Assembly (NCBI RefSeq): GCF_000315445.1
Contig: NZ_JH992960.1
Coordinates: 1 to 64,000 of the forward strand
Direction: 5' to 3'
From: Alloiococcus otitis ATCC 51267
GTDB lineage: Bacteria > Bacillota > Bacilli > Lactobacillales > Carnobacteriaceae_A
DNA: 64,000 nucleotides
Part shown: positions 1-64,000 of the stretch, in pieces
How positions within the stretch are numbered: the stretch's first letter is position 1
How the letters are laid out: every line of letters starts with the position of its first letter
The notes under the pieces: generated by a model
What the model was told of the DNA's origin: nothing
Database searches by the model: none
The model's input: only the letters and a program-made list of their open reading frames with translations
Position numbers and translations under genes: made by a program

Positions 1-1506
<1,506 letters not shown>

Positions 1507-1577
1507 CGCAAGTGAGTAAGTGAGATTTCGGTGGCGTTGACGGTTCAACTAGTCAGTTTTGAGAGAACAAGGCCGGA

Positions 1578-1695
1578 TGTGTGGTGATGATGGCCAGAAG
1601 GACCCACCTGTTCCCATGCCGAACACAGTCGTTAAGCTTCTGAGCGCCGAGGATAATGCAGGGTTTCCCTGTGTGAAAGCCGGACGTTGCCACGC
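1578..1695 (+). rRNA. 5S ribosomal RNA
   Basis: The sequence contains the 5S hallmark CCCATGCCGAACACAG and starts 72 bases after the 23S end. Ends are set by the terminal stem GTGTGG (1579-1584) with CCACGC (1690-1695). Exact termini could be off by one or two bases. Confidence 0.95.
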
Positions 1696-1729
1696 TTTCC
1701 TTTTCTTTTATCATTAACATTTTGATGAT

Positions 1730-1801
1730 TCCGCAATAGCTCAGTGGTAGAGCGCGCGACTGTTAATCGCGTTGTCGTAGGTTCGAATCCTACTTGCGGA
1801 G
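1730..1801 (+). tRNA. tRNA-Asn (GTT)
   Basis: A cloverleaf can be drawn: acceptor TCCGCAA pairs with TTGCGGA, the T arm carries GGTTCGAATCC, and the anticodon loop CTGTTAA gives anticodon GTT. It lies directly behind the 5S gene, as is common in Firmicutes rrn operons. No CCA is encoded. Confidence 0.95.
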
Positions 1802-1882
1802 CTTTTTCTTTCCAGGGAATAGTCCTAACAGGTTAAATCGGATAAAAGTAAAGGATTTGTAAAATATATTTATATAAACTTC

Positions 1883-1910
1883 TTGAATTGACTTTGGAAT
1901 TTGGTATAAT
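1883..1910 (+). promoter_or_regulatory. Promoter for tRNA-Thr
   Basis: TTGAAT (1883-1888), a 16-base spacer and an extended -10 TGGTATAAT (1902-1910) stand 26 bases upstream of the tRNA-Thr gene. The extended -10 matches the consensus exactly. Confidence 0.7.
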
Positions 1911-1935
1911 AAATTTTGTTGAACTTTCTAAATAT

Positions 1936-2008
1936 GCCGCTTTAGCTCAGTAGGTAGAGCGCATCCATGGTAAGGATGAGGTCGCCAGTTCAATCCTGGC
2001 AAGTGGCT
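1936..2008 (+). tRNA. tRNA-Thr (GGT)
   Basis: Acceptor GCCGCTT pairs with AAGTGGC (2001-2007). The anticodon stem CATCC/GGATG encloses loop ATGGTAA, giving anticodon GGT. The T arm has GTTCAATCC. The gene has its own strong promoter, so it is probably transcribed separately from the rrn operon as well as by readthrough. Confidence 0.94.
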
Positions 2009-2037
2009 GTCTGACAACCTATAAGAAGTGGTTGTAT

Positions 2038-2085
2038 AACCCACAAGCGTTGGTATAATAGCGTTTGTGGGTTTTCTTTTTCTAA
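2038..2085 (+). terminator. Rho-independent terminator after tRNA-Thr
   Basis: AACCCACAAGCG pairs with CGTTTGTGGGTT around an 11-base loop and is followed by a T-rich run (TTTTCTTTTTCT). It closes the rRNA/tRNA unit. Confidence 0.85.
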
Positions 2086-2238
2086 AGAAAGAACTAGAAA
2101 GCAGTAGAATGAAATATTTTTTGCAATGATTTTGCAGTAATAAATTACTCCTCCTAAAACCACCAATTATTTATTTTTGTTTGAAATCTACAATTTAGAT
2201 CAAAGATGTAAAATTATTGTAAATATTCAAAAAAGCAA

Positions 2239-2266
2239 TTGATTTTTTTAGACAATCATCTATAAT
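2239..2266 (+). promoter_or_regulatory. Promoter for the 2354 secreted-peptide gene
   Basis: TTGATT (2239-2244), a 16-base spacer and a perfect TATAAT (2261-2266) lie 88 bases upstream of the ATG. The surrounding 2100-2350 stretch is very AT rich and holds no other gene that I can see. Confidence 0.6.
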
Positions 2267-2353
2267 TTTCTTATCCATAAAATTTTGTTATTTAGAAAAT
2301 GTGTACTACTCAGTTCTCATTGGTATTTAGTCATATTAAAGAAGGAGAGTATC

Positions 2354-2688
2354 ATGAAAAATAAAGTTAAAAATTTGCAGGTGCTGTTTTAGTCGCTCTA
2401 TTACTCGGTGGAAATTCGATTACAGTTTTTGCAGCTCCACAGGTGTTTGGTAATAAATATAGTGGAGCATCTACTGAAGAGGTTTTGCAAATTAGATATG
2501 ATGGGGCTGCATGGAATTACAAACAGTCACCTTATAAGAGTACTTCATTTAGATATACTCGAAATGGTAAAGTATTATTACAAAGAACTGCTTTTAATGG
2601 AAAAGTAACTGGTTCAGTGTGGGATGACATTCGGTGGGGTAGCAAATTTACAACAAAATTTTCTTGGTGGCGTGGACCTCGAAAATAA
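2354..2688 (+). pseudogene. Frame-disrupted secreted bacteriocin-like peptide gene
   Basis: ATG at 2354 follows GAAGGAGAG, but the frame stops after 12 codons at TAG (2390-2392). Adding one A to the AAAAA run near 2369-2373 restores a good signal peptide (MKNKVKKFAGAVLV..., cleavage after VFA, mature start APQVFGNKY). The frame then runs to TAA at 2686-2688. The mature part, about 84 residues, is small, basic and rich in Trp, Tyr and Arg. Further single-base shifts near 2680 and 2712 would extend it, so the 3' end may also be damaged. It is followed at once by an ABC permease and ATPase, the layout of a bacteriocin export/immunity locus. I do not recognise the family; similarity to lactococcin 972 is only in size, export signal and neighbourhood. 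Confidence 0.5.
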
Positions 2689-2758
2689 TATGGTGGAATG
2701 ATGTTGCTACTAGGGGAGCCATACAAAATTTAATGTTGGTGACATGAAGAGGTGATTT

Positions 2759-3199
2759 ATGAAAGGCTCTCTTTTTCGCTATGGCGACTTAATAGAAGCT
2801 GGCTTAGTCTTTTTTACCTGCCTGATAGTGACGGTCATTTTTGCTTTTCTGGATCAAAATTTTCAAGGTGAAGCAAGCTATCTGGCTGAATTTGTCTTCA
2901 GTATTTTAGAACACCAAGAAACAGTTGCCTTAGCCCTAACCCTCTTAGCCCTTATCTTCATTTACCAATTTATTAAACGGCGGCAGCTTGAAGTCCGCCT
3001 CCGCTTCTTAGTTGGGGCGAGAATAAATATGATCCGTTTGGGCTATCTTTGCCTCTTGCTGGCTTCCTTATTCACGGCCTTCTTTCTAACTATCTGCCTA
3101 GGACTCCTATTAAGTCTTAGCCTTCAGCTTACTATCGAAGTCTTTTTATTCCTATTAGTATACTGCCTTGTCAGCATGATTTGGGTGAGAATCGATTGA
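2759..3199 (+). CDS. Small integral membrane protein of the ABC locus
   Basis: This 146-residue protein is almost entirely hydrophobic. Four probable membrane segments lie at roughly residues 14-34, 53-71, 91-113 and 120-142, with a short basic loop (KRRQLEVRLR) near residue 75. An AGAGGTGATTT site precedes the ATG. Its stop codon overlaps the TTG start of the next gene (ATTGA), so the two are surely translated together. No conserved domain is recognisable. From position it is probably a subunit of the ABC exporter or an immunity factor, perhaps a detached part of the large single membrane protein found in lactococcin-972 loci. That function is inference. Confidence 0.7.
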   Translation: MKGSLFRYGDLIEAGLVFFTCLIVTVIFAFLDQNFQGEASYLAEFVFSILEHQETVALALTLLALIFIYQFIKRRQLEVRLRFLVGARINMIRLGYLCLLLASLFTAFFLTICLGLLLSLSLQLTIEVFLFLLVYCLVSMIWVRID

Positions 3200-4413
3200 A
3201 AACTTTAATATTTTTTATCAAGGATGTTTTTTTGAAGCGCTGGCTCCCCCTTCTGGGTTTCCTTATTGTCCTCTTTATGGCCAACTTGCTCTTATTTACA
3301 GGAGTCCGGTCACTTATATCCACCTACCAAGGCTTTCGTGAAAATGCATTTTTGCTTCAAGATGGTATTTTTATTAGCAATATAGACCCTGAGAAAAATG
3401 CCCAGGTGGATTATGACCAGATTGATCTTGACCAAACTCAAAAGGTCTATGACTACTTAGAAGACCATACCCATTACGGGATTGAAATGTTTGGTTATAC
3501 CACTGACCTAGCCAACCAGGATGAGATGGATGTCTTGGTCAATTATGTCAACCAGTTAGGCTTTCAATTAAGACCACTTCCAATCGCTGAGGGAGAAAGT
3601 TTAAATTTTGAGGATGGAAATCCTAAAGGGGTCTTGGTTGGTGCTGGTCTGGCCCAGGATTACCCGATTGGTTGTCATTTTGACTTTGACAACCCTGTGA
3701 CTGGTCAGAGGGAAGAAGTATTTACCGTAGGGATCTTAGAGACCAATGCTTACCGGTCAAACCTTTACGCTTTAAATTCTAAAAATTACTTCAACTATAC
3801 AGTTTTTTATCCCCTAACCCCTAACTTTATCCAGTCATCAACAAAAGACCTTCAGGTGAACGCCCTCAATGACCTCATCCTAACCCAGTCATCCAGAAAA
3901 GAGGCTGACCAGGTGAAAGATTTGATAAAGGCAACAACCGGGCTTAGTTATAATTTTTTTAGTCAAGCTCGTAATACCGCCTACTTCCAGGACTATTATA
4001 GCCAATCGATTGCCTTTATTTTGGGCTTAACTTTACTCGTGATGATTCTTGCCATCTTTTTGGCCATCTGGATTAATTCGGTTAGTATCCGCCTAGCGAT
4101 AAGGGATATGACCCTCCATATGCTGGTAGGCTTGACCTACCATAGACTCCGCCTCATCCTCTACCAGTTCTATGGTATCTTGTTAGCCATCGTCATGCTA
4201 GTTCTAACCTTATTCACTTCTTACAATCGCTATACGACGATCTTCCGCAAAGATGCTATCTTTGCCAGTTTAGGCTTTCTCCGCCTGGTTGATATAGACT
4301 GGGCTGCCTTAGGAATTGTATTGCTGGTTAACCTCCTCTGCCTGCCCGTGATTGTGGAAGTCATGATGGCTAAAATCAAGCGGAAGTCAATCTCTTTGGG
4401 GGTGTTCGAATGA
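3196..4413 (+). CDS. FtsX/MacB-like ABC transporter permease
   Basis: This 405-residue protein starts at TTG 3196, preceded by GGGTGAG and overlapping the upstream stop. Topology: one membrane helix near residues 15-37, a large extracytoplasmic domain of about 215 residues, then three helices near residues 268-295, 313-340 and 369-392. One N-terminal helix, a big external domain and three C-terminal helices is the MacB/FtsX plan. The ATPase gene follows with a 4-base overlap. I infer export of, or resistance to, the peptide encoded at 2354. It is not a Bce-type permease, which would have ten helices. Confidence 0.75.
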   Translation: MKTLIFFIKDVFLKRWLPLLGFLIVLFMANLLLFTGVRSLISTYQGFRENAFLLQDGIFISNIDPEKNAQVDYDQIDLDQTQKVYDYLEDHTHYGIEMFGYTTDLANQDEMDVLVNYVNQLGFQLRPLPIAEGESLNFEDGNPKGVLVGAGLAQDYPIGCHFDFDNPVTGQREEVFTVGILETNAYRSNLYALNSKNYFNYTVFYPLTPNFIQSSTKDLQVNALNDLILTQSSRKEADQVKDLIKATTGLSYNFFSQARNTAYFQDYYSQSIAFILGLTLLVMILAIFLAIWINSVSIRLAIRDMTLHMLVGLTYHRLRLILYQFYGILLAIVMLVLTLFTSYNRYTTIFRKDAIFASLGFLRLVDIDWAALGIVLLVNLLCLPVIVEVMMAKIKRKSISLGVFE

Positions 4414-5057
4414 CACAGTTAATTGAACTTAGCCTAAAGCAAAAGCGTTTTAAGAAAAATAAACGAGTCATTTTAAAGGATTTTCAACTTTCTGTTTCAG
4501 CTGGGGACAGTATAGCGGTCATGGGAGAATCTGGTATTGGCAAAACTTCCCTCCTGAATATACTAGGCCTGATCGACCAGGATTATGAAGGGAGTTATAA
4601 ACTCTTCGGTCGGTCAGCCAAGGCCTATTCTGCCAAAGACCAGGCTCAGATGCGAAACAACCGTATTGGCTTTATCCTCCAAGAAAATGCCCTCATTCCC
4701 TCGCTTTCAATCAAGGATAACATCTGTCTGCCTTGGCTTTACTGTCCGAAAGACAAGCAGGACCAGGTATTTTTTGACGAGTTGATCAGGCGTTTGAAGC
4801 TTGATGACCTTCTCAGTCAAAAACCTGGCGAATGTTCGGGAGGTCAGCGGGCCCGGGCCGTTATTGGACGAGCGGTCTTGATGAAGCCGGACCTCATCTT
4901 GGCAGATGAGCCAACTGCCTCCTTAGATGAGGAAAACAGACAAGAAGTTTTAGCCATCTTAAAGGATTTAAACAGGGACTTTAAGGCAAGCCTCATTACC
5001 GTTACCCATGATCACGCAGTCGCACAAAACCACCGTAAAATTTTAAGGATGGTGTAA
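4410..5057 (+). CDS. ABC transporter ATP-binding protein
   Basis: This 215-residue ATPase has Walker A GESGIGKTS near residue 38, the signature CSGGQRARA near residue 142, Walker B LILADEPTASLD and the switch histidine in THDH near the end. Size and motifs fit the LolD/MacB family that pairs with FtsX-like permeases. ATG 4410 overlaps the permease stop by 4 bases. It should energise the permease encoded at 3196. It resembles the bacteriocin-export ATPase group, but I cannot fix the substrate. Confidence 0.9.
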   Translation: MTQLIELSLKQKRFKKNKRVILKDFQLSVSAGDSIAVMGESGIGKTSLLNILGLIDQDYEGSYKLFGRSAKAYSAKDQAQMRNNRIGFILQENALIPSLSIKDNICLPWLYCPKDKQDQVFFDELIRRLKLDDLLSQKPGECSGGQRARAVIGRAVLMKPDLILADEPTASLDEENRQEVLAILKDLNRDFKASLITVTHDHAVAQNHRKILRMV

Positions 5058-5058
5058 A

Positions 5059-5214
5059 ATGGGATTTATCGTCATGGTTTTTTCATTTCTTTTTGGAATG
5101 GCTTTTGTCGCTTTCAGTATTCATTTTTACAGGGAAAACCAGAATAACTTCTACTTGCTTTTGACCTTGCTGGGAATTTTGCTTATTCTTTTTGCTGTTT
5201 ACCTAGCTGTCTAA
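5059..5214 (+). CDS. 51-residue membrane peptide at the end of the ABC operon
   Basis: A short frame of 51 codons starts one base after the ATPase stop, with an AAGGATGG ribosome binding site inside the end of that gene. It encodes two hydrophobic helices (residues about 3-21 and 31-50) joined by the polar link FYRENQNN. Tight spacing, a ribosome binding site and a terminator right after it (5289-5326) argue that it is real. Small two-helix proteins at the end of bacteriocin operons are often immunity proteins; here that is only a suggestion. Confidence 0.6.
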   Translation: MGFIVMVFSFLFGMAFVAFSIHFYRENQNNFYLLLTLLGILLILFAVYLAV

Positions 5215-5288
5215 GTCTTTGTCTGCAAATTATTGACCTAGTTTTAAGCATAACATGCCAACCATTCAATCCATCTCATTTGATAGAT

Positions 5289-5326
5289 CCTAGACCTTTT
5301 TAGGGAGGTTTAGGGTCTTTCTTTTT
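5289..5326 (+). terminator. Terminator of the 2354-5214 locus
   Basis: CCTAGACC pairs with GGTTTAGG around a 10-base loop, followed by GGTCTTTCTTTTT. Confidence 0.75.
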
Positions 5327-5397
5327 GTCATTTTTCCCCAACAGAGCCAGTAGACCAAGCAAATGAGAAATCCTTATCATTTAGCCTGTTAACTTTT

Positions 5398-5428
5398 TAA
5401 AATATATTTTATAGACACTTGTTATAAT
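5398..5428 (+). promoter_or_regulatory. arcB promoter with palindrome in the -35 area
   Basis: An extended -10 (TGTTATAAT, 5420-5428) lacks a good -35. Instead the perfect palindrome TAAAATATATTTTA (5398-5411) lies about 12 bases upstream, where an activator would sit. An ArgR, ArcR or CRP/FNR-type regulator is possible, but the sequence does not choose between them. The 126-base leader can fold hairpins at about 5437-5470 and 5490-5521 without a T run. Confidence 0.5.
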
Positions 5429-5560
5429 CAAAAAGGACTTGGGAGGAGCGATTGGAAAAAGTCCCCCAAGAATGGACCTAGGATGTAACCAGGAGCTAAG
5501 CTTTAACTATAGCCTAGCCCCTAATTGACTGAAGGCATGTAGAAGTAAAGGAGAATGATG

Positions 5561-6565
5561 ATGTTTCAAGGAAGAAGTTTATTAAAAGAAGTTGACTTTA
5601 CACCAGCAGAAATTGAATACCTGATTGACTTTGCCATCCACTTGAAAGACTTGAAAAAACGACATATTCCCCATGAATACCTAAAAGGGCAAAATATTGC
5701 CTTACTGTTCGAAAAATCTTCAACCCGGACCCGGTCAGCCTTTACGGTTGCTTGTAATGATTTAGGAGCCAATCCAGAATTCTTGGGTGCCAACGATATT
5801 CAATTAGGCAAGAAAGAATCCGTTGAAGACTCAGCCAAGGTCTTTGGTTCCATGTTTGATGGGATTGAATTCCGCGGTTTTAAACAAGAAGACGTGGAGA
5901 GCTTGGCTAAATACTCTGGTGTGCCCGTTTGGAATGGCTTGACCGATGAATGGCACCCAACCCAGATGATTGCTGACTTTATGACCATTAAAGAAGAGTT
6001 TGGTGAATTGAAGGGCAAAAAATTAGTTTACTGTGGTGATGGTCGGAACAACATGGCCAACTCCCTAGTGGTAACTGGGTCTATGCTTGGTGTGGATGTC
6101 ACCATTGCTTCTCCAGAGGAACTCTTCCCCAAACAATCTGTGATTGATTATGCTGAAAAATTTGCGGCAGAGTCGGGCTCCACAGTGACCGTTACTGCCG
6201 ACATTAAAGCAGCAGTGAAAGATGCAGATGTCCTCTATACGGATGTTTGGGTCTCAATGGGGGAAGAGGACCAATTTGAAGAACGGATTAACCTGCTCCA
6301 ACCTTACCAGGTTAACAAAGACCTCACTGATCTGATTGAAGGGGACTACATCTTCATGCACTGCTTGCCAGCTTTCCACGATCAAGATACCCGGATTGGT
6401 CGCCAGATAGCTGATCAACATGGGATTAAAGAAATGGAAGTTACCGATGAAGTCTTCCGCGACAGCAAACATGCGAGACAGTTTACAGAAGCGGAAAACC
6501 GGATGCACTCTATCAAGGCGATTATGGCAGCTACCAACGGCAACCTGTTTATTCCTAAAGTATAA
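5561..6565 (+). CDS. arcB: Ornithine carbamoyltransferase, catabolic type
   Basis: This 334-residue enzyme transfers a carbamoyl group between ornithine and citrulline; in the arginine deiminase pathway it releases carbamoyl phosphate. Visible motifs are the carbamoyl-phosphate loop SSTRTRSAF near residue 55, HPTQ near 134, the ornithine-binding VSMGEE loop and HCLPAFHD near 272. Three ATGs stand in a row from 5555. AAAGGAG ends at 5553, so only the third (5561) has normal spacing, which decides the start. Carbamate kinase follows 92 bases downstream, which points to the catabolic role. No arginine deiminase gene lies on either side. Putrescine carbamoyltransferase is the main alternative; the SMG loop favours ornithine. 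Confidence 0.9.
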
Positions 6566-6657
6566 GTTTAGCTTTCATGAGAACTCGGCTTAGCTTCTTG
6601 CAAGCTACAGCAAGTAACTAGACTGAATACTTTATATTAGCGAAGGAGAGATGACTT

Positions 6658-7626
6658 ATGGCAAGGAAAAAAATTGTCGTTGCTCTCGGTGGCAATGCCA
6701 TCTTGACCGATGACCCCAGTGCACAAGGGCAAAAAGCAGCCCTCCAGTCGACAGCTCAACAGCTCGTTGCTTTAGTCCAAAGAGGGGACGACCTTGTGAT
6801 TACCCATGGCAATGGTCCCCAGGTTGGCAACCTCCTCTTGCAAAACTTAGCAGCAGATAGTGCCGACAATCCAGCCTTTGAACTGGATAGTTTGGTAGCT
6901 ATGACCCAAGGCTCAATCGGTTACTGGTTGCAAAATGCCATGCGGAATGAACTCAATCAATTGAGGCTGGACAAAGTGGTCTCCACGCTGGTCACCCAGG
7001 TATTGGTGGACAGAGATGACCCGGCCTTTCAAGACCCTAGTAAACCCATTGGCCCTTACTACACTGAAGACCAGGCGCAAGCAAAAATGGCCCAAAGCTC
7101 AGCTATCTTTAAAGAAGATGCTGGCCGGGGCTGGCGTAAGGTTGTCGCTTCACCGACTCCCCTAGCCATTAATGAAATTGAAACGATTCGAAAGCTAGTT
7201 GACGACCAACACATTGTGATTGCCTCTGGGGGAGGTGGGATTCCAGTTGTCCAAGGTCACGACCGAACCTTCCACGGTGTTGAAGCGGTTGTCGACAAGG
7301 ATGAGGCCTCCCAAAGTTTGGCTAGCGCCCTTGAAGCTGACCTTTTCCTGGTTTTAACCGGGGTCGACCATGTCTATATTAACTTTAACAAGGAAGACCA
7401 GGAAAGATTAGACCAGGTCAGCTATGCTGAACTGGAAAAACACATGGCTGATGGCCAATTTGCTGCAGGTAGCATGCAACCCAAGGTCCAAGCCTGCATG
7501 GACTTTGTCAAAGCAAATCCCAATAGTCAGGCAGTGATCACTTCCTTAGACAACTTGGAAAACTTCCTCAATGGTGGAAGTGGGACCCTAATCCAGTATG
7601 AAGCCAAAGAGTTTTTAGAAGCCTAA
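6658..7626 (+). CDS. arcC: Carbamate kinase
   Basis: This 322-residue amino-acid-kinase-fold enzyme makes ATP from carbamoyl phosphate and ADP, the last step of arginine or agmatine fermentation. It shows VVALGGNAIL at residue 7, ITHGNGPQVGNL near 49, ASGGGGIPV near 190 and the basic stretch AAGSMQPKV near 275, all typical of the family. AAGGAGAG precedes the ATG. It is cotranscribed with arcB and closed by the terminator at 7693-7730. Confidence 0.96.
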   Translation: MARKKIVVALGGNAILTDDPSAQGQKAALQSTAQQLVALVQRGDDLVITHGNGPQVGNLLLQNLAADSADNPAFELDSLVAMTQGSIGYWLQNAMRNELNQLRLDKVVSTLVTQVLVDRDDPAFQDPSKPIGPYYTEDQAQAKMAQSSAIFKEDAGRGWRKVVASPTPLAINEIETIRKLVDDQHIVIASGGGGIPVVQGHDRTFHGVEAVVDKDEASQSLASALEADLFLVLTGVDHVYINFNKEDQERLDQVSYAELEKHMADGQFAAGSMQPKVQACMDFVKANPNSQAVITSLDNLENFLNGGSGTLIQYEAKEFLEA

Positions 7627-7692
7627 TATGAAAACTTGGCATGGTCCATTAATTAGTTTTGGCCAGACCAACTATTGCCTAAAATGAGATTG

Positions 7693-7730
7693 AAAAGACC
7701 GCAAGCTCTCCTGCTTGCGGTCTTTTCTCT
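7693..7730 (+). terminator. Terminator after arcC
   Basis: AAAAGACCGCAAGC and GCTTGCGGTCTTTT form a perfect 14-bp stem around TCTCCT, followed by CTCT. Confidence 0.92.
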
Positions 7731-7842
7731 TGGTCCAAGCTTGCCTAGAAGTCATAAGGATAAAAAGTGCTTGAATTCCAGTTGAGGTCATGTCATCATA
7801 GTAAAGAGTGATAGGAATAAGATTTATTTGGAAAGTGGTGGC

Positions 7843-9252
7843 ATGTTGAAGCATTCAAAGGATAATACTCAAGGTAACCGGTCAAGACTGTATATCCTTG
7901 GAGGGTTCTTCGTCCTTGTCATTTTGGCCATTGTCTTTCACTACATTTGGAATGCTAACCAGGATGACCAAAGTCAAGACCAGCTGGCCGAGACAGAAGT
8001 AAGCCAAGCAGACCAGGAAGTTAGGGACCAAGAAGCTAGTGACAAAGGAACCACCCCTGAAGCTAGCAACCAAGAGAGAGACCAGGTAAGGGATGAAAAA
8101 ACAGAGCTTCGAATATCCCTGGTAGGGGATGTCATGGTCCATGGACCGCAGTTAGAGGCGGCCTATGATGAAGTAAGTGGCCAATACGATTTTGACCCGA
8201 CCTTTGCCCCCGTTGCCCCCCTGATTGAAGAGTCTGACCTAGCCCTGGCCAACTTGGAAACGACCTTGCCGGGAGAAGAATTTGGTTACACAGGCTACCC
8301 CCTCTTCGCAAGTCCAGATTCCCTGGTAGATGCCTTGCAAGAGTCCGGTTTTGATGGTTTGTTCACCGTCAATAACCACTGCCTAGATACAGGTGTCCAA
8401 GGCCTAGAGCGGACAGCCCAAGTCGTTGAAGACAAGGGGATGGATGCCATTGGGACCTTCCAGGATCCGGACCAAGCCCGGGTCCTCCACAAGGATATTG
8501 AAGGCATTAAAGTGGCCATCCTAGCCTATACCGAAATGGTCAACCCTTCCCAATTTACGACGGAATCGCCTGAAGACATGACTCCTTACCTGAATTTGCT
8601 AAGTGAAGACCAAATTTTAGCTGACCTAGACGAAGTAGAAGAGGATACGGACTTTACCTTGGCCTATGTCCACTGGGGCGAGGAGTACACTGATCAACCG
8701 ACTGCTAACCAAGTTCATTATGCCCAGTTTTTAGCCCAAGCTGGAGTTGATGCGGTCATCGGCAGTCACCCCCATGTCATCCAAGAAACAGAGGTCATTG
8801 AAGGAGACCAAGAGGAGACCTTTGTCCTCTATTCCATGGGCAACTTTGCTTCCAACCAGAGAGTGGAAGCCCTGGGTCAGGATTATGCAGCTACCGAGGA
8901 TGGGGTTATTGTTAGCTTAAACTTGGTCAAAGACCCCGAGACAGGGAAAGTAGACTTGGCTAGTGTAGACTACGATCCGACTTGGGTCTGGCGCTATGAG
9001 GAGGGTGACCAGTATGCCTACCGGGTCTTGCCGATTGAGTCAACCTTAGAAGAAGACTTACCGCAGGATGTGGTCAGCCGGATGGAAGCTTCCTACCGAA
9101 GAAGCTTGGAAAGGTTGGAGCCCAAAGCCGACCAAAACAAGGAATCTGAAAGCCAGGTTAACCCAGATGACCCAGAAGCCGGTCAAGATACAGAAGACCA
9201 GTCTAGCCCAGACGATCAAGAAAGTGACCAAGAAATGGACCAAGTTGCCTAA
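7843..9252 (+). CDS. CapA-family (PGA/capsule-type) metallophosphatase-fold protein, membrane anchored
   Basis: This 469-residue protein has one N-terminal membrane anchor (about residues 18-36), an acidic Asp/Gln/Glu-rich linker to about residue 90, and then the CapA fold. Metal-ligand motifs visible in order are GDVMVHG, NLETTLPG, VNNHCLDTG, VHWGEE, GSHPHVIQ and YSMGNF. The C-terminus is another acidic, repetitive tail. The family includes PgsA/CapA of poly-gamma-glutamate synthesis, but pgsBC are not nearby, so a poly-glutamate role is not supported; cell-envelope phosphoesterase is the cautious reading. ATG 7843 is preferred over TTG 7828 because the GA-rich ribosome binding site lies between them. 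It stands alone between two terminators. Confidence 0.85.
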   Translation: MLKHSKDNTQGNRSRLYILGGFFVLVILAIVFHYIWNANQDDQSQDQLAETEVSQADQEVRDQEASDKGTTPEASNQERDQVRDEKTELRISLVGDVMVHGPQLEAAYDEVSGQYDFDPTFAPVAPLIEESDLALANLETTLPGEEFGYTGYPLFASPDSLVDALQESGFDGLFTVNNHCLDTGVQGLERTAQVVEDKGMDAIGTFQDPDQARVLHKDIEGIKVAILAYTEMVNPSQFTTESPEDMTPYLNLLSEDQILADLDEVEEDTDFTLAYVHWGEEYTDQPTANQVHYAQFLAQAGVDAVIGSHPHVIQETEVIEGDQEETFVLYSMGNFASNQRVEALGQDYAATEDGVIVSLNLVKDPETGKVDLASVDYDPTWVWRYEEGDQYAYRVLPIESTLEEDLPQDVVSRMEASYRRSLERLEPKADQNKESESQVNPDDPEAGQDTEDQSSPDDQESDQEMDQVA

Positions 9253-9255
9253 AGC

Positions 9256-9291
9256 AAACCAGGCCTAGTGGAAAGACTAGGCCTGGTTTTA
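9256..9291 (+). terminator. Terminator after the CapA-like gene
   Basis: AAACCAGGCCTAG pairs with CTAGGCCTGGTTT around TGGAAAGA and ends in TTTT. Confidence 0.9.
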
Positions 9292-9349
9292 CTTATACTT
9301 GCACTATCCTTTAACTGTTTCAGGAAAAGATAACATGCTCCATATTATC

Positions 9350-10690
9350 TTATTGTTTGACTTCTTGAGCCACAAATTGGTCTAAGACCTGGTTGATGGT
9401 TTGGCCACCGACTTCATTTAATTCATAGTGGACCCGGGTGTGGGGTTTATTGATGTTAATGACCCGGCTGAGGTCAATAGGGGTCCCGATGATGACGGTA
9501 TCACAGTCTGTTTGATTAATGGTTTCTTCTAAGTCTTTGAGTTGCTGGTGGCCATAGCCCATGGCAGGGAGTAGCTGGCCAATGTCTGGGTATTTTTCAA
9601 AGGTGTCTTTTAACGACCCTGCCAGGTAGGGGCGGGGGTCGATAATTTGGCTTGCTTCAAAACGCTGGGCTGCCACGGTACCGGCCCCAAATTTCATTTC
9701 CCCGTGGGTTAGGGTTGGACCGTCTTCAACGATGAGGACTTTTTTATCCTTGATTAAGTCGGGGTCATCTACACTGATAGTGGACTCGGCCTTAATAATC
9801 TGGGCCTGGGGGTTAACTGTTTTAATATTGTCTTCCACCGTTTGGATATCTTCAGACTTGGCAGAATCCACCTTATTAATGACAGCCAGATCAGCCATTT
9901 CCAAGCTCACTTGGCCAGGGTAGTAGCTAATCTCATGGCCAGGTCGGTGGGGGTCAGCAATGGTAATGGCCAGGTCAGCATCAATAAAGGAGAAGTCATT
10001 GTTACCACCGTCCCACAAGATAAGGTCACAGCCGTCTGGGTCGTTTTCGGCAGCGTCCAGGATAGCTTGGTAATCTACACCGGAGTAGATGATATTCCCC
10101 CGGTCAATATGGGGTTCGTATTCTTCCATTTCCTCAATGGTGCAATCATACTTGTCCAAGTCAGCTAGGTCAGCATAACGTTGGACTTTTTGAGCCACCA
10201 GGTCACCGTAAGGCATGGGGTGGCGAATAGCGACCACTTTTAAGCCTAAGTCTAGCAAGTGCTCAATGACCTTGCGGGAGCTTTGACTTTTACCAGACCC
10301 GGTTCGGACAGCGCAGACAGAAATCACTGGTTTCTTACTTTTAAGGCTGGTGTGCTTAGGTCCCATCAACTTAAAATCGGCTCCTGCACTATTAACCTTT
10401 GCAGACAAGGCCATGACATCATGGTAGTTGACGTCACTGTAAGCAAAGACACATTCATCTACATCGAATTCCTTGATTAAGTCAGGCAATTTCTCCTGGG
10501 TATAAATGGGAATGCCGTCAGGGTAGAGGTCTCCAGCTAGTTCTTTTGGGTATTTTCGGTCGTCAATGTCGGGGATTTGGCTGGCGGTAAAAGCCACCAC
10601 CTGGTAGTTGGGATTGTCGCGGTAAAAAACGTTGAAATTATGAAAATCTCGTCCAGCTGCACCAATAATGATAATCTTTTGTTTTTCCAT
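9350..10690 (-). CDS. Cyclic 2,3-diphosphoglycerate synthetase-like P-loop protein
   Basis: This 446-residue protein resembles archaeal cyclic 2,3-diphosphoglycerate synthetase and its many uncharacterised bacterial homologues. The N-terminus is Rossmann-like (IIIIGAAGRDFHNF), the P loop CAVRTGSGKSQ sits near residue 131, and IKADINKVD-type (AVINKVDSAK) and WDGGNND motifs follow. ATG 10690 is preferred over 10714 because AAAGG lies upstream of it. Its only upstream signal is a T-box leader ending 54 bases before the ATG. In methanogens the enzyme makes a thermoprotectant; in a lactic-acid-type bacterium that role is doubtful. Proximity to arcBC and a peptidase-like amidohydrolase hints at amino-acid metabolism, but this is inference. 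Confidence 0.8.
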   Translation of the reverse strand: MEKQKIIIIGAAGRDFHNFNVFYRDNPNYQVVAFTASQIPDIDDRKYPKELAGDLYPDGIPIYTQEKLPDLIKEFDVDECVFAYSDVNYHDVMALSAKVNSAGADFKLMGPKHTSLKSKKPVISVCAVRTGSGKSQSSRKVIEHLLDLGLKVVAIRHPMPYGDLVAQKVQRYADLADLDKYDCTIEEMEEYEPHIDRGNIIYSGVDYQAILDAAENDPDGCDLILWDGGNNDFSFIDADLAITIADPHRPGHEISYYPGQVSLEMADLAVINKVDSAKSEDIQTVEDNIKTVNPQAQIIKAESTISVDDPDLIKDKKVLIVEDGPTLTHGEMKFGAGTVAAQRFEASQIIDPRPYLAGSLKDTFEKYPDIGQLLPAMGYGHQQLKDLEETINQTDCDTVIIGTPIDLSRVININKPHTRVHYELNEVGGQTINQVLDQFVAQEVKQ

Positions 10691-10743
10691 TTTTACACAA
10701 CCTTTTCTAGTCAAAATAATGCTTTTTACAAGGCCCTAGGGTA

Positions 10744-10990
10744 TAAAAAAATCCCACCCCTAATTGCTTAGAGGTGGGACTAAAGTCTCACGGTACCACT
10801 CTAATGGGTCTCCAAGATCCATCAATGCTTTGGCCTTGTTCAACCCACTCTGTCTTTAACCGCTAGATAGCGGGGTTAGTTGCCTAACCAGTCTCCAAAG
10901 TACGGTTCAGTTAACTAGACAACTGCAAGCTTCCACTCTGTCTTGCATCGCTGTGAAGTCCGGTAAACCTACTCTCTTTTTCATCGACTA
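10744..10990 (-). promoter_or_regulatory. T-box leader (tRNA-sensing riboswitch)
   Basis: Read on the minus strand, the T-box AGTGGTACCGTGAGAC occurs at 10801-10786. It is followed by a terminator hairpin TCCCACCTC/GGGGTGGGA (10779-10752) and seven Ts. Upstream are a distal stem-I hairpin (TGCAAG/CTTGCA with AGAGTGGAAG in the loop) and an AGTA...GAA pair that looks like the specifier loop. That loop reads GAACCGTA (10908-10901). CCG (Pro) directly after GAA, or CGT (Arg) before the purine, are the two readings; UGGU in the T-box wants a tRNA with discriminator A. It controls the downstream 9350-10690 gene. Confidence 0.88.
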
Positions 10991-11006
10991 TTTTTATTAA
11001 AAATTC

Positions 11007-11034
11007 AGTATGATTTAATTAGCTAGCTTGTCAG
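11007..11034 (-). promoter_or_regulatory. Promoter of the T-box transcript
   Basis: On the minus strand CTGACA (11034-11029), a 16-base spacer and CATACT (11012-11007) lie just upstream of the stem-I region of the T-box. Confidence 0.6.
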
Positions 11035-11114
11035 TTATCTTAACACCGGTTTAAGATGAAGTCAAGGCCTACACTCAATCTTTTTCTTGCCCTTGACTAG
11101 AAAGGAGGACTGCT

Positions 11115-12296
11115 TTAAGCCTGGTCTTCCAACCAACGTGTTGCAATGTGAGACAGCATAGCGGAAGCTTTTGGCAGGATTTCTTCCCCGAAAACGACTT
11201 TTGGGTGGTGGACAGGGTAGAGTTTGCCATCTTCGGCATCCGGGTTAGGTGTCAAGATATTGAAGAAAAAGGCTGGAACTTGGTCAGCATAGTAGGCAAA
11301 GTCTTCTGAAGCGTGGACCTGGCCACCCTTGTGGATGTCAAACTCCCCTTGAGAAATTTCTTTGAGGTAAGAGATGGCTGTTCGAGAGAAGTCACCATCA
11401 TTGACTAGGACTGGGCAGTCGGAGAGGAGTTCAAATTCAGCACTTCCCCGGTAAGCTTCGGCAATTTTTTGGACAATTTCGGGTAGCCGTTTTTTGATAT
11501 AGTCCTTACTTTCGTTGGAAAAGCCTCGGACAGTCCCTTCTATGACAGCCTCACCCGGAATCACATTAATAGCTCCCTTGGCAATGAATTTCCCCATGGT
11601 CAAGGTTGCACTGCGGTCAAAGGGGAGCTCCCGGCTCAATATTTCTTGGGCTCCGTTGACGATTTGAGCCCCAATCATGACTGGGTCCACACCTAGATAA
11701 GGGGTTGCACCGTGGGCTCCCTCCCCTTTAATCCGGATGCGGAAGTTGTTGGCAAAGGTCATCCAAGGACCTTCCTCAACAACTAGGATCCCTTGCTCAT
11801 CAATGTTTGGGGCAACGTGGAGGCCTAGTGCCACATCAACTTTTGGGTTTTCTAAGATACCGGCATCTACCATAGCCTTGCCCCCGATCAAGAGTTCTTC
11901 AGCTGGTTGGAAGATGAACTTGACATGTCCCTTCAGCTGGTCTTCGTTTTCCTTCAAGAGACGGGCAGCAGTTAGCAAGACAGTGGTGTGCATGTCGTGA
12001 CCACAGGCATGCATGTAATCATTTTTGGAGGCAAATTCTACCCCTGACTCTTCTTTGATCGGCAGGGCATCCATATCGGCCCGCAATAGGATGGTCTTAC
12101 CGGTGTCTGGGCCAATCAAGGCGGTTACCCCATTTTCTCCAATATCTTCTGGCTCCAGTCCATATTCTTTTAATTTTTTCTTGATAAATTTAGCCGTCTC
12201 CTGGGTTTCAAAACCGGTCTCTGGGTTCTGGTGGAGGTGACGTCTGGTGGCAAGCATTTCGTCAAAATGGCTTTGGGCTTCTTTTAAGTAATTCAT
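11115..12296 (-). CDS. M20D amidohydrolase, hippurate hydrolase / N-acyl amino acid hydrolase-like
   Basis: This 393-residue zinc hydrolase removes acyl groups from N-acylated amino acids such as hippurate. It shows RRHLHQNPE at the N-terminus, LLRADMDALPI near residue 70, ACGHDMHTT near 95, FQPAEE near 129, the dimerisation lid in the middle and a C-terminal HASEDFAYY. These are the metal and catalytic positions of the HipO/amidohydrolase branch. Aerococci are classically hippurate positive, which fits, but N-acetyl-diaminopimelate or IAA-amino-acid-type substrates cannot be excluded. AGAAAGGAATT precedes the ATG. A consensus cre site over its promoter predicts carbon catabolite control, and the leader is about 250 bases long. 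Confidence 0.88.
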   Translation of the reverse strand: MNYLKEAQSHFDEMLATRRHLHQNPETGFETQETAKFIKKKLKEYGLEPEDIGENGVTALIGPDTGKTILLRADMDALPIKEESGVEFASKNDYMHACGHDMHTTVLLTAARLLKENEDQLKGHVKFIFQPAEELLIGGKAMVDAGILENPKVDVALGLHVAPNIDEQGILVVEEGPWMTFANNFRIRIKGEGAHGATPYLGVDPVMIGAQIVNGAQEILSRELPFDRSATLTMGKFIAKGAINVIPGEAVIEGTVRGFSNESKDYIKKRLPEIVQKIAEAYRGSAEFELLSDCPVLVNDGDFSRTAISYLKEISQGEFDIHKGGQVHASEDFAYYADQVPAFFFNILTPNPDAEDGKLYPVHHPKVVFGEEILPKASAMLSHIATRWLEDQA

Positions 12297-12555
12297 GGCT
12301 AATTCCTTTCTATTTTTGGATTTGCATTTTAAAGGGCTTACAATTTCTTGGACGACTTTCAGCCTTCTTTAGCTTGGTCAGTAGTCAATCTTAAGTAGAC
12401 TCCAATGTCAGTAAACTTTGGCCACTCAAACAAGTATGGCTTAGCTCTCAAGCAATAAGGGAAGGTTAGCAGCCTCTTAGGCTAGAAGACCTCCTTTTCT
12501 TGTAGATCCTCGATTTCCTTAATCTCAACCAAGGGGCTAAGGCATCTTTATTTAT

Positions 12556-12592
12556 AGTTTAAAATTATTAGCATTATTTGTCAACGCTTTCA
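12556..12592 (-). promoter_or_regulatory. Promoter with overlapping consensus cre (CcpA) site for the M20D gene
   Basis: On the minus strand TTGACA (12584-12579) and TAAACT (12561-12556) are 17 bases apart. The 14-mer TGAAAGCGTTGACA (12592-12579) matches the cre consensus TGWAANCGNTNWCA at every defined position and overlaps the -35 box. CcpA binding there would block RNA polymerase. The 250-base leader from here to 12297 contains a hairpin (about 12470-12487) and a possible 16-codon TTG-initiated frame, but no recognised riboswitch. Confidence 0.8.
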
Positions 12593-12600
12593 TATACAAA

Positions 12601-12640
12601 TTAAAAACCAGCCTAGATTTTGATGGCTAGGCCGGTTTGC
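12601..12640 (-). terminator. Terminator of the metal ATPase gene
   Basis: On the minus strand AAACCGGCCTAG pairs with CTAGGCTGGTTT (one mismatch) and is followed by TTTAATTT. Confidence 0.8.
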
Positions 12641-12693
12641 TAGTCTGGGTCAATTAGGAGGTTCTCAAAATTCTGTTATCTTTTTGCTTTGGC

Positions 12694-14619
12694 TTAGCCT
12701 GGCTTGTTTTTTCCTGGAAGGGTTTTGAGCAAGCGGAGGCCGTTTAGAATGACCAGGAGGGTAGAGCCTTCATGGACTAGAACACTGAGGGTCATGGTAA
12801 GGGGACCCAGTAAGCTGGTGGTAATCAAGATAGCGACTACTGCTAGAGCCAAGTCAATATTTTGCCAGATGACCCTGTCCATTTTTTGGCTGACCTGGTG
12901 GGCCAGTCCCAGGGTGGAAAGGTCCTGGTTCATTAGGACCAGGTCAGAAACATCAATGGCTATATCGGTTCCTTGGCCCATTGCAATTCCGACTTCTGCC
13001 TGATTGAGGGCTGGGGCATCATTGATCCCGTCTCCAACCATGGCAAGTCGGCCAAATTTTTCTTGTTGTTCCTTGATAAGAGCTGCCTTGTCCCCAGGCA
13101 TTACCCCAGCATAGTAATTGTCTATCCCCAAGCTTCGGCTAATGGCTTGACTGGTCTCCTGGCTGTCACCACTGATTAAAGTGGTATGGACTCCAGCTTG
13201 TTTAAAGTAGTCGATCACTTCCTTGCTGGATGGTCTGATCCTATCCATGAGGGCAAACAAGCCAATGACCTTGTCGTTTAGACTAAGGTAGACCACCGTT
13301 TTACCCTCTTGAGACCAGACTTCCTTTAACTGGCTAATTTTGGACTCAGCCATTGGGAAGGAGTCAGGCCGGCCGATTCGGTAGTTGTCTCCCAAATAGT
13401 TAGCAGATAGGCCGCGACCGACTTCCTGGTCAACCTGGATATTTAAACTTTCTTGGTCTGGAAAGTAGTTCACAATAGCCTGGGCTAGGGGGTGGTTGCT
13501 TTCCTTTTCCATGGCAGTAAAAATTTGGATCAATTTAGCTTGGTTTAAGTCGGGATTCAAATAGTAGTCGGTTAATTCAAGTTCTCCCTGGGTTAAGGTC
13601 CCGGTCTTATCGAAAGCGATGGCATCGATGTCAGCAAGTTGGGACAGGTAGTGACTTCCTTTGGATAGGAGGCCTGACTTGGCTAGGTTTGAAGTTGCTG
13701 ACAGGGAGGCAGATACAGTGGCAGCAGCCAAGGCACAAGGGGAGGCGGCTACCAACAAGACGAGACCTCGATAAAGACTCTCAGGCCAGGTTAAGTTAAA
13801 CAGGACGGGGCCTAGCAGGGCCAAGAGGAGGGTAATGGCAAGGACAGAGTTGACATAGATTGGTTCAAAATAGTCGATGGTTCGGGCCCGTTTGGTGATA
13901 TGGTCTTGGTTTTGGCTAACCAGGTCTAGAATTTGGGCGAAGACGCTATCGTCACTAACCTGGCTGACTTCCATGGTAAAAGTGGCCTGATTGTTGATGG
14001 TTGAAGCGTAAACCGAATCACCCGGTCCTTTTTCCTGGGCTAGGCTCTCACCATTGATGGCCGATTCATCAATAGCTGTTTGGCCTTTGACGACAAAGCC
14101 ATCAAGGGGAACCTGGTCTCCCTTTTGGACCTGGACCAAGTCCTTGACCTGGACCTGGTCGACTGGAACCAAGTCGATTTCACCTAGGCCATCTAAACGT
14201 CTAGCCAATTTGGGGGTCAGCTCAACTAATTTGCTAATTTCTTTTTTACTTTTGCCTTCAGCATAGTCTTCTAAAAAATGGGCTCCTGCAAAGATCAAGA
14301 TAAGGAGGGCCGCCTCCAGCTCTTCTCCCAGGAGGATGGCCCCCAAGCCAGCTAACCCCATTAGGATGTGGGAGTTGGGTTTAAATTTTTGGGCTTGGAT
14401 TGAATCATGGTAGGTTTGACTGATGCCTTCTCCGATAACCTGAAATCCTGCACTTAGGCAAGCCAAGCTATAAAGGAGGGCTTGCAGGCTAGGGTGATTG
14501 GTCAGGAATAGGCCGAAAATAGCTAGACCTAAGCCAATAAAATAAAAAATGACGGCTAGGGAGCTGTGTGGGTGGTGATGGTGGGTTGAGTGTGTCTTGC
14601 TGGCAGTATGGGTAGCCAT
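12694..14619 (-). CDS. P1B-type heavy-metal-transporting ATPase
   Basis: This 641-residue membrane pump exports a transition metal using ATP. Motifs: actuator loop INGES, transmembrane SPC (AASPCALAAA), phosphorylation site DKTGTLTQGE, SNHPLAQA, and hinge MVGDGINDAPAL. SPC instead of CPC places it near the P1B-4 (Co/Zn/Cd) group. There is no N-terminal CxxC metal-binding domain; instead there is a His-rich start (HSTHHHHPHSS) that can bind zinc or cobalt. The start is set at ATG 14619 because the alternative at 14634 overlaps the GAGGAG ribosome binding site. A CzrA-like operator lies upstream and the sensor gene beyond it. Zinc or cobalt export is the likely role. Confidence 0.93.
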   Translation of the reverse strand: MATHTASKTHSTHHHHPHSSLAVIFYFIGLGLAIFGLFLTNHPSLQALLYSLACLSAGFQVIGEGISQTYHDSIQAQKFKPNSHILMGLAGLGAILLGEELEAALLILIFAGAHFLEDYAEGKSKKEISKLVELTPKLARRLDGLGEIDLVPVDQVQVKDLVQVQKGDQVPLDGFVVKGQTAIDESAINGESLAQEKGPGDSVYASTINNQATFTMEVSQVSDDSVFAQILDLVSQNQDHITKRARTIDYFEPIYVNSVLAITLLLALLGPVLFNLTWPESLYRGLVLLVAASPCALAAATVSASLSATSNLAKSGLLSKGSHYLSQLADIDAIAFDKTGTLTQGELELTDYYLNPDLNQAKLIQIFTAMEKESNHPLAQAIVNYFPDQESLNIQVDQEVGRGLSANYLGDNYRIGRPDSFPMAESKISQLKEVWSQEGKTVVYLSLNDKVIGLFALMDRIRPSSKEVIDYFKQAGVHTTLISGDSQETSQAISRSLGIDNYYAGVMPGDKAALIKEQQEKFGRLAMVGDGINDAPALNQAEVGIAMGQGTDIAIDVSDLVLMNQDLSTLGLAHQVSQKMDRVIWQNIDLALAVVAILITTSLLGPLTMTLSVLVHEGSTLLVILNGLRLLKTLPGKNKPG

Positions 14620-14656
14620 GTCTATTCTCCTCATCTAGTAGTAGCGTTTATTTCTT

Positions 14657-14678
14657 TATATGAACATATTATCATATA
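14657..14678. promoter_or_regulatory. ArsR/CzrA-type operator
   Basis: A 22-bp imperfect inverted repeat with outer arms TATATGA...TCATATA lies upstream of the metal ATPase. Spacing and arm sequence fit operators of SmtB/CzrA repressors, whose gene is 150 bases away. Confidence 0.75.
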
Positions 14679-14704
14679 TAAATATTACCAGCAAGAGGAA
14701 TAAG

Positions 14705-14745
14705 AAAATCCCCCCAGCTTTTTAAAATGCTAGAAAAGTGGGGGA
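14705..14745 (-). terminator. Terminator after the ArsR-family gene
   Basis: On the minus strand CCCCCACTTTT pairs with AAAAGCTGGGGG (one bulge) and is followed by GATTTTC. The regulator and the ATPase are therefore probably separate transcripts. Confidence 0.7.
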
Positions 14746-14823
14746 AACTATTGGCCTTGTCATGATTTGAAGTTTGGGGTCTGGTGAAATTTAAAGGGCA
14801 GTCAAGACAAGAGAATTAGCCTA

Positions 14824-15147
14824 TCAATCGTGTAAGGCATGCTCGATAGCCTTAGACAAGAGGTCCAAGACATGTTGGTCGTCGGGGGAATAATAGAGGC
14901 TGGTAGCCTCTCGTCTTTTCTTGACTAGGTTCAGACTCTTTAAATTCCGCAGTTGGTGGGAGACGGTGGATTGCTTAAGGTCAAGGGTGTCTGCTATTTC
15001 ATTTACCGAGCACTCATGGTGGGCGAGGAGGTAGAGGATTCGAATCCGGGTTGGGTCGCTCAAGGCTTTAAAAGTCTGAGCTACTGTCTCTAAACTTTGG
15101 GAGCTTAATTCACTGAAAGCTTGGTCTTGGCTTAAATGGTCAGTCAT
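14824..15147 (-). CDS. czrA: ArsR/SmtB-family zinc-sensing repressor (CzrA-like)
   Basis: This 107-residue winged-helix repressor has the ArsR core [16 protein letters not shown], the recognition helix [15 protein letters not shown] and a C-terminal alpha-5 helix. That helix carries D-x-H, then His 11 residues later and His 3 residues after that ([17 protein letters not shown]). This is exactly the CzrA/SmtB alpha-5 zinc site. There is no ArsR-type CxC in the recognition helix. Zinc or cobalt binding should release the operator at 14657-14678 and induce the ATPase. AAAGGA precedes the ATG at 15147. The symbol is by similarity. Confidence 0.92.
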
Positions 15148-15358
15148 CAGTTTATCCTTTCCTGTCTAAGTTTATTTACTAATTAGGCTAAATCATAATC
15201 ATTACTAGTATAGCATATTTCTTTCCTTAGTAATATGTCTAGACTTCAATCCTAGCCAAGAGGGTCCGGCTAAAACCAATAGGATCTCTTATGGGATAGA
15301 ATTAAACGATAAAGCCTTTTAGTCGTTATTTTAAAACAATTGTTAGCCTATCCTTGTC

Positions 15359-15387
15359 TTGTTTTCCTAAATAGGCCAAATTATAAT
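15359..15387 (+). promoter_or_regulatory. Promoter of the DUF969-DUF979-pcp operon
   Basis: TTGTTT (15359-15364), 17 bases, TATAAT (15382-15387). It stands 22 bases before the chosen start, so the leader is very short. Confidence 0.55.
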
Positions 15388-15408
15388 AGGGGTACTGGAG
15401 GGATTAAT

Positions 15409-16119
15409 ATGGAATTAATTAGATTGATAGGGATCCTTATTATTGTAATTGGATTCGTTCTAAAATTAGATACCATTGCTGTAGTCCTCATAGCAGGCCT
15501 GGCCACTGCCTTGGTATCTGGCATCACCTTTACTGAGTTCTTAACCTTATTAGGAGAAGCCTTTGTTTCCAACCGCCTGGTGTCCATCTTCTTCTTAACC
15601 TTACCCATGATTGGATTGGTTGAACGCTACGGCTTACGCCAGCAGGCAACCAAGCTTATATCGGGTATTAAGGGGCTAACACCGGGTCGCTTCTTGTCGA
15701 TTTATATGTTTGCTCGGGAACTAGCTGGATTCTTTTCGGTCCGGGTTTATGGCCACCCTCAATTTATTCGGCCCTTGGTAGAACCCATGTCCCAGTCTTC
15801 CGTCCGGGCTAAGTACGGGGAGCCGACTCCGAATCTTAAGGAGAAAATTAAGGCTCGGTCAGCTGCCATGGAAAACCTGGGGAACTTTTTTGCCCAAAAC
15901 ACCTTCGTTGCCGGCTCCGGTGTCCTCTTGATTGCAGGGACTATGGAGTCTTTGGGCTACCAAGTCTCAGCCGTCAGTGTGGCCCAAGCTTCAATTCCGG
16001 TAGCCTTGATTGCTTTAGTCTTTGTTTTGCTTTCTAACTATTTACTGGACCGCAAAATTGACCGAGCTTACAAGGGGAAAGAGCCACAAGTGCCAAAAGA
16101 AAGTGAAAGAGAGGCTTAA
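15409..16119 (+). CDS. DUF969 family membrane protein
   Basis: This 236-residue protein has about five membrane segments and matches what I know of DUF969, which always pairs with DUF979. GGAGGG stands 9 bases before ATG 15409, so the upstream in-frame ATG at 15340 is not used. The conserved-looking middle (residues about 90-150) has charged segments such as FARELAGFFSVRVYGHPQF. The gene pair sits directly upstream of pyrrolidone-carboxylate peptidase, which suggests a two-subunit carrier for pyroglutamate or pyroglutamyl peptides. That substrate is inference from gene neighbourhood; the family itself is uncharacterised. Confidence 0.8.
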   Translation: MELIRLIGILIIVIGFVLKLDTIAVVLIAGLATALVSGITFTEFLTLLGEAFVSNRLVSIFFLTLPMIGLVERYGLRQQATKLISGIKGLTPGRFLSIYMFARELAGFFSVRVYGHPQFIRPLVEPMSQSSVRAKYGEPTPNLKEKIKARSAAMENLGNFFAQNTFVAGSGVLLIAGTMESLGYQVSAVSVAQASIPVALIALVFVLLSNYLLDRKIDRAYKGKEPQVPKESEREA

Positions 16120-16121
16120 CC

Positions 16122-17045
16122 ATGGAAGCAGTATCTGAATACTTAATTGAATTTTTCTTTGTTTTAACCGGCTTGCTCATGGCCTATACTGGTGTGCGGG
16201 TGGCCATGGACCAAAACCACCCAGCCCGGTTTGGGACTGGCCTCTTTTGGTTAATTCTGGCTGCCACTTTTGCCTTGGGCCAAGTCATCCCCTATGAAGT
16301 AACGGGGGTTTTAATCTTGATTATGGGGGGATTGACCCTCTTCAACCAGGTTAAAATTGGTCCAATTACCACTGCTTCCGAGGAAGAGTCAAAGGGCCAC
16401 AGCGACCGTTTGGGCAACCGGATTTTTATCCCAGTTGTCTCTTTAGCTCTTATAGCTATTTTACTAGCCCAATTTACCCCCTTGGATGGCCAGGCTGGGA
16501 TTGGGATTGCTTCTATACTAGCTATTTTGATTGGTGTTTTGGTAACCCGGTCCAAGTTTAAGACAAGTCTGGATGAAGGGGACCGGATGAACCGGCAAGT
16601 TGGAACAGTGGGTATCCTGCCCCAACTCCTGGCTGCCTTGGGTGTCATTTTTACGACAGCTGGGGTAGGGGAGGTTATTTCTTCCCTGATTTCTGGAATT
16701 GTACCAGCGGGTAGCCCCTTGTTGGGAGTTACCGCTTATGTCTTGGGTATGGTGGTTTTTTCCATGATTATGGGCAATACCTTTGCAGCCTTTACCGTTA
16801 TCACAGCAGGGGTTGGGATCCCCTTTGTCATTGCCCAGGGAGCAGACCCAGTCATTACTGGGGCTTTGGCTATGACAGCTGGCTACTGTGGGACCTTAAT
16901 GACTCCGATGGCAGCCAATTTCAATGCCTTGCCTGTAGCCCTTTTGGAGATGGACAATCCCAATAGTGTCATCAAGGAGCAAGTTCCTTATGCCTTGGTT
17001 ATGATTGTGGTCCATATCCTCCTCATGTACTTCTGGGCTTTTTAG
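16122..17045 (+). CDS. DUF979 family membrane protein
   Basis: This 307-residue protein has about nine membrane helices and follows the DUF969 gene with a 2-base gap, so both are one translational unit. GAGAGG lies upstream of the ATG. Features include paired glycine-rich helices and the segment MGNTFAAFTVITAGVG near residue 215, plus GYCGTLMTPMAANFNALP near 250, which look like the re-entrant core of a secondary carrier. It probably forms the transport unit with DUF969 for a pyroglutamate-related substrate (inference). Confidence 0.8.
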   Translation: MEAVSEYLIEFFFVLTGLLMAYTGVRVAMDQNHPARFGTGLFWLILAATFALGQVIPYEVTGVLILIMGGLTLFNQVKIGPITTASEEESKGHSDRLGNRIFIPVVSLALIAILLAQFTPLDGQAGIGIASILAILIGVLVTRSKFKTSLDEGDRMNRQVGTVGILPQLLAALGVIFTTAGVGEVISSLISGIVPAGSPLLGVTAYVLGMVVFSMIMGNTFAAFTVITAGVGIPFVIAQGADPVITGALAMTAGYCGTLMTPMAANFNALPVALLEMDNPNSVIKEQVPYALVMIVVHILLMYFWAF

Positions 17046-17077
17046 TTAGATAATGAATAGGAAAGGAAGGTCTTACC

Positions 17078-17725
17078 ATGAAAATTTTAGTCACAGCCTT
17101 TGACCCCTTTGGTGGTGAAGAGATTAACCCAGCCTTGGAAGCCGTCAAAGACTTACCAGATGAGATTTCAGAAGCTCAAGTTATTAAATTAGAAATACCG
17201 ACAGTTTTCCACAAGTCAGCCGACAAGGTCAAGCAAGCCATCATAGACCACGACCCTGATGTGATTTTAGCCATTGGTCAAGCAGGGGGCCGGTATGGGG
17301 TAACCCCAGAGCGGGTAGCTATCAATGTTGATGATGGACGGATTGAAGACAATGAAGGCAACCAGCCCATTGACAGCCCCATCCAAGCTGATGGCCAGCC
17401 CGCTTACTTCTCCAGCCTGCCAATCAAGGCGATGGTGGAAGCCATTAAGGCGGAAGGTCTGCCGTCATCTGTTTCCAATTCAGCCGGAACCTTTGTCTGC
17501 AACCATATTATGTACCAGATCCTCTACATGATTGACAAGGATTTTCCGGGTAAAATCGGTGGCTTTGTCCATGTTCCTTTTACCAGCCAACAAGTTGTCG
17601 ACAAGGCCAACCAGCCTGCTATGAGTTTGGCTGATATCAGCCGGGCCTTGCAAGCAGCTATCCGGGCTATTGTAGACCAGGATGGCAAAGGCGATATCAA
17701 AAAAGTTGGCGGGGCTATCCACTGA
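17078..17725 (+). CDS. pcp: Pyrrolidone-carboxylate peptidase (pyroglutamyl peptidase I)
   Basis: This 215-residue cytoplasmic cysteine peptidase removes N-terminal pyroglutamate. It has the start [18 protein letters not shown], the catalytic Glu in TPERVAIN near residue 80, the catalytic Cys in [12 protein letters not shown] near residue 142, and the catalytic His in GGFVHVPF near 165. Length is normal. AGGAAGGTC lies upstream of the ATG. It is the last gene of the DUF969-DUF979 operon and ends in a terminator, so free pyroglutamate from this enzyme and transport by the pair may be linked. Confidence 0.96.
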
Positions 17726-17752
17726 TTTAAGTTAAATTAGAATACAAGCAAG

Positions 17753-17786
17753 ACAAAAAGGCAAGCTTCAAACTTGCCTTTTTGTT
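17753..17786. terminator. Bidirectional terminator between pcp and the oppDF-like gene
   Basis: ACAAAAAGGCAAG and CTTGCCTTTTTGT form a perfect 13-bp stem around CTTCAAA; T runs exist on both strands. Confidence 0.9.
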
Positions 17787-17793
17787 TGTTCAT

Positions 17794-19524
17794 TTATTGG
17801 TAAACATAGTGGTTGGGTTCGATTTCCACCAAGTGACCATCTTCTGGATAGTCCTCCGATTCTTGCAAGTCCATGGCCACTCTTTGTTGGTCTTGGCTCT
17901 GATCTTCTGGGTCAGGGATGGGAATGGAGGCCAAGAGTCGCTTGGTGTAAGGCAGGATGGGATTGTCAAAAAGGGTGGTGGTGGGAGCGAGTTCTACAAT
18001 CCGGCCCTTGTGCATGACAGCAATCCGGTCTGACAGGTACTTAACTGTCGCCAGGTCGTGGGCGATAAAGAGGTAGGTCAAGTCCAATTGCTCTTTTAGG
18101 TCATTCAAGAGGTTCATAACATCCATTTGAATGGAGGCATCAAGGGCTGATAGGGGTTCATCAAGAAGGATGAATTCAGGGTCTACCGCCAAGGCCCGGG
18201 CGATACCGATCCGCTGTCTTTGACCACCAGAGAATTCATGGGGGTAGCGTTCGGCATAATCAGCTGGCAGGTTAACCATGGATAGGAGGTCAACAACCCG
18301 GTCATACCGGTCTTTCTTATTTTGAGCCAGTCCGTGGATATCTAAGGCTTCACCGATAATATCGACAATCTTCATCCTTGGGTTGAGGGAGGCATAGGGG
18401 TCTTGGAAGACCATTTGCATGTTTTTGCGGACTGCCTTGAGTTCCTTTTTGGACAAGTTGTTCATGGAAAAGCCAGCAAATTTAACCTGGCCAGCTTCTG
18501 GTTGGTGCAAGCGCAAGATGGACCGACCCGTTGTCGACTTACCTGACCCCGACTCGCCCACCAAACCTAAGGTCTCTCCCTTGTAAATATCAAAGGTCAA
18601 TTGGTTAACGGGCTTGACTTTCTCATAGCGGTTGACGGGAAATTCCTTGTAAAGTTTTTTAACTTCGATTAATTTTTCCTTGTCCCCATTGAGGATTTTT
18701 TGGATCCGGGCCAGGTCTTTAGGAGTCTTTTCAGTTTTGAGGTTGGGGACAGCTTCTAAAAGACGTTTGGTATAGCTATCTTTCGGATTTTTAAAGACGT
18801 CTAGGGTTTGGCCTCGTTCAACGATATGGCCATCTTTTAAAACCACTACCCGGTCACATATATCCGCAACGACACCAAAGTCGTGAGTAATCAGGAGGAT
18901 GGCCATGTTCCGGTTCTTTTGCAGTCTTTTAAGTAAGTTGAGCACCTGGGCCTGGATAGTCACGTCCAAGGCAGTTGTGGGTTCATCGGCAATAATTAAT
19001 TTAGGGTTGCAGGCTAGGGCAATGGCGATCATGACCCGTTGCCGCATACCTCCCGAGAATTCATTGGGGTATTGGTTAAAACGGTAGTCTACCCGGTCAA
19101 TTCCCACCTCTTCCATAATACTCTTACCCCGTTGGTTGGCTTCTTTAGTGGATAATTTTTCATGGTATTTCAAGGTTTCCGTGATTTGCTTGCCCACGGT
19201 CATGGTAGGGTTGAGGGAGGTCATGGGGTCTTGGAAGATCATGGAAATTTCCTTGCCCCGTATCTTTTGCATGTCCTTTTCATTCTTGGAGAGCAAGTTT
19301 TGGCCATTGAAGTAAACAATAGACCCATCATTTACTTCCGCATTGGGGGCTAATAGTTGCAATATAGCCTTTGATGTAACGCTTTTCCCGCTTCCAGATT
19401 CGCCGACCAGGCCTAGGGTTTGGCCTTCTTCAAGGGCGAAGGAGACCTGGTGGACCACTTCTTGGGTCTGGGTTCCTGTAGTGAAGGAAACGGACAGGTC
19501 TTTGACATCTAGTAAAGCTGACAT
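17794..19524 (-). CDS. Fused oligopeptide ABC transporter ATP-binding protein (OppD-OppF type)
   Basis: This 576-residue protein has two complete ATPase domains. The first has GESGSGKSVTSK, SGGMRQRV and IIADEPTTALD; the second, after about residue 285, has GESGSGKSTTGR, SGGQRQRI and LLDEPLSALD. Each carries the C-terminal extension typical of peptide transporters (SYTKRLL, PYTKRLL). ATG 19524 with AAAGGAG upstream is preferred over the longer frame. It is divergently transcribed from the OppB/OppC/binding-protein genes that start at 19708, with which it presumably forms one transporter. A single fused DF protein is common in actinobacteria and some Firmicutes. Confidence 0.93.
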   Translation of the reverse strand: MSALLDVKDLSVSFTTGTQTQEVVHQVSFALEEGQTLGLVGESGSGKSVTSKAILQLLAPNAEVNDGSIVYFNGQNLLSKNEKDMQKIRGKEISMIFQDPMTSLNPTMTVGKQITETLKYHEKLSTKEANQRGKSIMEEVGIDRVDYRFNQYPNEFSGGMRQRVMIAIALACNPKLIIADEPTTALDVTIQAQVLNLLKRLQKNRNMAILLITHDFGVVADICDRVVVLKDGHIVERGQTLDVFKNPKDSYTKRLLEAVPNLKTEKTPKDLARIQKILNGDKEKLIEVKKLYKEFPVNRYEKVKPVNQLTFDIYKGETLGLVGESGSGKSTTGRSILRLHQPEAGQVKFAGFSMNNLSKKELKAVRKNMQMVFQDPYASLNPRMKIVDIIGEALDIHGLAQNKKDRYDRVVDLLSMVNLPADYAERYPHEFSGGQRQRIGIARALAVDPEFILLDEPLSALDASIQMDVMNLLNDLKEQLDLTYLFIAHDLATVKYLSDRIAVMHKGRIVELAPTTTLFDNPILPYTKRLLASIPIPDPEDQSQDQQRVAMDLQESEDYPEDGHLVEIEPNHYVYQ

Positions 19525-19707
19525 CCAATACTCCTTTCTATTGGGGTCATAATACTGGACTAAAATGATACTAAAAATAATTTTAAAGAAATAAAACTGC
19601 TCTGACACATAACTCATTTTGCATGGCCAGATTTTTGTGTTACATTTTTAATAAGCTAAAAATTTCTTATCAATTATTAATTATACATTAAACGAGAGGT
19701 GATACAA

Positions 19708-21114
19708 GTGCAAGGAAGTGCAAAGTCGACCTGGCTAGCTGACTTGGCTTATGATTTCAAGTTGATCTTGCAGGAGAGAACTTGGCTGGTAATCCTTATC
19801 ATCCTTGGCCCCATTTTTCACTTGTTTGCTTTTATCAAGTACTTAGGAGTCAAAAAAGATGTCAAGCGTCAAGAGATGACCGAAGATTACAGCCAGGAAG
19901 AACTAAATAAATTGAGAGCGGAAATAGAAGAAGAGGAGCAAGCAAAGGAAGACTATCTTGCCTTTACTCGAAGCCAAGAGGATCGGCAAAAGCGGGTGGA
20001 CCAGATTATTCAAAATATGGTCAAAAGACGGTCCAGCCAACAAAGCCGGCAGAGCCTAACCCTCTACGCCGAAGTTTGCCAAGATATTTTATCTAGCCCT
20101 TGGGGATTTATCTTTGCCCTGGTCTTGGCCTTGCCTATGACCTTGGTCCTCTTAGTCTTGTCTAGCCCAACCCTAAGCTTTATTGTGCGACGGATTCTCT
20201 TGATGCTTTTGGTTATAGTAGGTGTTGTTTTCATCGTCTTCACCCTCTTATACCTGTCACCATCTGACCCGGCCGTCAATATCTTGGGCGAGCAGGCGAC
20301 AGATGCTGAGATTGCCAATTTTAGACAGGTTTACGGTTTAGAAGATCCTTACTTAGTTCAGTTGTTCCGGGCCATTGCTGGGGTCTTTACATTTGACTTC
20401 GGGAATACCCTGCAAGGGAATATCAGCGTCATGGCTGATATTGTGTCGCGCTTTCCAGTGACCTTGACCATGACCTTTTTTGCCCTCCTATTAGCCATTA
20501 TTATCGCCCTACCAGCTGGAATTTATGCTGGCGTTAACCCCAACACCAAATTCGACTACATTTTTATGTTTTTCGCCTTGATAGGGATTTCCATGCCCAC
20601 CTTCTGGCTAGGCCTTCTCTTTATTTTGGCCTTTCCAGTTGAGTTGGGCTGGCTGCCGGCGACTTACAACCCCATTGACAATCTCTCATTGATTATGCCC
20701 ATTATCGTCTTGAGTGTGACTTTGATGGCGGAGGTCTCCCGGATGGCCCGGTCCTCTACCTTAGAATCGATCAATGAGGACTATATCATGACGGCTCAAT
20801 CCAAGGGTCTGCCGAGACTGCGGGTAATCTTGCGCCACGTGGTGCCCAACGCCCTGATCCCTGTAATCACCATTGTTGGCCTCCAATTCTCCGCCATGTT
20901 GGGTGGGTCAGCGGTCACCGAGCAGGTCTTCTCTGTACCAGGTATTGGCTCTTACATCGTAGACAAGCAGTTCCTACCAGATGTGCCAGCTGTCTTGGGT
21001 GGTGTAGTCTATATTGCAGTCGCCTTGTCGATTGTGAACCTTCTGGTAGACCTCTTGTATAGTTTTATTGACCCACGTATCCGGACTAAAATTCAAAACG
21101 GACAAATCAAATAG
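19708..21114 (+). CDS. Peptide ABC transporter permease, OppB type, with long N-terminal extension
   Basis: The C-terminal 310 residues are a standard OppB/DppB permease: RRILLMLLVIVGV, the external YLSPSDPAVNILG segment, and the cytoplasmic coupling EAA-type loop (SKGLPRLRVILRHVVPNA). Ahead of this lie about 155 extra residues: a hydrophobic segment at residues 25-45, a charged coiled-coil-like stretch at 55-115 (EELNKLRAEIEEEEQ) and another hydrophobic segment near 130-155. GTG 19708 is chosen because GAGAGG stands 8 bases upstream. Normal OppB is about 310 residues, so the extension is the odd part. It may be a regulatory or assembly domain; no family is recognised. Confidence 0.88.
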   Translation: MQGSAKSTWLADLAYDFKLILQERTWLVILIILGPIFHLFAFIKYLGVKKDVKRQEMTEDYSQEELNKLRAEIEEEEQAKEDYLAFTRSQEDRQKRVDQIIQNMVKRRSSQQSRQSLTLYAEVCQDILSSPWGFIFALVLALPMTLVLLVLSSPTLSFIVRRILLMLLVIVGVVFIVFTLLYLSPSDPAVNILGEQATDAEIANFRQVYGLEDPYLVQLFRAIAGVFTFDFGNTLQGNISVMADIVSRFPVTLTMTFFALLLAIIIALPAGIYAGVNPNTKFDYIFMFFALIGISMPTFWLGLLFILAFPVELGWLPATYNPIDNLSLIMPIIVLSVTLMAEVSRMARSSTLESINEDYIMTAQSKGLPRLRVILRHVVPNALIPVITIVGLQFSAMLGGSAVTEQVFSVPGIGSYIVDKQFLPDVPAVLGGVVYIAVALSIVNLLVDLLYSFIDPRIRTKIQNGQIK

Positions 21115-21129
21115 GAGGTGGCAAAGAAG

Positions 21130-22575
21130 ATGTCTCATTACCGACAGAAGAAAATTATCAATCAAATGACCTTTAACAACCCCATCTTGATTGTCATGAC
21201 CCTGATCTTAGCCCTCATGAGTATTTTTGGCTCATTCGGCTTGGGTTTATGGCTTTACACCGGCTTAACCCTGGTCTTAACTGGGGTTCATATCATCCTT
21301 TTAAGAAGGTTTGAAAGGGAAAAAGGAGACAGTCCCAAAAGCATGAAAGGATTGGCCTGGGTCTTAATAGCAGGGCTTTTAATAGGGAATTTGTTCACCT
21401 TTACCTCTGGGGCCACAGTGGTTAAAGAAAAGATCACCACTTCCTACCAATACAGCATCTATATGGTGGTGGCAGATGTTTTCGTTATCTTAGTAACCTT
21501 AAGTAACCTCTTTAAGCCTTTTGTAGCAGACCACTTTGTGACCATGGTCATCCTCTTAAGTCTAGTTTTAGCCTTCCACCTCTTTGTCCTTGTTTGGGGA
21601 CAGGGCTACAAGGACTTTAGTCAGCCTGGTCAAATCACCTTGCAAGTTCTTTTAATTGCCAGCCTCCTATTGGGGAACTTGTTTGCCCTCTTGGTGGCAA
21701 TTGGCCTCCACAGGGAGAGTCAAGAATTTGAATACGCCAGACGTCCGAGTTCCGTTTTAGATAAATTGACCAATAATGCTGCAGCCTTGTTGGGACTTGC
21801 CTTTATCATCTTTTTAGTGATGATTTCCATAACTTCTTACTGGTCCTTTAGCAGCGAGTTTGCCATTGTTAACGACTATGACAATATCTTACGCAATCCT
21901 TCCTTGACCTATCCATTCGGGACCGACAACTTTGGTCGGGACGTTTTCTCAAGAGTGGTTCTTGGGGCTCGGATTTCCTTCTTTGTGGGCTTTTTGTCTA
22001 CCATCCTTCCCTTCTTTGTGGGGGGACTTTTAGGAGCAGTGTCAGGTTTTTATGGGAACAAGGTAGACAATGTCATTATGCGACTTTTGGACGTTCTCTA
22101 TGCCATCCCTGGTCTAGTCTTAGCCATTACCATTGTGGCAGCTTTTGGGACCTCCATTCCCAACCTGATCTTGGCCTTAAGTATCGGGGGGATTCCAGCT
22201 TACGCCAGAACCATGCGGGGGGATGTCCTCCAGGTGGTCAACTATGAATATGTAGAATCCTCCTATGCCCTTGGTCAATCGGATTGGAATATCATCCGTA
22301 AACATATCATTCCCAATGCCATGTCATCCATGATTGTCATTGCCTCAGTGGAAATTGGGACCGCCGTTATCGCAGTCTCCAGCTTGAGTTTCTTGGGCTT
22401 GGGCGTTGAACCCCAAGTTCCGGAGTGGGGGAATATTTTACAGACAGGCAGTGAATTCCTAGAAACCGACCCCCACCTGGCCATATTCCCCGGCATTGCA
22501 ATCATTCTGTTAGTCTTGTCATTTAACTTTTTAGGAGATGGTTTACGTGATGCGACAGATCCAAAAACAAGATAA
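21130..22575 (+). CDS. Peptide ABC transporter permease, OppC type, with long N-terminal extension
   Basis: From about residue 215 this is a standard OppC/DppC permease, with YPFGTDNFGRDVFSRVV near residue 260 and the coupling loop YVESSYALGQSDWNIIRKH. The first 210 residues add about six extra membrane helices, which normal OppC (about 300 residues) lacks. AGGAGG at 21113-21118 fits ATG 21130 better than GTG 21118. It partners the OppB-type protein, with which it shares this pattern of N-terminal enlargement. The end overlaps the binding-protein gene by 26 bases. Confidence 0.88.
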   Translation: MSHYRQKKIINQMTFNNPILIVMTLILALMSIFGSFGLGLWLYTGLTLVLTGVHIILLRRFEREKGDSPKSMKGLAWVLIAGLLIGNLFTFTSGATVVKEKITTSYQYSIYMVVADVFVILVTLSNLFKPFVADHFVTMVILLSLVLAFHLFVLVWGQGYKDFSQPGQITLQVLLIASLLLGNLFALLVAIGLHRESQEFEYARRPSSVLDKLTNNAAALLGLAFIIFLVMISITSYWSFSSEFAIVNDYDNILRNPSLTYPFGTDNFGRDVFSRVVLGARISFFVGFLSTILPFFVGGLLGAVSGFYGNKVDNVIMRLLDVLYAIPGLVLAITIVAAFGTSIPNLILALSIGGIPAYARTMRGDVLQVVNYEYVESSYALGQSDWNIIRKHIIPNAMSSMIVIASVEIGTAVIAVSSLSFLGLGVEPQVPEWGNILQTGSEFLETDPHLAIFPGIAIILLVLSFNFLGDGLRDATDPKTR

Positions 22576-24412
22576 GTCCCTAATCCAGCGCTTAAAACAA
22601 TTCAGTCTTTGCCTAACCCCCTTACTCTTAACTGGCTGTGCCAGTTTACAGACTGAATCTGACCTAGCCTCCAACCAGGTGGAAGGGCAGGAAATTAGCC
22701 AAAAAGATGAAACCATTGAAATTTTAACCACCAATGACTCCATGACCAGTGCCAATGTCTTGCGGGACCAGCTGGTACGAAATGGTTTTGACGTGGAATT
22801 TAATATCCAACCAGATTTTTCCAGTTTATTGGCCCAGCACGATGTGGGGAACTTTGATATTACCATGATGGGTTGGTCAACGGTGACAGGCAGTCCCGAT
22901 TATGCTGTCCGGTCCATCTACCACTCCCAGGGGGATTCTTCCTTGATTGAAGACCCCTATGTGGATGAATTGATTGACCAAGCGGCAACTGAATTGCCAG
23001 AGGACTACCAAGCCACCTACACCGAATTGGAAGATTATGTTGTGGAAGACCAGGCCTATGCGGTAGGGACCGATACCCGGTATGAACCCTTGGCCTTTAA
23101 CCACGAGGTCTTAGACCCAGACAGCATTGTCAACTACAGTGCCCGAGAGATTCCTTGGAATGAACTGTCCTATTTGGATGAAGGTCAAAATGAAACAAGG
23201 CCCTTGGTAACTTCCCAGCAGTATGTGGAAATGACCTCCCTTGACCCTATCCGGGCAAATGATGCCTCTGTTGCTGCGGTCAACTCCAATATGTATAGCC
23301 GTTTGGTGAACTTAGACGAAAACGATGAAGTGACAACCGATGATTCTCTCTCCTATAACTATGTCATTGGAGAAGGCAACCAGGACTATTACTTTATCTT
23401 AAGAGACAATGTCAACTTTGCTAAAGTAGAAGACGGCCAGGTAGAAGACACCGGTGACTTGGTTGGCGGGGAAGATGTCGTCTACTCCCTCAACCGGGCT
23501 GCAAATCCTGACTCCGTGCCGGACCACCTGTCTTATTCCTTATTTACCATGGTGGAGGGGGCAGAATTGGTGACAGACTTGGATGAGCTGGCTAGTAACC
23601 AGTCTAGCCAAAGCGACGCCAGCCTCTTAGAAGAATTAGAATCAGGTTTAGACCAGCCGATCCAAGCCTTGGTCGAAAGTGACGATGAGGTGGACAACCA
23701 ATCAGGCTACTACCAGGTAGTGAAGTTGACCACTGAATTTCCTTTCCCTCAAGTCCTCAACCATTTGGCCCACGTGGCATCGGGCATTGTCTCCAAAGAC
23801 CAGGTCGAATCAGTCAATGACTTCGAAGTTGAAGATTACAACCCTGCTGAAGACCGGGCCTACGGGGACCAAGCTGCCTTGATGCGGGGGGGCAGTTACG
23901 ACAACCACCTCTATGCTAGTGGTCCTTATATTATGATCTACCGGGACAATACCCAAGCCATCTTCCAGAAAAACCCAGCCTATAAGCCGGATAGTGACGA
24001 GGAGGCTCAGATTGACCAGGTCACCCTCCGATTGATTTCGGATGCCACTAGCTCCCTATCAGCCTTACGGTCAGGAGAGCTGGACCTCTTGCAGGGGAGT
24101 GAGGAAATCTTGCCAGTCAAGTATGAAGTGATCGAGGAAGAAAACCACCTCAGCCTGGATACAGTTGTGGGAACAGGGGTCAGCTATATCCAGTTTAACC
24201 TCCTTAGTGATGACCGGCCCATCAGCCAGTCTGCCAACCTGCGTCGGGCCGTCCTTTACACCATCAACCAAGATGAGATGATAGCGATTGAGCAAGGCAA
24301 CAGCCTGCCAGCCCGGTCGACCTTGACCCCTATAATCGATACAGGCAAGCAGGGCATAGAGGCAGACTCAGAAAAAGTAGAGTTCTACTATAATGAATAC
24401 CTCAATGAATAA
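22550..24412 (+). CDS. Family 5 peptide-binding lipoprotein with swapped (circularly permuted) lobe order
   Basis: This 620-residue lipoprotein has a signal peptide and lipobox LLLTGC (Cys about residue 30). Right after it, residues about 54-212 look like the C-terminal part of a family 5 solute-binding protein: ILTTND..., LRDQLVRNGFDVEFNI, FDITMMGW and LEDYVVEDQAYAV. From about residue 216 the sequence looks like the N-terminal part: SLDPIRANDASV, SRLVNLDENDEV, YYFILRDNVNFAKV, EDVVYSLNRA, SGPYIMIYRDN, LRSGELDLL and LRRAVLYTINQDEMI. It stops after YYNEYLNE, just where a normal protein would continue with the section found at its own start. ATG 22550 is chosen (GTG 22547 and ATG 22538 are alternatives). 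It should feed the permeases encoded upstream. Confidence 0.85.
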   Translation: MRQIQKQDKSLIQRLKQFSLCLTPLLLTGCASLQTESDLASNQVEGQEISQKDETIEILTTNDSMTSANVLRDQLVRNGFDVEFNIQPDFSSLLAQHDVGNFDITMMGWSTVTGSPDYAVRSIYHSQGDSSLIEDPYVDELIDQAATELPEDYQATYTELEDYVVEDQAYAVGTDTRYEPLAFNHEVLDPDSIVNYSAREIPWNELSYLDEGQNETRPLVTSQQYVEMTSLDPIRANDASVAAVNSNMYSRLVNLDENDEVTTDDSLSYNYVIGEGNQDYYFILRDNVNFAKVEDGQVEDTGDLVGGEDVVYSLNRAANPDSVPDHLSYSLFTMVEGAELVTDLDELASNQSSQSDASLLEELESGLDQPIQALVESDDEVDNQSGYYQVVKLTTEFPFPQVLNHLAHVASGIVSKDQVESVNDFEVEDYNPAEDRAYGDQAALMRGGSYDNHLYASGPYIMIYRDNTQAIFQKNPAYKPDSDEEAQIDQVTLRLISDATSSLSALRSGELDLLQGSEEILPVKYEVIEEENHLSLDTVVGTGVSYIQFNLLSDDRPISQSANLRRAVLYTINQDEMIAIEQGNSLPARSTLTPIIDTGKQGIEADSEKVEFYYNEYLNE

Positions 24413-24425
24413 GTCCTGAAGGAAA

Positions 24426-24460
24426 GGCATGACTCCCAAAGCTAGGAGCCATGTCTTTTT
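24426..24460 (+). terminator. Terminator of the peptide transporter operon
   Basis: GGCATGACTCC pairs with GGAGCCATGTC (one mismatch, one G-T pair) and is followed by TTTTTCC. Confidence 0.85.
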
Positions 24461-24571
24461 CCATGGGTCAGCTAAGACTTAATTCTCAAGGGAAATGAGC
24501 TGGGGTCAAAAAAGTTTGACAATCAAAGTATTCAGTGATAGGGTTTAAGGGTATTAGAGGTAGGTGGTAGG

Positions 24572-25000
24572 ATGGACCGTTTAGAAGAAGCGCTCAAGAC
24601 CTATATTGCCATTAAGCGGACCAACAACCGTATGACGGATGCAGCCAAGGCGGATGTTACCCACCATGGTTTAAATATAAATGAATTTGCGGTTTTGGAA
24701 GTTTTGTACCACAAGGGTCCGCAGCGCATCCAACATATTAAAGAGAAGATTTTGATTGCCAGTAGCAGCACGACCTATATTATCGATAAGCTGGCTGACA
24801 AAGGCTATATCGACCGGGTTCGGGACCAGGTTGACCGCCGGATTTACTATGCCCAACTGACCCGGTCTGGTGAGCAAGTAATGGATGAGATTTTTCCCGG
24901 CCATGAAAAGATGATCCTAAATCTCTTTGACCGGATGGAAGACCAGGAGATTTACTTCCTAAAAGAACTACTTAAAAAAATGAACGGCTATGGTCAGTAA
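24572..25000 (+). CDS. MarR-family transcriptional regulator
   Basis: This 142-residue protein is a MarR-type winged-helix dimer. The N-terminal helix (MDRLEEALKTYIAIKR) and C-terminal helices would form the dimer interface; the DNA-binding part is residues about 40-95, with recognition helix ASSSTTYIIDKLADKGYI and the wing RVRDQVDRRIYYAQLT. GGTGGTAGG stands before ATG. No target is visible beyond the neighbours; the nicotinamidase gene 130 bases downstream or the peptide transporter upstream are the first candidates. Confidence 0.92.
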   Translation: MDRLEEALKTYIAIKRTNNRMTDAAKADVTHHGLNINEFAVLEVLYHKGPQRIQHIKEKILIASSSTTYIIDKLADKGYIDRVRDQVDRRIYYAQLTRSGEQVMDEIFPGHEKMILNLFDRMEDQEIYFLKELLKKMNGYGQ

Positions 25001-25130
25001 GGGTCTTGGTCGTCTTATTCTGATTTCTAGCAAGCTATAGGTTGGGGCATGAAAGACCATGTCTTAGCCTTCTTTTTACTTGCTTGGACCTCCAACTTAA
25101 CCGTATACTTACTTGTAAGAGGTGTTTAAG

Positions 25131-25675
25131 ATGAAAGCATTGATTAATATCGACTATACAAACGATTTTGTTGCGGACGATGGGGCTTTGACCAGTGGCA
25201 AACCAGGCCAGGACCTCCATGACTATATCTTACAAACTACCAAGGACTTTTATGACCAGGGGGACTTTGTGGCCTTTGCCATTGACCTCCACCAGGCAAA
25301 CGACCCCTACCACCCTGAAAGTAAACTCTTTCCCGCCCATAATATTGAAGAAGTGAAGGCCGGAACCTTTATGGGGACTTAGAAGACTACTACCAATCCA
25401 TCAAAGATGCCAGCAATGTTTACTATACGGACAAGACCCGGTACTCAGCCTTTGCGGGGACCGACCTGGCCATTAAGCTAAGAGAGCGGGGGATTACAGA
25501 AGTCCATTTACTAGGAGTTGTAACCAATATCTGTATCCTCCACACGGCTATTGATGCCTGCAACTTGGGCTTTGATATTGTCGTCCATCAAAAGGGTGTG
25601 GCTTCATTTAGCCAGGAAGGGCATGACTTTGCCATGGACCACTTTAAAAATACCTTAGGAGCTAAGATTGTTTAA
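25131..25675 (+). pseudogene. pncA: Nicotinamidase / isochorismatase-like hydrolase, frameshifted
   Basis: The frame starts at ATG 25131 (MKALINIDYTNDFVADDGAL, AAGAGG upstream) and reads as a nicotinamidase with the catalytic Asp at residue 9. It breaks after TFMG at the GGGG run 25374-25377: the next frame continues as DLEDYYQSIKDASNVYYTDK through the catalytic Cys motif GVVTNICILHTAIDA to TAA at 25673-25675. One extra G restores a normal 181-residue enzyme converting nicotinamide to nicotinate for NAD salvage. Both halves look fully conserved, so this is either a very recent mutation or a homopolymer sequencing error. Confidence 0.85.
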
Positions 25676-25786
25676 AGCTAAAAGACCAGGGAATCATCTT
25701 TATTAAGCAGATTATTATTTCAAGGATGTTACAGTTTTACAGACTTTTGTAAAGAATCCATTGATTGTGTCAAAACAAAGTCAATC

Positions 25787-25826
25787 GGGCTAAGGAGCAA
25801 TGACAATTGCCCTTTAGCCCTTTTCT
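25787..25826 (+). terminator. Terminator after the nicotinamidase gene
   Basis: GGGCTAA..GCAAT pairs with ATTGC..TTAGCCC, with two internal mismatches, followed by TTTTCTTT. The 95 bases between it and the next gene also hold a small TCGCT/AGCGA hairpin. Confidence 0.8.
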
Positions 25827-25922
25827 TTATAAATATTTGCCTGTAGTATATTGGTTGTCGCTGATGAGACTAGCGAAACGGAAAAAACAAAAAGGAAATA
25901 TTTATAAAGGAGTTATTATTAC

Positions 25923-26903
25923 ATGTCACTTAAGAAAAGATTGATCCAAGCCGGTTCTGGTTTAGCCCTAGCAGGTGCCTTGACTTTCTTCGGTGGTCAA
26001 CAAGCCCAAGCCGCAACTTGGACCCCAAATACTGTTGCTGATATTCAAAACGTCATCGAAGAACAAGCAGCCAACCAAGACGGTGTCATTAAATACCAAT
26101 TCCAATGGGGCGACACTCTTTGGGGTGTATCTCAAGCAACTGGTATTAGCTTGGACCAATTGACTCAAATCAATGATATTCAAAATGCTGACTTAATCCA
26201 CGTTGGCACTACCATTTACTTAAGCAATGACAATTCTGTTGTTTCGGTAGAAGAAGAAAATGAAATTCGCTCCTACGATGTTTCGGAAGAAGTCGTTGTC
26301 GAAACTGAAACACCAGAAGATGTTTCAGAACAAACTGAAGCTCAAGAAGTTGAACCTAGCCAAGAAGTTGCTGGTGAAGAAGCAGTAGCGGAAGAAGAGC
26401 CAGTAGCAGAAGCTCCCGCTGAAGAAAGTACTGCAAACCAAGAAAGCACAGACCAAGCACAAGGTCAAGACTACGCTGTTGAAAACGTCAGCTACAATGA
26501 GCCAGCTCAAGCAGACCAAGCTTCTCAAGCTAACCCTGAGCCAGCTCCAGCACCAGCAAGCGGTGGCGTTTACTCCATTGCAACTAGCCAACTTGGTGCA
26601 CCTTATGCTTGGGCCGGAACTTCTCCAGCAGGCTTTGACTGCTCCGGTTTCGTACACTGGGTCTATGCCCAAGCAGGCCGTTCCATTCCTCGTTCAACTG
26701 GTGGCCTTTACTCAGCTGCTACACCAGTTTCTAACCCACAAGTAGGTGACCTAGTATTCTTCGGTAACGGTGGCGTTTCCCACGTTGGTATTTACGCTGG
26801 TAACGGCCAATTCATCGGTGCCCAAACTTCAACCGGTGTTGCCCACGCTAGTGTCCACTCTGGTTACTGGGGCCCTCGTTTCATCGGTTACGGCCGCATC
26901 TAA
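25923..26903 (+). CDS. Secreted LysM and NlpC/P60 (C40) cell-wall hydrolase
   Basis: This 326-residue exported protein cleaves peptidoglycan stem peptides. It has a signal peptide (MSLKKRLIQAGSGLALAGAL..., cleavage after AQA), a LysM domain at residues about 57-100 (YQFQWGDTLWGVSQATGISL), an acidic, repetitive Glu/Ala/Pro/Gln linker to about residue 215, and a C-terminal NlpC/P60 domain. The domain shows catalytic Cys in FDCSGFV near residue 240 and His in VSHVGIY near 288. AAAGGAG precedes ATG. Codon use is very regular (few rare codons), as in highly expressed surface proteins. It stands between two terminators as a single gene. Confidence 0.95.
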   Translation: MSLKKRLIQAGSGLALAGALTFFGGQQAQAATWTPNTVADIQNVIEEQAANQDGVIKYQFQWGDTLWGVSQATGISLDQLTQINDIQNADLIHVGTTIYLSNDNSVVSVEEENEIRSYDVSEEVVVETETPEDVSEQTEAQEVEPSQEVAGEEAVAEEEPVAEAPAEESTANQESTDQAQGQDYAVENVSYNEPAQADQASQANPEPAPAPASGGVYSIATSQLGAPYAWAGTSPAGFDCSGFVHWVYAQAGRSIPRSTGGLYSAATPVSNPQVGDLVFFGNGGVSHVGIYAGNGQFIGAQTSTGVAHASVHSGYWGPRFIGYGRI

Positions 26904-26925
26904 TTTCCTTAATAGCCATACTTTT

Positions 26926-26957
26926 CCCTCTGGGGCTCTGCCTCAGAGGGTTTTTTT
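26926..26957 (+). terminator. Terminator after the NlpC/P60 gene
   Basis: CCCTCTGGGG pairs with CCTCAGAGGG around CTCTG, then TTTTTTT. Confidence 0.92.
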
Positions 26958-26979
26958 ATAAAAATAGCCTTCATCCTTA

Positions 26980-27014
26980 TTTGAACTGGCTTTGAACTAG
27001 CTTTGTGGTAAGAT
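26980..27014 (+). promoter_or_regulatory. Direct repeats and -10 box upstream of the two-component operon
   Basis: TTTGAACTGGC (26980-26990) is followed at once by TTTGAACTAGC (26991-27001), an 11-base direct repeat, then a -10-like TAAGAT (27009-27014). OmpR-family regulators bind such 10-11 base direct repeats, so this may be an autoregulatory site. No good -35 box is present. Confidence 0.45.
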
Positions 27015-27118
27015 AGCTTTAAGAAAATTTCGATTTGACTTCCTTTAAAATAACTAACGTTTTATAAATGATCGCTATCGGTCGAAACGGATTAAACCAA
27101 AGCAAGGAGATGGGGAAG

Positions 27119-27805
27119 ATGAGAGTCATGTTGATTGAAGACGACCGGGACATGTCAGCTCTTATTCAAATGTATTTGCAGCCTGAAGGTTGGGAAGTAG
27201 ACGTTTTTCATATGGGCAAGGAAGCAGTCTTGGCCTTTAATCGAGATAGCTACCAGATTCTTTTGTTAGACCTCATGTTGCCAGATATGACTGGCTTTGA
27301 TATTTGCCAGGCTATACGCAAAGAGACAACCATTCCTATCATCATGTTGACCGCACTGGAGCAGTCTATCCACAAGATTCAAGGCTTAAATATGGGGGCA
27401 GATGACTACATTATTAAACCCTTTGATCCAGGTGAATTAATTGCCCGGATTAGGGCTCAATTAAGACGGACCTATGATTACGTCACAAATCCTAGCCTTG
27501 AGGAGACTGACCAAAGAAGGGTAAAACATTTAACTTTAAACAAGAAATTCCATCAAGCTTACTATCAAAATCAAGAAATAAAATTAACGCCCAAGGAATT
27601 TGCTATTTTATGGTTGCTGATGGAAGATCCTCAGGGTGTATACAGTATGGATGATATCCACACGAGGATTTGGGGGGATGCAGTCCTAGATGGTGAAGTT
27701 AATCCTGTCATGGTTCATGTCAGAAGAATTAGAAGTAAGTTTGAAAAGATCGGTGTCGACATCATCCAAACCGTCTGGGGAGTGGGGTATAGGATAAATG
27801 CTTAA
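27119..27805 (+). CDS. OmpR-family response regulator
   Basis: This 228-residue regulator has a receiver domain (acidic pair EDD near residue 8, phospho-acceptor Asp in LLLDLMLPD near residue 52, Thr in MLTALE, Lys in IIKPFDP) and a C-terminal winged helix (LTPKEFAILWLLM, VMVHVRRIRSKFE, VWGVGYRI). AAGGAG at 27104-27109 fits ATG 27119; the longer frame from 27068 is not used. It overlaps the kinase gene by 8 bases. From position it probably controls the bacteriocin genes that begin at 29087, or senses antimicrobial stress. Confidence 0.95.
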   Translation: MRVMLIEDDRDMSALIQMYLQPEGWEVDVFHMGKEAVLAFNRDSYQILLLDLMLPDMTGFDICQAIRKETTIPIIMLTALEQSIHKIQGLNMGADDYIIKPFDPGELIARIRAQLRRTYDYVTNPSLEETDQRRVKHLTLNKKFHQAYYQNQEIKLTPKEFAILWLLMEDPQGVYSMDDIHTRIWGDAVLDGEVNPVMVHVRRIRSKFEKIGVDIIQTVWGVGYRINA

Positions 27806-28880
27806 GAAAAATACTTTTTTTATAGAGACGATCTTACTTCAAATACTTTGGCTAGTAGCAGGTTTGATCTTTTCGTATATTCTCATCAACTTATTGGACA
27901 ACCTGGTTTTTGCAACAATTGACCATAACCAAGGCTTAAATTTAGCTCAAGGAGTGTATTATGAAGCAAGGCCTTATATTATGCTCCTTATCTTACCAAG
28001 TCTGATTGTATTGGGGGCTTTTGCAATCCAGTATAAGCGGTTCAAAAAGTATCAAAGCTATTACGCTTCTGGTATGGCCTACTTGAAAGGAGATGCCCCT
28101 AGCGTTGAGACCTTCCATGAATCAATGGCTGATGACCGCTTAACCTTTATTAACTTGCGGCAAAAGCAAGTTGATATGGAAAGAGATTACCAAATTGCCT
28201 ACCGAGAGAAAACGGATTTACTGACCTACCTAGCTCACGATATTAAGACCCCCTTAGCTAATATGCTGGGGTATACCAAACTCCTTCACGAGGAAGAAGA
28301 CCTAAGCCCCGACCAACGAGGGAAATTTATCCAGGTTATTTATGACAATGCCAATTATCTGAATAAACTGACGGAAGACTTTTTCGATTATTTAAAATTC
28401 AGCCTCAATGATATTCCCTTGCAAATTGTTAAGCTGGATGTGACAGTTTTCTTCTCCCAATGGGCTGAAGAAAGGGAATTAAGCTTAAAGAATAAGACCC
28501 TGCAAGTGACTTTTAGCAATTGCCAGGATATAACCCTTCAGACTGACCCCCACCTGCTCTTAAGGGTTATGGATAACCTGATCAACAATGCTCAAAAATA
28601 TGCCTTGGACCAATCCCAAATCCATGTTTATGTTGCTAGGGACGAAAAGCTACTCTCGGTCCAAGTGATGAATGAGGTGGATCAAGATTTGACTTTTGAT
28701 TGGTCCAAAGCCAAGTCTCGTTTTTACCAAGGAGATTATTCTAGGAACCGACTAATCAATGAAGGATCTGGACTAGGCTTAACTATTGTTGATGATATCG
28801 TCAGACACCTTGGAGGTCACTTTGCCATCGACCAAAATGAGGCTAAAGTGACAGCCAGTCTGACCTTCCCCCTCCCTTAA
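27798..28880 (+). CDS. Sensor histidine kinase with two membrane helices and a short external loop
   Basis: This 360-residue kinase has helices at about residues 14-34 and 58-78 with only about 24 residues outside. That is close to the intramembrane-sensing (BceS-like) layout, in which an ABC transporter often does the sensing. The H box is LAHDIKTPLANMLGY near residue 147, the N box DNLINNAQKYA, and the G box EGSGLGLTIVDD. It phosphorylates the regulator encoded just upstream. The combination of such a kinase with an ABC membrane protein and ATPase downstream (29556-32376) suggests a functional link. Confidence 0.93.
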   Translation: MLKKNTFFIETILLQILWLVAGLIFSYILINLLDNLVFATIDHNQGLNLAQGVYYEARPYIMLLILPSLIVLGAFAIQYKRFKKYQSYYASGMAYLKGDAPSVETFHESMADDRLTFINLRQKQVDMERDYQIAYREKTDLLTYLAHDIKTPLANMLGYTKLLHEEEDLSPDQRGKFIQVIYDNANYLNKLTEDFFDYLKFSLNDIPLQIVKLDVTVFFSQWAEERELSLKNKTLQVTFSNCQDITLQTDPHLLLRVMDNLINNAQKYALDQSQIHVYVARDEKLLSVQVMNEVDQDLTFDWSKAKSRFYQGDYSRNRLINEGSGLGLTIVDDIVRHLGGHFAIDQNEAKVTASLTFPLP

Positions 28881-28931
28881 AAAGCAAGGAAAAAGAAAGA
28901 ATTAAGACAGTAAAATGTAAACACTTGAGCT

Positions 28932-28970
28932 AAGAGCTAGCCTATACTATCAATTAGGTTAGCTCTTATT
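28932..28970 (+). terminator. Probable terminator after the kinase gene
   Basis: AAGAGCTA-G-CCTA pairs with TAGG-T-TAGCTCTT; the T run behind is poor (ATTGTT), so readthrough into the bacteriocin genes is possible. Confidence 0.5.
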
Positions 28971-29086
28971 GTTAACCAATAATACAGAAAGGAATAATTG
29001 AAAATTTCAACGGAAAGTAGTGAAGATTGTAGATCATTTAAAAGTTACAGTAGTTTGGGATTTATAAGATATAAAGGAGAAAACTA

Positions 29087-29467
29087 ATGAAGAAAATATT
29101 AACTACCATTTTATTGTCTGCAACATTGTTGAATACTGGCCTAGTTGTTTCAGCAAAAGATAATCAAATACCGTATGTAGAGGGTCTAGGGTATGAAACT
29201 GATATTATTCAGCAAGAAACAAGTACAGTGACTTTATATAAAACCGATAGCGGATGGAAAGATTTTTTAGGCGGAAGATGGAGCCATGGTGTTAACGAAA
29301 GATACGTATGGTCTAAATACGACCACAATAGTAAAACACATAAAACTACCGTTCAAGGAGCAGGTGGTAAATTATCTTATTCTGGTTGGACTAAGCCAGG
29401 TAAAAGAGCTTCTGCTTCATGGGAGAAAGCCTTATTTGGCAACAAAGCTTGGGCTGATGTAAAGTAG
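29087..29467 (+). CDS. Lactococcin 972-family bacteriocin precursor
   Basis: This 126-residue precursor has a signal peptide (MKKILTTILLSATLLNTGLV, cleavage after VSA) rather than a double-glycine leader. The C-terminal 65 residues show the lactococcin 972 pattern: GGRWSHGV, then VWSKYDHNSKTHKTTVQ, then GKRASASWEKALFGNKAW. Lactococcin 972 binds lipid II and blocks septum formation in sensitive cocci; the same activity is likely but untested here. AAAGGAG precedes ATG. An acidic segment of about 35 residues separates the signal peptide from the bacteriocin domain and is longer than in lactococcin 972 itself. The large membrane protein and ATPase of this bacteriocin class follow. Confidence 0.88.
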   Translation: MKKILTTILLSATLLNTGLVVSAKDNQIPYVEGLGYETDIIQQETSTVTLYKTDSGWKDFLGGRWSHGVNERYVWSKYDHNSKTHKTTVQGAGGKLSYSGWTKPGKRASASWEKALFGNKAWADVK

Positions 29468-29555
29468 TGAGAAATTAATAGAATGTTTCAAGGCACAATA
29501 TTGTGCCTTGGAGCTACTATTAAAAAGATAGTATTCAAGACAGCGAGGAATAAAA

Positions 29556-31709
29556 ATGAAAAAAACGACTGGGATACTGACCGTAGTCCTCATGGTGGTT
29601 CTAAGTCTGGGATACTTTATCTACCGTGACGATACCGTCATGAAACAAGTATTTAAAGAATTTGATACTACAGTTAATATTGTGAGCAATCCAGAACAGA
29701 TAAAACAGAACATCGAAACAATCCAGGTCCTAGCTCAAGCAAATGATTTGATCTTTGTAAAACAAGTTTCTCCGCCAAAGGATAGTCCTTATGCCAAGCA
29801 AGAGATCTATTTTTATGTTAGTGGTCAAGGCCTTGGACCAAGTGAAAAGTCAAGCCAAGACCAGCCTGGTCTAGGTCAATTTGACGCAGAACATCTATCA
29901 ACTCTGTTAACTCGAAAAAAACTGCAAGCTAGGCCCTTTGCTGAGATCAATCCGGAAGACTTCAATGGGGACTACCAGGTTAAGGGGAAAGCAGATAGGG
30001 TCCAAGATTTTGTAGACCAATTAAACCAAAAGACCAGTCTAGCTATTCAAGCGAATATTGATCCCAACTTTTCCCAAGTTAGTCAATATACTGTCAAACA
30101 GGCCTTCATCTATGGTCTTTCAGTCTTTGTTTTGGCTGCAAGTTTGATCTTCTGCTTCATCATGTATAATAGCACTCTATCCAAAGAGATATCTGTAGTG
30201 AATTTATTGGGCTACAATAAAGCAGAATTTTCACCCCACAAGTCCGCCTTCCTTTTACTAGGGCCTAGTTTGCTATCCCTTTTCTTATCAACTTTGCTGC
30301 TTTATTTCTTCAGCCAAAGCAAGTCCTTGCTCCGTTTTATCCTTGCAGTCAAAGATTTTTACCTCTTCTTTACTATAATAGTGGGCCTTTTGTTCGGCTT
30401 AGAATGTATCCTCTTAATGTGGAAAGTGCAAAAAAGCAAGACCCTTTTATGGTTAAAGGGCATGCGCACTTATCATAGCAAGCTATTTTTGTTTGCTAAG
30501 ACTGCTTCCCTCACTCTAGTCCTCTATCTTTTGACCCTATCGGTTTTTGGTCTAGCAAACTATTTAAGAATGCAACCATACTTGGCAAGCTGGGATAAGG
30601 CACAAGCTTACGGTAATATTGCTTGTTCTTGGCCTATGTCTTATGAAGAAAACGACCAAAAATTCCAGAGTCAGATTCTTCCTAACCTAAATGACTTGTG
30701 GGACCAATTAGACGACCAAGGGGCTATCTTGTTTGAAAGTCCCAATATGACTGAATTAAACTCACAGCTAAGGGAAGACCAAGACTACTTAAATAGTCTG
30801 CCTTTTAATGGGAAATATGCCTATATCAATCAAAATTACTTGGATGTCAGCTCCTTATTGGATGACAAGGGTCAAGTTTTAAAAGATTATGAAATGAAAG
30901 ATAAGGCTTGGACTATCTTTGTACCTGAGTCTTTGGACGTAACAGAAGAAGACCGAAGAGCAATTAGGCAGGACCATTTTGACCAGGTTTTAGATAAAGA
31001 AGCAATTACCGAAGACTACGTTTTTATCCAAGACAAACAAGAAGTGTTTAGCTTTGATAGTCGGCAAAAGATTAGTGAAGGCAATCTAAGGGACTATGTC
31101 TTCATCATGGTCCAGGGCAGTGAACTTGACCCGGCTTTTAGCATTAAATTACCATCCCTAGTCAATGCTAGCTTCCATCCTTATCTCACCCAGCCTCAAC
31201 AGGCCTATCAGAGCTTGAAGGAGACCATCGATCAAACCAAGGCCAGTCCGTATATCCTCTATGTTTCCAATATTTTTAATGATATGACCTACCGTATTGA
31301 AGAATATAAAATTGAGAGTTTTATTTATCTCTTTGCCTTCATTTTGGCTCTTTTTATCTTGTTTTCTGTCCTAGCTATCGACCGTGACAACTATTTTTAT
31401 AGTCAGGGACAAAGGATCGAGGTTTTAAGACTTTTGGGCTACCCGCAAGTGGCCATCCATAAAAGGAAATTAGTTCAAAACTTCCTCCTTTATGGCTTAA
31501 GTATTATGGCCCTAAGTGTCTTTTTGCTTGCCAGTGACTACCTGTCTTCCTATGGTCTTTACAGCCCAGAGGGTGGTTGGCTAAACCAATTCTTTCCTAT
31601 ACTGAATCTCTTGGTTACTTTGTGCCTTTACCTATCTTTCTTGTTGGAATACAGGTCTTGGAAGAAGAGGGAGAGCCGGATGGTAGAAGGATTGAAGGAG
31701 GGAACTTAA
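29556..31709 (+). CDS. Bacteriocin-associated integral membrane protein (lactococcin 972 type)
   Basis: This 717-residue protein has an N-terminal helix (residues 5-23), an external domain to about residue 180, several helices (about 187-207, 225-250, 263-288, 310-333), a second large external domain (about 340-585), and three C-terminal helices. This duplicated FtsX-like plan is that of the membrane proteins found beside lactococcin-972-like genes and assumed to give export or immunity. GAGGAAT precedes the ATG. The gene ends one base before the ATPase start. It likely acts with that ATPase. Confidence 0.85.
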   Translation: MKKTTGILTVVLMVVLSLGYFIYRDDTVMKQVFKEFDTTVNIVSNPEQIKQNIETIQVLAQANDLIFVKQVSPPKDSPYAKQEIYFYVSGQGLGPSEKSSQDQPGLGQFDAEHLSTLLTRKKLQARPFAEINPEDFNGDYQVKGKADRVQDFVDQLNQKTSLAIQANIDPNFSQVSQYTVKQAFIYGLSVFVLAASLIFCFIMYNSTLSKEISVVNLLGYNKAEFSPHKSAFLLLGPSLLSLFLSTLLLYFFSQSKSLLRFILAVKDFYLFFTIIVGLLFGLECILLMWKVQKSKTLLWLKGMRTYHSKLFLFAKTASLTLVLYLLTLSVFGLANYLRMQPYLASWDKAQAYGNIACSWPMSYEENDQKFQSQILPNLNDLWDQLDDQGAILFESPNMTELNSQLREDQDYLNSLPFNGKYAYINQNYLDVSSLLDDKGQVLKDYEMKDKAWTIFVPESLDVTEEDRRAIRQDHFDQVLDKEAITEDYVFIQDKQEVFSFDSRQKISEGNLRDYVFIMVQGSELDPAFSIKLPSLVNASFHPYLTQPQQAYQSLKETIDQTKASPYILYVSNIFNDMTYRIEEYKIESFIYLFAFILALFILFSVLAIDRDNYFYSQGQRIEVLRLLGYPQVAIHKRKLVQNFLLYGLSIMALSVFLLASDYLSSYGLYSPEGGWLNQFFPILNLLVTLCLYLSFLLEYRSWKKRESRMVEGLKEGT

Positions 31710-32376
31710 ATGAGTTTAAATCCACTGATAAAAATGACTGAGCTTTCCAAACAATATGGCTCGCACACGATTCTAGACCAGGTTAACTTAGAGGTCTATC
31801 CGGGTGACTTGATTTGTATATTTGGTGCAAGTGGTGGAGGAAAGTCAACTTTATTGAATATCATGGGAACATTAGAAGACTACCAAGCTGGTCACTTGGA
31901 GTGTTTTAATAAACTGGACCCAGTGCAAAGAGAAAAAAACAAGTGAATTGTTAAGACGAACTAAAATAGCTTATCTTTTTCAAAACTTCGCCCTAGTGGA
32001 TAATATGACAGTTAAAGAAAATATGATGCTAGCAGTGAAATATAGCCAGTTTGAAAGCAAAGGCCAAGCCATAGACCAGGCCCTTTTGAAGGTGGGGCTT
32101 GAAGACAAACAAGAATCCAAGCTTTATGAGCTTTCCGGAGGACAACAGCAACGTTTGGCCCTAGCCCGGAACATGGTCAAACCCTTTGACTTGATGTTAG
32201 CTGACGAACCCACTGGGTTATTGGATGAAACCAACAAGCAAATGGTCATGCAGACTTTACTGGAACTCAACCATGAAGGAAAAACCATTGTAGTTGTGAG
32301 TCATGACAATGATTTCAAAACAATAGCAAGTAAAAATTATCTGATTAAAAATAAAAAAGTAGAAAGGGTCCTATAG
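31710..32376 (+). pseudogene. ABC transporter ATPase of the bacteriocin locus, frameshifted
   Basis: The first part (from ATG 31710) has Walker A GASGGGKSTLL and stops at TGA 31944-31946 after REKNK. The second part continues in another frame through FQNFALVDNMTVKENM, LSGGQQQRLALARNM and LMLADEPTGLLDE to TAG at 32374-32376. The break is at the seven-A run 31933-31939; six As would give one normal ATPase of about 221 residues of the lactococcin-972 export group. All catalytic motifs survive on either side. Possibilities are a real inactivating insertion, transcriptional slippage on the A run that restores some full-length protein, or a sequencing error. Confidence 0.85.
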
Positions 32377-32967
32377 ATGATTAAAAAAATAATACTAGCT
32401 TTAGTCGGCCTTCTTTGTATCGGTGGTTTACTATTAGTGGTGACCCGTAAACAAGATGAAATTGATCCGGGCCTTGTGGTCCAAAATGATACAGGCAAGA
32501 ATTTTGAGGCAGTGGGCATCATGGTTGAAGACAAGGCAGTTTTAAATAAGAGTAATGGAGAAGATTTTTACATTCCTGAAGAATTGCTTAAGGGTTTGGA
32601 TGAATTCTCACTGGTGGCTATTAACGATAGTGGACAAGCCTGGACCTCCCCAGCAGTTAACCCTGACGGTAAGAAGGTTACCATTAAAAATATGGACGGT
32701 GGCCAGCTGCACACCAACCAAAAAGAAATTGAAAAATTTGACGACCCTTTAGACATACCTAATTTAAACGAATGGCAAATTTATACAGAGGGAGATACGA
32801 TTCATGGATCATTTGATGCGAAGACAGACCTTGCTTACACCCTTTATATTTTGGGCAAGGGTGGTAAGTTAGGCATATCAGACACTCAAAGTGGTCAAAA
32901 GGTGGAAGCTAGCTGGGAAAAACCCGACGATAAACTAGACTCCTGGTTAGTTTTTTCAAAAGCTTAG
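32377..32967 (+). CDS. Membrane-anchored protein of unknown function in the bacteriocin locus
   Basis: This 196-residue protein starts directly after the ATPase stop and is therefore part of the same operon. An N-terminal hydrophobic helix (residues 4-22, no lipobox Cys in the right place) would anchor an external domain of about 170 residues. That domain starts with a beta-rich segment (PGLVVQNDTGKNFEAVGIMV) and has Gly/Asp-rich turns. No known family is recognised. Export through a signal anchor and its place next to the transporter suggest an immunity or sensing role at the cell surface; this is inference. Confidence 0.7.
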   Translation: MIKKIILALVGLLCIGGLLLVVTRKQDEIDPGLVVQNDTGKNFEAVGIMVEDKAVLNKSNGEDFYIPEELLKGLDEFSLVAINDSGQAWTSPAVNPDGKKVTIKNMDGGQLHTNQKEIEKFDDPLDIPNLNEWQIYTEGDTIHGSFDAKTDLAYTLYILGKGGKLGISDTQSGQKVEASWEKPDDKLDSWLVFSKA

Positions 32968-33036
32968 AGGAATTAATTTCAAACTTTTCCTAAGTTAAGG
33001 ACTCATTCAATTGAATCCCTATAAGCGCTTGCTATG

Positions 33037-33080
33037 GCCATACTGCACTCAATTCTAATGTGATTGTGGTATGGCTTTTC
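33037..33080 (+). terminator. Terminator of the bacteriocin operon
   Basis: GCCATAC (33037-33043) pairs with GTATGGC (33069-33075) around a long loop, followed by TTTTC. Confidence 0.65.
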
Positions 33081-33138
33081 ATGGTATTCAATCTTCTTGG
33101 GTCCAGAATGAAAGTTTGTTAAAATAAACTCTAAAAGA

Positions 33139-33167
33139 TTGAAAACGGTTTATTGATTTCCTATAAT
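33139..33167 (+). promoter_or_regulatory. Promoter of kbl-tdh with cre-like sequence
   Basis: TTGAAA (33139-33144), a 17-base spacer and TATAAT (33162-33167) form a near-consensus promoter. TGAAAACGGTTTAT (33140-33153), overlapping the -35, matches the cre consensus in 12 of 14 positions; the last two fail. Confidence 0.75.
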
Positions 33168-33200
33168 AAAGTTGTCAAATAAATAGGGAGGATGGAAAAT

Positions 33201-34394
33201 ATGTCACAAATTTTGGAAACGTTTTTAAAATCGAACCTGGAAGAATTAGAAGAAAAAGGACTGCTGACGACCATTGATGTCCTGGAGGACCAGGGGAATG
33301 GTCCCATAATTAAAATTGAGGGCCGAGAACTGATTAACTTTGCCTCCAACAACTATCTTGGCTTTGCTACTAGACAGGAACTAATTGATGCTGATATTGC
33401 AGCTACCAAGCAATATGGTGTAGGAGCTGGGGCTGTCCGGACCATCAACGGGACCTTAGACATCCACCGCAAGTTAGAAGAGAAGATTGCAGACTTTAAG
33501 GGGACAGAAGATGCCATTGCCTTTCAGTCCGGTTTTAATGGCAATATTGGGGCTATCCCAGCCGTTATGAAAAAGGGGGATGCCATCTTGTCTGACGAGC
33601 TCAACCATGCTTCTATTATTGATGGCTGTCGTCTGTCAGGAGCGAAGATTATCCGGGTCAACCACCAAGATATGGCAGACCTTGAGGCCAAGGCTAAAGA
33701 AGCCAGTGAAAGTGGACAATACGGTAAGATTATGTTCATCACCGATGGGGTTTTCTCTATGGATGGAGATATTGCTCAAATTGACAAAATTGTTGAAATC
33801 GCTGACAAGTATGACCTCATTACCTATGTGGATGATGCCCACGGGACTGGTGTTTTAGGTAAAGGTGCCGGGACTGTTAAGGAGTTCGGCCTTCAAGACA
33901 AGATTGACATGCAATTAGGAACCTTGTCTAAAGGAGTAGGGGTTGTCGGCGGCTATATTGCGGGTTCCTCCCTCCTGATCAAGTGGCTCAAGTCTCAAGC
34001 AAGACCCTTCCTTTTCTCAACCTCACTCACCCCAGGCTCAGCTGGGGCTATTATTAGAGCTATTGACCTCATGCAAGACCAGCCCGAATTGGTCCAAAAG
34101 GTTTGGGACAATGCCAACTACTTTAAAGCAGAACTTAAAAAGATTGGCTACGACATAGGACAGTCCCAAACCCCTATTACCCCAGTCATTCTGGGAGATG
34201 AGAAACTAGCCCAAGAATTTTCCCATAAGTTAATGGAAAAAGGGGTCTATGCTAAGCCTATCGTATACCCAACCGTACCACTAGGGACAGGCCGGGTACG
34301 TAACATGCCTAATGCCGGTCACAGCAAGGACATGATCGACCAAGCCATCAAGATTTACCAAGAAGTTGGCCGGGAATTAAACATTATCAACTAG
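33201..34394 (+). CDS. kbl: Glycine C-acetyltransferase (2-amino-3-ketobutyrate CoA ligase)
   Basis: This 397-residue PLP enzyme converts 2-amino-3-ketobutyrate and CoA to glycine and acetyl-CoA. Visible are NNYLGFATR at the N-terminus, [22 protein letters not shown], the PLP-binding YVDDAHGTG and the Schiff-base lysine in LGTLSKGVG near residue 240. ATG 33201 is used because GGGAGG at 33185-33190 is too close to 33192. The threonine dehydrogenase gene follows after 10 bases, so the pair degrades threonine to glycine. Confidence 0.96.
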
Positions 34395-34404
34395 GAGGCT
34401 AAAC

Positions 34405-35388
34405 ATGGAAAGAGTATTGATTACGGGGTCTTTAGGCCAGATTGGGTCGGAGTTAGCCGAACGCTTGCGTCAAAAGCTTGGCCCAGACAAGGTGGTTGCT
34501 AGTGGTTTAGAGAAAGTGGCCCATAACGCAACCGTTGAAGAGGGGATCTTTGAAGAATTAGATGTGATGGATTATGACCGCTTTTTAGAAGTAGCTAAAA
34601 AGTACCAGGTGGATACCATCGTCCACCTGGCTGCCAGCTTGTCAGCGGTAGCTGAGCGAGAACCGCAATTTGCCTGGAACTTGAACATGACTGGACTAAA
34701 CAATGCCCTGGAAGTAGCCCGGCAAGTGGGGGCCATGGTCTTTGCCCCATCTTCTATTGCCGTCTTCGGGCCCGAAACCCCAGCAGACCAGACCCCACAG
34801 GATACGGTGATGCGACCGAACACCATCTATGGGGTCTCCAAAGTAGCAGGGGAGCTCCTGTGTGACTACTACCACACCAAGTACGGCCTGGACACCCGGT
34901 CCGTCCGTTTTCCTGGCTTGATTTCCTACAAGGTTGAACCAGGGGGCGGGACAACGGATTATGCAGTGGACATTTATTATGAAGCCTTGAAAAACAAGAC
35001 CTATGCATCTTATATCGACAAGGGAACTTACATGGACATGATGTTTATGGATGATGCCATCGACTGCATGGTCCAGTTGATGGAGGCTGATCCAAACCGC
35101 CTAGTCCACCGCAATGGCTTCAATGTCACAGGCATGTCCTTTGAGCCAGAAGAGATCGCTGCTTCTATCCGCAACTTTATCCCGGACTTTGACTTGACCT
35201 ATGAAGTGAACCCGGACTTACAGAAGATTGCTGAATCCTGGCCTAACTCCTTGGATGATTCTGCAGCCCGAGAGGAGTGGGACTTCAACCCCCAATATGA
35301 CCTAGATAAAATGACTGAAACCATGCTGAAAAAACTAACCGAAAAATTTAAAGCTGAAGGGGTAGCGATGGCAGTGGAAATCACCTAA
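34405..35388 (+). CDS. tdh: L-threonine 3-dehydrogenase, short-chain (epimerase-like) type
   Basis: This 327-residue NAD-dependent enzyme oxidises threonine to 2-amino-3-ketobutyrate, the substrate of the upstream enzyme. It starts with the Rossmann loop LITGSLGQIGSEL, has VHLAASLSA near residue 75, the Ser of APSSIAVFGP near 118 and the Tyr-x3-Lys in YGVSKVAGE near 145. The SDR/epimerase type differs from the zinc-dependent Tdh of E. coli. GGAGG precedes ATG. Confidence 0.93.
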   Translation: MERVLITGSLGQIGSELAERLRQKLGPDKVVASGLEKVAHNATVEEGIFEELDVMDYDRFLEVAKKYQVDTIVHLAASLSAVAEREPQFAWNLNMTGLNNALEVARQVGAMVFAPSSIAVFGPETPADQTPQDTVMRPNTIYGVSKVAGELLCDYYHTKYGLDTRSVRFPGLISYKVEPGGGTTDYAVDIYYEALKNKTYASYIDKGTYMDMMFMDDAIDCMVQLMEADPNRLVHRNGFNVTGMSFEPEEIAASIRNFIPDFDLTYEVNPDLQKIAESWPNSLDDSAAREEWDFNPQYDLDKMTETMLKKLTEKFKAEGVAMAVEIT

Positions 35389-35400
35389 TTGCCCACCGCC

Positions 35401-35443
35401 AGCCAGGTAGGAAGGACTCGATGCCTTCTTGCCTGGCTTTTTT
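35401..35443 (+). terminator. Terminator of kbl-tdh
   Basis: AGCCAGGTAGGAAGG pairs with CCTTCTTGCCTGGCT around ACTCGATG, followed by TTTTT. Confidence 0.92.
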
Positions 35444-35756
35444 GTGTGAAAAAGCGGAAATGGGCCAAAGTCAAGGATAAAATAATATGCGATATAAAAT
35501 AGGGTTAACCGAGAGGGACTTTAGTCTTCTTAAATACCAATGGCTTTTAAGAAAACCACTAGAATTATAAAATAATATCTGTTGTTCGAGAAAACCGTCA
35601 TTAAATTATGGATAACATTAGTAGTTAAAGAAAAATAACTGCGAGCAAGTCAAGTACCATTGCAGCTATCATAAATGCAGAAGTCTATAGTCGTCGTTAA
35701 CTAACAAGCAAGCTTAAATCTTCTGTTAAGCAATGATCAGACTCAGGTTTAGCTTA

Positions 35757-35889
35757 TGCTCTCTCCTAGGAAAATACCTGTGTTCAGCCCAGTCGCTTGG
35801 CTTATTTCTCCCCTCCCCAAGAACAAGTCCTTGCCAAGGGGGTCTGGCAACTTGGACCGGCACGATCAGTCCTAGACTAGGAGAGCTGG
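35757..35889. other. Possible structured RNA in a gene-free stretch
   Basis: Between 35444 and 35892 I see no gene. The right half can fold: GCTCTCTCCTAG near 35757 pairs with CTAGGAGAGC near 35876-35885, enclosing a strong hairpin TTGCCA/TGGCAA with outer GTCC/GGAC near 35829-35859. No promoter or known RNA family is recognised, and the strand is unclear. The left half (35460-35740) is AT rich without clear features. Confidence 0.3.
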
Positions 35890-35892
35890 TCA

Positions 35893-35924
35893 TTAAAAAG
35901 AGGCAACTTCAAACAGTTGCCCCA
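35893..35924 (-). terminator. Terminator of the metallo-beta-lactamase gene
   Basis: On the minus strand GGCAACT pairs with AGTTGCC around GTTTGA, then TCTTTTT. Confidence 0.8.
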
Positions 35925-35999
35925 AAAAAGTAGAGTGTCTCTATTAAGCGGTCTGGGTTAAAAAATGACCATTTTTTTAGTTTAAGCTTATTGTAAGAA

Positions 36000-36887
36000 T
36001 CAGGACTGCATATATTCCTCTGATTTTGGCAGGTAGGCTTCTTTTTCACGTTTGAGGGAGTCGACGATTTCTTTTCCATCTGTGTCAAACTGGACCATGG
36101 CGTAATAGGGGTCGTGGTAAAAAATAAACTTGCACTGGTTCTTGAAGCCGTAGTTGAGCCACTTTTCCTTGCCGGCGATCGAATCCATCGGGTAGTCATC
36201 CAGTCCTGGAACCCAAAGGGGATTGAGGTGGGCCAGGGTAATGAGCAAGTCGGCTAGGTGGAGAATTTCTTGGTCTCCCTGCTTGATAGACAGGATGGAA
36301 TGCCCTCTTGAGTGGCCTCCCGTGTGGTGGAGGGTCATGGCATCATTGAGGGCATGCTGGTCTGACCAGGTAGTTACTTGGTCTTGGACTGCTTGCCAGT
36401 TTTCCTTCTTATAGGTGCCTGCCGTTCTCTTGTTGGGGTGGCGGACTTCCTCCCATTCAATAGCATTGACATAGATAGTGGCATTCGGGAAGACTGGGAA
36501 CACTTGTCCATCTTTCAGCTCGGTTAGCCCCCCAGCATGGTCATCGTGCATGTGGGTTTGGATGATGACGTCAATGTCTTCTGGGGCAAGACCTTCTTGG
36601 GCCAGGCTATCAACCAGGCGCGAATCACTGTCTAAAACGGCAATTTTCTTGTCTTTCTCCCGCATTTTGGAAGTCCCATAAGACGTATCCACCAGGTAGT
36701 TTTTAGACTGGTATTGGATGAGGATGGGGTCAATCACTTCCGGAATTTCATTGTTGTCGTTGGCAGGCATTTTCCGGTTCCACAAGGCCTTGGGGACAGG
36801 GCCGAAGAGGGTGCCCCCGTCTCTAAAGGACCGGAGTGTGTCTAAGAAGGTTAGGGAGATAGGGCCAAACTGGTAATGGGTATTCAT
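36000..36887 (-). CDS. Metallo-beta-lactamase fold hydrolase, YtnP/lactonase-like
   Basis: This 295-residue enzyme has the zinc motif THMHDDHAGG near residue 115, TGGHSRGHS near 193, the bridging Asp in HLADLL and a late His in FIFYHDPYY. The N-terminal cap and motif order fit the YtnP / N-acyl-homoserine-lactonase group. ATG 36887 has AGGAG 8 bases upstream, so the frame from 36896 is not used. It stands alone between two terminators. Quorum-signal lactone hydrolysis is a family possibility, not shown; other lactones or esters may be the substrate. Confidence 0.85.
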   Translation of the reverse strand: MNTHYQFGPISLTFLDTLRSFRDGGTLFGPVPKALWNRKMPANDNNEIPEVIDPILIQYQSKNYLVDTSYGTSKMREKDKKIAVLDSDSRLVDSLAQEGLAPEDIDVIIQTHMHDDHAGGLTELKDGQVFPVFPNATIYVNAIEWEEVRHPNKRTAGTYKKENWQAVQDQVTTWSDQHALNDAMTLHHTGGHSRGHSILSIKQGDQEILHLADLLITLAHLNPLWVPGLDDYPMDSIAGKEKWLNYGFKNQCKFIFYHDPYYAMVQFDTDGKEIVDSLKREKEAYLPKSEEYMQS

Positions 36888-36966
36888 GGTTCTCACTCCT
36901 ATAGGGTGGCGATTTTAAAATTGTAAGCATTTTCAAAATAAAGGATAATACTGCCAATGTCAAGTG

Positions 36967-36997
36967 AAAAAACCTGGCCCCTAGCAGGGACCAGGTT
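36967..36997 (-). terminator. Terminator of the cardiolipin synthase gene
   Basis: On the minus strand AACCTGGTCCCT pairs with AGGGGCCAGGTT (one mismatch) and is followed by TTTT. It lies 220 bases beyond the stop; the stretch 36998-37218 has other GC-rich inverted repeats but no gene. Confidence 0.75.
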
Positions 36998-37218
36998 AGT
37001 ATATCGTTACTTTAGGAAAGGCATAGGCTAGACCAATGGTGGCAGACATTAGTTAAGAGAACTAAGACGAAATAGGCCAGGCTCAAACTAGCTGGCGAAC
37101 TAAGAAAAAATGGTCCAGGCCATAATCAGGCGGGCCATTTGGCAAACTTCATTTCTGCCAGTTGGCCTAGATAAGCAAGGTACAAAACTGCCGGGCCAAG
37201 GAAGAGGGGATAATTGGC

Positions 37219-38757
37219 CTACATCAGCGGAGCGAAAAATTGCAGGAAGCTCCGCATGATTTGTCGGGGAACCGAAATATCTTGGTTTTCTTCCAAGCTA
37301 ACTTGCCGGCAGATAGGGAAGAGGTTGTCAAAATCATTTTTCATATCGATAATACTTTGGGTATTGTAAAACAAAACGCCACATTCAAAAGAGTGGTGGA
37401 GGCTGCGGTAGTCGAAGTTGATGGTCCCGTTAATCGCAAAATCTTGGTCAATAATAATAACTTTTTCGTGGATAAAACCGGGCGCATACTCATAAATCTT
37501 GACACCAACTTCTAGCAACTTGTCGTAAAAAGACTGGGTGGTCTCAAAGACAATCTTCTTGTCCGGAATACCTGGGGTCACAATGCGGACATCTACCCCC
37601 GACAAGGCAGCATTCTCCAAGGCCGAATAGAGCTTTTGACTGAAGATAAGGTAAGGGGTTTTTAGGTAGATGGACTCCTTGGCATTGTAGATCAATTTCA
37701 AATACAAGCTCTCTGAAATTTGGATCCGGTTGGTGGGGTCATCGGCAAAGGGGTGGACATAGCCACCTGGTGTCACAACTTCATTGGCACTTTTATACTC
37801 ATCAGGGTGGAAGTCCCTGAAATCCTGGGTATCGTCATTCAAATAATCCCACAAAGACAGGAACATGGTGGTAAAGCCCCAAACGCCCTGGCCTTCTAGA
37901 CGGATACCGCCATCCTTCCAGTGGCCTGCTTTCTCAACCCGGTTGATATAGTTATCTCCTATATTCATGCCACCGGTGTAGCCAATCTTGCCATCAACCA
38001 CCATAATTTTGCGGTGGTCCCGGTAGTTGTATTGAAAAGTCAGCCGCCAATCCAAGGGGTTAAAAACCGAGGTCTTGATGCCTTTTTCATTTAAGTAGGA
38101 CACAAAGTTTTCATCGATCCGCAAAATATTCCCCACATCATCATACAAAAGTCGGATGTCAAGCCCTTCTTGGGCCTTGTCAAATAAGATTTCTAGGATT
38201 TCGTCCAACATGGTCCCTTTTTCCAATATGTAAAATTCCAAAAAAATATATTTTTTAGCCTGGCGCAGGTCTTCCTTCAAAGCTTCAAAGAGGTCCTCTC
38301 CTAGGGGCATATAGGTGGAGTGGGTCTTGTTGGAGGGCAAGACTTTAAAGGTTTTGGTGATAAAATTACTTAAGTGCTTGGCATCTGGGTCCATATCCGG
38401 ATAGTCTTCCAAGATATTGGGGTAGTCTTTTAAACTCAGGTCAACTTTTTTATTAATTTCAGTTAACTTCTCCTCGTAGCCATTCCATTGGGTTTGCTTC
38501 CTAAGAAAGAGATAGAGGATCCCCCCGAAGATGGGGAGGAAGAGGATGATAAAGATCCAAGACATTTTAAATTCCGGTTGGGTATCGTAATTGATAATGA
38601 TGGTGGCGAAAAACAGGGAAGAGATGGCGACGAGGGCCAGGTAGTTTTGGGCAGAGCTTGCCACCAATATACTAAAGAGGGCTAGTAGCCCAAGCTGCAA
38701 GAGGTAAAGCAAGCCAAGCCGGATAATTCGTTTTCGACCTAGTTTTGAAAATTGCAA
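37219..38757 (-). CDS. cls: Cardiolipin synthase
   Basis: This 512-residue membrane enzyme joins two phosphatidylglycerol molecules into cardiolipin. Two or three N-terminal helices (about residues 10-32, 36-57, 65-87) are followed by two phospholipase D domains. The first HKD motif is HRKIMVVDGKIGYTGG near residue 242, the second HEKVIIIDQDFAINGT near residue 424. Length and layout are typical of Firmicutes ClsA. It is divergent from mvaS. Confidence 0.95.
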   Translation of the reverse strand: MQFSKLGRKRIIRLGLLYLLQLGLLALFSILVASSAQNYLALVAISSLFFATIIINYDTQPEFKMSWIFIILFLPIFGGILYLFLRKQTQWNGYEEKLTEINKKVDLSLKDYPNILEDYPDMDPDAKHLSNFITKTFKVLPSNKTHSTYMPLGEDLFEALKEDLRQAKKYIFLEFYILEKGTMLDEILEILFDKAQEGLDIRLLYDDVGNILRIDENFVSYLNEKGIKTSVFNPLDWRLTFQYNYRDHRKIMVVDGKIGYTGGMNIGDNYINRVEKAGHWKDGGIRLEGQGVWGFTTMFLSLWDYLNDDTQDFRDFHPDEYKSANEVVTPGGYVHPFADDPTNRIQISESLYLKLIYNAKESIYLKTPYLIFSQKLYSALENAALSGVDVRIVTPGIPDKKIVFETTQSFYDKLLEVGVKIYEYAPGFIHEKVIIIDQDFAINGTINFDYRSLHHSFECGVLFYNTQSIIDMKNDFDNLFPICRQVSLEENQDISVPRQIMRSFLQFFAPLM

Positions 38758-38906
38758 AGGGTCACGTCCTTTAAGTTTTTAGTATAACTAGTATAGCACT
38801 ACTTTTAAGAATTCTTAATATTATTTGCTGATTTTAAAATCTTCTTAATATCGCTTGGCCCAAGACCGCTATAATAGTGGTAAGTGATTATTTTAGGAGG
38901 TTCAAT

Positions 38907-40079
38907 ATGCAAATAGGAATTGACAAGCTGGCTTTTGCGACTCCAACCAGGTACTTGGAAATGGCGAGTCTGGCCCAAGCCCGGTCCCAAGACCCTAATA
39001 AATATATCAAGGGGCTAGGCCAAGAAGCCATGGCTGTCCCTGAAGAAAGTGATGATGCCGTCAGCTTGGCGGCTAATGCCGGTAATTTAATCTTAAGTGA
39101 AGAAGACAAGGCTGCTATTGACATGGTGATAGTCGGTACCGAATCTGGGGTCGACCAGTCCAAGTCGGTGGCCAGCTGGGTTCATGACCTGCTGGGGATC
39201 AACCCCCATGCTAGAAGCCTGGAAATCAAGCAGGCCTGCTATGGGGCTACGGCTGGACTCAAACTGGCTGTGGCCCACCTAGCCTTAAACCCTGACTCCA
39301 AGGTTTTAGTAATCGGCTCAGACATAGCTAAGTACGGTTTGGAAACAGGGGGCGAGCCCACTCAAGGAGCTGGGGCGGTCGCCATCTTAGTCAACCGTGA
39401 CCCTGCTATTGCTGTGGTCAACAATGACAGTGCCATGCTGACCCAAAATATTGCAGACTTTTGGCGGCCCAACTACAGCGATTATGCCCATGTAGATGGT
39501 AAGTTTTCCAACCAGGCCTACTTGTCCAACCTGGCAGAAGTCTGGCGCCAGTATAAGATCAAAAACCAGCTGTCTGCTAAGGATTTCAAGGCTATGGTCT
39601 TCCACAGCCCCTATACCAAGATGGGGAAAAAGGCTTTACTCAAACTAGGAGATTTTGAAGACCAGGAAGAGATTGACCGTCTGCTAGCCTATTACGAGCC
39701 CGGTCGCTACTACAATAAGCGGGTCGGTAATATCTATACTGGCTCTCTTTACTTGAGTCTGATTTCCCTTTTAGACCAGGCAAGTGACCTGGAGGCTGGT
39801 GACCGGATTGGCCTCTACTCTTATGGTTCTGGGGCTGTTGGTGAGTTCTTTAGCATCCAGCTCCAGCCAGGCTACAAGGAAAGCTTACAAGAAGTTGACT
39901 TCGACCAGGTTGTCAACCAGCGTTCAGCATTAGAGATGGACAGCTACCAGGACTTGCTAACCTTTAGCCTGCCTCAAGATGGCCAAACTTACATGACAGA
40001 TAAAAGTAACCAGTTTCCAGGCCGTTTTGTTTTAGACCGGGTGGCTGATCACATCCGTTACTACCGGCGCTTGACTTAA
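38907..40079 (+). CDS. mvaS: Hydroxymethylglutaryl-CoA synthase
   Basis: This 390-residue enzyme condenses acetyl-CoA with acetoacetyl-CoA to HMG-CoA, the first committed step of the mevalonate pathway. It has the catalytic Glu region GLGQEAMAV, the nucleophilic Cys in EIKQACYGATAG near residue 111, the His in VFHSPYTKMGKKA near 233 and the late NIYTGSLYLS. AGGAGG at 38895-38900 decides ATG 38907; the longer frame from 38877 is not used. A -10 box TATAAT lies at about 38871-38876. mvaA faces it from the other strand. Confidence 0.97.
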   Translation: MQIGIDKLAFATPTRYLEMASLAQARSQDPNKYIKGLGQEAMAVPEESDDAVSLAANAGNLILSEEDKAAIDMVIVGTESGVDQSKSVASWVHDLLGINPHARSLEIKQACYGATAGLKLAVAHLALNPDSKVLVIGSDIAKYGLETGGEPTQGAGAVAILVNRDPAIAVVNNDSAMLTQNIADFWRPNYSDYAHVDGKFSNQAYLSNLAEVWRQYKIKNQLSAKDFKAMVFHSPYTKMGKKALLKLGDFEDQEEIDRLLAYYEPGRYYNKRVGNIYTGSLYLSLISLLDQASDLEAGDRIGLYSYGSGAVGEFFSIQLQPGYKESLQEVDFDQVVNQRSALEMDSYQDLLTFSLPQDGQTYMTDKSNQFPGRFVLDRVADHIRYYRRLT

Positions 40080-40181
40080 CATGGCTGGTGAAAGCTAGGA
40101 GGGGAGTAACTAGCTAAAAAAGAGGAAACGGTCAAGTCCTATTACTTGGAGCGGTGAAGGGACTGGACGATTTTAGTTTAG

Positions 40182-40395
40182 TTCTATAATTAAATTGTGA
40201 TTGTAGAATTTTTGCGCCGAAGTTCTACAATTGGACTGTGATTATAGAATATCTATTCCGAAGTTCTACAATTGGTCTGCGATTATAGAATTTCTGTTCA
40301 GAAGTTCTACAATTGGACTGCGATTATAGAATTTCTGTTCAGAAGTTCTACAATTGGACTGCGATTATAGAATTCCCAGTCCATAATTCTACAAT
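40182..40395. repeat. Palindrome array A, 41-bp period (five units and a half)
   Basis: Units start at 40182, 40223, 40264, 40305 and 40346, exactly 41 bases apart, with a final half unit at 40387. Each is a 27-base inverted repeat with arms TTCTACAAT...ATTATAGAA around a 9-base centre such as TGGACTGCG, followed by a 14-base spacer. In units 3 and 4 the spacer is itself nearly palindromic (TTCTGTTCAGAA). The arms mismatch at one position as C/A on the plus strand in units 2-5, which is a U-G pair in minus-strand RNA. The array lies in the 405-base gap between convergent mvaS and mvaA. Confidence 0.95.
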
Positions 40396-40430
40396 TATAA
40401 ATTTACAACTTTACACATGCATTAACAGAG

Positions 40431-40471
40431 GCACCAGACCCAGGTCAGACGACCTGGGTCTGGTGCTTTTG
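40431..40471 (+). terminator. Terminator between mvaS and mvaA
   Basis: GCACCAGACCCAGGTC and GACCTGGGTCTGGTGC form a perfect 16-bp stem around AGAC; TTTT follows on the plus strand. It lies after the palindrome array, so the mvaS transcript should include the array. Confidence 0.92.
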
Positions 40472-40484
40472 CTAGCTAGAAAAT

Positions 40485-41777
40485 TTAGTCTTCTTCCATG
40501 CTCTTGAGCAGGGCCCGGGCAGTTGCTAAATTCATTTGGTCTTGGTCAATTAAGCGGTCGGCCAGCTTTTGGATCTTGTCGCCCCGGGCCCCAGCGCTCA
40601 TGGCCAAAGACCTTGCCTGGAGGGACATGTGTCCTTCTTGGATGCCGGTTGTGACCAAGGCACGGAGGGCCGATAGGTTCTGGGCTAGCCCCACTGTTGC
40701 AATCAGCCGGGCTAATTCCCTAGCAGTGGGCTGTCCTAGGATTTGCTGACTGACTTGGGCTCCTGGGTGGGAGGCAATCGCTCCACCAACTGTGGCAATT
40801 GGCAAGGGCAGGGTAATGGTCCCATTTAACTGCCCGTCTTGGGTCTTTTCCCACTTGGACAAGGGGCGGTAGTGGCCAGTTATACTGGCGTAAGCATGGG
40901 CTCCTGCTTCAATTGCCCGCCAATCATTGCCACTAGCTAGGACCAGGCCGTCCACTCCGTTCATAATCCCCTTGTTGTGGGTGGCTGCTCGGTAGGGATC
41001 CAAGCAGGCATACTGGTAGGCCTGGATGATTTGGTCCCGGACTGCCTCTCCAGTCATGTCACCCTTGGCTAAAAATTTGGGCTCTACTTGGCAGGAAAGG
41101 CTGACAAGGGACTCAGTGGCCAGGTTAGATAAGATGGATATCAAGACCTGGCCGCTGGTTAGGCGGTCAATTTCAGGAGCCAGGGCTTCCAGCATGGTGT
41201 TGATAATGTTAGCCCCCATGGCTTCCTGGCAGTCAACAGTCAAGTAGACTGCCAGATAGCTTCCCATATCCTGGCCCAGGTCTGAGTCAAACTGTTTGAC
41301 TTGAATGCCTCGGGCCCCACCCCCTCTTTTACCAATAGAGGGATAGCTAGCATTGGCTAGGTCGATTAAGTCTTGCTGGTGGCTCAGGATTTTTCCCCGG
41401 TCCTGGCTAGGTTTTGTGCTTCCGGCTATGACCACTTGACCGATCATCAGCCGGTTTTCCTTGACTGTATGGAAACCACCGCTTTGGGCTACCATCTTGG
41501 CACCGTTGCTGGCAGCGGCAATGACAGAGGGCTCTTCAATAGCCATGGGAACCAGGTAGTTCTTGCCATCGAGTAGAAAGTGGAGAGCCAGCCCCATAGG
41601 GAGGGTATAGGTGCCGATGTAGTTTTCAATCATATGGTCGCCAGCTTCATGGGTCAAACCCAGTTCCCCTGACTGGAGTTTACCCGCCTGGTCAGGGTCA
41701 AGGTATTCGGCCTTTTCCAGAGCTTTGAGGCGCTGGCTGAGGCTTTGCTTGTAAAATTGCTTGAATAAGGGTGACAT
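40485..41777 (-). CDS. mvaA: Hydroxymethylglutaryl-CoA reductase, class II (degradative-type family)
   Basis: This 430-residue enzyme reduces HMG-CoA to mevalonate. The class II pattern is visible: ENYIGTYTLPMGLALHFL, catalytic Glu in AIEEPSVIAAAS near residue 82, MGANIINTMLEAL, catalytic Lys and Asp in THNKGIMNG and ASGNDWRAIEAGAHA near 266 and 282, and the late His in EGHMSLQAR near 378. GGAGGAG precedes ATG. It follows the VOC-protein gene after 14 bases and is probably cotranscribed with it. As in streptococci and enterococci, it supplies mevalonate for isoprenoids. Confidence 0.96.
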   Translation of the reverse strand: MSPLFKQFYKQSLSQRLKALEKAEYLDPDQAGKLQSGELGLTHEAGDHMIENYIGTYTLPMGLALHFLLDGKNYLVPMAIEEPSVIAAASNGAKMVAQSGGFHTVKENRLMIGQVVIAGSTKPSQDRGKILSHQQDLIDLANASYPSIGKRGGGARGIQVKQFDSDLGQDMGSYLAVYLTVDCQEAMGANIINTMLEALAPEIDRLTSGQVLISILSNLATESLVSLSCQVEPKFLAKGDMTGEAVRDQIIQAYQYACLDPYRAATHNKGIMNGVDGLVLASGNDWRAIEAGAHAYASITGHYRPLSKWEKTQDGQLNGTITLPLPIATVGGAIASHPGAQVSQQILGQPTARELARLIATVGLAQNLSALRALVTTGIQEGHMSLQARSLAMSAGARGDKIQKLADRLIDQDQMNLATARALLKSMEED

Positions 41778-41791
41778 AGACTCCTCCTTGC

Positions 41792-42661
41792 TTAGTTTAG
41801 CCTAGACCCACATTCAATGAGGATGACCAGGCCGTCCGGGTCGGTGACTTTGAAGCTGGTTGAACTGACTTGGTTTACTTCCCTTAAACCAGTTAGCCGG
41901 TCCAGTAATTGGTCAAAGGACTCTTTTTCGTCTATGACTAGGCTAAAGGAGCTTAAGCCGGGTTGGCCTGGTTCAAGTGGCTGGCATTTTTCAGTAGTGA
42001 AGGCATTGAGGGCTAGCTGGTGGTGGTAAAAGCCAGCAGCGAAAAACAGGACACCATCGCCATCGTATTTCAGGTCAAAACCAAGTTGGTCTTGGTAGAA
42101 GTGCCGTGACTGGTCTAAATCAGAAACCATCAAATGGATATGGCCGAGCCGGGTTCCCTCCGGCAAGCCGTCGTAAGCTTCAACATCCTTCTCATCCAAA
42201 ACCCCATTAACATCCAAGTCCTTGGTTTGGCTGGGGATGGACCCATCTTCTAAAACAGGCCACAGGTCAGGGTCCTTGTCCCGGCTCAGTTCAATGGTAT
42301 TGCCTTCTGGATCTTCTAGGTAGATGGATTCGCTGAAGCCTTGGTCAGAAGCCCCTTGAATGTCCATATTTTTCTGGGTAATCATGGTAAAGAGGATGTT
42401 GGCCAAGTCCCTTCTGCTGGGGAGGAGGATGGCAAAGTGGTAGAGACCAGGATGAGCCTGACTAGTTTTTTCTTTCTTACTTGCCCGAAGTTCTAGCATG
42501 GGTCGGTTTTCCTTGGCTAGGCCTAAGACAGCATGGGACCGTGAAGTATCTAGAACATCCAAGCCAATCTTAGTCTGGTAAAAAATCAGCATGGTCCACA
42601 AATTTTGGACATTTAAGACCAATTTACCCAAGTGGACCTGGGGGGTCAACTTAAACGACAT
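41792..42661 (-). CDS. VOC-family (glyoxalase/extradiol dioxygenase-like) protein, two domains
   Basis: This 289-residue protein has two VOC modules in tandem, like CatE-type catechol 2,3-dioxygenases. The N-terminal module contains VHLGKLVLNVQNL and IYLEDPEGNTIELSRD; the C-terminal one contains LGHIHLMVSDLDQSRHFYQD and KVTDPDGLVILIECGS. A His in each (HLGKL, HIHLMV) and Glu (IELSRD, LIECGS) could hold a metal. The actual substrate is unknown. ATG 42661 follows a weak AAAGG. It heads a probable two-gene unit with mvaA, though there is no obvious metabolic link. Confidence 0.85.
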   Translation of the reverse strand: MSFKLTPQVHLGKLVLNVQNLWTMLIFYQTKIGLDVLDTSRSHAVLGLAKENRPMLELRASKKEKTSQAHPGLYHFAILLPSRRDLANILFTMITQKNMDIQGASDQGFSESIYLEDPEGNTIELSRDKDPDLWPVLEDGSIPSQTKDLDVNGVLDEKDVEAYDGLPEGTRLGHIHLMVSDLDQSRHFYQDQLGFDLKYDGDGVLFFAAGFYHHQLALNAFTTEKCQPLEPGQPGLSSFSLVIDEKESFDQLLDRLTGLREVNQVSSTSFKVTDPDGLVILIECGSRLN

Positions 42662-42807
42662 CAATAATCAAACCTTTATAATAGATTAAGTTCATTATCT
42701 AATACCCTCCTGGTAAATGCAATCCTTCTTCTGACTTTAGCTTGGCCAGCTTGTTGAAAAGCTTTGAAAATTCTAGCTTAGAACAAAAATAAGTCCAGTC
42801 AATAAGC

Positions 42808-42836
42808 TTGAACCGACTAGGCAGTTTAGGTAAGAT
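42808..42836 (+). promoter_or_regulatory. Promoter of the ECF transporter operon
   Basis: TTGAAC (42808-42813), 17 bases, TAAGAT (42831-42836), upstream of a leader hairpin and the S-component gene. Confidence 0.55.
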
Positions 42837-42849
42837 ATTACAGTGAATA

Positions 42850-42883
42850 CTAGGAAAAAGCTCATTTTGGGCTTTTTTTCTAG
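42850..42883 (+). terminator. Terminator-like hairpin in the ECF operon leader
   Basis: CTAG-AAAAAGC pairs with GCTTTTT-CTAG with a run of seven Ts in the 3' arm. It lies between the promoter at 42808 and the first gene at 42920. It could attenuate the operon; no ligand-binding aptamer fits in the 14 bases before it. Confidence 0.5.
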
Positions 42884-42919
42884 TGACAAGTTCATATGTT
42901 AGAGGAGATGAAAGGATCC

Positions 42920-43519
42920 ATGAAGTTCCAACTCAAGACCCAGGATATTATTTTGACCTTGGCCTACACTGCCATCTACTTTTTGATCATTGCGGTGTCG
43001 GCTATGCTAACGGTCTTTTTAATTCCAGGTTATTCTTTTATTTTTATTCCCATTTTAATTGCCCTTTTGGCCGGTAGTGTTTACTACCTTTTGGCTTTAA
43101 AAGTTCCTAAATTTGGTGGCATTACCCTGATGGCCAGTGTTATTGGAGTCTTTTACTTAATTAGTGGCCGCTACCCCCTAGCAATTTTACTTAGCATTTT
43201 ATTTGGTTTGTTGGCAGACTGGATTGCCCAGAAAGGAAATTATCGCGATTCCAAGCTTCTCTTTATTTCTTACCTAGTCTTTACTTTTTCAAATATTGGT
43301 CCAGTCCTTCCCATCTTCGTCTTCCAATCTTCCTATACCGACCATATCGAAGGGACTGGCCAGAGTGTCAGCCAGGTTCAAAGGGTCTTTTCTTCGATTA
43401 ACTTTACTAGTGCCCTTATTGTCTTGCTTGCTTTGGTCATCGCGGGTATTATTGGGGCCTGGATCGGGCGAACCTTAATTAACAAACACTTTGTCCAGGA
43501 TGAAGCCAGTGGTAAGTAA
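42920..43519 (+). CDS. ECF transporter substrate-binding (S) component, MptD/Trep_Strep-like
   Basis: This 199-residue membrane protein has about five to six helices (near residues 10-35, 38-57, 65-85, 88-105, 115-135, 165-187) and the cytoplasmic motif GNYRDSKLLFISYLVFTFSNIGP, typical of small S subunits. AGAGGAG lies 12 bases before ATG 42920; ATG 42908 is too close to it. The T and ATPase subunits follow in an overlapping operon. This is a dedicated (group I-like) ECF system. The vitamin or cofactor it imports cannot be told from the sequence. Confidence 0.82.
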   Translation: MKFQLKTQDIILTLAYTAIYFLIIAVSAMLTVFLIPGYSFIFIPILIALLAGSVYYLLALKVPKFGGITLMASVIGVFYLISGRYPLAILLSILFGLLADWIAQKGNYRDSKLLFISYLVFTFSNIGPVLPIFVFQSSYTDHIEGTGQSVSQVQRVFSSINFTSALIVLLALVIAGIIGAWIGRTLINKHFVQDEASGK

Positions 43520-44207
43520 GCAACCGGCCATAGATTTAAGGACCAAGTTAATTTTCCTTTTGGCTACCCCACAACTGATCCTCTTTAACATCCCCTTTTG
43601 GATCGAAATAATCCTGGTCCTACTCTATCTTTCTCTCTTCCTGTTCTCAAGGGACTACAAATGGATCATTTTCTTCTTAGTGGTTTATAGCCTGCAAGTC
43701 TTGGTCTTTAACCTGCTTGGCCAAGTCAGCTTCCACCCTTTTCTCTTGTTTATCCTCTCTTTCTTGTCTATTGGTTTAAGGCAAATGATTTTAAGTATTA
43801 TTGCCGGGGCTTTTTTACTGAAAACGACCGCTATCAGTGAATGGACAGCCACCCTGACCAAGCTGAAAGCACCCAAGGGCCTTAAGATTGGGCTAGCAGT
43901 CTTGACCCGGTTTATCATCACTGTCATCCATGACTTTAACCGGATCCGGCAAGCCCTTTTGGTGCGGGGGATTGATTTTTCCCCCAAGCGGGTCCTAACC
44001 CACCCAGTCAATGCTTTTGAATACCTTATTATTCCTTTATTAATGAATACTTCTTTTACTGCCCGTGACTTGACCATTGCTGCCTTGACTAAGGGCTTGG
44101 ATAGTAAGGCGCAACAGACCAGCTACCGGACCTATACCTTGTCTGGTATTGACTATAGCTACTGGCTTGCCCTGGCCGTGGTAACGATTGGAGGGATACT
44201 AGCATGA
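43500..44207 (+). CDS. ECF transporter transmembrane (T) component
   Basis: This 235-residue protein has helices near residues 15-33, 38-60, 68-90, 95-115 and 210-232. It carries coupling-helix motifs with a short Ala-Arg-Gly type signature: RIRQALLVRGI near residue 150 and DLTIAALTKGLD near 195 (ARG/AxxKG-like). It overlaps the S-component gene by 20 bases if ATG 43500 is used; GTG 43509 is possible. The ATPase gene overlaps its end by 4 bases. It links the ATPases to the S component. Confidence 0.88.
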   Translation: MKPVVSKQPAIDLRTKLIFLLATPQLILFNIPFWIEIILVLLYLSLFLFSRDYKWIIFFLVVYSLQVLVFNLLGQVSFHPFLLFILSFLSIGLRQMILSIIAGAFLLKTTAISEWTATLTKLKAPKGLKIGLAVLTRFIITVIHDFNRIRQALLVRGIDFSPKRVLTHPVNAFEYLIIPLLMNTSFTARDLTIAALTKGLDSKAQQTSYRTYTLSGIDYSYWLALAVVTIGGILA

Positions 44208-45646
44208 CCTATTTAAGGATAGAAGCTGGCCGTTTTTCCTACCAGGGGTCAAAAGAGACTCAAATTGAGATAGAGGACCTGAGTCTCAACCAAGGGGAGA
44301 CCTTGGTGGTTTGTGGCAATTCGGGGTCAGGCAAGTCAACCTTGACCAACCTATTAAACGGGATCAGCCCTGAATATATTGAAGGTCAGGTCCAAGGTAA
44401 ATTTGAACTGGCCCACCTGCAAGCTGGCAAGAATGGCTTAGATGATTATGTAGGGATTGTGGGCAGTGTTTTTCAAAACCCGAGAACTCAGCACTTTACC
44501 CTCAATACCACTGATGAAGTTGTCCTTCCTTGTGAAAATATTGGACTGGACCAGGCCAGTATCCAAAAGCGTCTAGACTGGGTGGTTGACTTAATGGGGA
44601 TTGACAACTTGCTGGACCGGCCCATCTTTGACTTGTCAGGAGGGGAGAAGCAGTTAATTGCCCTGGCTTCGACCTTGATCTTACACCCCCAAGTCCTAAT
44701 TTTAGATGAGGTTTCCAGTAACTTAGACCAGGCCGCCATTGACCGAATCAAGGGGATTGTGGGGACCTTGCAGTGCCAAGGGATGACTTTGCTTATCATA
44801 GACCACCGACTAGAGTGGACTAGGGGCCTAGCAGACTATTACCTGAAATTAGCCGGTGGAAGAGTCGAAAAAGTCTGGGACCACGAAGCTTTCCAAGCAT
44901 TGTCTGAAGATGATTTGGCCCAACTCGGCTTGCGGACCAATAAGCCAATCTTAGGGTCTGACCTCCACTTTTCCAAAGATCCTGTATTTAAACCAGTATT
45001 GGATTTAAACCAGCTAGCAGTTGGCTATGACTTTCCCTTGTTAGAAGGGATCAACTTGGCTTTTTCTTATGGGGAAGTGACGGCTGTGATCGGCCCCATT
45101 GGAATAGGCAAGTCGACTCTGGCTGATGTGATGGTGGGCCTTCGCCAACCCTTAAAAGGCCAGATTAAATGGGAGCAGGTTAGCCAAGACCGGAAAAGTT
45201 TACTGGCGAAGAGTTTTATTGTTATGCAGGATGTCAACTACCAGCTCTTCCACCACACCGTTTGGCATGAGTTGGTGGTCGGGACCAAGTGGGAAGAGGC
45301 AGATCCGCAAGATGAGCACAACTTACCTAACCGGCTCTTAGACCGTCTGGACATCAAGGACTTGAAGAACCGCCACCCTATGACCTTATCAGGTGGGGAA
45401 AAGCAGCGGGTCCTCATTGCTTCGGCCATTGTCTCAGGCAAGGAAATCTTGATCTTTGATGAACCCACCAGTGGCTTTGACTATGAACACATGGTCCGCT
45501 TTGGCCAAATCTTACAAAACTTAAAAGAAGAGCAGATAGTCATGCTCGTCTTTACCCATGATTATGAACTGGCCAAGCACTGGTGTGACCGGGTAGTGGA
45601 CATTGAAGACTACCGCACTAGCAAAAACCTAAAACTTAACTATTAA
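44204..45646 (+). CDS. ECF transporter ATPase, two fused ATP-binding domains
   Basis: This 480-residue protein holds both ATPase copies in one chain. Domain 1: CGNSGSGKSTLTN, LSGGEKQLIALA, LILDEVSSNLD. Domain 2, from about residue 265: GPIGIGKSTLAD, LSGGEKQRVLIAS, IFDEPTSGFD. In domain 1 the usual Pro after Asp-Glu is Val (DEVSSNLD), a common variant. ATG 44204 overlaps the T-component stop (ATGA). Together the three genes make a complete importer. Confidence 0.94.
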   Translation: MTYLRIEAGRFSYQGSKETQIEIEDLSLNQGETLVVCGNSGSGKSTLTNLLNGISPEYIEGQVQGKFELAHLQAGKNGLDDYVGIVGSVFQNPRTQHFTLNTTDEVVLPCENIGLDQASIQKRLDWVVDLMGIDNLLDRPIFDLSGGEKQLIALASTLILHPQVLILDEVSSNLDQAAIDRIKGIVGTLQCQGMTLLIIDHRLEWTRGLADYYLKLAGGRVEKVWDHEAFQALSEDDLAQLGLRTNKPILGSDLHFSKDPVFKPVLDLNQLAVGYDFPLLEGINLAFSYGEVTAVIGPIGIGKSTLADVMVGLRQPLKGQIKWEQVSQDRKSLLAKSFIVMQDVNYQLFHHTVWHELVVGTKWEEADPQDEHNLPNRLLDRLDIKDLKNRHPMTLSGGEKQRVLIASAIVSGKEILIFDEPTSGFDYEHMVRFGQILQNLKEEQIVMLVFTHDYELAKHWCDRVVDIEDYRTSKNLKLNY

Positions 45647-45650
45647 AAGA

Positions 45651-45690
45651 AAGAGCCAGCAGAAGGATAGTTCCCTCTGCTGGCTCTTTA
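45651..45690. terminator. Bidirectional terminator between the ECF operon and htpX
   Basis: AAGAGCCAGCAGA pairs with TCTGCTGGCTCTT with A/T-rich flanks on both sides. Confidence 0.88.
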
Positions 45691-45691
45691 G

Positions 45692-46603
45692 TTAAAGTCT
45701 TTTTAAGGCCTTGATCCGGTTTTGGGTGGAAGGGTGGGTGCTCCAAATGGAATCGCCGGTTTTTTTGAAGGGGTTGTAAAAGTACATGGCACTCATAGAA
45801 GAGTCGGCCACTTCACTGGGATCCATCTGGGAGATTTTCATCAGGGCACTGGCTAGGGCATCAGGGTTTCGGGTCATTTCAGCTGCACTGGCATCTGCCA
45901 GGTATTCCCGGTTACGCGAGACCCACATTTGGATGAGACGGCTGAATAAGTGGCCAAAGATCAAGATCAAAAAACCCAGTAAAAAGCCGATGAAAACGAC
46001 TAAAATACCCGAGTCATTATCCCGGTCCCTTGACCGGGCTGGTCGCATCATGCCAAATTGGCCTGACCGGAAGAGAAAATGGCCCACTAGGATGAGAAAG
46101 CTCCCCAAGGCAAAGGTGGTTACTTTGAGTCTGGAGTCGTAGTTTTGGATATGGGAAATTTCATGGGCGATTACCCCCTCAATTTCCGCCCGGTTTAGCC
46201 GGCTCAAAAGTCCAGTAGTGACTGCAACACTGGCATTTTCCGGTTTCATACCGATGGCAAAGGCGTTGGGCTGCTTGTCTTTTACGACATACACCTTAGG
46301 CTGGGGCAAGTTTTGCATCATGGCTAACTGGCTAACAATATTGTAGACTTGCTGTTCTTTGATGGAATCATACTTGCCCTGGTGGATTTGCTTGGCCTTG
46401 GTCATCTGCAGCATGGAAGAAGGGGCAGAATTTACGGCCAAGGCGATATACAAGCCTCCCACAATCAAGCCAATAACCATTCCGGTTAGGAAGTTGCCAG
46501 CAAAAATATAGCCGGCCAGGGCCATAATGAGCATGATCACTAGGATGAAAAAGCCCACAATCAAGAAGGTTTTTCGTTTGTTTGAACGAATTTGCTCGTA
46601 CAT
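45692..46603 (-). CDS. htpX: HtpX-like membrane zinc metalloprotease
   Basis: This 303-residue M48 protease has helices near residues 15-33 and 38-56, zinc motif VIAHEISHIQNYD near residue 144, two further helices (about 160-178, 195-222) and the third ligand Glu in SRNREYLADASAAEMT near 232. It degrades damaged membrane proteins. AGTAGGTGG precedes ATG. It follows lemA after 12 bases, the common lemA-htpX pairing in lactic acid bacteria. Confidence 0.95.
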   Translation of the reverse strand: MYEQIRSNKRKTFLIVGFFILVIMLIMALAGYIFAGNFLTGMVIGLIVGGLYIALAVNSAPSSMLQMTKAKQIHQGKYDSIKEQQVYNIVSQLAMMQNLPQPKVYVVKDKQPNAFAIGMKPENASVAVTTGLLSRLNRAEIEGVIAHEISHIQNYDSRLKVTTFALGSFLILVGHFLFRSGQFGMMRPARSRDRDNDSGILVVFIGFLLGFLILIFGHLFSRLIQMWVSRNREYLADASAAEMTRNPDALASALMKISQMDPSEVADSSMSAMYFYNPFKKTGDSIWSTHPSTQNRIKALKRL

Positions 46604-46615
46604 TTAGCCACCTAC

Positions 46616-47173
46616 TTAAAAAGATACATTAGGAACTTCGCGTTTAGAATCTGGAATTTCCAGGTAGGTCATCTCAGTGAAGTTGAAGAGGCCGGCAATA
46701 ATATTGTGGGGAACTGATTGGATCTTGTTGTTGTAGTTCATCACGGACCGGTTGTAAGCCTGACGAGAGCCAGAGATACGGTTTTCTGTATTGGTTAATT
46801 CCTCTTGTAGGGAAAGAAAGTTTTGGTTGGCCTTCAAGTCAGGGTAACTTTCTGAAACGGCCAGCAATCGGCTCAAGGCATTGGACAAGTCATCTGAAGC
46901 AGCAAGTTTTTCCTTATTAGTAGCTCCTTGGGGTAGGTTGATTAAGTGCTGTCTAGCCTTGGTCACTTCTTCTAGAACTTCCTTCTCGTGGCTAGCATAG
47001 CCCTTAACGGTGTTGACTAGGTTGGGAACTAGGTCATTCCGTCTTTCCAGTTCCACGTCAATCTGGGAGAAAAATTGCCCCGCTGCATTCCGTAAGCGGA
47101 CCAAACTGTTATACATGCTAAATAAAATTGCCAAAATGACAATTAAGATAATAAGACCAATAATCCATTCCAT
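46616..47173 (-). CDS. lemA: LemA family protein
   Basis: This 185-residue protein has an N-terminal membrane helix (residues 2-21) and the conserved helical domain NSLVRLRNAAGQFFSQIDVE, RRNDLVPNLVNTVKGYASHE and NTENRISGSRQAYNRSVMNYN. The function is not well known. It is cotranscribed with htpX and carries AGGAGG before ATG. Confidence 0.95.
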   Translation of the reverse strand: MEWIIGLIILIVILAILFSMYNSLVRLRNAAGQFFSQIDVELERRNDLVPNLVNTVKGYASHEKEVLEEVTKARQHLINLPQGATNKEKLAASDDLSNALSRLLAVSESYPDLKANQNFLSLQEELTNTENRISGSRQAYNRSVMNYNNKIQSVPHNIIAGLFNFTEMTYLEIPDSKREVPNVSF

Positions 47174-47360
47174 AACTTTACCTCCTAAGGTCCTTTAAAA
47201 ACTGAGACTATCTAATGGGCAGTCTAGTTTTTATGGACCGATAAACTATTGTTTGTTGATTCTAACTAATTTTATCATAAATCAGCAATATTTAATAGCC
47301 GTTTGAAAGGGCTGTGGTACAATAACAGTAAGTAGAATTTATGAAGATTGAGTGGTTAAA

Positions 47361-48329
47361 ATGAAAGAAAATGTAAAGAAGGCTTGGGTCATTTCCCTTG
47401 CCATGCTGGCTTTGGTCTTGATGACCTGGTTAGTTGACCGGACCCAAGCCGAAGAAGAGGAGGAGTCCATTGACCAAGTTTATTTAAATCAATATTTAAA
47501 AACGGACGAGACCATCCCCACCCTTGATGAACTGGTTGAAGACTTGGGACAGGATCCGAGTGTGGAAGCAGTAGAGGCTGAGTTCGGTGGCAAAACAGCT
47601 GCCTTATTTGACCAAGATCTCTTACCTTTTGAAGCAGCCTTACCAAAGCTTGACCAGGGTGAAGACTTGCAAGCCATTGAACGCTATTATTATGACCAAG
47701 TCGTCACCGGTATCTCTCCCGTCAGGCCAAGCTATACGATAGAAGAAGGTTTCCAGCTTGCCCACCATAAGCCCCATGTTTCTTTAGAGAATGAGGCCTT
47801 GTTTGTAGACCAAACTGGCTTTAAGCGGGTCAGCGACTGGCTTAAGGCTGGCTATTTCCAAGTTTACCCTAAAGGTCAAGGCATTCTTGTTGTGGAAGGC
47901 CTCGTTCAGGTGACCGAAGACAAGAACTTGGCTGATGTGATTAACTTGGTCAATTCCTTACAGGTCGACTTAGCGGGCCAAGAAGTCAAGAGCTTTCCTA
48001 GTTTACTGGAAGAGGAAGACTTGCAAGTTGAGGACTGGAGCAATTTAGACCAGGCCGACAACTTCCGCTACCAAGAAGCGGGTTTGTCTAGCCAGGACTA
48101 TCTTCAAGCCCAAGAGGAATTTACTTTTTTAGAGCCAGACTTGTATGGCTACTTGGATTCTCCTACTTCCAAGCAAGACCTAAAAGTAATGGACAATACC
48201 ATCTTAACCTTTAAAGGCTTTTTGGCTGATGTAGACATGGACAGCTTGGAAGAAAGTCACTTGTCGATGAACAAGGCGTCATGGGGCCTGGAGGAAACTG
48301 AGGAGAGGACCATAGAGGTTAACGGTTAG
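47361..48329 (+). CDS. Predicted secreted or anchored acidic protein of unknown function
   Basis: This 322-residue protein begins with a signal-type helix (residues 8-27, ending DRTQA) and then a strongly acidic sequence (AEEEEESIDQVY...). No domain is recognised. It has repeated Asp-Gln pairs, as do other surface proteins in this window. ATG 47361 has a weak ribosome binding site; a -10 with TG (TGGTACAAT, about 47315-47323) lies upstream. sppA follows 48 bases downstream with its own strong site, so they may form an operon. No function is proposed. Confidence 0.65.
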   Translation: MKENVKKAWVISLAMLALVLMTWLVDRTQAEEEEESIDQVYLNQYLKTDETIPTLDELVEDLGQDPSVEAVEAEFGGKTAALFDQDLLPFEAALPKLDQGEDLQAIERYYYDQVVTGISPVRPSYTIEEGFQLAHHKPHVSLENEALFVDQTGFKRVSDWLKAGYFQVYPKGQGILVVEGLVQVTEDKNLADVINLVNSLQVDLAGQEVKSFPSLLEEEDLQVEDWSNLDQADNFRYQEAGLSSQDYLQAQEEFTFLEPDLYGYLDSPTSKQDLKVMDNTILTFKGFLADVDMDSLEESHLSMNKASWGLEETEERTIEVNG

Positions 48330-48377
48330 GGTTTGCCCCCGACCGTTTGAATGAAAAATGTAATGGAGGATGAGTAA

Positions 48378-49388
48378 ATGACTAAGAAGAAATGGATTGT
48401 AGTGGCCATCGCCGCCATATTGCTAGTGGTTTCTGGTATGTCCCGCCTAGGCCTTCAAGATGATGGTGCTGGCGAGGGCTTTTTGGACCAATATAACCCC
48501 GCCCACTACTTATTTGCTAGCTCGGAAGCTTATATTGAGGTTTTGGAGCCGGGTGACTCCGACTCGGGCATCTTAGTCCTGCCTGTTCACGGAGTGATAG
48601 GAGTTGATGGGGAAGGCTACAACCACGAATTGCTGTTAACAGCCATCGAATCAGCCAAGACCGACCCCAGTGTCCAAGCAATTTTACTGGACATCGATAG
48701 CCCGGGTGGGTCTGTCTACCACACCCATGAACTCTATACAGCCTTGATGGAGGTTAAAGAGGAAAGAGACCTGCCTGTCTATGCCTCTATGGGGTCTGTG
48801 GCAGCCAGTGGGGGCTATTATTTAGCCATGGCAGCCGACCAGGTTTTCGCTAGTCCCGAAAGCCTGACGGGGTCCATCGGGGTCATTATGTCCCAGCTGG
48901 ACCTGAGTGAACTAATGGATGAATTTGGGGTGAAAGAGAAGGTTATCAAGTCAGGGGAAATGAAAGATATTATGTCGCCTAGCCGGGAGATGACCCAAGC
49001 GGAAGAAGACCTGCTACAAAGTTATGTTGATGAGTCCTTTGATGCCTTTGTAGCGGTTGTGGACCAAGGACGGGATAATTTAAATGAGGAGGAAATCCGC
49101 GACTTAGCGGACGGTCGGATTTTCAGTGGACGTCAGGCTCAAAGGGAAGGCTTGATCGATGAACTTGGCTTCTTTAAGGATGCCCTAGCCCAGCTGAGAC
49201 AAGACCAAGGCCTGGAAGAAGCGGAGGTCTACTCTTTTGTCCAAGATGATCCTTTTGACCTGTTCGGGAATTTTCCCTTCTTTAAAAATGACGACCTAGA
49301 CCTCGTGTCCCAACTAGAAGAACTCGACCAGGCTCAAGGTCTTTCCCTCGACTACCTCTGGAAGGGAGGGCTGTCTAATGGCCAGTAA
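48378..49388 (+). CDS. sppA: Signal peptide peptidase SppA, 36 kDa type
   Basis: This 336-residue S49 membrane serine protease degrades released signal peptides. It has an N-terminal helix (residues 5-22), ILLDIDSPGGSVYHTHE near residue 105, the nucleophile Ser in GSVAASGGYYLAM near 138, SLTGSIGVIM near 161 and the general-base Lys region KEKVIKSGEMKDIMSP near 190. GGAGGATG precedes ATG. Its end overlaps the RDD gene by 11 bases. Confidence 0.94.
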   Translation: MTKKKWIVVAIAAILLVVSGMSRLGLQDDGAGEGFLDQYNPAHYLFASSEAYIEVLEPGDSDSGILVLPVHGVIGVDGEGYNHELLLTAIESAKTDPSVQAILLDIDSPGGSVYHTHELYTALMEVKEERDLPVYASMGSVAASGGYYLAMAADQVFASPESLTGSIGVIMSQLDLSELMDEFGVKEKVIKSGEMKDIMSPSREMTQAEEDLLQSYVDESFDAFVAVVDQGRDNLNEEEIRDLADGRIFSGRQAQREGLIDELGFFKDALAQLRQDQGLEEAEVYSFVQDDPFDLFGNFPFFKNDDLDLVSQLEELDQAQGLSLDYLWKGGLSNGQ

Positions 49389-49893
49389 GTTAAGCCTAGA
49401 CAGGGTCAGCCAGGCTATCAAAGACTTTCGTTTGCCCAAGCTGTTTTTAGCTGGTTTTTGGATCCGGTTTTTAGCCTTTCTTTTCGATGTCTTAGTTATC
49501 AAGGCAATCCAAGCCATCCTTTTGAACCTAACCCTCTACCGGCTTTTTAGTCCGGCCATCCAGGACAGTTTTTGGGTAAGCCTGGTGGAACTCGTGATTT
49601 TTGTCCTTTATTTTTTCCTAACCACTTTGTTTTTTAAGGGTCAAACCCCCGGCAAAATCCTCTTTGACCTTCGAGTAATCTCTTTGTCATCAGAAGAAAA
49701 TGACTTCAAAGTTTACTTATTCCGGGAATTCTTTGGCAAGGTCTTGTTTTACTACTTTCCTTACATTGCAGTTCTTTTAGTTTTTTCAGAGAAGAACCAG
49801 CACCTGATTGACTTCTTAGTGGATACGACGGTCATTAGGGAGTCCCGGCTGGAAGAAGTGAACCAGTATTTGTCTCAAGGTGGAAATGACTAG
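49378..49893 (+). CDS. RDD family membrane protein
   Basis: This 171-residue protein has three probable helices (residues about 25-50, 62-84, 120-140) and RDD-type features: FWIRFLAFLFDVLVIKAI at the start and GQTPGKILFDLRVI in the middle. The family is poorly characterised; some members affect ion exchange or membrane homeostasis. It overlaps sppA by 11 bases, a pairing seen in related cocci. Confidence 0.85.
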   Translation: MASKLSLDRVSQAIKDFRLPKLFLAGFWIRFLAFLFDVLVIKAIQAILLNLTLYRLFSPAIQDSFWVSLVELVIFVLYFFLTTLFFKGQTPGKILFDLRVISLSSEENDFKVYLFREFFGKVLFYYFPYIAVLLVFSEKNQHLIDFLVDTTVIRESRLEEVNQYLSQGGND

Positions 49894-49967
49894 GCAGGCG
49901 AAGAATCGACACCTGTAACCGACTAAGTTTGCTAGGTCAAGCTTCTACTCCATCTGGGTTCTTTCAA

Positions 49968-49997
49968 TTGTTTTGACCCGAATATTGGTTTTATAAT
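49968..49997 (+). promoter_or_regulatory. Promoter of the esterase gene
   Basis: TTGTTT (49968-49973), 18 bases, TATAAT (49992-49997), 62 bases before the chosen start. Confidence 0.5.
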
Positions 49998-50059
49998 GGA
50001 AAGTAGAGTTTGACTCGTTGACAAGACGAAAGATAAATGGATAGATGAAAGGTGATCAT

Positions 50060-50842
50060 GTGGCTATTTTTACAGGTACGCTCTTTTCGGAATATTTAGA
50101 TAAAAAGGTGAAATTTCGGGCTATTGTCCCAACACCGGGTCCAAGCAAGGAAGCTGATGTGGAGACCAAGGCTCCTTTAAAGACCCTTTACCTTTTGCAC
50201 GGTTGGAATGGAAACTATGAAGACTGGACTTACTATTCTGACATCTTGATGCTTGCAGAACAAAATAGCCTAGCGGTCATTATGCCGGACGGGGAGAACA
50301 GTTTTTACTCCGACCATATTACTGGGGCCCAGTACGGGAAGTTTTACCAAAAAGAGTTGGTCGAAAAGACCCGCTTCCTCTTTCCCTTGTCAGACAAGAG
50401 GGAAGATACCTTTGTTGCCGGTCTTTCCATGGGTGGTTATGGGGCCTTGCGGATCGGTTTAACTTGTCCTGAGACCTTTGGCAAAATTGGGGCCCTGTCG
50501 AGTCCCATCTTCTATGAGGGCCTATACAGCCAGGTGGAAACTGAAGAGATTGGCGGCTTGATTGTAGACACCTTACTCAGTTTGTTCAAGAAAAACCCGA
50601 ATGGCGACTTCCACCCCGACAATGACATCTATAAGCTAGTGGAAAAGGCTAATCCAATGCCAGACTTGTATTTGGCTTGTGGCCAGTCGGATGAATTAAT
50701 CAAACTCAATGAAGACTTCCACCAATGGTTGACTGCTCGGGGGATTGCCCACCACTATGTAACCGGGCCAGGAGAGCACTTGTGGCCCTACTGGAATGAA
50801 CAATTACCCTTACTTTTGGATTGGCTTTTAGATAAAAACTAA
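50060..50842 (+). CDS. Alpha/beta hydrolase, EstA/tributyrin esterase type
   Basis: This 260-residue serine esterase belongs to the esterase D-like family. It shows LYLLHGWNGNYEDW (oxyanion region), the nucleophile elbow GLSMGGYGALRIG near residue 115, the acid Asp in CGQSDEL near 216 and the His in GPGEHLWPYW near 244. GTG 50060 is preferred (AAAGG 7 bases upstream); ATG 50045 is the alternative. It probably cleaves short-chain esters; FrmB-like S-formylglutathione hydrolase is less likely without frmA. Confidence 0.88.
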   Translation: MAIFTGTLFSEYLDKKVKFRAIVPTPGPSKEADVETKAPLKTLYLLHGWNGNYEDWTYYSDILMLAEQNSLAVIMPDGENSFYSDHITGAQYGKFYQKELVEKTRFLFPLSDKREDTFVAGLSMGGYGALRIGLTCPETFGKIGALSSPIFYEGLYSQVETEEIGGLIVDTLLSLFKKNPNGDFHPDNDIYKLVEKANPMPDLYLACGQSDELIKLNEDFHQWLTARGIAHHYVTGPGEHLWPYWNEQLPLLLDWLLDKN

Positions 50843-50862
50843 ACATTCAAAGGAGGATTATA

Positions 50863-51138
50863 ATGGATTTTAAAGAAGAACAAGGACAAATTGTAACGGA
50901 AGTAGACGGCAAGGTCGTTGGCTCTATTAAGTTCCGTGACCAAGGCGACCAGGTTTTAGAAGCTTATTCCACCTTTGTCGATGATTCACAGCGGGGCCAA
51001 GGTCTAGCCCGTCAGCTAGTCGACCAATTAGTAGCAAAAGCAGAAAAAGAAGGCAAAAAAATTAAACCATCTTGTTCCTATGTTGAAAGTCTCTTTCAGA
51101 AAGAAAAAGAGACATACGGCCATATTGAAGCAAAATAA
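50863..51138 (+). CDS. Small GNAT-family acetyltransferase (YidJ/CPxC-type)
   Basis: This 91-residue protein matches the short GNAT-like family represented by human GTLF3B-type proteins and bacterial YjdJ. The acetyl-CoA loop SQRGQGLARQLVDQLV lies near residue 43, followed by IKPSCSYVESLFQKEKETY. Length is normal for this truncated GNAT group. GGAGGATTAT precedes ATG. It is 20 bases after the esterase gene, so cotranscribed. Confidence 0.88.
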   Translation: MDFKEEQGQIVTEVDGKVVGSIKFRDQGDQVLEAYSTFVDDSQRGQGLARQLVDQLVAKAEKEGKKIKPSCSYVESLFQKEKETYGHIEAK

Positions 51139-51157
51139 GGAATCATTTTCTTGCCTT

Positions 51158-51200
51158 AGGCCACCAGGTATCTGACTTTATACCTGGTGGCCTTTGCTTT
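51158..51200 (+). terminator. Terminator after the small acetyltransferase gene
   Basis: AGGCCACCAGGTA pairs with TACCTGGTGGCCT, then TTGCTTT. Confidence 0.88.
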
Positions 51201-51350
51201 ACCTTTGAAAGCTTCCCCCCTATAACTCATGTCAATATGACCATCTGTTCATTATAATATCATTTATTTTAAGTTATGCTTTCTTTTATATGAAAATGTT
51301 GATATAATTATAATGAATTTATTATAGTTTTAGGAATGGAGGAGGAAAGG

Positions 51351-51644
51351 GTGTTTCAAAGGATGAAGAAAAAACAGTTTACCCCTCTTGATCTGATTAT
51401 CTTACACCTGGCCATTAGCCTGGTATATATCTTTTTTGCCTGGCTATTTACGAAAGTCAGTCTCATGTGGCCCATCTTTGTCCTGGCTTTGGCTAGTCAA
51501 AGCTTGGGTAGTTTGGTAGCTTATTACTTTATGAATCAAAAAAGTTATGATGCTGTTGCTTTTGATCGCTTTTTAGCAATCCTTGTAGTCTCTAGCCTGA
51601 TTGCCCTCGTCGTTGGGGTCGGCTTTTCTTTTTTATTGTTCTAG
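51351..51644 (+). CDS. Small membrane protein of unknown function
   Basis: This 97-residue protein has three predicted helices (residues about 15-35, 38-58, 72-95) and a basic N-terminus ([10 protein letters not shown]). GTG 51351 lies 6-7 bases after GGAGGA; ATG 51363 is another choice. No family is recognised. It is a single gene with AT-rich upstream DNA and the shared terminator at 51665-51701. Confidence 0.65.
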
Positions 51645-51664
51645 CAGGGTAGTTTCATATAAGC

Positions 51665-51701
51665 AAAAAGGACCTCTCCTCAAATGGGAGAGGTCCTTTT
51701 T
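51665..51701. terminator. Bidirectional terminator between the small membrane protein and the tRNA cluster
   Basis: AAAAAGGACCTCTCC pairs with GGGAGAGGTCCTTTTT, symmetrical with A and T runs. Confidence 0.92.
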
Positions 51702-51706
51702 CAGGA

Positions 51707-51778
51707 CTGGGCTACTAGGATTCGAACCTAGGAATGACGGTACCAAAAACCGTTGCCTTACCGCTTGGCTATAGCCCA
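51707..51778 (-). tRNA. tRNA-Gln (TTG)
   Basis: On the minus strand acceptor TGGGCTA pairs with TAGCCCA, and the anticodon stem ACGGT/ACCGT encloses TTTTGGT, giving TTG. Discriminator G. Confidence 0.95.
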
Positions 51779-51786
51779 ATAATAAG

Positions 51787-51867
51787 TGGAGGGAGAAGGA
51801 TTTGAACCTACGAACCCGAAGGAACGGATTTACAGTCCGCTGCGTTTGGCCACTTCGCTATCCCTCC
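51787..51867 (-). tRNA. tRNA-Tyr (GTA)
   Basis: Acceptor GGAGGGA pairs with TCCCTCC; the anticodon loop CTGTAAA gives GTA. The long variable arm (81 nt in all) is as expected for bacterial tRNA-Tyr. Confidence 0.95.
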
Positions 51868-51874
51868 ATGAAAG

Positions 51875-51946
51875 TGACCCCTACGGGATTCGAACCCGTG
51901 ATACCGCCGTGAAAGGGCGATGTCTTAACCACTTGACCAAGGGGCC
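51875..51946 (-). tRNA. tRNA-Glu (TTC)
   Basis: Acceptor GGCCCCT pairs with AGGGGTC; the anticodon loop CTTTCAC gives TTC. First gene of the Glu-Tyr-Gln cluster. Confidence 0.95.
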
Positions 51947-51970
51947 TTATTTTTTCTGAACACAAGTAGC

Positions 51971-51999
51971 ATTGTATAATCTTATTTACAAAAAGTCAA
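51971..51999 (-). promoter_or_regulatory. Promoter of the tRNA-Glu-Tyr-Gln cluster
   Basis: On the minus strand TTGACT (51999-51994), 17 bases, TACAAT (51976-51971), 25 bases before tRNA-Glu. Confidence 0.75.
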
Positions 52000-52162
52000 C
52001 AAGAAATTTATCTTTCCTATAAAAGGACTCCTCGATCAAGCTAGCCCTTATCTTAGCTAGACTTTAACTAAGAGGGTTACTCAATTGCTTTACTTGTCTA
52101 GGATAGGCCTTATCCGCAAATTTGTCAAATACAAGCTTAATATTTATCCTAGCTTCAATTAG

Positions 52163-52171
52163 TGATATAAT
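52163..52171 (+). promoter_or_regulatory. Extended -10 promoter element of cdaA
   Basis: TGATATAAT (52163-52171) matches the extended -10 consensus exactly; the -35 (about 52143-52148, TTTATC) is weak. Confidence 0.5.
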
Positions 52172-52210
52172 CAGGTCATATGTTAAATCTAGCTGTAATG
52201 GAGGTGCTAT

Positions 52211-53053
52211 ATGCCAATCGATATATCCTTGGACTCGATTCTATCTTGGTCGACCCTCTCTAGTATTGTCGACATCATCATTGTTTCTTTTGTTGTCTAC
52301 CAGTTGATTAAAATTATTCGGGGAACCCGGATTAATGAATTGCTCAACGGTATTTTAATCATTTTAGTAGTTAAAGTGGTGTCTTCCGTCTTAAACTTGG
52401 AAACAACTGAATATATTATTGATTTTATTATTCAATGGTCAGCTTTAGCCTTGATTATCATCTTCCAGCCTGAACTCAGAAGGGGCTTGGAGCACCTGGG
52501 CCGGGGGTCAGTCTTTGCTAAAAAAAGACGGTCCAATCCAAGTGAAAAAATGATTGATGCCCTTGCTTCTGCCATCTCCTATATGAGTAAGAGACGGATC
52601 GGTGCCTTAATTTCCATTGAAGGGGAAACAGCCCTTGATGAATATATTGATACCGGAACAGATGTTAACGGTGATATCTCAAGGGAATTATTAATTAACA
52701 TCTTTATTCCCAACACCCCTCTCCACGATGGGGCCGTGATTATCAAGGATTTTAAGATAGCTTCAGCAGCTAGTTACCTACCCTTGTCTGAGAGTCCAGC
52801 CATCCCTAAAAAATTTGGGACCCGGCACCGGGCAGCTATTGGTTTGTCCGAGCAATCAGATGCCATCACCTTGATTGTTTCTGAAGAGACGGGTGAGATT
52901 AGTATTTCACATAATGGTAACATTTTAAATGGTATCAGCAGTGAGGAAATGGTGGATTACTTAAACAAACATTTGGTGAATGAAGAAGATAACCAAGAAG
53001 GCTTCTTTAACAACTTACTTGACAGGGTCAAAAAAGGAGTGTCCGGTGAATGA
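52211..53053 (+). CDS. cdaA: Diadenylate cyclase CdaA
   Basis: This 280-residue membrane enzyme makes cyclic di-AMP from two ATP. Three N-terminal helices (about residues 14-32, 38-57, 63-83) precede the DAC domain, with DGAVIIKDFKIASAASYLP near residue 175 and GTRHRAAIGLSEQSDA near 205, the DGA and RHR catalytic motifs. GGAGG precedes ATG. It heads the conserved cdaA-cdaR-glmM operon and overlaps cdaR by 4 bases. Confidence 0.97.
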   Translation: MPIDISLDSILSWSTLSSIVDIIIVSFVVYQLIKIIRGTRINELLNGILIILVVKVVSSVLNLETTEYIIDFIIQWSALALIIIFQPELRRGLEHLGRGSVFAKKRRSNPSEKMIDALASAISYMSKRRIGALISIEGETALDEYIDTGTDVNGDISRELLINIFIPNTPLHDGAVIIKDFKIASAASYLPLSESPAIPKKFGTRHRAAIGLSEQSDAITLIVSEETGEISISHNGNILNGISSEEMVDYLNKHLVNEEDNQEGFFNNLLDRVKKGVSGE

Positions 53054-54045
53054 AATTTTCCTTTGATAATCCCTTAGTGATGAAGATTTTATCCGTTATT
53101 GTTGCCATTGGAATGTTCCTCTTTGTATCGAGTGAAAACAACCAAATGGACCCCGATGCTCCTGCGTCTACCCATTCCGTAACGGAGGTCCTCACTAATA
53201 TGACGGTGACCACGGATGTCGATAATGAAGAATACTATGTTTCCGGGGTGCCAGAGTCAGTTTCTATTCGCTTAGACGGCCCTCAACCAATTATCGCCCA
53301 AACTGTTATTACCCAAAATTTTACCATTAAAACCCCTAACTTAAACCGGCTAGGACCCGGGGAACACTTGGTTGAGTTAGAAGTAGAGGGTCTGTCTTCT
53401 GAAATTAATTATAATATCAGCCCTAGTGAAGCCAGAATCCAAATTCAAGAGCGAGAAACCAAAGATTTTGATGTATCTGTCGATTTTCAGGAAGAAGACT
53501 TTATAGCAGAAGGTTATGAAGTGACCAATATTGACCAATCACATGATTATGTCACCATTTCTGGTGCCAAAAATACGATTGACGAAATTGATGAAGTCAA
53601 GGCCTTGGTCCAACCAGAATCAGGCGATATTACCAGCGATGTGACCCTACCAGGTAATGTGGTTGTTTTAAATAAGGCTGGCGAACCCCTCAATGTCAGT
53701 ATTGAACCGTCTCAAATCGAAGTTTCGATCCAGGTAGACAGCCAGGAGGTTGAACTGCCGATTGAATTAGTGGAGACCGGTCAAATGTCCAGTGACTATG
53801 AATATGAGCTGGAACTTGCTGAGGACCAGGCTGATACCATAACCGTTAAAGGTGATTATGATAAGGTCAGTGAACTTGATGAATTCCAAGTACCCGTTGA
53901 CCTATCTGGTGTAACCAAGTCAACCAACAGACAAGTGCCAATTATTTTACCCGACGGCATCTATGAAGCTGACTTGGACCAGGTTACTGTCCAGGTGACC
54001 GTAACGGACCTGAATGAAGAAGAAAATGGAGGAGATGAAGGATAA
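53050..54045 (+). CDS. cdaR: CdaR, YbbR-domain regulator of CdaA
   Basis: This 331-residue protein has one N-terminal helix (residues about 9-26) and an external region made of repeated YbbR domains, about 75-85 residues each. Recurring pieces are [25 protein letters not shown] and [14 protein letters not shown]. It binds CdaA and tunes c-di-AMP synthesis. Start ATG overlaps cdaA (ATGA) and its stop overlaps the glmM ATG by one base. Confidence 0.94.
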
Positions 54046-55397
54046 TGGGGAAATATTTTGGAACAGATGGTGTAAGAGGCATAGCCAACCAGGAATTGAC
54101 GCCAGAGTTAGCTTTTAAGTTAGGACGGTTCGGAGCTATTGTCTTGTCCCGCCATGTTGAAGAAGGCCAGCCACAAGTTTTAGTCGGAAGGGATACCAGA
54201 ATCAGTTGCCGTATGCTAGAATATGCTCTCGTTTCTGGCCTTTTGTCAGCTGGAGCAGAAGTTTTGCGACTAGGAGTGATCACTACGCCTGGTGTGTCAT
54301 TTTTGACCCGGTCCCAGAATGCTGCAGCTGGTATTATGATCTCGGCTTCCCACAACCCAGTCGAAGACAATGGGATCAAGTTTTTTGGTCCGGACGGCTT
54401 TAAATTATCCGACCAACAAGAAGCGGAAATCGAAAGCTTGTTGGATAGCGGAGAAGACGACTTTCCTCGGCCTGCTGCCCAAGGTTTAGGGACTTCTGAA
54501 GAGTTTAATGAAGGCAGTCTAAAATATACCCAATTCCTATCCCAAACCATTTCCGGCGACTTGTCTGGCTTAAAAATTGTCTTGGATGGGGCCAATGGGG
54601 CTGCTAGTCCCTTGATTAACCGACTCTTTGCTGATTTAGACACGGAATTTGACGTCATTGGGGCTTCACCCGACGGCTTGAATATTAACGATGGCTATGG
54701 CTCTACCCACCCAGAAAACCTGGCCCAAGAGGTTGTTGAAAAGGAAGCCCAAGTAGGATTAGCCTTTGATGGCGATGGCGACCGGCTCATTGCGGTGGAT
54801 GAAAAAGGGAATATTGTCGACGGCGATAAAATTCTCTTTATCTGTGGTCGTTACCTAGCTGACCAAGGCCGGCTGAAGCAAAATACTATTGTGACCACTG
54901 TTATGAGTAACCTGGGCTTTTACAAGGCTGCAGAGAAATATGATATCGATTCAGTCCAAACTAAGGTAGGGGACCGCTTTGTAGTTGAAGAAATGAGAGA
55001 CAAGGGCTACAACCTTGGAGGTGAACAGTCCGGCCATATTATCTTCTTAGACCACCATACAACTGGAGATGGTCTCTTGACGGCTATCCAGCTTCTTGAT
55101 GTGATGAAACAAACTGGCAAAAAATTATCAGATTTGGCTAGTGATGTGGAAAATTACCCCCAAAAATTAGTCAATGTTTCAGTGACCAACAAGGAAGAAG
55201 CCCTAAACAACCAGAAAATTCAAGATGTGATTGCTGAAGTTGAAGCAGAATTAGCCAGTGAAGGCCGAGTTTTAGTCCGACCAAGTGGGACTGAACCCTT
55301 GATCCGGGTTATGGTAGAAGGCCCGAGTGATGAAGCGGTGGACCACTATTGCCAGAAAATCGTGGCTGTCGTGAAAGAAGAAGTCGGCTTAGCCTAA
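54045..55397 (+). CDS. glmM: Phosphoglucosamine mutase
   Basis: This 450-residue enzyme turns glucosamine-6-phosphate into glucosamine-1-phosphate for peptidoglycan. It starts [15 protein letters not shown], has the phosphoserine loop [16 protein letters not shown] near residue 101, the metal loop [12 protein letters not shown] near 240, GGEQSGHII near 325 and the phosphate-binding [14 protein letters not shown] near 410. Length and position after cdaR are standard; GlmM also inhibits CdaA in relatives. Confidence 0.98.
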
Positions 55398-55490
55398 TAG
55401 TGCTAGCTTTTAAGGTCCTAGCTAGAAGAGAGAGTGACCTACCTAGGTTAATTCCCCATCAAGGCCGGCTGGGTTTAGGAGGAAAGACTC

Positions 55491-56225
55491 ATGTTTAAGA
55501 CGAAAGATTTGCTGTTCACGAGCTCTGACATCAAAAGGGAGGCCAAGGCCCAGTTGAGTGGACGCTGGCCTTCAGTTATAATTATGTTTTTTCTTCCTAT
55601 GTTTGTCATGCCAGTCCTAACCCTTTGGCTACGGATCTTACTTGAAGAGCCTTTTGCCTACCCCATTTGGGGGACTTACTGGACCTGGTTGCTTGACTTG
55701 GTCTTTATCTTCTTAAACCTGTTAAATTACCACCTCCAATACGGACCAGCTCTTAGCTTGGTTCGGGTGATTCGCCGGCCACAAGATAGGATTGAACCTT
55801 TGTCTGACTTATTCTATTTATTCCGGGAGGGCAGGTTTGGCCCCTACCTTATTCTGGGAATAGTAAAGAGTATCTTTATCTTCTTGTGGTCCCTCTTGTT
55901 TATTATCCCGGGTATCATTAAACAACTGGCCTATTCCCAAGCTGAATATATCAAAAATGACTACCGGGCTCGAGGCTGGCACCTGACCACGACCGAAACT
56001 ATTACCCTTAGCCGGCAGATGATGGATGGCCACAAGATGGATTTGTTTGTCCTTTATCTTAGTTTTATCGGTTGGTTTATTTTGGTCGTCTTAACCTTTG
56101 GACTTCTGTCATTTTATGTCATTCCCTACCTGCAAATGTCATTAGCAGTTTTTTACCAAAATATATCTAAAGATTTTTTTGCTGAAGTAGACGAAAAAAT
56201 AAAGCAAGAAGAATTAGACTTTTAA
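55491..56225 (+). CDS. DUF975 family membrane protein
   Basis: This 244-residue protein begins with the family pattern SSDIKREAKAQLSGRWPSVI and has about five helices (residues about 24-45, 62-85, 125-150, 185-208). The mid-section IIPGIIKQLAYSQAEYIKND is characteristic. The function is unknown. GGAGGAAAG precedes ATG. Single gene ending in a terminator. Confidence 0.85.
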   Translation: MFKTKDLLFTSSDIKREAKAQLSGRWPSVIIMFFLPMFVMPVLTLWLRILLEEPFAYPIWGTYWTWLLDLVFIFLNLLNYHLQYGPALSLVRVIRRPQDRIEPLSDLFYLFREGRFGPYLILGIVKSIFIFLWSLLFIIPGIIKQLAYSQAEYIKNDYRARGWHLTTTETITLSRQMMDGHKMDLFVLYLSFIGWFILVVLTFGLLSFYVIPYLQMSLAVFYQNISKDFFAEVDEKIKQEELDF

Positions 56226-56239
56226 ACTTAGATGAAGCC

Positions 56240-56290
56240 ATGAAAAAGGTCACTAAAGACTCGGAAGGAATCTTTAGTGACCTTTTTCAT
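56240..56290. terminator. Bidirectional terminator between the DUF975 gene and the YugP-like gene
   Basis: ATGAAAAAGGTCACTAAAGA and TCTTTAGTGACCTTTTTCAT are perfect complements around an 11-base loop. Confidence 0.93.
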
Positions 56291-56306
56291 GTTAAGCGAA
56301 AGGGTA

Positions 56307-57002
56307 CTAGCGACGACGGTTTTGGGTGAGTAAGAAGACCCGGAGTATATTTAAGAAGGTGGTAATGGTTGCAGCAACATAGGTCAAAGCTGCTGCCCGG
56401 AGAACTTTTCGAGCTTGGCTGAGTTCTTCTTCATTGAGAAGAGCGGACCCTTCTAGCACCTTCATAGCCCGTCTAGAAGCATTAAATTCAACGGGTAGGG
56501 TGACCAATTGGAAGAAGAGAGCCAGGGAGAAGAGCATAATGCCTAGCATGATTAAGAAATTCCCACTTTCTTGGCCGATCAAGAGACCAAAAAGGATAAC
56601 CGGCCAAGCCAAGGTCGACCCAAAGTTGGTTACAGGCACGAGGAGGTGGCGTAAGCGAAGGGGGAAGTAGCCTTCCTTGTCTTGGATGGCGTGGCCTGTT
56701 TCATGGGCTGCGACCCCAATTGCTGCAACCGAGTCTGAATTTTTGGTTGCTTCAGACAAACGGAGGGTTTTCTCATTAGCACTGTAGTGGTCGGTTAATT
56801 CCCCCCGGATGCCTTCTAAGCGAATATTGGATAGGCCCTTGGAATCTAGAATTTGCCGGCAGACTTCGGCAGCGGTTTGGCCATTGCTAGCCTTGACATC
56901 ACTAAATTTGGAATAGGTCGACTGCATGTAAACGGAGGCAGCCCCAGAGATAGCGATCCCAATGATAACTAAATAAAAATAAGGGTCAAAAAATATTGGC
57001 AA
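56307..57002 (-). CDS. YugP-like zinc-dependent membrane metallopeptidase
   Basis: This 231-residue protein has an N-terminal helix (residues 7-25), the zinc motif AAHETGHAIQD near residue 98, two helices (about 122-142, 147-168) and the third ligand region PVEFNASRRAMKVLE near 177. This is the neutral zinc metallopeptidase family (YugP). The start codon is TTG (57002) after AAAGGAACG. Typical role: membrane protein quality control, poorly defined. Confidence 0.9.
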   Translation of the reverse strand: MPIFFDPYFYLVIIGIAISGAASVYMQSTYSKFSDVKASNGQTAAEVCRQILDSKGLSNIRLEGIRGELTDHYSANEKTLRLSEATKNSDSVAAIGVAAHETGHAIQDKEGYFPLRLRHLLVPVTNFGSTLAWPVILFGLLIGQESGNFLIMLGIMLFSLALFFQLVTLPVEFNASRRAMKVLEGSALLNEEELSQARKVLRAAALTYVAATITTFLNILRVFLLTQNRRR

Positions 57003-57190
57003 TCCTATCAGCGTTCCTTTCTATGGTCGTCTCTTATAATGAATTCATTATATCAAAGACTGATCAAATAAAAAGGGAGAAAGGGCTAATAAGTTTTGAC
57101 GATATTATGAATTTTATGCCTGGCTGAATTATGTTAGTATAGGGGTAGTTTGATTTCGGCGAAAATTTGACAAGTTAAGGAGATAGTTTG

Positions 57191-58681
57191 ATGACCATTT
57201 CGCAAACCATTATTGATTTTACCCACAAGTGCCTGCAGCAGGGGGACCTTTTAGAACTTGACCTGACCTATGTCCAAAACCAATTGCTGAGAATCTTTCA
57301 TTTGAAAGAATTGGACCAAGTCGATCCCAGTGCCAACTTGGCCCAGCTAGACCACCTAGACCTCTTGGACCAACTCCTAGACCATGCAGTGGACTTAGAC
57401 TTGATTGAAGACAATAGTTCAAACAGGGATGTCCTGGGAGCTGAGATTATGGACTTAGTGACCCCCTTGCCTTCTCAAGTCAATGCCAAGTTTTGGGACT
57501 TACACCGGCTAAGCCCCAAGCTCGCTACCGATTATTTTTACCAAACAAGCTTGCAAAACAACTACATTAAAAGCCGGGAGATCGCCCAAAATATCTACTT
57601 TAGCCACCAGACTGACTTTGGGGATTTGGAGTTGACCATTAATCTGTCCAAGCCAGAAAAGACCAGCAAGGAGATTGAAGAGGCTAAAAACAATCCCAGT
57701 GACTACCCGGTCAACCTCTTAAGTTACCAAAATGAAGGCTACCGGGGTCATGTGGGCCACCCGGGCCGGTCTAACCATCGTTTGATCCGGTTAACTTTAG
57801 ATAATGGTGAGCAATGGGGCTTCCAGTACTCGCCTTATGCTTACTACAATGAACATTCTATCTTCTTATCCATGGCCCACCGCCCTATGAAAGTGGGCAA
57901 GCAAACAGTGGTCAATTTACTCAATATCTTAGAAGAATTTCCCCACTATTTTGTGGGGTCTAATGCCGGCCTTCCCATTGTAGGCGGGTCTATCTTGGCC
58001 CATGACCACTACCAGGCTGGCCGCCACCAATTTGCCTTAGACACTGCCCCTTCTATCTACGACTTTACCCTTAAGGGGGTCCAGGCCAGTATTGTAAACT
58101 GGCCCATGTCTGTGATCCGCCTCAAAGACCCGGACCGAAACAAATTAACCCAGGCGGCCCAAGTCGTCTTTCAGGAGTGGGAGAGTTACAGCAACGAAGA
58201 CTTATCCATCCAAGCTTTTACAGGGGAGACCCCCCATAATGCTATTACCCCTTTGACGCGTAAAGATGGGACTGACTTTGTGGTTGACTTGGTCCTCCGC
58301 AACAACCGGACAGATAAGACTTACCCTGACGGTATTTTCCACCCCCACCCAGAGGTCCAGCATATCAAACAGGAAAACATCGGCTTAATTGAGGTCCTAG
58401 GTCTAGCCGTCCTCCCTCCACGTTTGAAAGGGGAGTTACAGGAAGTGCGGGACTACTTACTGGGTCAAACTGGTCAAGTAGCCACCATCCACCAGGCTTG
58501 GGCTGAGTCCCTAAAAGAAAAATACGGGATCCTCAGTCCAGAAGAGGTAGACGGGGTTGTACAGGCTGAAGTAGGGGAGAAATTCCTCCAAGTCTTAAAA
58601 GATGCTGGTGTCTTTAAGTTGGACCAGGCAGGACAGGCTGCCTTTAAGGCTTTCGCCGACGACCTGGCCCAGCATGAATGA
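57191..58681 (+). CDS. galT: UDP-glucose--hexose-1-phosphate uridylyltransferase, class II
   Basis: This 496-residue enzyme of the Leloir pathway swaps UMP between UDP-glucose and galactose-1-phosphate. The Gram-positive class II type is clear: NEGYRGHVGHPGRSNHRL near residue 186, SPYAYYNEHSIFLSMAHRPM near 218, GSNAGLPIVGGSILAHDHYQ near 260. AAGGAGAT at 57177-57184 fits ATG 57191 (a TTG lies one codon earlier). No galK or galE is adjacent, unlike the usual galKTE operon. The 3' end overlaps nothing; tsaB follows 38 bases downstream. Confidence 0.95.
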   Translation: MTISQTIIDFTHKCLQQGDLLELDLTYVQNQLLRIFHLKELDQVDPSANLAQLDHLDLLDQLLDHAVDLDLIEDNSSNRDVLGAEIMDLVTPLPSQVNAKFWDLHRLSPKLATDYFYQTSLQNNYIKSREIAQNIYFSHQTDFGDLELTINLSKPEKTSKEIEEAKNNPSDYPVNLLSYQNEGYRGHVGHPGRSNHRLIRLTLDNGEQWGFQYSPYAYYNEHSIFLSMAHRPMKVGKQTVVNLLNILEEFPHYFVGSNAGLPIVGGSILAHDHYQAGRHQFALDTAPSIYDFTLKGVQASIVNWPMSVIRLKDPDRNKLTQAAQVVFQEWESYSNEDLSIQAFTGETPHNAITPLTRKDGTDFVVDLVLRNNRTDKTYPDGIFHPHPEVQHIKQENIGLIEVLGLAVLPPRLKGELQEVRDYLLGQTGQVATIHQAWAESLKEKYGILSPEEVDGVVQAEVGEKFLQVLKDAGVFKLDQAGQAAFKAFADDLAQHE

Positions 58682-58719
58682 AGAAGTCAAGCCAAAATAA
58701 AAAGGATGAAGGTGTCATT

Positions 58720-59451
58720 ATGAAAGTTATGGCCGTTGATACATCAAACAAGGCCATGGCCATGGCCCTAGCTGAAGACGACAAGCTTTTGGCAGTCAAA
58801 AAAATCAATATTAAACGCAACCACAGCATCCAAGTTATGCCAAGTATCGCTAACTTGCTAGAAGAGACCGGCTGGCAGGCTAAAGACCTCGACCGGATTG
58901 CTGTAGCCAAGGGGCCAGGCTCTTATACCGGCCTCCGGATTGCTGGGACCCTAGCCAAGACCTTGGCTTGGGCCCTGGGAATTGATTTGGTGGCTTACTC
59001 AAGCTTAGAGGTTTTGGCCTTGAACTTGGCTCCGATTCGGCAGGTTTATATCTGCCCCCTCTTCGATGCTAGACGGGAAAATATCTATACTGGCCTTTAC
59101 CGGTTTGACTCGGCAGGCCAGCTGGAAAATGTCATCAAAGACCAGCACCTAGCTAGTCAGGACTGGGCGGAGAGGCTTTCGGACTTGGATGAGTCAGTTT
59201 ACTTTGTTGGAGAAGATGTGTTGACTTTTGCTCCCTTGTTTAAAGAAAAATTAGGGACTCATTTTATCTACCAAAGAGAAGTCAGTCAGCTCCCAAATGT
59301 TGAAGCCATGGCCTTACAGGCTCATTGCCAGCCTCTTCAAGATGTCCACCACTTTATACCGGAATACTTAAAATTGGCTGAAGCAGAAGAAAACTGGCTG
59401 AAAGATAATCCTGATGCAGACGGGAGTACTTACGTTGAAAAATTGGATTGA
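58720..59451 (+). CDS. tsaB: tRNA threonylcarbamoyladenosine biosynthesis protein TsaB
   Basis: This 243-residue ASKHA-fold protein partners TsaD and TsaE in making t6A37 of tRNA. It starts MKVMAVDTSNKAMAMALAED and has AVAKGPGSYTGLRIAGTLAKT near residue 66 and the later FDARRENIYTGLY near 113. ATG 58720 is preferred over 58678, which would overlap galT. First gene of tsaB-rimI-rimI2-tsaD. Confidence 0.94.
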   Translation: MKVMAVDTSNKAMAMALAEDDKLLAVKKINIKRNHSIQVMPSIANLLEETGWQAKDLDRIAVAKGPGSYTGLRIAGTLAKTLAWALGIDLVAYSSLEVLALNLAPIRQVYICPLFDARRENIYTGLYRFDSAGQLENVIKDQHLASQDWAERLSDLDESVYFVGEDVLTFAPLFKEKLGTHFIYQREVSQLPNVEAMALQAHCQPLQDVHHFIPEYLKLAEAEENWLKDNPDADGSTYVEKLD

Positions 59452-60007
59452 CCAGCTCCAGTCTTGGTGGACCAATATAGTGGGTCAGGTGTCTCTAAGA
59501 GATTCAAGTCTACCCCTCATACAGGAAAGTTACACCAGCCAGGAGAGGGTCTATCAGCTAAAAGTAGGCCAAAAAGCTGACGCCAAATCCCTGGTTAACT
59601 TGCAAGAAACTGCTTATAGCCCAAGTGAGATCTGGCCTGAGTCCCTCCTGGAAAGGGAAATGTCCACCAAGTCCAACTCCCTTTACTTACTCTTACTCTA
59701 CCAAGACTACCCGGTTGCCTTTATCGGGGCCTGGATTAAGGGAGACAATTGTCATGTTTCCAACTTGGTCGTTAGACCCGGCTACCAACGACAAGGCCTA
59801 GGCCAGTTTTTACTCAACCAGGTGGAGCAAGTTGCCTTAAACCAAAATTGTCACTACTACAGTTTAGAAGTTAGAGAGTCCAACCATAAAGCTCAAAAAC
59901 TCTACCATAAACAGGGCTTTGAAACTGTCGGCGTCAAAAAAGAATACTACTCCAATAACCGAGAAGATGGATTGGCCATGGTCAAGCAATTAATATTAAA
60001 AGACTAG
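59435..60007 (+). CDS. rimI: Ribosomal-protein-alanine N-acetyltransferase RimI-like
   Basis: This 190-residue GNAT enzyme has the acetyl-CoA loop RPGYQRQGLGQFLLNQVEQ near residue 118 and the C-terminal LEVRESNHKAQKLYHKQGFE, typical of RimI. TTG 59435 has GGGAG 8 bases upstream and overlaps tsaB by 17 bases. The first 45 residues are extra compared with usual RimI (about 150). It normally acetylates ribosomal protein S18 or related N-termini. Confidence 0.88.
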   Translation: MKNWIDQLQSWWTNIVGQVSLRDSSLPLIQESYTSQERVYQLKVGQKADAKSLVNLQETAYSPSEIWPESLLEREMSTKSNSLYLLLLYQDYPVAFIGAWIKGDNCHVSNLVVRPGYQRQGLGQFLLNQVEQVALNQNCHYYSLEVRESNHKAQKLYHKQGFETVGVKKEYYSNNREDGLAMVKQLILKD

Positions 60008-60021
60008 GAAGGAAGAAGACA

Positions 60022-60567
60022 GTGGCCGACCTGACCGAAAAGAAAGAGACTCAGCTAGGCCCAGGCCTAGCATCCAAGACTACTCCTTTCATCCGCCTTT
60101 TAAAGGCTCAGGAAGACTTGTCCCAAGAACTCCACCAAATCAGCCTATCTGCCTTTGCCCAGCAACCACCTTGGCAGGAGGCCCAGCTTACTAGTATCCT
60201 CCAGTCAGACCACGTCCTTACCCTTCTGGTTGAAGAAAAGAAGGAGGTCTTAGCCTTTATGGTCCTTGGCTTGGCTGGAGACCAGGCTGAGGTCTATCAA
60301 ATAGCCGTGGCCAAGCCCCACCAGCGCCGGGGCCTGGCCAGCCTGCTTATGGAAGACTGCTTGCGTCATCTTTGGGCTAATGGGGTTTCAAAGCTTTTTT
60401 TAGAAGTCCGGGCTTCCAACCGACCAGCCCAGCTTTTCTATAAAAGACAGGGGTTTACCCTGCAAGGTTACCGTAAAAATTACTACCATAATCCTAAAGA
60501 AGATGCTTTGGTCTTAGCCTTAAACTTAAATGGAAAGAGAGATGGAAATGTTCATTCTTGCAATTGA
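60022..60567 (+). CDS. Second RimI-like GNAT acetyltransferase
   Basis: This 181-residue paralogue has [21 protein letters not shown] near residue 94 and [19 protein letters not shown] near 125, clearly related to the preceding gene. GTG 60022 follows GGAAGGAAGA. The C-terminal tail ([11 protein letters not shown]) overlaps tsaD. Two RimI-like genes side by side in this operon may act on different N-termini; which one is the true S18 enzyme is unclear. Confidence 0.88.
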
Positions 60568-61549
60568 AAGCTCCTGCGATGAAACCAGTGCGGCTATCAT
60601 CCAAGATGGCCGGTCCCTGAAATCCAATATTGTGGCTTCTCAAATTAAAAGCCATGAGCGCTTTGGTGGAGTGGTACCGGAGATTGCTTCCCGCCACCAT
60701 GTGGAATTTATCACCCTGATTATTGAAGAAGCTATGAAGGAGGCAGGGGTTGACTTTAGCGACCTGTCAGCTGTAGCTGTCACCCAGGGACCGGGTTTGG
60801 TTGGCGCTCTTTTGATCGGCATTAGCGCTGCAAAAGCCATAGCCTTAGCCCATGACCTCCCTCTAATTCCTGTTAACCATCTAGCCGGCCATATTTATGC
60901 TAGTAACCTGGTTGAGTCCATGACCTTCCCCCTCCTCGCCCTAGTTGTTAGTGGGGGCCATACTGAGTTGGTTTATATGGCAGAAGATGGTCAATATGAG
61001 GTAGTCGGTGAAACACGGGATGATGCAGCAGGGGAGGCCTATGACAAGGTTGGCCGGGTCCTAGACTTGCCTTACCCGGCCGGCAAGGTCATTGACCAGA
61101 TGGCTGACCAAGGCCAAGACACCTTCCACTTCCCCCGGGCTATGCTCCAGGAAGATAATTATGACTTTAGTTTTTCTGGACTCAAATCGGCCTTTATCAA
61201 CACAGTCCACAATGCCAAGCAAAAGGGGCAATCCTTAGATGCCAATGACCTGGCAGCCAGTTTCCAGGCAGCGGTCGTAGAAACATTGGTAGAGAAAACT
61301 ATCCGGGCAGCTAAAGACTACCAAGTCAAGCAAGTGATTTTGGCAGGTGGTGTGGCAGCCAATAGTGGCCTTCGAACCCATTTAAAAAAACGACTAGAAG
61401 CTGAAATGCCGCAACTGGACCTCCTTATTCCCCCAATCTCCCTTTGCGGGGACAATGCAGCCATGATCGGAGCAGCTGGGACCATAGCTTACCGGAAAGG
61501 AGACTTTGGTCAGCTCGACCTCAATGCCAAGCCTGGCCTGATGCTGTAG
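60548..61549 (+). CDS. tsaD: tRNA N6-adenosine threonylcarbamoyltransferase
   Basis: This 333-residue enzyme transfers threonylcarbamoyl to A37 of ANN-decoding tRNAs. It starts [18 protein letters not shown], has the metal-binding SRHHVEFI near residue 45, [11 protein letters not shown] near 80, [11 protein letters not shown] near 132 and [14 protein letters not shown] near 265. ATG 60548 is used because GGAAAGAGAG lies just upstream; frames from 60530 and 60542 are less likely. Confidence 0.97.
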
Positions 61550-61556
61550 ATAAAAA

Positions 61557-61606
61557 CCCCTAGTAAATTGGTTTGTTAGGAAACAAGCCAACTACTAGGG
61601 GTCTTG
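61557..61606 (+). terminator. Terminator after tsaD
   Basis: CCCCTAGTA (61557-61565) pairs with TACTAGGGG (61593-61601), with an inner GGTTTGTT/AACAAGCC stem, then TCTTG. Confidence 0.8.
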
Positions 61607-61696
61607 TGGTTAGAGTGAACCATTATCCGTTAGTGGACCATTTTAAAACATAGATTATTATTCAAAACTGGCTGCAGTTGACGAATCTTAGCGAAA

Positions 61697-61847
61697 TTCT
61701 CAAACAAGGACTGTTATTTGAGAATTCTTTGGAGGTTTTCTCAAACAACTACCGTTATTCGAGAATGCTAATGGATTATTCTCAAATAATATATATTATT
61801 TGAGAATCCCGGCACTTTTTTCTCAAACAACAATTGTTATATGAGAA
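61697..61847. repeat. Palindrome array B, 41-bp period (four units)
   Basis: Units start at 61697, 61738, 61779 and 61820, exactly 41 bases apart. Each is a 28-base inverted repeat beginning TTCTCAAA and ending GAGAA; unit 3 is a perfect 28-base palindrome. Spacers of 13 bases differ in sequence. Arm mismatches (C/A on the plus strand) become U-G pairs in minus-strand RNA in units 1 and 2. It lies in the gap between convergent tsaD and xpt. Confidence 0.95.
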
Positions 61848-61922
61848 TTTTAAAAGCTCGCTTGTTTAGGCTAGGTCTAAAAACTAGCAAGGTTGGATTC
61901 ATTAAATACTTATCATAGCAGT

Positions 61923-61952
61923 AAAAAGGACCAGGTTAGACTGGTCCTTTTT
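61923..61952. terminator. Terminator of xpt (bidirectional)
   Basis: AAAAAGGACCAG pairs with CTGGTCCTTTTT around GTTAGA. Confidence 0.92.
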
Positions 61953-61959
61953 ATGAAAC

Positions 61960-62541
61960 TTAATGGCCTGGGGCGAAGTGGACTTGGTTGTCTTTTAAGG
62001 AGTTAATCCGGCAGATGGAGTAGACATCAATACCTTCAGACTCAAGGTTTTGCCGGCCATCTTGGAAGGACTTTTCGACACAGATCCCAACTCCAGCTAC
62101 ACTAGCTCCAGCTTGCCGAACCAAGTCAACCAGCCCTAAGGAGGCTTGTCCCCGGGCTAGGAAATCGTCGATGATTAAAACCTTGTCCTCAGCTTGCAAG
62201 TATTCCTTAGATACAATGACTCGGCTGGTTTTGTCCTTGGTAAAACTGTGGACCTGTGTTTCGTAATGGGCTTGGTTTTTTAAGGTTGACGGTTCGGTTT
62301 TTTTGGCAAAGAGCATGGGGACGTCAAATTCAATGGCTGTCATAATAGCGGGAGCAATCCCGGATGCTTCTATGGTAAAAACCTTGGTGACCCCTTCATT
62401 CTTAAAGTGGTCGTAAAATTCTCTGACAATTTCTTTCATGACTTTGGGGTCAATTTGGTGGTTTAAAAAGGAATCGATCTTTAATACAGTTTCATCTAAG
62501 ACAATCCCTTCTTGGATAATCCGGTCTTTTAACAAGCCCAT
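61960..62541 (-). CDS. xpt: Xanthine phosphoribosyltransferase
   Basis: This 193-residue purine-salvage enzyme makes XMP from xanthine and PRPP. Visible: MGLLKDRIIQEGIVL, IEASGIAPAIM near residue 58, and the PRPP loop VLIIDDFLARGQAS near 125. AGAGGAG precedes ATG. In many Firmicutes xpt follows a guanine riboswitch; here the promoter is 28 bases before the start and there is no room for one. Confidence 0.96.
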   Translation of the reverse strand: MGLLKDRIIQEGIVLDETVLKIDSFLNHQIDPKVMKEIVREFYDHFKNEGVTKVFTIEASGIAPAIMTAIEFDVPMLFAKKTEPSTLKNQAHYETQVHSFTKDKTSRVIVSKEYLQAEDKVLIIDDFLARGQASLGLVDLVRQAGASVAGVGICVEKSFQDGRQNLESEGIDVYSICRINSLKDNQVHFAPGH

Positions 62542-62568
62542 CCCATCACTCCTCTAGTTTTTAAGACC

Positions 62569-62597
62569 ATTATACGAATAAAAGAAGGAGAATTCAA
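62569..62597 (-). promoter_or_regulatory. Promoter of xpt
   Basis: On the minus strand TTGAAT (62597-62592), 17 bases, TATAAT (62574-62569). Confidence 0.75.
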
Positions 62598-62645
62598 TAC
62601 AATGTTCGGCTAAAGACCAATCTTTATTCAGCCTTTCACGATTTT

Positions 62646-64000
62646 TTAGTCATCCAAATCGAGCAAGTCTTCCTGGATTTCTTCCCATTCTTCCATTAAG
62701 CGAACCTGTTCTTGGTCTAGGTCTTGGTGGGTCTGGCTTAATTCAGCTAATTTGTCAGGGGCTTGGTAGAGATCAGGCTTTTCCAAGTCTTGGGCCAGGT
62801 CTGCTAGATCCTGGTCGATTTCTTCCAGTCTGGCTTCAATTTTTTCCGCCCGGCGATTTAATCGGCGGCTTTCTTTTTGTCTTTCTTTCAAGTCTTTGCG
62901 GTCCAGGCTGTCTTGACTTTGCTCTTGCCCTTGTTCAGGGGCTTGTTTATCTTGTTCAGCCTTAGTCTGGGCTGCTTCAATGGCTTGGAGTTCTTCTTTC
63001 TTCTGGACATAATAGTCGTAGTCGCCTAGGTATCGGTCAATACCACCTGGGTGGATTTCGATGACCTGGCTGGCCAAGCGGTTGATAAAGTAGCGATCGT
63101 GGGAGACAAAGATCAAGGTTCCCTGATAGTCGATTAAGGCATTTTCTAATACTTCCTTGGAATCGATGTCTAAGTGGTTGGTAGGTTCGTCTAAGAGGAG
63201 GAAGTTGTTTTTTTCTAATGATAATTTGGCCAGGGCGACCCGGGCTTTTTCCCCACCACTGAGGGAATGAATGGTTTTGTCGACCGCTTCGCCTGTAAAG
63301 AGGAAGCTGGCCAGTAGGGTTCGGATAACCACTTCGTCAAGGTCTGGCTGTGCGTCCCAGACCTCATCTAAAATGGACTTATTGCCAGTTAGATTGGCCT
63401 GTTCCTGGTCGTAGTAGCCTAGGTCTACCTTGGTCCCATACCGAATGTCACCCGCCAAGGCTGGATTAACACCGGCTAAGTTCTTGATAAGGGTAGACTT
63501 GCCAATGCCGTTAGGTCCGACCAAGGCGATGGCATCTCCCTTGCGGATGTCTAAGTTAATATCCTCGGCTAAGACTTGATCGCCATACCCAATGGCCAGA
63601 TCCTTAGTCTGGAGGACAATGTCACCGGAAGTTCGGTCAGTTTCAAAGGAGAAGTAGGCAGACTGGTCATCCTTTTTGGGTTTTTGGACTGTTTCCATCT
63701 TTTCTAACTGCTTACGTCTAGCCTGGGCCCGCTTGGTGGTGGAGGCTCGGACAATATTTTTTTGGATAAAGTCTTCCATTTCCGATATTTTTTTCTGCTG
63801 CTTGTCATATTCCTTGGCCTGCTGCTTGATCTGAGCCGATTTTAAGTCTAAATAATTGGAATAGTTACCAGGGAAATGGGTGACCTGGCCCAAAGCCACT
63901 TCGTAGGTCTCATTGATCACCCGGTCTAAAAAGTACCGGTCGTGGGAGACGATTAAAAGAGCCCCCCGGTAGTTCTTGAGATAGCCTTCCAACCAGGCTA
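62646..64000 (-). CDS. ABC-F family ATPase, C-terminal two thirds (5' end outside the window)
   Basis: The frame is open through the window edge; the visible part starts with AWLEGYLKNYRGALLIVSHDRYFLD, the end of the first ATPase domain. Then come the long inter-domain linker (KRAQARRKQLEKMETVQKP), the second domain with GPNGIGKSTL, LSGGEKARVALA and LLLDEPTNHLD, and a charged coiled-coil C-terminal tail of about 110 residues (KDLKERQKESRRLNRRAEK). No membrane part exists. ABC-F proteins of this YdiF/Uup-like layout act on ribosomes; resistance function cannot be told from this part. Confidence 0.94.
   Translation of the reverse strand, partial: AWLEGYLKNYRGALLIVSHDRYFLDRVINETYEVALGQVTHFPGNYSNYLDLKSAQIKQQAKEYDKQQKKISEMEDFIQKNIVRASTTKRAQARRKQLEKMETVQKPKKDDQSAYFSFETDRTSGDIVLQTKDLAIGYGDQVLAEDINLDIRKGDAIALVGPNGIGKSTLIKNLAGVNPALAGDIRYGTKVDLGYYDQEQANLTGNKSILDEVWDAQPDLDEVVIRTLLASFLFTGEAVDKTIHSLSGGEKARVALAKLSLEKNNFLLLDEPTNHLDIDSKEVLENALIDYQGTLIFVSHDRYFINRLASQVIEIHPGGIDRYLGDYDYYVQKKEELQAIEAAQTKAEQDKQAPEQGQEQSQDSLDRKDLKERQKESRRLNRRAEKIEARLEEIDQDLADLAQDLEKPDLYQAPDKLAELSQTHQDLDQEQVRLMEEWEEIQEDLLDLDD

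Follow-up and report, generated by a model that had tools for sequence, protein, structure and literature searches.

A probably mobile, composite family of palindromic repeats with a 40/41-bp period, concentrated at converging gene ends

The palindromic array between mvaS and mvaA is one locus of tens in the same superfamily and not a device specific to these two genes. Its relatives are dispersed over tens of intergenic loci, their modules follow an order, A arrays have been amplified locally, B arrays have been dispersed as ordered elements, and the whole is concentrated at convergent gene ends. We consider this probably to be a composite repeat family of the BOX/REP kind, interspersed and specific to the lineage; it is probably mobile or selfish DNA and not a switch dedicated to mvaS and mvaA. 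The 64-kb stretch of Alloiococcus otitis DNA in which the array was found is called the window below.

Results

The array between mvaS and mvaA

The array is flanked by a convergent gene pair: mvaS (HMG-CoA synthase; PF08540, PF01154; 38877–40079, + strand) and mvaA (HMG-CoA reductase; PF00368; 40485–41777, − strand) both point their 3′ ends towards it. It belongs to what we call the A family and consists of five complete 27-bp palindromes within 40182–40372 (40182–40208, 40223–40249, 40264–40290, 40305–40331 and 40346–40372), starting in steps of exactly 41 bp, with TTCTACAATTGGACTGCGATTATAGAA as the typical unit on the + strand. The left arm alone of a sixth, truncated unit (TTCTACAAT, 40387–40395) follows in the same 41-bp register. 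TRF reports a period of 41, 5.3 copies and a score of 285, and places the array end at 40396. The five and a half copies of a 27-base palindrome at exact 41-base spacing described in the original prediction were thus confirmed by coordinates, TRF and profile as five full units and a partial sixth. The array is assigned to the − strand, which here denotes the strand of the module order and is set by the conserved asymmetry of the arms. A border motif, ATAGGACTTGACC (40130–40142, − strand), matches the consensus TTTGGACTTGACT in 10/13 positions, as at other A/B array borders. Between the array and mvaA lies a terminator-like hairpin (40423–40474, + strand; 24-nt arms, 88% complementary, TTTT after the stem). 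This hairpin, with its T-rich tail on the + strand, comes after the array, in agreement with the earlier claim that the array lies upstream of the mvaS terminator, and plus-strand transcription through the array is plausible from this arrangement.

The A array is real and far beyond chance. Its units score 40–49 bits with the unit profile, against a control maximum of −0.7 with the reversed-window profile, and the A pattern has 26–34 matches in the genome, against 0–1 for the same pattern reversed. An assembly or sequencing artefact, by which repeats were collapsed or expanded, is extremely improbable. Several other arrays of the genome do contain N runs inside their repeats, but the window array is gap-free, tens of loci have diverged, non-identical units and unique flanks, and the controls are empty or nearly so. 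The original prediction had named absence from all relatives together with an assembly error as the findings that would speak against the array. Absence was indeed found in all other genomes searched, none of which belongs to the same genus; assembly error was ruled unfit, because such an error cannot yield tens of diverged, dispersed loci.

Two further arrays lie in the window, both of a second family, B. Four 28-bp palindromes in 41-bp steps occupy 61697–61847 (− strand), between convergent tsaD-like and phosphoribosyltransferase genes. A degenerate array of about three units at 39–40 bp occupies 35527–35632 (+ strand; 28.7 and 35.2 bits against a control maximum of −0.9). This decayed array, which lies in the window's remaining long convergent gap, was missed by TRF. 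The arrays are AT-rich (30.5–32.7% G+C, against 45.2% for the window), and Rfam found nothing but rRNA and tRNA in the window.

Module types and their order across the genome

We sampled about 45 array loci in the 1.81-Mb genome; all locus counts are lower bounds, based on searches and on stretches around arrays. The arrays are built from five module types (A, B, C, Cd and D) with a common 40/41-bp period. A forms about 12 arrays in the genome and B at least 24, and C occurs at about 17 loci. In the sampled loci, profiles find 35 A, 78 B, 54 C, 21 Cd and 25 D units. A and B are the clearly palindromic modules. The B unit is a 28-bp palindrome with a 13-nt spacer, 41 bp in all, and reads TTCTCGAATAAC-NNNN-GTTGTTTGAGAA on the ordered strand. 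The others are tandem repeats, of 40 bp for C (AAAACTTCCTTATTTTGATTTATTGTCCAGTTTCAACTTC) and of 41 bp for Cd (e.g. AAAGTACCTTATGGCTAGCCCATTGTCGCCTTTCAACTTTG) and D (e.g. CATAACTCCTTTATTGCTCAGCGATTGTCGCGTTCTTGCTC), and they adjoin many A arrays. A, C, Cd and D look related through a common ATTGT core in one register, as read by eye from the sequences.

The modules follow a fixed order: D, border motif, A or B, linker, then Cd and C, with parts absent at many loci. The 13-nt directional motif TTTGGACTTGACT recurs at some array borders. At a threshold of at least 10/13 it stands upstream of A/B arrays at 10/34 loci (0.45 expected), and it stands downstream of A arrays at 6/12 (0.05 expected), including the copy at 40130–40142 in the window. 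The reversed motif is not enriched (1/11 upstream of A, 0 elsewhere). The A and B palindromes themselves retain a directional asymmetry of their arms. A shared stretch of about 150–200 bp (AGTCCAAATCTATGTGTAAATTCTACAATATAG...) lies ahead of C arrays at L126:2200–2370, L130 and L020 (reverse strand), which suggests another module. Assembly gaps, seen as N runs, lie inside A, C and D arrays (L017:4012–4111, L023:3646–3745, L024:3963–4197, L128 and L133), and the true length of some of these arrays probably exceeds the assembled one.

Arrays lie preferentially between convergent genes

The window has three convergent gaps that measure 100 bp or more (35389–35999, 40080–40484 and 61550–61959). Every one of them holds units, and a profile scan of the window found no units in any other gap or elsewhere. 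Among the sampled loci, arrays occupy 16/20 convergent gaps of at least 150 bp, the four empty ones being 159–203 bp long, against 23/78 other gaps (20/62 tandem and 3/16 divergent; Fisher p 5.5e-5); these loci were sampled for having arrays, which raises all rates, and the sampling was blind to gene orientation. By a hand count with simple ORF calling, the gene on the C/trailer side has its 3′ end towards the array in about 25/37 cases. At most B loci, the ordered strand is antisense to the trailer-side gene.

The 41-bp pitch and a possible phased binding of protein

The distance between neighbouring A units is 41 bp in 20/20 cases. For B it is 41 bp in 54/66 cases and 40 bp in nine, with 39, 38 and 66 bp occurring once each, and the central six positions of the B spacer are close to random. 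Since 41 bp is about four turns of DNA, all palindromes would lie on one face of the helix. Gyrase has been proposed as the binder of BIMEs. One possible explanation is that a dimeric or architectural protein, or gyrase, binds these one-face palindromes every four turns and so manages supercoiling or collisions of converging transcription units. The constancy of the spacing in both families, the 40/41-bp period of all five module types and the strong bias of the arrays to convergent gaps are consistent with such phased binding, as is a duplicated pair of loci, described below, in which the stems were kept and the loops and spacers changed. However, the module sequences differ, and a single protein could bind them all only with very loose specificity, failing which several would be involved; the directional arm asymmetry of A and B is not needed by a symmetric dimer. 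REP families, too, typically favour convergent gaps, a preference explained by tolerance (PMC3733652). A constant period does not single out a phased site, because the length of a unit is kept by descent and by tandem duplication as well. We regard phased binding as unlikely, and the pitch may have been kept by selection or by such descent and duplication. A broader proposal is that of a lineage-specific chromosome-organising system, in which palindromic modules of much different sequence, at a four-turn pitch of 40/41 bp and at convergent ends, would serve one or more architectural proteins as phased docking sites, and these proteins would take up supercoiling or insulate transcription units that converge. 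We hold this, too, to be unlikely.

RNA folding and covariation

The arrays could instead act in RNA. In this view they would be transcribed as 3′ untranslated regions or as small RNAs, and their successive hairpins would either stabilise 3′ ends or keep transcription from running on into the gene opposite. The A array does sit between mvaS and the terminator-like hairpin, and for both window arrays, either strand is predicted to fold much more stably than shuffled sequences (z −8.1 plus and −6.5 minus for A; −5.8 plus and −10.1 minus for B). RNA hairpins are energetically possible on both strands according to these predictions. In A, the strand predicted to fold better is the plus strand, in the mvaS sense (−73.9 against −60.6 kcal/mol for the minus strand), contrary to the emphasis that had been placed on minus-strand RNA. 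The related claim, that most arm mismatches would be U-G pairs in minus-strand RNA, is correct for position 6 (U.G) and fails at position 10, which is C.A in 30/33 A units.

The arm mismatches of B are mostly G.U on its ordered strand, because of which this strand folds better, and the linkers are A-rich, as an RNA element might have them. The favoured folding strand runs against the module order in A and along it in B. Compensatory changes occur at positions 10–12 of the B inner stem, equally on both strands, and the underlying counts are inflated by relatedness between units. A position-wise test found no compensatory change at A positions 1–12, and no covariation was found at B position 6, which holds most of the G.U pairs. 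There was no strand-specific covariation, and covariation of a D cross-unit hairpin was not significant. We therefore rejected the choice of a strand from G.U mismatches: B position 6 does not covary, the favoured strands of A and B differ, and A retains C.A. We conclude that the palindromy of B is maintained, by selection or by template-switch correction between the arms, and that the data name no transcribed strand. The compensatory changes in the B stem speak for a role in RNA; their equality on both strands, the lack of covariation where G.U pairs are most frequent, the C.A mismatch that A retains on one strand, the difference in favoured strand between A and B and the usual antisense position of the B ordered strand to the trailer-side gene all speak against it. 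Together, these results make an RNA element improbable as the main explanation.

Similarity among units and a probable spread of arrays

A and B arrays differ in how their units resemble each other. A units are more similar within an array than between arrays (0.872 against 0.781; permutation p < 0.001), and A arrays look locally amplified. B units are more similar to units of the same index in other arrays than to other units (0.759 against 0.719; p < 0.001), with no same-array excess, and B arrays look copied whole, as an ordered element of 3–5 hairpins. Many B arrays begin with a CGTATAAC-type unit, continue with middle units and end with an AAACTTG-type unit.

The neighbouring loci L043 and L044 are duplicates, with about 89% identity over 98 bp beside their B arrays, and thus offer a natural experiment in array change after duplication. 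Their copy number differs (3 against 5 units). In two aligned units, 48/48 stem bases have been kept; the loops are identical in 5/8 positions and the spacers in 22/26.

We looked for an agent that might move these elements. No Y1 (RAYT) transposase (PF01797) was found in the genome, the assembly of which is 97% complete, and RAYT/REP mobilisation was rejected on this ground. An autonomous insertion sequence carrying the B trailer was considered as a mobiliser, and none was identified in the genome. Terminal inverted repeats of B had been seen by eye (leader TTTTGGACTTGA, trailer AAGGTCAAAA); they were rejected, since own-pair and cross-pair scores are equal (16.6 and 16.7) and barely exceed, and do not stand out from, the score of shuffled sequences (15.9). 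Separately, one transposase-like frame (MTQLNLTLDANKL...; IS256-like by eye) adjoins an A array (L019:3976–4436) and a D/C array (L131:2690–2900), and arrays may serve as insertion targets.

Distribution outside this genome

A search of the genome and of relatives for the A pattern had been proposed as a check. It revealed many arrays in the genome itself and none in 394 further genomes of the order, all from other genera, where neither the A pair nor the C unit was found. A scan for the B unit in one genome for each of 84,980 species, a collection that possibly does not include the genome of the window, yielded 23 stretches that each matched at one position only, and no B arrays by that pattern. 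A had no match in plasmid and phage collections; viral contigs gave six single matches for A and none for B or C. A phage or plasmid origin was rejected on these results. The repeat family thus looks lineage-specific, judged by sequence searches.

Conservation of the mvaS–mvaA array among relatives was likewise rejected: none of the mvaS loci of 25 relatives has this array, and mvaA lies within 1.5 kb of mvaS in 1/25. About 400 kb sampled from five relatives contained one comparable intergenic-type tandem array and no dispersed family. That array (L124:8067–8820) is a 51-bp tandem repeat of about 15 copies with CTCAC/GTGAG arms. In two species of another genus of the family, a palindromic array with a 52-bp period (AAAGGGCAC...GTGTGACCTTT) lies upstream of mvaS (L079:197–524 and L081:358–525). 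This array was tried as a dispersed family and rejected, being found at a single locus only, in 2/12 species searched.

Discussion

One close likeness is to BOX. BOX of Streptococcus pneumoniae and the BOX-type elements of S. suis are composite, intergenic, hairpin-forming and species-restricted repeats within the order Lactobacillales (PMC3049150). In BOX, boxA and boxC surround a variable tandem of boxB, which varies between strains, and the element is judged parasitic (PMC3049150). The family described here shares with BOX several module types in a fixed order, tandem copies of a module in variable number, the formation of hairpins, the restriction to a species and the occurrence in Lactobacillales. 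Unlike BOX, it has 40/41-bp modules at a constant pitch, several module types rather than one in tandem, and no detected terminal inverted repeats. The likeness described here is one of organisation. By this analogy, the family would work and evolve like a BOX element, which is not to say that it is one.

Many REP families are confined to one species, and they are found mostly between ORFs that converge or run in the same direction (PMC3733652). Like REP/BIME elements (the GTAG and CGTC superfamilies), the present repeats are extragenic palindromes of 20–40 bp, clustered, lineage-specific and biased to gene 3′ ends, as seen in the sampled gaps. They differ in that the genome has no Y1/RAYT transposase, that no GTAG/CGTC tag stands outside one palindrome end (GTAG occurs only inside the A arm, and B has none) and that the arrays are regular, head-to-tail and set at 41 bp. 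With MITEs such as RUP they share shortness, AT-richness, dispersal and a non-coding nature, but they have no terminal inverted repeats, let alone any common to an autonomous element of the genome. Palindromic repeats of 27–28 bp at regular spacing recall CRISPR. Here, however, the spacers are 13–14 nt long and mutually related (mean pairwise identity 0.47 for B and 0.52 for A, against 0.35 and 0.26 expected from composition) instead of unique and about 30 nt long, and there are tens of short arrays in which the palindromes diverge between units.

We then propose a model for the origin of the arrays. The elements would have spread in trans as non-autonomous mobile DNA, a mobile origin being suggested because B is dispersed as whole ordered elements. 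Slippage or unequal recombination may then have altered array length with the period kept, and the arrays may persist at gene 3′ ends because insertions there would do little harm. If transcribed, they would give hairpin-rich 3′ ends with at most a local effect on mRNA stability or on read-through between mvaS and mvaA. Two observations go beyond what pure neutrality requires: the near-constant spacing of B despite randomised bases in the central spacer, and the palindromy of B, kept with compensatory changes. The three candidate roles in the original prediction (protein sites, chromosome organisation and RNA hairpins), among which it made no choice, are partly supported, and a wider frame is needed to hold them.

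Composite hairpin repeats that mark converging genes are seen in this genome with unusual clarity, and their grammar can be read: ordered modules, a border motif and two modes of amplification. If the family is mobile, it could serve as a model of the origin of BOX-like elements within a single lineage and of their spread in the absence of an obvious transposase. If it is bound by protein, the fact that different palindromes have the same 41-bp pitch would suggest a phased array where transcription converges.
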